A stretch of 12,653 bases of DNA from Euryarchaeota archaeon UBA538 (GTDB lineage: Archaea; Thermoplasmatota; Poseidoniia; Poseidoniales; Thalassarchaeaceae), in contig DALC01000032.1 in the NCBI GenBank assembly GCA_002499325.1, positions 38,489 through 51,141 of the forward strand, written 5' to 3'. The position numbers and the translations under genes are program-made. Of the stretch, positions 1-12,653 are shown piece after piece (within the stretch, counting starts at the first letter, position 1; each line of letters starts with the position of its first letter). The notes under the pieces are model-generated. The model was given only the letters and a program-made list of their open reading frames with translations, made no database searches and had not been told where the DNA came from.

Positions 1-864
1 TGCGAACTCTATCCTCCGAATATCGGCATCCAACATGTATACGTATCCTGAGAACTCTTGTCCGAGAGTAAGTGGAACTGCATCCATGAGATGTGTTCTA
101 CCAATCTTGACAATTGAGGAAAACTCCTGCGCTTTAGCCTCCAAAGAGTCCCTTAGATGATGCACTGAGGGTAGTAGTTGGTTCGTGATTTGCTCGGCTG
201 AAGATATGTGCATCGCTGTTGGAAATGTGTCATTACTAGACTGTGCCCTGTTCACATGATCATTTGGGTGGACGGGAGTCTTACTACCCAGTTCTCCTCC
301 TGCGAGCTCAATTGCCCTATTCGCAATGACTTCATTTGCATTCATGTTTGTTTGAGTGCCTGATCCTGTCTGCCAAATTCTAAGTGGGAAGTGGCCGTCA
401 AGACTTCCTGAAATTACCTCATCGCATGACGAAGAAATCAGAGAGGCGATGTTGCTATCCAGCTGATCCAGTTGGGAGTTGGTTTCTGCCGCTGCTTTCT
501 TTAGAATACCGAAGGCTCTGATCATTGCCCTTGGCATTATGTCGTCACCGATATCGAAGTTCTCAAGTGATCTGGCTGTCTGAGCTCCATAGTATCTATC
601 TGCAGGTACTACCACTTCTCCCATGGTATCAATCTCGATCCTATTTTCATCTGGATTAGCCCTAGCAGATCTCTGATGGGTTGAGACTTTGATGTCCTCA
701 TGGTGAGCATTTCCTGACGAAAGGCCTTCTTCAATCATCTTAGAAATTGTAGCAGACCTTCCCCTCGTCTTTCCCTTACCCACTCTACGGTCTAGCTTCC
801 TAGCGGTTTCCTCTGGAATACTAATACTGATTATCCTACGATCGCCTACGCGGTGCTTTGCCAT
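1..864 (-). CDS. fumC: Class II fumarate hydratase with N-terminal ribbon-helix-helix domain (partial, C-terminus beyond left edge)
   Basis: Fumarase interconverts fumarate and L-malate in the TCA cycle. The visible 288 residues are all in one frame, read on the minus strand from an ATG at 864-862. Residues about 79-288 are class II fumarase: DTMGEV near 79-84, YYGAQT 91-96, GSGTQTNMN 167-175, HPNDHVN 199-205, [12 protein letters not shown] 209-220 and GRTHLMDA 255-262, whose His258 matches a catalytic His of the family. SSNDTF and HPNDHVN favour fumarase over aspartase. The mobile GSSxMPxKxN loop lies off the window. Residues about 9-50 are not fumarase. They look like a ribbon-helix-helix domain: strand RIISISIP (10-17), helix [12 protein letters not shown] (18-29), basic turn, helix [12 protein letters not shown] (37-48). 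A hydrophilic linker (51-74) joins the two. An in-frame TAA lies seven codons upstream (885-883), so 864 is the first possible ATG in this frame. The fumarase identity is very secure; the RHH assignment is by pattern only. Confidence 0.93.
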
Positions 865-882
865 ATGTTCGGCATTAATTAC

Positions 883-901
883 TTATTAATAAATTTAATT
901 A
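883..901 (-). promoter_or_regulatory. Putative leaderless promoter (TATA-like box) of the fumarase gene
   Basis: The 60-bp gap between the cyclophilin stop and the fumarase ATG is very A+T rich. On the minus strand it contains ATTTATTAAT (894-885), centred about 26 bases before the ATG at 864. That is the spacing expected if transcription starts at or next to the start codon, as in leaderless archaeal mRNAs. No Shine-Dalgarno sequence precedes the ATG. The box overlaps a perfect 10-bp palindrome, TTATTAATAA (883-892), flanked by TAATTA on each side (876-881 and 896-901). The promoter role is inferred from position and composition. Confidence 0.5.
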
Positions 902-924
902 TAGACTATTAGTAAGGCGATTTA

Positions 925-1410
925 TTAAAATCTCTCAACCTTGATAATCTTCTGAGGATTGAATGGCCTGTCTCCTGGCTGAGTATCGCAGTTCTCGATT
1001 TTGTGAACATTTTCCATTCCGTTGACAACCTTTCCGAATACGGCATGATTACCATCAAGCCATGGCGTGGGGACGGTGGTCAGGAAGAACTGGGAGCCAC
1101 CGGTGTTGGGGCCAGCATTGGCCATAGAGAACAGTCCTGGAGTGTCGTGACTCTTAGCCAGTGCTGATGCCTCGCAAGGAATCTTCCAACCAGGACCTCC
1201 AGTTCCAGCTCTTCCATTGTGTGGGTCTCTGGAGTGAGGGCATCCTCCTTGAATCATGAAATCCTTGATAACCCTGTGAAAATGTAGTCCGTTGTAGAAC
1301 CCATCATCCACAAGTTTGAGGAAGTTTCCTGTGGTCTCTGGACAGTCTTCGGTGAAGAGCTCAATATCTATTGGTCCGGCGCTTGTCGTCATTCTAACTG
1401 TGGTAGGCAT
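925..1410 (-). CDS. Cyclophilin-type peptidyl-prolyl cis-trans isomerase
   Basis: This 161-residue single-domain protein catalyses cis-trans isomerisation of Xaa-Pro bonds and assists protein folding. It has the cyclophilin active-site block FHRVIKDFMIQGG (44-56, catalytic Arg46, Gln54), then FSMANAGPNTGGSQFF (94-109) and PWLDGNHAVFG (117-127). Trp118 is at the position that contacts cyclosporin in sensitive cyclophilins. There is no signal peptide or membrane segment, so it is probably cytoplasmic. The length is typical of minimal cyclophilins. The ATG at 1410 gives six residues before a second Met (Met7); either could be the start, since the domain proper begins near residue 12. It lies upstream of the fumarase gene on the same strand, but the fumarase seems to have its own promoter. 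Confidence 0.95.
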   Translation of the reverse strand: MPTTVRMTTSAGPIDIELFTEDCPETTGNFLKLVDDGFYNGLHFHRVIKDFMIQGGCPHSRDPHNGRAGTGGPGWKIPCEASALAKSHDTPGLFSMANAGPNTGGSQFFLTTVPTPWLDGNHAVFGKVVNGMENVHKIENCDTQPGDRPFNPQKIIKVERF

Positions 1411-1589
1411 GGGTTAAGCGGGTGACAAGCGGTCCAATAGTGTAACTGACGTAAGAAGGATAACGAAAGTGCAATAGTCCGGCCTAGTTATGAGTTGGTG
1501 CGGGGGGTATACTAGAATCAGCCCGTGTCCTGTCAATGTCGAATGAATATCGAGTAAAAATCCAATTACTGCTGGAGGCACTAGTGAGA

Positions 1590-1988
1590 TCAGGCGACCA
1601 ATGAACCGGGCATCACGCCTTCGGGAAGCTCGAGAAGCCTGACCGTTCCGTCCGGATCCAGAGCTCCAAGAACCAGAAACTGACTAATGAAACCAGTTGG
1701 AAGAGTCTTGTCACCTAGATTAATCGCGCCTACTACTTTCCTTCCAATTAAATCATGGCGTGGATAGTTGGTTATCTGTGCTGAGCTCCAGAGCTTTCCA
1801 ATCACAGGCCCAAAATCAACTTGGATCTTGTATGATGGCTTCCTCATTTCTGGGAACTTCTGGACATCAATGATCACTCCTGATCTCAAGTCCAGGTCAA
1901 AATAGGCAGATGCTCCGACATAATCCTTCATTGGGTGTTTCTCAGGAGAATATGGAGTTCCTTCCGGATCTATGACATGCTGGCTCAA
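1590..1988 (-). CDS. csaA: CsaA-like tRNA-binding domain protein
   Basis: A small OB-fold protein of the CsaA / tRNA-binding (EMAP II-like) family, 132 residues in the longest form. Family features run through residues 29-110: YFDLDLRSG, FPEMRKPSYKIQVDFG (45-60), SSAQIT (68-73), LIGRKVVGAINL and SQFLVLG (102-108). CsaA proteins bind tRNA and have been described in bacteria as chaperone or secretion-related; the role in this organism is not known. The longest frame starts with TTG (1988-1986) directly after the pyrE stop TGA, with GGTGAT just upstream, suggesting translational coupling. An ATG at codon 20 (1931-1929) gives an N-terminus closer to usual CsaA length, so the start is uncertain. 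It is probably co-transcribed with pyrE. Confidence 0.85.
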   Translation of the reverse strand: MSQHVIDPEGTPYSPEKHPMKDYVGASAYFDLDLRSGVIIDVQKFPEMRKPSYKIQVDFGPVIGKLWSSAQITNYPRHDLIGRKVVGAINLGDKTLPTGFISQFLVLGALDPDGTVRLLELPEGVMPGSLVA

Positions 1989-2576
1989 TCAATCACCTGT
2001 AATATTTGATCTCAGTAAAAGTGGTATTAGAGGTATTCCGGCAGTTTTGAATGCGTCAATTCCTCCCTCCTCCCTATCAAGAATAGTGATGCATGCCACT
2101 ACTTCGCATCCCATTGAATTCAACATCTCAGCCGCCTTTAATGCAGATTCCCCGGTGGTGGTTACGTCTTCAAGTAATACCACTCTATCTCCTGATCTGA
2201 TGGTTGAGCCTTCTATTCCTGGTGGATTTCCAGTCTTTCTGCCTCCTCTGCCCTTGGGCTCCTTACGAACCATGAATCCTCTGATTTCTGAGCCTTTTCC
2301 AGCCTTGGCGATTGCGATTGCGGTTAGGGGAATAGCCCCCAACTCCAATCCACCAACGGCATCTACATTCCCTATGTCCACAATTTTATCATGAATTAGG
2401 ACTCCGAGTAGATGAGCACATTCTGGGTTCATCATGACTGGTTTCATATCAAAGAAATGCTGACTTTCTCTGCCACTGGCTAAGGTGAATAGGTCATTAG
2501 GAGAGTGAAGGTATGCCAAGTCTCTCACTCTGTCAATCAGGAGGAGCTTGGCTTGAGCGGCTGAAATCGACTGCAT
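1989..2576 (-). CDS. pyrE: Orotate phosphoribosyltransferase
   Basis: Catalyses orotate + PRPP to orotidine 5'-monophosphate + PPi, the fifth step of de novo pyrimidine synthesis. The 195-residue length is normal. It shows the N-terminal FTLASGRES segment (30-38), the flexible catalytic loop FMVRKEPKGRGG (101-112) and the PRPP-binding motif VVLLEDVTTTGES (132-144) that defines type I phosphoribosyltransferases. The start is the ATG at 2576-2574. The gene is divergent from the DNA polymerase gene across 128 bp. Its stop directly abuts the TTG that may start csaA, so the two form an operon-like pair. No attenuator or operator could be recognised upstream. Confidence 0.97.
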   Translation of the reverse strand: MQSISAAQAKLLLIDRVRDLAYLHSPNDLFTLASGRESQHFFDMKPVMMNPECAHLLGVLIHDKIVDIGNVDAVGGLELGAIPLTAIAIAKAGKGSEIRGFMVRKEPKGRGGRKTGNPPGIEGSTIRSGDRVVLLEDVTTTGESALKAAEMLNSMGCEVVACITILDREEGGIDAFKTAGIPLIPLLLRSNITGD

Positions 2577-2704
2577 ATCCGACTTATCCGAGTAATGGTA
2601 ATCGAATGAAGCTTCGGTAGGTAAATAGCCATCGAGAGGTAAAATACGGTCAATGTTCTTGAACGGTCTAGTCTGGTGGCAGTTTATTCGCCTGGGGCAT
2701 AGTT

Positions 2705-5700
2705 ATGGTTGAGCAAAGTGAATCGGTGTCGAAGTATGATTCAGATAGGCTCTCATCAGAAGTTGAATACTACCAAGAATGGCTTGATTTGAGGACTCAG
2801 GAAGTATACGACATAGCTCTCCAAGCCAAGGCAAAGGGGCTTGACTTTAGCACTGAAATAGAAATCCCCCGAGCCGCTGATTTGGCGAGTAGGACTGAGA
2901 AACTTCTCGAAGAGTATCTGAAGGGACTGCAGATAGAGGATGACCTTCGAGCAATACTGCTGATAACTGACAGAGAGAGTGCGTCTATCCAGATTGCAGT
3001 TAATGTGGCAAAACGGATGTATGAGCGTGACGGAGATCTCCGAGAGGCAATAGATTGTGGACTAAGAGTTGGCCTGGCTGTGCTTACAGAAGCTGTTCTT
3101 GTAGCGCCACTAGATGGTATTGGTGCGGTCAGGATTCTCAATAATCCAGATGGCTCAGAGTTTCTTTCAATTGATTTCTGCGGACCAATAAGGGCCGCTG
3201 GAGGAACTGCTCAAGCTCTATGCGTACTGATTGGTGACATGATCAGACGTGAGCTTGGTCTGGGGAGGTATAATCCGTCCACAAGAGAGGTGGAAAGAGT
3301 GAAGGAAGAGTTTGGATTATACAGAGTTGGACTTCAGTACAAACCTCCCCCTGAGGAAGTAGAGATAATCGTTAGGGCCTGTCCAGTAATGGTTAACGGA
3401 GAGGAGACTGAGAAGCAGGAGTGTGCTGGATTCAAGGAGGTCAGGAACATACAGAACGAGAATGGTTCATTCAGGACTAGGGTTCGAGGTGGAGTGATGT
3501 TGGTTATCGGTGAAGGTTTATGCCTCAAGGCTCCAAAAATTGTTAAGCACACAGAAAGAATGGAGATTCCCGGATGGGAATTTATCTCTCAGTTTGCTAG
3601 TAAAGGGAAGAGCGATGAGGGCGATTCTGATATCTTCAAAAGCAGGCAAATTACTGAGATTTCAAGATACATGGATGATGTAATTGCTGGAAGACCTATT
3701 TTTGGTGAGCCCGGCGAACCTGGGGGATTTAGGCTTAGATATGGAAGAAGTAGAGCTACTGGATTGGCGGCTGCTGGTTTGAATCCAGTTTCTATGGAGG
3801 CGGCAGGTGGTTTCCTATCGGTTGGAACTCAGATGAAAATTGAACGACCTGGGAAGGCATGTGCAGTTACTCCTTGTACTGATATCGATGGGCCCATGGT
3901 AATTCTTGATGATGGTGAGTTTAGGCGAGTACACACCCTAGATGAGTGGAAGTTGATTCGAGAGAGAGTGATTTCAGTTTGGGATAATGGAGAGATTCTG
4001 ATGGGTTTCGGTGAGTTTCTTGAGAACAACAAGAATCTTGTTCCCTCAGCTTACAACAGAGATTGGTGGGCTGCGGACCTTCTAGATTCATTGGACCACC
4101 CTCAGAAGGTCTCAACCTTTGCAGAGATTATGGGGGTCGGGCTTGATACTCTGCCCAAAGGGTTGCCGTTTAACGGCGCAATAAATCGAGGGGGGGAGGA
4201 TGCTCTCGAGAGGGAGTGGAGGAAGCGGGAATGGTATCTTTTTCTGAGAGATATAGATTTGACTTGGCAACAGTCCAAGGGAATATCTGAGGCTTTTGGG
4301 ACAGCAGTCCCTCCCCCTTGGAATCTATGGTGGTCTGATCTTCCAATTTCAATTACTAAACCTCTCATCAAAGAATTGGCTGGGTCAGAAATACAAGAAA
4401 GTGGCTTGAGGATAAGGGGGGCTTCAAGGGGTTGGAGTCCTGATTCCCTGAAGGAAATAGACACGACGTATGAGCTTGACTTTGACATGTGGCCTTCATG
4501 GATGTCAGTCAGAAATCATGGAATTGTGAAATCGTGCCTTCTGACTCTTGGTTTGCAGCACTATCATGAGGCTGGAGATATCGTAATATCATCCAACTGG
4601 GAAGGTCTCCTGGAGGGACTAGGACTGATGAATGATGAAGGTGTAGTAGTTAGCTCAATGGATGCAATGGGGCATATCGACGATAGGCTGGTCAGGGTTA
4701 GTGAAGCCAAGAAGGTAGTGCAAGCTGAGGGCAAGAGAAAGAGTGAGCTGGAGAATAGAAGGGGGCTTGCCAGAGTTAGGGCAACCACACTAGCTATGCA
4801 ACAAGGAAAGGGTACACTAGAGACAGAGGCGATAGGAGAAGAAGCCGCACAGGGAATCTCTGATCCCGGGCCCGAGAATGTAACCTCTCTGAATAGATCA
4901 GTTTCGTTACTAGATGATCACGTCGTTGATGGTTCGTTGTGGCTAGTTAGGAAGCTATCCTCAATGAGATGGGAAGACTCTGCAACGTGTAGAATTGGAG
5001 CTAGAATGGGCAGACCGGAAAAGTCAGGGGTTAGAGAGATGAAACCATTGGTCCACTCACTGTACCCTATTGCTGAGAGTGGGGGGCCCCAAAGGCTCCT
5101 AGGAGAGGCGTCCTCCAAAGGAAGTATTAGAGTTCAGATGGGTCCGAGAATTTGTAGTAAATGTGGTTCAGAGTCTCCACATATCAGGTGTCATGTCAGA
5201 CCTGATCCCAACGTGGCCAAGGAGTGTGGAGGAAGAACGGAAGTCCGCAAGAGTCGGGGAGGCAAAAGGAGGCGTCGAGGCGAGTTTACGACAGTCCCAG
5301 TCTCATCTATTCTTGAAGTAAAAAGGAGAGCTTTGGGCTTGGACAAGCTTCCTTCGAAGATTAAAGCTGTGAAGGGTCTGGTTTCGATTGGACAGTCCCC
5401 AGAACCATTGGAGAAGGGCATTCTAAGAGCGAAGCATGGGGTTTCTGTCTTCAGAGACGGAACCTCGAGGTATGATATGAGTGATGTACCAGTAACACAC
5501 TTCAAACCGATAGAGATTGGTACATCCTGGGAGGCTCTCGCTGAACTGGGATACACTCATGATATTCGAGGAAGCATCCTGAAATCTGATAACCAGATGT
5601 TGGAGTTGCTTCCACAGGACTTTATCCCGTCAATAAGATCCAAAGATCACCTTCTCGCTACTTGTAATTTCGTGGATGAGCTTCTAGTTAGATTCTATAA

Positions 5701-6679
5701 AATGGAGCCATTCTATAACGCGAACAGTGAGAAAGACTTAGTCGGAAGATTGGCCATTGGTCTTGCACCACATACTTCTGGAGGAGTGCTGTGTCGCTTA
5801 ATCGGCTGGACTTCCTCATCTGCTGGATACGCTCATCCACTTTTCCACGCTGCTAAAAGAAGGAATTGTGATGGAGACGAGGATAGCATAATGATGCTCA
5901 TGGATGGTTTGCTAAATTTCTCCAAGGAAATTCTACCTGCAGGCAGAGGGGGCAGGATGGATGCTCCTCTAGTTCTGACGACAAGGCTGAATCCGATGGA
6001 AATAGACAAGGAGGCATTGAACGTGGATTGCTCTTGGAGCTATTCTCGGGACTTCTATGAGGCTACATTGTCTCAGCCCCACCCCAACGAAGCATCGGAC
6101 TTAGTGGACCTAGTAAGCGACAGACTGGGCAGTATTGGAGATCTGCGAGGATATGGATGGACGCATGATTCTGGTGACTTGGATTCTGGGCCGGTGAATT
6201 CTGCGTACAAGACTCTTGTGAGTATGACTGACAAGATGGGTGAGCAATTAGCACTTGGAAGTAGACTCAGGTCAGTCAGTGTGGACAGAGTGGCATCGCA
6301 AGTCATTGAATCTCATTTCCTCCCAGATATGAGAGGCAATATGATGGCATTCACCAGGCAGAAAGTACGATGTGTGAAATGTGGGCACTCTTATCGAAGA
6401 ATGCCTCTAGCTGGCAAGTGCGTGCAGAGGGCATCGGGAATCTCGGGCGGTCCGAGATTCTCTAGTTCCGATGACGGGATTGCGACTTGCGGGGGGAATG
6501 TCGTCCTAACAGTCTCTGAGGGGGCAGTCAGGAAATATATCCAGGTTACCAAGGAAGTAATGGAAAGCTACGGAGTTGACAATTACACCAAACAGCGTGT
6601 TGGATGGATGTCTGATAGTGTAGACTCATTATTCAATAATGACAGAGTGACAGTTATGACTCTGGAAGACTTCCTATGA
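2705..6679 (+). CDS. polC: DNA polymerase D large (catalytic) subunit DP2
   Basis: The polymerising subunit of archaeal family-D replicative DNA polymerase, which works with the DP1 exonuclease subunit (not in this window). The 1324 residues span the whole family. GPIRAAGGTAQAL lies at 160-172. The MGRPEK motif lies in the middle of the protein. A first zinc site has Cys817, Cys820, Cys829 and Cys841, followed by a basic stretch (KRRRR, 854-858). PFYNANSEKDLVGRLAIG comes next, and the catalytic NCDGDEDS motif carries Asp1056 and Asp1058. A C-terminal zinc site has Cys1223, Cys1226, Cys1239 and Cys1262. The end, TLEDFL, resembles a weak PCNA-interacting (PIP-like) tail. Inteins are common at the catalytic motif of DP2 in other archaea; here the motif is uninterrupted. 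The region about 690-760 is poorly conserved and probably a linker. The ATG at 2705 fits the family N-terminus. It converges with mptE with no gap. Confidence 0.98.
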   Translation: MVEQSESVSKYDSDRLSSEVEYYQEWLDLRTQEVYDIALQAKAKGLDFSTEIEIPRAADLASRTEKLLEEYLKGLQIEDDLRAILLITDRESASIQIAVNVAKRMYERDGDLREAIDCGLRVGLAVLTEAVLVAPLDGIGAVRILNNPDGSEFLSIDFCGPIRAAGGTAQALCVLIGDMIRRELGLGRYNPSTREVERVKEEFGLYRVGLQYKPPPEEVEIIVRACPVMVNGEETEKQECAGFKEVRNIQNENGSFRTRVRGGVMLVIGEGLCLKAPKIVKHTERMEIPGWEFISQFASKGKSDEGDSDIFKSRQITEISRYMDDVIAGRPIFGEPGEPGGFRLRYGRSRATGLAAAGLNPVSMEAAGGFLSVGTQMKIERPGKACAVTPCTDIDGPMVILDDGEFRRVHTLDEWKLIRERVISVWDNGEILMGFGEFLENNKNLVPSAYNRDWWAADLLDSLDHPQKVSTFAEIMGVGLDTLPKGLPFNGAINRGGEDALEREWRKREWYLFLRDIDLTWQQSKGISEAFGTAVPPPWNLWWSDLPISITKPLIKELAGSEIQESGLRIRGASRGWSPDSLKEIDTTYELDFDMWPSWMSVRNHGIVKSCLLTLGLQHYHEAGDIVISSNWEGLLEGLGLMNDEGVVVSSMDAMGHIDDRLVRVSEAKKVVQAEGKRKSELENRRGLARVRATTLAMQQGKGTLETEAIGEEAAQGISDPGPENVTSLNRSVSLLDDHVVDGSLWLVRKLSSMRWEDSATCRIGARMGRPEKSGVREMKPLVHSLYPIAESGGPQRLLGEASSKGSIRVQMGPRICSKCGSESPHIRCHVRPDPNVAKECGGRTEVRKSRGGKRRRRGEFTTVPVSSILEVKRRALGLDKLPSKIKAVKGLVSIGQSPEPLEKGILRAKHGVSVFRDGTSRYDMSDVPVTHFKPIEIGTSWEALAELGYTHDIRGSILKSDNQMLELLPQDFIPSIRSKDHLLATCNFVDELLVRFYKMEPFYNANSEKDLVGRLAIGLAPHTSGGVLCRLIGWTSSSAGYAHPLFHAAKRRNCDGDEDSIMMLMDGLLNFSKEILPAGRGGRMDAPLVLTTRLNPMEIDKEALNVDCSWSYSRDFYEATLSQPHPNEASDLVDLVSDRLGSIGDLRGYGWTHDSGDLDSGPVNSAYKTLVSMTDKMGEQLALGSRLRSVSVDRVASQVIESHFLPDMRGNMMAFTRQKVRCVKCGHSYRRMPLAGKCVQRASGISGGPRFSSSDDGIATCGGNVVLTVSEGAVRKYIQVTKEVMESYGVDNYTKQRVGWMSDSVDSLFNNDRVTVMTLEDFL

Positions 6680-7510
6680 TCAGTAATGAATATCCAGTGC
6701 CTGTAGAATAGTTTTCATCCACTGTAATTTGACTAGTTTCTTTTCCTTTTCAGTGGTTCCTGACCACCTACCGACCTTGTTTGTATTTGTCCCTAACATG
6801 GTTATCCTATCTATTGGAATTCCCAATGATGTAGCTATACATGCGGCCCTATCTCCGTCTGTGAATCCGCCTGGATTGTGCATACCAGCTATCTCCCCAG
6901 TTGTCTGATGTGTCAATATCAGAGGAGGAGGTGAGGGTGCATTCTTTGCAATTTCCAGAAGGTCCCTCCAGTCATTCTCATTATCTCCGTGTGCGTGTAA
7001 GAAAACTGTTTTTCCCCTGTTAACCGCCTCAATGGTACCCTCTCCTCCGTCTGCATCTGAAACTATGAAAGCCAATCTTGACCATGCCCTCTCTGCTGTC
7101 GTTTTGGGTAACAGAGAGATTGCTCCGGCGGCTCCATCGGCGGCAATCAAAAGGGTTGGTGACTCTAGAGCACTGGTTAGTTCCTCTTTGTCTATTGCAG
7201 CTCCTAGAATAGCAACATTTTGCTCTCTGAGAACGAGTCTCCTCTGAATATTTGCCACAGTTGCAGCCCTATTGGGCCTCCTCCATTGCTCTACTCCTGA
7301 CTGCTCAACAGTAGAAAGAAGATTCTTCGCACTTGAAATATCGTCAGATTCTTGCCACCCAAAATGGCTCCTGAATTCATCTTGAATTGTTACAAGAAGT
7401 TCAAGAGAGGGTATTAGATCGGTGGGTGGCCTAGACATGTTTCTCCAGTGGAAGGGGTCGGTGATTGTTGAATAACCCTCTTGGTTCTCTGGGTATCGTG
7501 CCCATCCCAC
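6680..7510 (-). CDS. mptE: 6-hydroxymethyl-7,8-dihydropterin pyrophosphokinase, MptE-like
   Basis: An archaeal DUF115/MptE-type enzyme, expected to transfer pyrophosphate from ATP to 6-hydroxymethyl-7,8-dihydropterin in pterin (folate or methanopterin-like) cofactor synthesis. It is structurally unrelated to bacterial FolK. Visible family motifs are AADGA (123-127), VSDADGG (150-156), HAHGDN (172-177) and NPGGFTDGDRA (212-222), followed by a C-terminal Lys-rich KEKKLVKLQWMK helix. The frame opens with GTG at 7510, giving 276 residues. Met25 (ATG at 7438) gives 252 residues and avoids overlap with priL. The residues before Met25 show no family pattern, so the shorter form is more likely. The stop codon touches the polC stop codon (convergent pair). 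Exact substrate is by family analogy. Confidence 0.88.
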   Translation of the reverse strand: MGWARYPENQEGYSTITDPFHWRNMSRPPTDLIPSLELLVTIQDEFRSHFGWQESDDISSAKNLLSTVEQSGVEQWRRPNRAATVANIQRRLVLREQNVAILGAAIDKEELTSALESPTLLIAADGAAGAISLLPKTTAERAWSRLAFIVSDADGGEGTIEAVNRGKTVFLHAHGDNENDWRDLLEIAKNAPSPPPLILTHQTTGEIAGMHNPGGFTDGDRAACIATSLGIPIDRITMLGTNTNKVGRWSGTTEKEKKLVKLQWMKTILQALDIHY

Positions 7511-8625
7511 TCAAGCCACCCATAATCGAAGATCGGGTGATATTATCGAGATACCCAATGCTACCACAAGGCAGGAACCACATACGAGAAGTTCTGAGGG
7601 AAAATGGGGTCACAGTAGGAGATTTGGTGGGGGCTCCTTGGCTTGAGGAGGTGCGAGCCAGGGGTAGGTTGCGACTACTGGAGTCTGTAATGCACAAAGA
7701 CGGGGTAGATGATGCAACAACCGTAGATCTATCAAGTGAAGCGGGTAAAATGACTGAGACTCTTTCATTCCTTCATGCTATGCTCGTAGTCTGTGCTTCT
7801 TTCGATGAGCGCTTGTTGGCAAGATGGATAGAGGGGGAGGCTAGCAGAGCGGACGGACTGTTCGGCAGGGATGCAACTAATTTCTCAACAATTTGCTCTA
7901 GTTATCTTTCTGGAATCAAAATAGAAGAAGGGGACCATACGATCTACTGGGTACCTGTTTCTGACTTCATCGAGCTCTGCCCAAAAATTTCAGGGCCATA
8001 TTGGAGATTGGCTAACAGGCCAGTCAGAGACGGTTGGGTTAGAATGGATCCAGCCTCTGGAGAGAATAGCAGGGAGAGGACATCTAGGTTGCTAAAAGAG
8101 AGAGTAAGGGGGTACCTTGACGCGACTTGTAGACATCGTATGGAGAAAATGAGTGATGAATTTGCCGCACAGTTCTCAGACTCAGTGGAGAGGATAGTCG
8201 GAATGTTGGCCCTACGGGTAAAAGAAGAGATGCCTGTCTCGGCCGCTGTTAGGGAAGATTGGCCTCCCTGTTTTGAGTCAGCGGTGTCAGAGCTTAACCA
8301 GGGGGTCAACGTTAATCATGTGGGCAGAGTTTTTCTGGCTTCATTCTCCAAAGCTTTAGGTCATTCCCAAGAGCAGACCTGTGGGTTTTTCTCTGGAGCT
8401 CCTGACTATAGCCCAGATACAACCTCATATCAGGTTGCTCATATATACGAAAGAGAATATACCCCTCATGGTTGTGCAGCCTTGAAGACCAATGCTCGCT
8501 GTCCAGTTGGTGTAGGAGATGACACACTCTGCGATCAGGAGTGGTTGACGCACCCTCTGAAGTACATCCGAGCCAAGCAACGAAGGAGATACAACGAATC
8601 TGGCGAGTCCAGCACAAGTGACTAA
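7465..8625 (+). CDS. priL: DNA primase large subunit with 4Fe-4S cluster domain
   Basis: The non-catalytic subunit of archaeal/eukaryotic-type primase. It partners PriS in RNA primer synthesis and carries an Fe-S domain needed for initiation. The N-terminal part begins with the typical LSRYPMLPQGR segment. The C-terminal part holds the four cluster cysteines, numbered from the TTG at 7465: Cys269 (PPCFE), Cys337 (HGCAALK), Cys346 (ARCPV) and Cys356 (TLCDQ). The SYQVAHIY motif lies between the first two and HPLKYI follows the last. Start is uncertain: TTG 7465 (386 residues), GTG 7498 or GTG 7537. The last gives an N-terminus (residue 25 of the long form) just before the conserved LSRYP and leaves mptE undisturbed. 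DUF373 follows after 71 bp on the same strand. Confidence 0.92.
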   Translation: MLNNPLGSLGIVPIPLKPPIIEDRVILSRYPMLPQGRNHIREVLRENGVTVGDLVGAPWLEEVRARGRLRLLESVMHKDGVDDATTVDLSSEAGKMTETLSFLHAMLVVCASFDERLLARWIEGEASRADGLFGRDATNFSTICSSYLSGIKIEEGDHTIYWVPVSDFIELCPKISGPYWRLANRPVRDGWVRMDPASGENSRERTSRLLKERVRGYLDATCRHRMEKMSDEFAAQFSDSVERIVGMLALRVKEEMPVSAAVREDWPPCFESAVSELNQGVNVNHVGRVFLASFSKALGHSQEQTCGFFSGAPDYSPDTTSYQVAHIYEREYTPHGCAALKTNARCPVGVGDDTLCDQEWLTHPLKYIRAKQRRRYNESGESSTSD

Positions 8626-8696
8626 TGTGAGTTATACTCATGATTGTAGGCAATTCTTCATATCGCCCCGGGTGTATCAGGGGTTGAGGCGGGGAG

Positions 8697-9881
8697 ATGG
8701 TACGAACTCTAGTACTGACAGTAGACCGAGATAATGATCTGGGTGTCAAGGCTGGTATTAGAGGCCCAGTAGTGGGCCGTAAGGCTACTCTTGCCGCTGC
8801 CTTGAGGCTTGGAATAGCCGATCCAGAAGAGTCTGATACTAATGCCATTCTAGGAGCTTTGCACCAACATGACCGTTTAGCTGAAGAGGCTATTGGTGAT
8901 GATGAGGTCCAAATCGCCTTACTAACAGGAGATGTCAGAGTCGGGTCCAGAAGTGATAGGGAAATTGCCACTCAGTTAGACGAGGTAATACAGGAGTTCC
9001 AACCAGATAAGGCGATTCTCATTACTGATGGGGCTGATGATGAGGAAGCACTCCCAATAATCACTTCCAGAGTCAGAGTCGACCATATCGAAAAAATAAT
9101 AGTCAGGCAGTCTAAGGGAATTGAGAGTACCTACTACTATGTCGTTAAGGCGATTGAGGACCCTCGTTGGAGAGCAAGACTACTAGTCCCAATAGCAACT
9201 GTGATGATCATTCTGGGTATCGGTCTTATCCTTCCATCGGATTACGGGAGCGCACTCATAGGAACTCTACCACTTATCATCGGGATATGGCTTCTTTCCA
9301 GAGGGCTTGGATGGGAGCAACAGCTTGACCGTCTTCTAAATGACATGCGCGCTGCAACGACTGGTAGCCTGCTGACCTCCATGCTGTGGGCCTTAGCACT
9401 GGTTTCAATGATAATTGCTGTTGTGACGGTAATACAGGTATTGTATGCCTCTAGCTCAGAGATAGACGCATATGCTTCCTCGATTTTATCCTCAACAACT
9501 AATTTCGATGTGAACGCTGTAAATAGTGACATTGCCGCGTGGGTAATCGCAATTGACAATGCTCTCTCCTGGATTCTTGTGGCGTTCTTCTCTCTCTTCC
9601 TGTCTTTGGGGGTGCTTAGGTGGAAGGAGGGTTCCTTCACCGGTCAGAGCATTATGCTTCTGGCTACTGGGTTCGTTGCTTACTTCGTGATTTCGGCTAT
9701 TAATGAGGTCTCACTCAGTATGCTGGGTGGGCAGGATGTAGATCTACGAGTGGAATCAGTGGTGGCAACGTGGTCTCTCCCGGTAATCGCGATTCTAGGA
9801 AGATACCTCCTGAGCGTTATCGTCGACTCCCTTTCGGAGGAGGATGAGGGAGGAAGAGGTAGCGAGTTTTGGGGGGTTTAG
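8697..9881 (+). CDS. DUF373 family archaeal membrane protein
   Basis: A 394-residue protein of the archaeal DUF373 family; biochemical function unknown. The soluble N-terminal half (1-160) carries the family hallmarks: LTVDRDNDLGVKAG (7-20), GPVVGR (23-28), LGIADPEESDTNA (38-50), LLTGD (75-79) and LITDGADDEE (108-117). The second half is hydrophobic, with about six likely membrane segments near 162-180, 185-201, 227-250, 280-305, 316-337 and 354-376, and ends in an acidic tail (SEEDEGGRG). The ATG at 8697 is preceded by a purine-rich GAGG that may act as a ribosome-binding site. It follows priL on the same strand and its stop overlaps the convergent zinc-ribbon gene by two to three bases. Acid-rich motifs in the soluble domain suggest nucleotide or metal binding, which is inference. 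Confidence 0.88.
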   Translation: MVRTLVLTVDRDNDLGVKAGIRGPVVGRKATLAAALRLGIADPEESDTNAILGALHQHDRLAEEAIGDDEVQIALLTGDVRVGSRSDREIATQLDEVIQEFQPDKAILITDGADDEEALPIITSRVRVDHIEKIIVRQSKGIESTYYYVVKAIEDPRWRARLLVPIATVMIILGIGLILPSDYGSALIGTLPLIIGIWLLSRGLGWEQQLDRLLNDMRAATTGSLLTSMLWALALVSMIIAVVTVIQVLYASSSEIDAYASSILSSTTNFDVNAVNSDIAAWVIAIDNALSWILVAFFSLFLSLGVLRWKEGSFTGQSIMLLATGFVAYFVISAINEVSLSMLGGQDVDLRVESVVATWSLPVIAILGRYLLSVIVDSLSEEDEGGRGSEFWGV

Positions 9882-10306
9882 TTCTCGAATGTCGATTCCA
9901 TCAAGCACGCAGGGCACTTCACCGAAATGGGCCTGACGGATGGAATCCCTAGTGCCGCATTGCAGTGTGGACAGGCTATGGCTTGGTTCACTTCAGACTG
10001 CCTCTTCTTTCCCGAGTGGCTCGGGTCATATGTGAATCTATATTTGTGAGTATTTTCCAAGAATCTAGGAGAGCCTTCTTTCTCGGCTTCTTGCCGTGAA
10101 AAATTACTTTCTCTTGTAGGTTGAGAGTGAGTGGTGGTTGGAGAATTTGTGGGCTTCACCCGTCCATTTTGAAATTCATCCAACTGCGAAAGAACCTCAC
10201 TTTTGGACAGTCCTAGTTCCCTGGAGGCTCTGTCTATCGCTAGTGTTCTCTCATAATCGCTCATGCCGACGAACTCCTGGAGTAGGACCGCAGGTATTCT
10301 TGACAT
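9878..10306 (-). CDS. Hypothetical protein with C-terminal zinc ribbon
   Basis: I do not recognise this 142-residue protein. The N-terminal part (1-46) is predicted to be helical; DRASRELGLSKSEVLSQLDEF (25-45) reads like a helix-turn-helix fragment but is too short to assign. Residues about 48-108 are Ser/Thr/Pro- and charge-rich, probably disordered. The C-terminus carries a four-cysteine zinc ribbon: ACPHC (Cys112, Cys115), 15 residues, then CPAC (Cys131, Cys134). The layout (helical head, flexible linker, zinc ribbon) is common in small archaeal regulatory or adaptor proteins. Start is the ATG at 10306-10304; Met15 is an alternative. It converges with the DUF373 gene and lies 61 bp downstream of the metK start direction's end, on the same strand as metK, which precedes it. 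Confidence 0.75.
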   Translation of the reverse strand: MSRIPAVLLQEFVGMSDYERTLAIDRASRELGLSKSEVLSQLDEFQNGRVKPTNSPTTTHSQPTRESNFSRQEAEKEGSPRFLENTHKYRFTYDPSHSGKKRQSEVNQAIACPHCNAALGIPSVRPISVKCPACLMESTFEN

Positions 10307-10367
10307 GATAGTCGCACAAAGGGTTTGTTTTCAATACCCTGCCAGATATGTTTGACTTTTCAGTCTC

Positions 10368-11642
10368 TTAGTGACTTCTAAGTAAGTCTAATCTCGACTC
10401 ATCTAGTCTTTCCCATGGGAATAATCCTTCTTCGGTTGGAGTTCTACCAAAGTGCCCACCTGATGAAGTAGAACTGTAGATTGGCCTCTTAAGATCGAGG
10501 TCTCTAATCATAGCAGCGGGCCTCCAATCAAAGTTCTCCGATATCAACCTGGAGATTGTGGAGTCTGGATTTTTTCCCAGGTCACCATTAGTTGTTCCAA
10601 AGGTATCCACCCTGAATCCGACTGGGTTAGCTTTACCAATCGCATAGGCTACCTGAATCTCGCACTTATTTGCCAGTCCGGCTGCGACTACATGTTTAGC
10701 GACCCACCTAGAATAATATGCGGCTGATCTATCTACCTTCGATGGATCCTTTCCACTGAATGCCCCTCCACCGTGTCTTCCTCCTCCGTAGGTATCCACA
10801 ATTATTTTCCTGCCTGTCAGGCCGGCATCTGCATATGGGCCTCCAGGATCAGGGAATGATCCCGTTCCGTTGACTATTATCTCAGGATTGTCTAATAGAC
10901 TAGGAGGAATAGCATGTTCAACTACATGCTTCCTAATCTGATTCTCGATATACTGGCGTCTTTCCTCACCTGATAAATCGTCCTCGGCGGGCCAGTTCGG
11001 TCCTGCTTTCGGTGAGTGCTGTGATGCAATAACTATCGTAGATACCCTGCTGACTGACTTTTTATCATCGGTTAGTTGTACTGTAACCTGGCTCTTTCCA
11101 TCAGGCCTAACCCAAGGTATGATGCCCTCGTCATGTACTATCTCCAACCGTCTGGTTAGCCTTTGCGCTAGAGCTGCTGAGAGTGGGAAGAATCTGCCTC
11201 TAAGCTCTGGAGTTCCCTCTGTCTCCGTGCACGCGTACCCGAACATTACTCCCTGGTCACCTGCTCCTTGTGTCTCAAGGTCGCCATCGACCCCTTGGCC
11301 GATAAATTGGGACTGGGTGGTTATGTGAGTATGTACGTGACAGCTATCTTTTGATGAGGCGTCCATCCCGATCTTACTGTCGGTATATCCGATCGATGAA
11401 GCAGTAAGACGAGCAATTTCTTCATAGTTTGGGGGCTGTCCATTGAGGCTGACCTCTCCCGCGAGAACTATTACCGCTTCTCCTTCGGTTCCCTTGACCA
11501 TGGTTTCAACTGCTACTCGGGCATTAGGATCGATCCTAAGACATGCATCAAGAATGGAATCTGAGATTGCATCACAGAGCTTGTCAGGATGGCCTGCAGT
11601 AACTGATTCGGCCGTATCAGAGTGTGGATTCGGGTAACTCAT
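10368..11642 (-). CDS. metK: S-adenosylmethionine synthetase, bacterial type
   Basis: Makes S-adenosylmethionine from methionine and ATP, releasing PPi and Pi. The 424 residues match the bacterial/eukaryotic MetK family and not the archaeal MAT family found in most archaea. Visible motifs are GHPDK (17-21), GAGDQGVMFGYA (126-137), the Gly-rich loop GGGAFSGKD (291-299) with KVDRSAAYYSRW (302-313), and a C-terminal RPAAMIRDLDLKRPIY followed by GHFGR. It is somewhat longer than typical bacterial MetK (about 380-400 residues); the extra length appears to be spread over loops such as 210-235. Start is the ATG at 11642-11640. It is divergent from the Pcc1-like gene across about 70 bp. Bacterial-type metK in an archaeal context suggests ancient transfer. 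Confidence 0.97.
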   Translation of the reverse strand: MSYPNPHSDTAESVTAGHPDKLCDAISDSILDACLRIDPNARVAVETMVKGTEGEAVIVLAGEVSLNGQPPNYEEIARLTASSIGYTDSKIGMDASSKDSCHVHTHITTQSQFIGQGVDGDLETQGAGDQGVMFGYACTETEGTPELRGRFFPLSAALAQRLTRRLEIVHDEGIIPWVRPDGKSQVTVQLTDDKKSVSRVSTIVIASQHSPKAGPNWPAEDDLSGEERRQYIENQIRKHVVEHAIPPSLLDNPEIIVNGTGSFPDPGGPYADAGLTGRKIIVDTYGGGRHGGGAFSGKDPSKVDRSAAYYSRWVAKHVVAAGLANKCEIQVAYAIGKANPVGFRVDTFGTTNGDLGKNPDSTISRLISENFDWRPAAMIRDLDLKRPIYSSTSSGGHFGRTPTEEGLFPWERLDESRLDLLRSH

Positions 11643-11715
11643 ATTTCATCGGATATGCTTGATGCACATGATTGTTTTTGAATCAGATTAACAATAGTCG
11701 AGCTGAAAAGATGGG

Positions 11716-11982
11716 GTGTCCTCCGGTACAGACATGGAAGATGCAACCGCGCGTGTTGTATGGACTGGTTCCAGAGACGTGGCAGAGAATCTTTTGGAGT
11801 CTATTATGCCCGATGACCCTGATTCTTTCGAATCTGAGATAGTTGAGTCAGGAGCTGGAGTAAGGCTAACTATACTGGTCGCGTCTTCTGAGCTCAGTGA
11901 GCTACGTGCCACGGTTGATGATATCCTAGCCTGTCTATCCGCCGTAGAGGGTAGCTTGGAAGTACTGGGCGAAGAGCTTTGA
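11716..11982 (+). CDS. KEOPS complex Pcc1-like subunit
   Basis: A small protein (88 residues from GTG 11716) resembling Pcc1, the dimerising subunit of the KEOPS complex that makes the t6A37 modification of tRNA. The sequence follows the Pcc1 plan: strand TARVVWTG (11-18), helix DVAENLLESIMPDD (21-34), strands around EIVESGAGVRLTILVA (41-56) and the C-terminal helix with LRATVDDILACL (63-74), the most characteristic motif. An alternative start is ATG 11734 (residue 7), which leaves the domain intact. The assignment rests on length and this pattern; Pcc1 is weakly conserved. It is followed on the same strand by nadC after a 96-bp gap. Confidence 0.72.
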   Translation: MSSGTDMEDATARVVWTGSRDVAENLLESIMPDDPDSFESEIVESGAGVRLTILVASSELSELRATVDDILACLSAVEGSLEVLGEEL

Positions 11983-12064
11983 ATTCGGACCCTTCAAGTC
12001 TGAGGGCTTTCAGCATATGTCGTGAGAGCGTTACCCCACGATAGATCCGGTCTCCTGTACTGTG

Positions 12065-12070
12065 AAGGAG
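12065..12070 (+). promoter_or_regulatory. Shine-Dalgarno sequence of nadC
   Basis: AAGGAG lies eight bases upstream of the first of three consecutive ATG codons (12079-12087). It is the clearest ribosome-binding site in the window and decides the nadC start in favour of 12079 over the in-frame GTG at 12022. Confidence 0.6.
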
Positions 12071-12078
12071 AGCCTAGC

Positions 12079-12653
12079 ATGATGATGCTTGAGTCCATCG
12101 ATAGGTGGATGGCTGCAATGGTCTCTGATGAAGGCAGTGGGGGAGAAGGTCCTGATATGTCCATGGAGGCTGTTGTCATCTCTAAGGAGAGAGGTATGAT
12201 ATGCGGAAATTTCGTTGTTGACAGGTTACTACAGACACACTATCCCTCCTGTTCCGTAGAATGGAGAGTGTCAGAGGGATCGATAGTGGAAGTCGGAGAT
12301 GAGGTTCTCAGAATATCTGGTAATGGCATCGAAATGCTTCGCTCTGAGAGAGTCTTATTGAATGTCCTCGGGAGGCTTTCAGGGATCTCCACTAATTCTT
12401 GGAGATGGATTAATGAGGCTGGAAGTATAGGTGTGGCTACTACTAGGAAGGTTGACTGGGGGCTTCTGGATAAGTGGGCAGTACATGTTGGCGGGGGTCT
12501 TACGCACCGACTGAGTAGGGAGGATGCCCTGATGATCAAGGATAGCGAGGTTCTCTCGGCACGAGTTGGCGATGAGACCGAGGATGAGGCCTTGGCCAGA
12601 TTAGTTTTGGAGATTGATATGGACACTAATTCGTTCTTCACGGTGGTTGAAGT
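12079..12653 (+). CDS. nadC: Nicotinate-nucleotide pyrophosphorylase (quinolinate phosphoribosyltransferase), partial, C-terminus beyond right edge
   Basis: Converts quinolinate and PRPP to nicotinate mononucleotide, CO2 and PPi in de novo NAD synthesis. The visible 191 residues carry the family signatures in order: ERGMICGNFVVDRLL (37-51), SERVLLNVLGRLSGIST (89-105), the basic TTRK (121-124), GGGLTHR (138-144) and LMIKD (151-155). Arg123, Lys124, His143, Arg144 and Lys154 match active-site positions. Start is the first of three tandem ATGs (12079), preceded by GGAG with about eight bases of spacing. The same frame is open back to 12004 with a GTG at 12022, but that has no ribosome-binding site. 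After Lys154 the sequence is DSEV where most family members have DNH. The rest of the barrel is outside the window. Confidence 0.88.
   Translation, partial: MMMLESIDRWMAAMVSDEGSGGEGPDMSMEAVVISKERGMICGNFVVDRLLQTHYPSCSVEWRVSEGSIVEVGDEVLRISGNGIEMLRSERVLLNVLGRLSGISTNSWRWINEAGSIGVATTRKVDWGLLDKWAVHVGGGLTHRLSREDALMIKDSEVLSARVGDETEDEALARLVLEIDMDTNSFFTVVE

Follow-up and report, generated by a model that had tools for sequence, protein, structure and literature searches.

The put regulon of PutA is divergent. Trifunctional PutA of enteric bacteria is an enzyme with a ribbon-helix-helix (RHH) domain that represses its own regulon, according to the sections of PMC5293562 drawn on here. RelB sets RHH dimers on adjacent palindromic half-sites on one face of the DNA (sections of PMC2812701). 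The archaeal transcription regulator CdrS, a single domain of 55 residues that controls ftsZ2, belongs to the RHH_1 Pfam family (sections of PMC7439475). In Bacillus subtilis, fumarase acts in the DNA damage response, beyond its TCA-cycle function, and is co-localised with DNA, as described in the excerpted text of PMC5711358.

The window analysed here is a stretch of 12,653 nucleotides (contig DALC01000032.1, positions 38,489 to 51,141) from a genome of the order Poseidoniales. Tree neighbours that carry names make Thalassarchaeaceae its probable family. A DNA-binding-type domain and an enzyme share one chain here, and the fused relatives from the window's own family and from the other family show the same. 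The RHH-fumarase is a candidate autorepressor, which probably binds an AT-rich operator over its own TATA box and represses its own transcription. To our knowledge, this order of abundant marine archaea has no cultured member. Among 5.39 million open-access papers, with subscription journals and bioRxiv preprints mostly or wholly outside its coverage, no paper describing an RHH-fumarase fusion was found. Poseidoniales with fumarase returned nothing there, while the retrieved parts of records for fumarate hydratase with ribbon-helix-helix, and for Marine Group II with fumarase, dealt with unrelated matters.

The fused gene and its domains

The fused gene is a single open frame of 288 residues on the minus strand, from ATG 864 to base 1 of the window, with no stop, and it extends past the window edge. 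This agrees with the earlier note on this DNA, made from the letters alone, which described one uninterrupted frame from an RHH unit through a linker into fumarase. Its further statement that no in-frame ATG, GTG or TTG lies between the end of the RHH unit and Met81 held on reading by eye. In its own genome the frame runs into a run of N, so the 3′ half of the fumarase gene is only partly readable. Table 1 lists the parts of the chain, the upstream elements and the neighbouring genes, which include two replication genes beside the fumarase.

Table 1. Features of the window, in window positions. Values of pN/pS are from 252 pairs among 74 complete fused genes, and only the contrast between parts matters because synonymous change is near saturation.
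Feature	Positions	Strand	Remarks
N-terminal arm, residues 1-10, ahead of the strand	835..864	-	mean pairwise identity 0.94, pN/pS 0.032 (74 fused genes)
RHH core, residues 11-48: RIISISIP strand, two helices, GRSATI turn	721..834	-	PF01402 match; pN/pS 0.141
Variable linker, about residues 49-74	643..720	-	24-27 residues, identity 0.25, pN/pS 0.615
Class II fumarase, first part, residues 75-288	1..642	-	TIGR00979 and PF00206; pN/pS 0.078
Candidate operator TTATTAATAAGTAATTAA	875..892	-	ends 10 nt before ATG; sole exact match in genome
Half-sites TTATTAA and TAATTAA	886-892 and 875-881	-	11 bp apart
TATA-like core TTTATTAA	886..893	-	starts at -29 from ATG
Full AT-rich block TTTATTAATAAGTAATTAA	875..893	-	
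Cyclophilin-type prolyl isomerase (PF00160)	925-1410	-	60 nt upstream of fumarase
DNA polymerase D large subunit DP2	2705-6679		replication gene
Open frame	6680-7510		no Pfam match at E<=0.001
DNA primase large-subunit domain	7465-8625		replication gene
DUF373 protein (PF04123)	8697-9881		E 8.7e-80
Open frame	9878-10306		no Pfam match at E<=0.001
Open frame	11716-11982		no Pfam match at E<=0.001

The RHH unit is recognised by the RHH_1 profile (PF01402). Against the 288-residue piece the profile matches residues 12-45 (E 0.0045, 17.3 bits), and against residues 1-81 alone it matches residues 12-46 (E 7e-4, 19.8 bits). Scores of 19.8-20.0 bits place the window's sequence slightly under the Pfam gathering cut-off of 20.5. 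Among 47 aligned relatives, 41 match at E<=0.01, the best at 1.2e-5. The RHH unit that the earlier note saw at about residues 10-48 is thus confirmed, with a PF01402 match that is weak in the window alone and clearer in its relatives. A profile of the 47 relatives gave nine PDB chains at E<=1, all of them weak. EndoAI is the best of them (E 0.1), followed by NikR with seven sequences (E 0.32-0.36), and these eight are RHH proteins; the ninth is a designed protein (E 0.84).

In the AlphaFold monomer model of 76 residues an extended stretch precedes two helices, at 18-28 and about 35-49; the mean pLDDT is 63 overall and 81 for residues 11-20. Residues 1-60 reach only about pLDDT 33-56 in a full-length model of the relative L077. 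Foldseek and VIA fold searches with the RHH monomer model returned no usable match, and the full-length L077 model returned fumarases only (best 50 matches among solved structures, 55-65% identity). The RHH fold expected for residues 1-60 is supported by sequence profiles and was not confidently reproduced by the monomer model, so the fold rests on the profiles. The review PMC4803016, in the portion used here, assigns the ribbon of simple RHH proteins to the dimer interface, and the poor monomer model is for this reason no strong negative. An RHH_1/CopG domain at the fumarase N-terminus, with a predicted dimeric DNA-reading ribbon, is the assignment that the profiles suggest.

The enzyme part is a class II fumarase by family profile, with predicted hydratase activity. 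TIGR00979 covers residues 75-287 (E 2.4e-101) with 339.8 bits for the first part of the enzyme, which is all that the window holds, and reaches 766.7-788.6 bits in three full-length fused relatives, above its cut-off of 664.75. PF00206 matches the window's fumarase part at E 1.2e-58. The loop GSSxMPxKxN, which we take to be the signature loop of class II fumarase, is invariant in 30 aligned fused proteins, and GSSIMPGKVN is legible beyond the N gap in the window's own genome. The linker keeps its length range in all 74 fused genes though its identity falls to the value in Table 1. Arm and RHH core are conserved and the linker is nearly free to change, which is the pattern that two working domains on a tether should leave in the sequences.

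Occurrence of the fusion in the order

Among 292 genomes sampled from the window's order, 174 carry a match to the RHH stretch, and these fall in 16 of 22 genera; the extension, which the earlier note had left to a survey of Poseidoniales fumarases, is indeed shared. The open frames listed in those matches are 308-598 residues long, save one of 47 residues at a contig end. Genera g8, g15, g16, g17, g19 and g21 have no RHH match, and g12, g13 and g22 contain both RHH-fused and RHH-less genomes. The genomes compared are mostly incomplete metagenome assemblies. A second RHH match in G004, at a contig end, is probably a truncated copy.

In a sample of the phylum, 78 of 389 genomes match, and all belong to the window's order except G320. 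The latter has a single weak and doubtful match (E 3e-4), which spans a stop, and no clear gene is seen in the one frame translated there. The 23 fumarase-family proteins found at E<=1e-40 in 60 genomes of other orders of the phylum carry no RHH. Beyond the phylum the search relied on close sequence relatives, a scope that independent RHH-fumarase fusions elsewhere could escape. The simplest history suggested by these sequences is that the order gained the RHH domain once and later lost or replaced it several times, because the domain is missing from the fumarases of other orders and the RHH parts resemble each other even in the arm. The fumarase of the RHH-less genus g8 (L106-L111, L114, L118; family f1, which is the window's) groups with L094 of the other family at an unstarred support of 90, and some RHH-less copies may for this reason have come by transfer.

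A protein search with residues 1-76 found 58 proteins, of which 56 have a precomputed fumarase-family domain. The 13 that were read all consist of arm, RHH, linker and fumarase start; several then stop early or enter unrelated sequence, as metagenome fragments do. Automatic annotation has met the domain, since database names include 'ribbon-helix-helix protein, CopG family, partial'. At least 58 fused loci came from scanning genome contigs; all are titled Euryarchaeota, Thermoplasmata, Poseidoniales or Marine Group II, and on reading the fusion was in one frame. Because the same long frame recurs across the order in many assemblies and in both families, the fusion is neither chance nor an assembly error.

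Two proteins are probably or possibly chimeric. The metagenome protein P0041 has an RHH and a fumarase start followed by PCNA domain sequence, and its contig is probably chimeric. P0035 has an enzyme part 97% identical to that of the RHH-less G216 and an RHH like that of another genus; it was used only as a search probe. A search for short proteins with residues 1-52 gave 48 matches, and 14 of these were read for a stand-alone RHH paralogue as source or partner of the fusion. No separate regulator was found among the 14, which end in the RHH, the linker or the early fumarase, or read as frame-shifted linkers. P0093, P0101 and P0105 need not be contig ends, because their contigs exceed 200 kb, and they could represent sequence errors or real splits.

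The upstream element and the proposed autorepression

An AT-rich block just 5′ of the ATG is common to the fused genes, and the RHH-less genes lack it. The element in the window's family is TTTATTAATAAnTAATTAA, which ends 10-13 nt before the fused ATG and lies at the TATA-box position. Its core, TTTAWTAA at -36..-15, is present in 86 of 89 distinct fused promoters and in none of the 33 RHH-less fumarase promoters of the order (Fisher 1e-26, kinship ignored). This count omits promoters shorter than 45 nt, those with N among the last 40 nt and duplicates of another promoter. The RHH-less starts are the nearest ATG, a guess, moved upstream by hand in about 5 of 33 (g8, L096); the core is absent from the whole 60 nt upstream of these genes as well. 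The three fused exceptions, L026, L086 and L088, lack the exact core, which counts against autorepression, and carry near variants of it.

The association was also followed on a maximum-likelihood tree of 98 enzyme parts, with 7 changes in RHH presence and 10 in the core. Supported branches provide five independent contrasts, and all five agree in 193 of 200 pairings (p 0.0625); in the other 7 pairings four contrasts agree and one is neutral. Full agreement of seven contrasts over all branches would correspond to p 0.016. The cyclophilin gene is the usual upstream neighbour of fused genes in relatives. The core is kept in 17 of 17 distinct fused promoters without a cyclophilin gene within 700 nt and in 44 of 47 with one, and is found in 0 of 5 RHH-less genes that still follow the cyclophilin. 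The link between element and domain is independent of the upstream gene. The 58 named fused loci contain 212 other ORFs of at least 150 aa that are free of upstream N and more than 60 nt from any locus end; with starts taken as the first ATG, none has the core at the equivalent place. Counting both strands of these loci, 73 core matches fall in the 60 nt before a fused ATG and 16 in the rest, while base composition predicts 39.5 in all.

In the window's own 1.2-Mb genome, TTATTAATAANTAATTAA has two matches at up to 3 mismatches, namely the exact one here and one elsewhere with 3 mismatches; a reversed control pattern has six. Among the matches listed for 99 genomes of the family, each of the 21 exact ones is found 10-13 nt before a fused ATG, and 18 of the 22 with one mismatch are also found shortly upstream of one. 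The other four among the matches listed are in four different genomes, and the one in G133 may be a duplicated contig end, because it lies 344 nt upstream of the fused gene and ends in N. This positional analysis covers every listed match with no or one mismatch and part of those listed with two.

The half-site is repeated at +11 bp, with a mean of 4.28 of 7 bases against 2.68 for shuffled tails. At this spacing the match reaches 6 or more bases in 13 of 40 promoter clusters, and it does so in at most 4 clusters at any other spacing from 8 to 18. The second half-site is weaker in the remaining 27 clusters and degenerate in several genera, for example g5 and part of g13. The g12 element is TTTAATAATTAATTATTAA or close to it, and its commonest form is an 18-bp palindrome. 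It is present at the fumarase of all 15 fused g12 genomes with 0-1 mismatch, and the 15 RHH-less g12 genomes have two matches altogether, each with 3 mismatches. A second copy of the palindrome lies 46-47 bp further up in four fused g12 genomes (G041, G132, G180 and G270; g12 loci L152-L165). Genus g14 (L095, L100, L102-L104) has a divergent arm and RHH (MxKHNxG...RIVSVSIPEDVAQELDRWTG), and its half-sites are about 20 bp apart by eye; co-evolution of RHH domain and site in this genus is possible.

Class II fumarases are tetramers, and a tetramer of the fused enzyme has four RHH units and therefore two dimers, which fits two half-sites one turn apart. The enzyme would assemble as a tetramer, its four tethered RHH units would pair into two dimers, and each dimer would grip one TTATTAA-type half-site. 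In leaderless archaeal genes a TATA box is expected at the position of the core, and a protein bound there should exclude TBP, which would amount to repression. The level of fumarase, and possibly a ligand or the assembly state, would then set fumarase synthesis. The enzyme probably turns its own gene down, because the site is at its own promoter where the RHH is present and not where it is lost. The earlier note had suggested that this fumarase may bind DNA and act on transcription or, more widely, in chromosome biology and the DNA damage response. The former part gains indirect support, with a likely target in its own promoter within 865-924; the latter does not, since the near-exact matches listed cluster at the fumarase promoter.

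Both the step from site to binding and a control by fumarate or malate are inferred. A tentative extension, rather doubtful at present, is that the enzyme is its own transcription factor and flux sensor, in which fumarate/malate binding or tetramer assembly alters the grip of the two RHH dimers on the operator with its half-sites 11 bp apart. If this sensor reading is true, fumarase synthesis in this widespread marine archaeal order follows metabolic state directly, and sensor and operator have been lost together in several lineages. The protein and the proposed 18-bp site are both defined, and RHH-less genomes, some of them in genus g12 itself, provide natural controls, so the idea is testable without culturing.

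The same element could be an unusually strong TATA region of a leaderless fumarase gene, with the RHH serving otherwise, in oligomer stabilisation or on another DNA target, and with domain and promoter lost jointly through 5′ deletions or gene replacement. The core does lie where a TATA box should be and is partly what such a box should be. RHH-less genes also differ over the entire 5′ region, some of them are perhaps replacements, as the grouping of g8 with L094 suggests, and domain and promoter could have gone together in single deletions or replacements. Against this, the core is missing at that place from the other ORFs of the fused loci and elsewhere in them is no commoner than base composition predicts. 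A TATA box needs no half-site repeat at 11 bp, and the element tracks the RHH domain, not the upstream gene. These points make a strong TATA region an unlikely explanation of the element.

It is very improbable that the RHH-fumarase is a wider regulator of several genes, perhaps those of the TCA cycle. The search counted mismatches, and two-mismatch matches elsewhere do exist, mostly in AT-rich genera, where the majority of such matches are away from the fumarase. In these genera, g10 among them, the reversed control is matched no less often, and little weight attaches to a single match; the near-exact matches listed contain no second conserved target, and the window's own genome has just one further match up to 3 mismatches. 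That the fusion is a frameshift or assembly artefact, or that translation really begins in the linker and leaves the RHH outside the enzyme, is hardly credible. Start codons are scattered through the linker at varying positions in 41 of 74 relatives, and among the short database proteins some end within the linker. Three of these come from contigs longer than 200 kb, which makes real splits possible in single genomes. The linkers of the other 33 relatives have no start codon at all, this long frame is present in many assemblies of both families, and conservation starts at ATG 864. A start at Met81 would drop the RIEIDT strand, which most RHH-less relatives compared have kept. Transcripts starting inside the linker, which the earlier note named as a way in which its fusion could fail, are unlikely, given the conserved TATA-like box some 29 nt upstream of the first ATG. 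Autorepression through the AT-rich operator is thus retained as the best explanation.

Comparison with known regulators and fumarases

FumC resembles the whole enzyme part, which has 55-65% identity to the best 50 solved fumarases. It differs in the N-terminal domain, given that no RHH is present in the 23 fumarase-family proteins from 60 genomes of other orders. The B. subtilis fumarase is similar in having a role outside the TCA cycle and near DNA. In its case L-malate signalling and RecN translation are named, and the excerpted text of PMC5711358 mentions no DNA-binding domain. The RHH-fumarase would bear on how fumarases gained roles near DNA.

RelB and Arc-type RHH repressors resemble the proposed system in their adjacent half-sites and in repressing their own promoter (sections of PMC2812701). 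They differ in being small stand-alone repressors without an enzyme, and the half-sites of RelB, as described in those sections, are 12 bp and of another sequence. CdrS is an archaeal regulator of the same RHH_1 family, and the sections of PMC7439475 drawn on here describe no enzyme attached to it.

PutA is similar in the fusion of an N-terminal RHH to a metabolic enzyme; in the sections consulted PutA is an autogenous repressor, a function proposed here for the RHH-fumarase. The enzymes are unrelated, since PutA oxidises proline and depends on flavin, whereas the RHH-fumarase would be a cofactor-free fumarase at an archaeal TATA promoter. PutA is switched by proline, flavin state and membrane binding, according to the sections of PMC5293562 drawn on. 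Proline dehydrogenase and P5C dehydrogenase domains are not the enzyme part here, which is a fumarase. If the RHH-fumarase is an autorepressor, it represents the case of a core TCA-cycle enzyme and of archaea, in contrast to the bacterial PutA. In the best explanation the RHH-fumarase would work like PutA, but it is no PutA.
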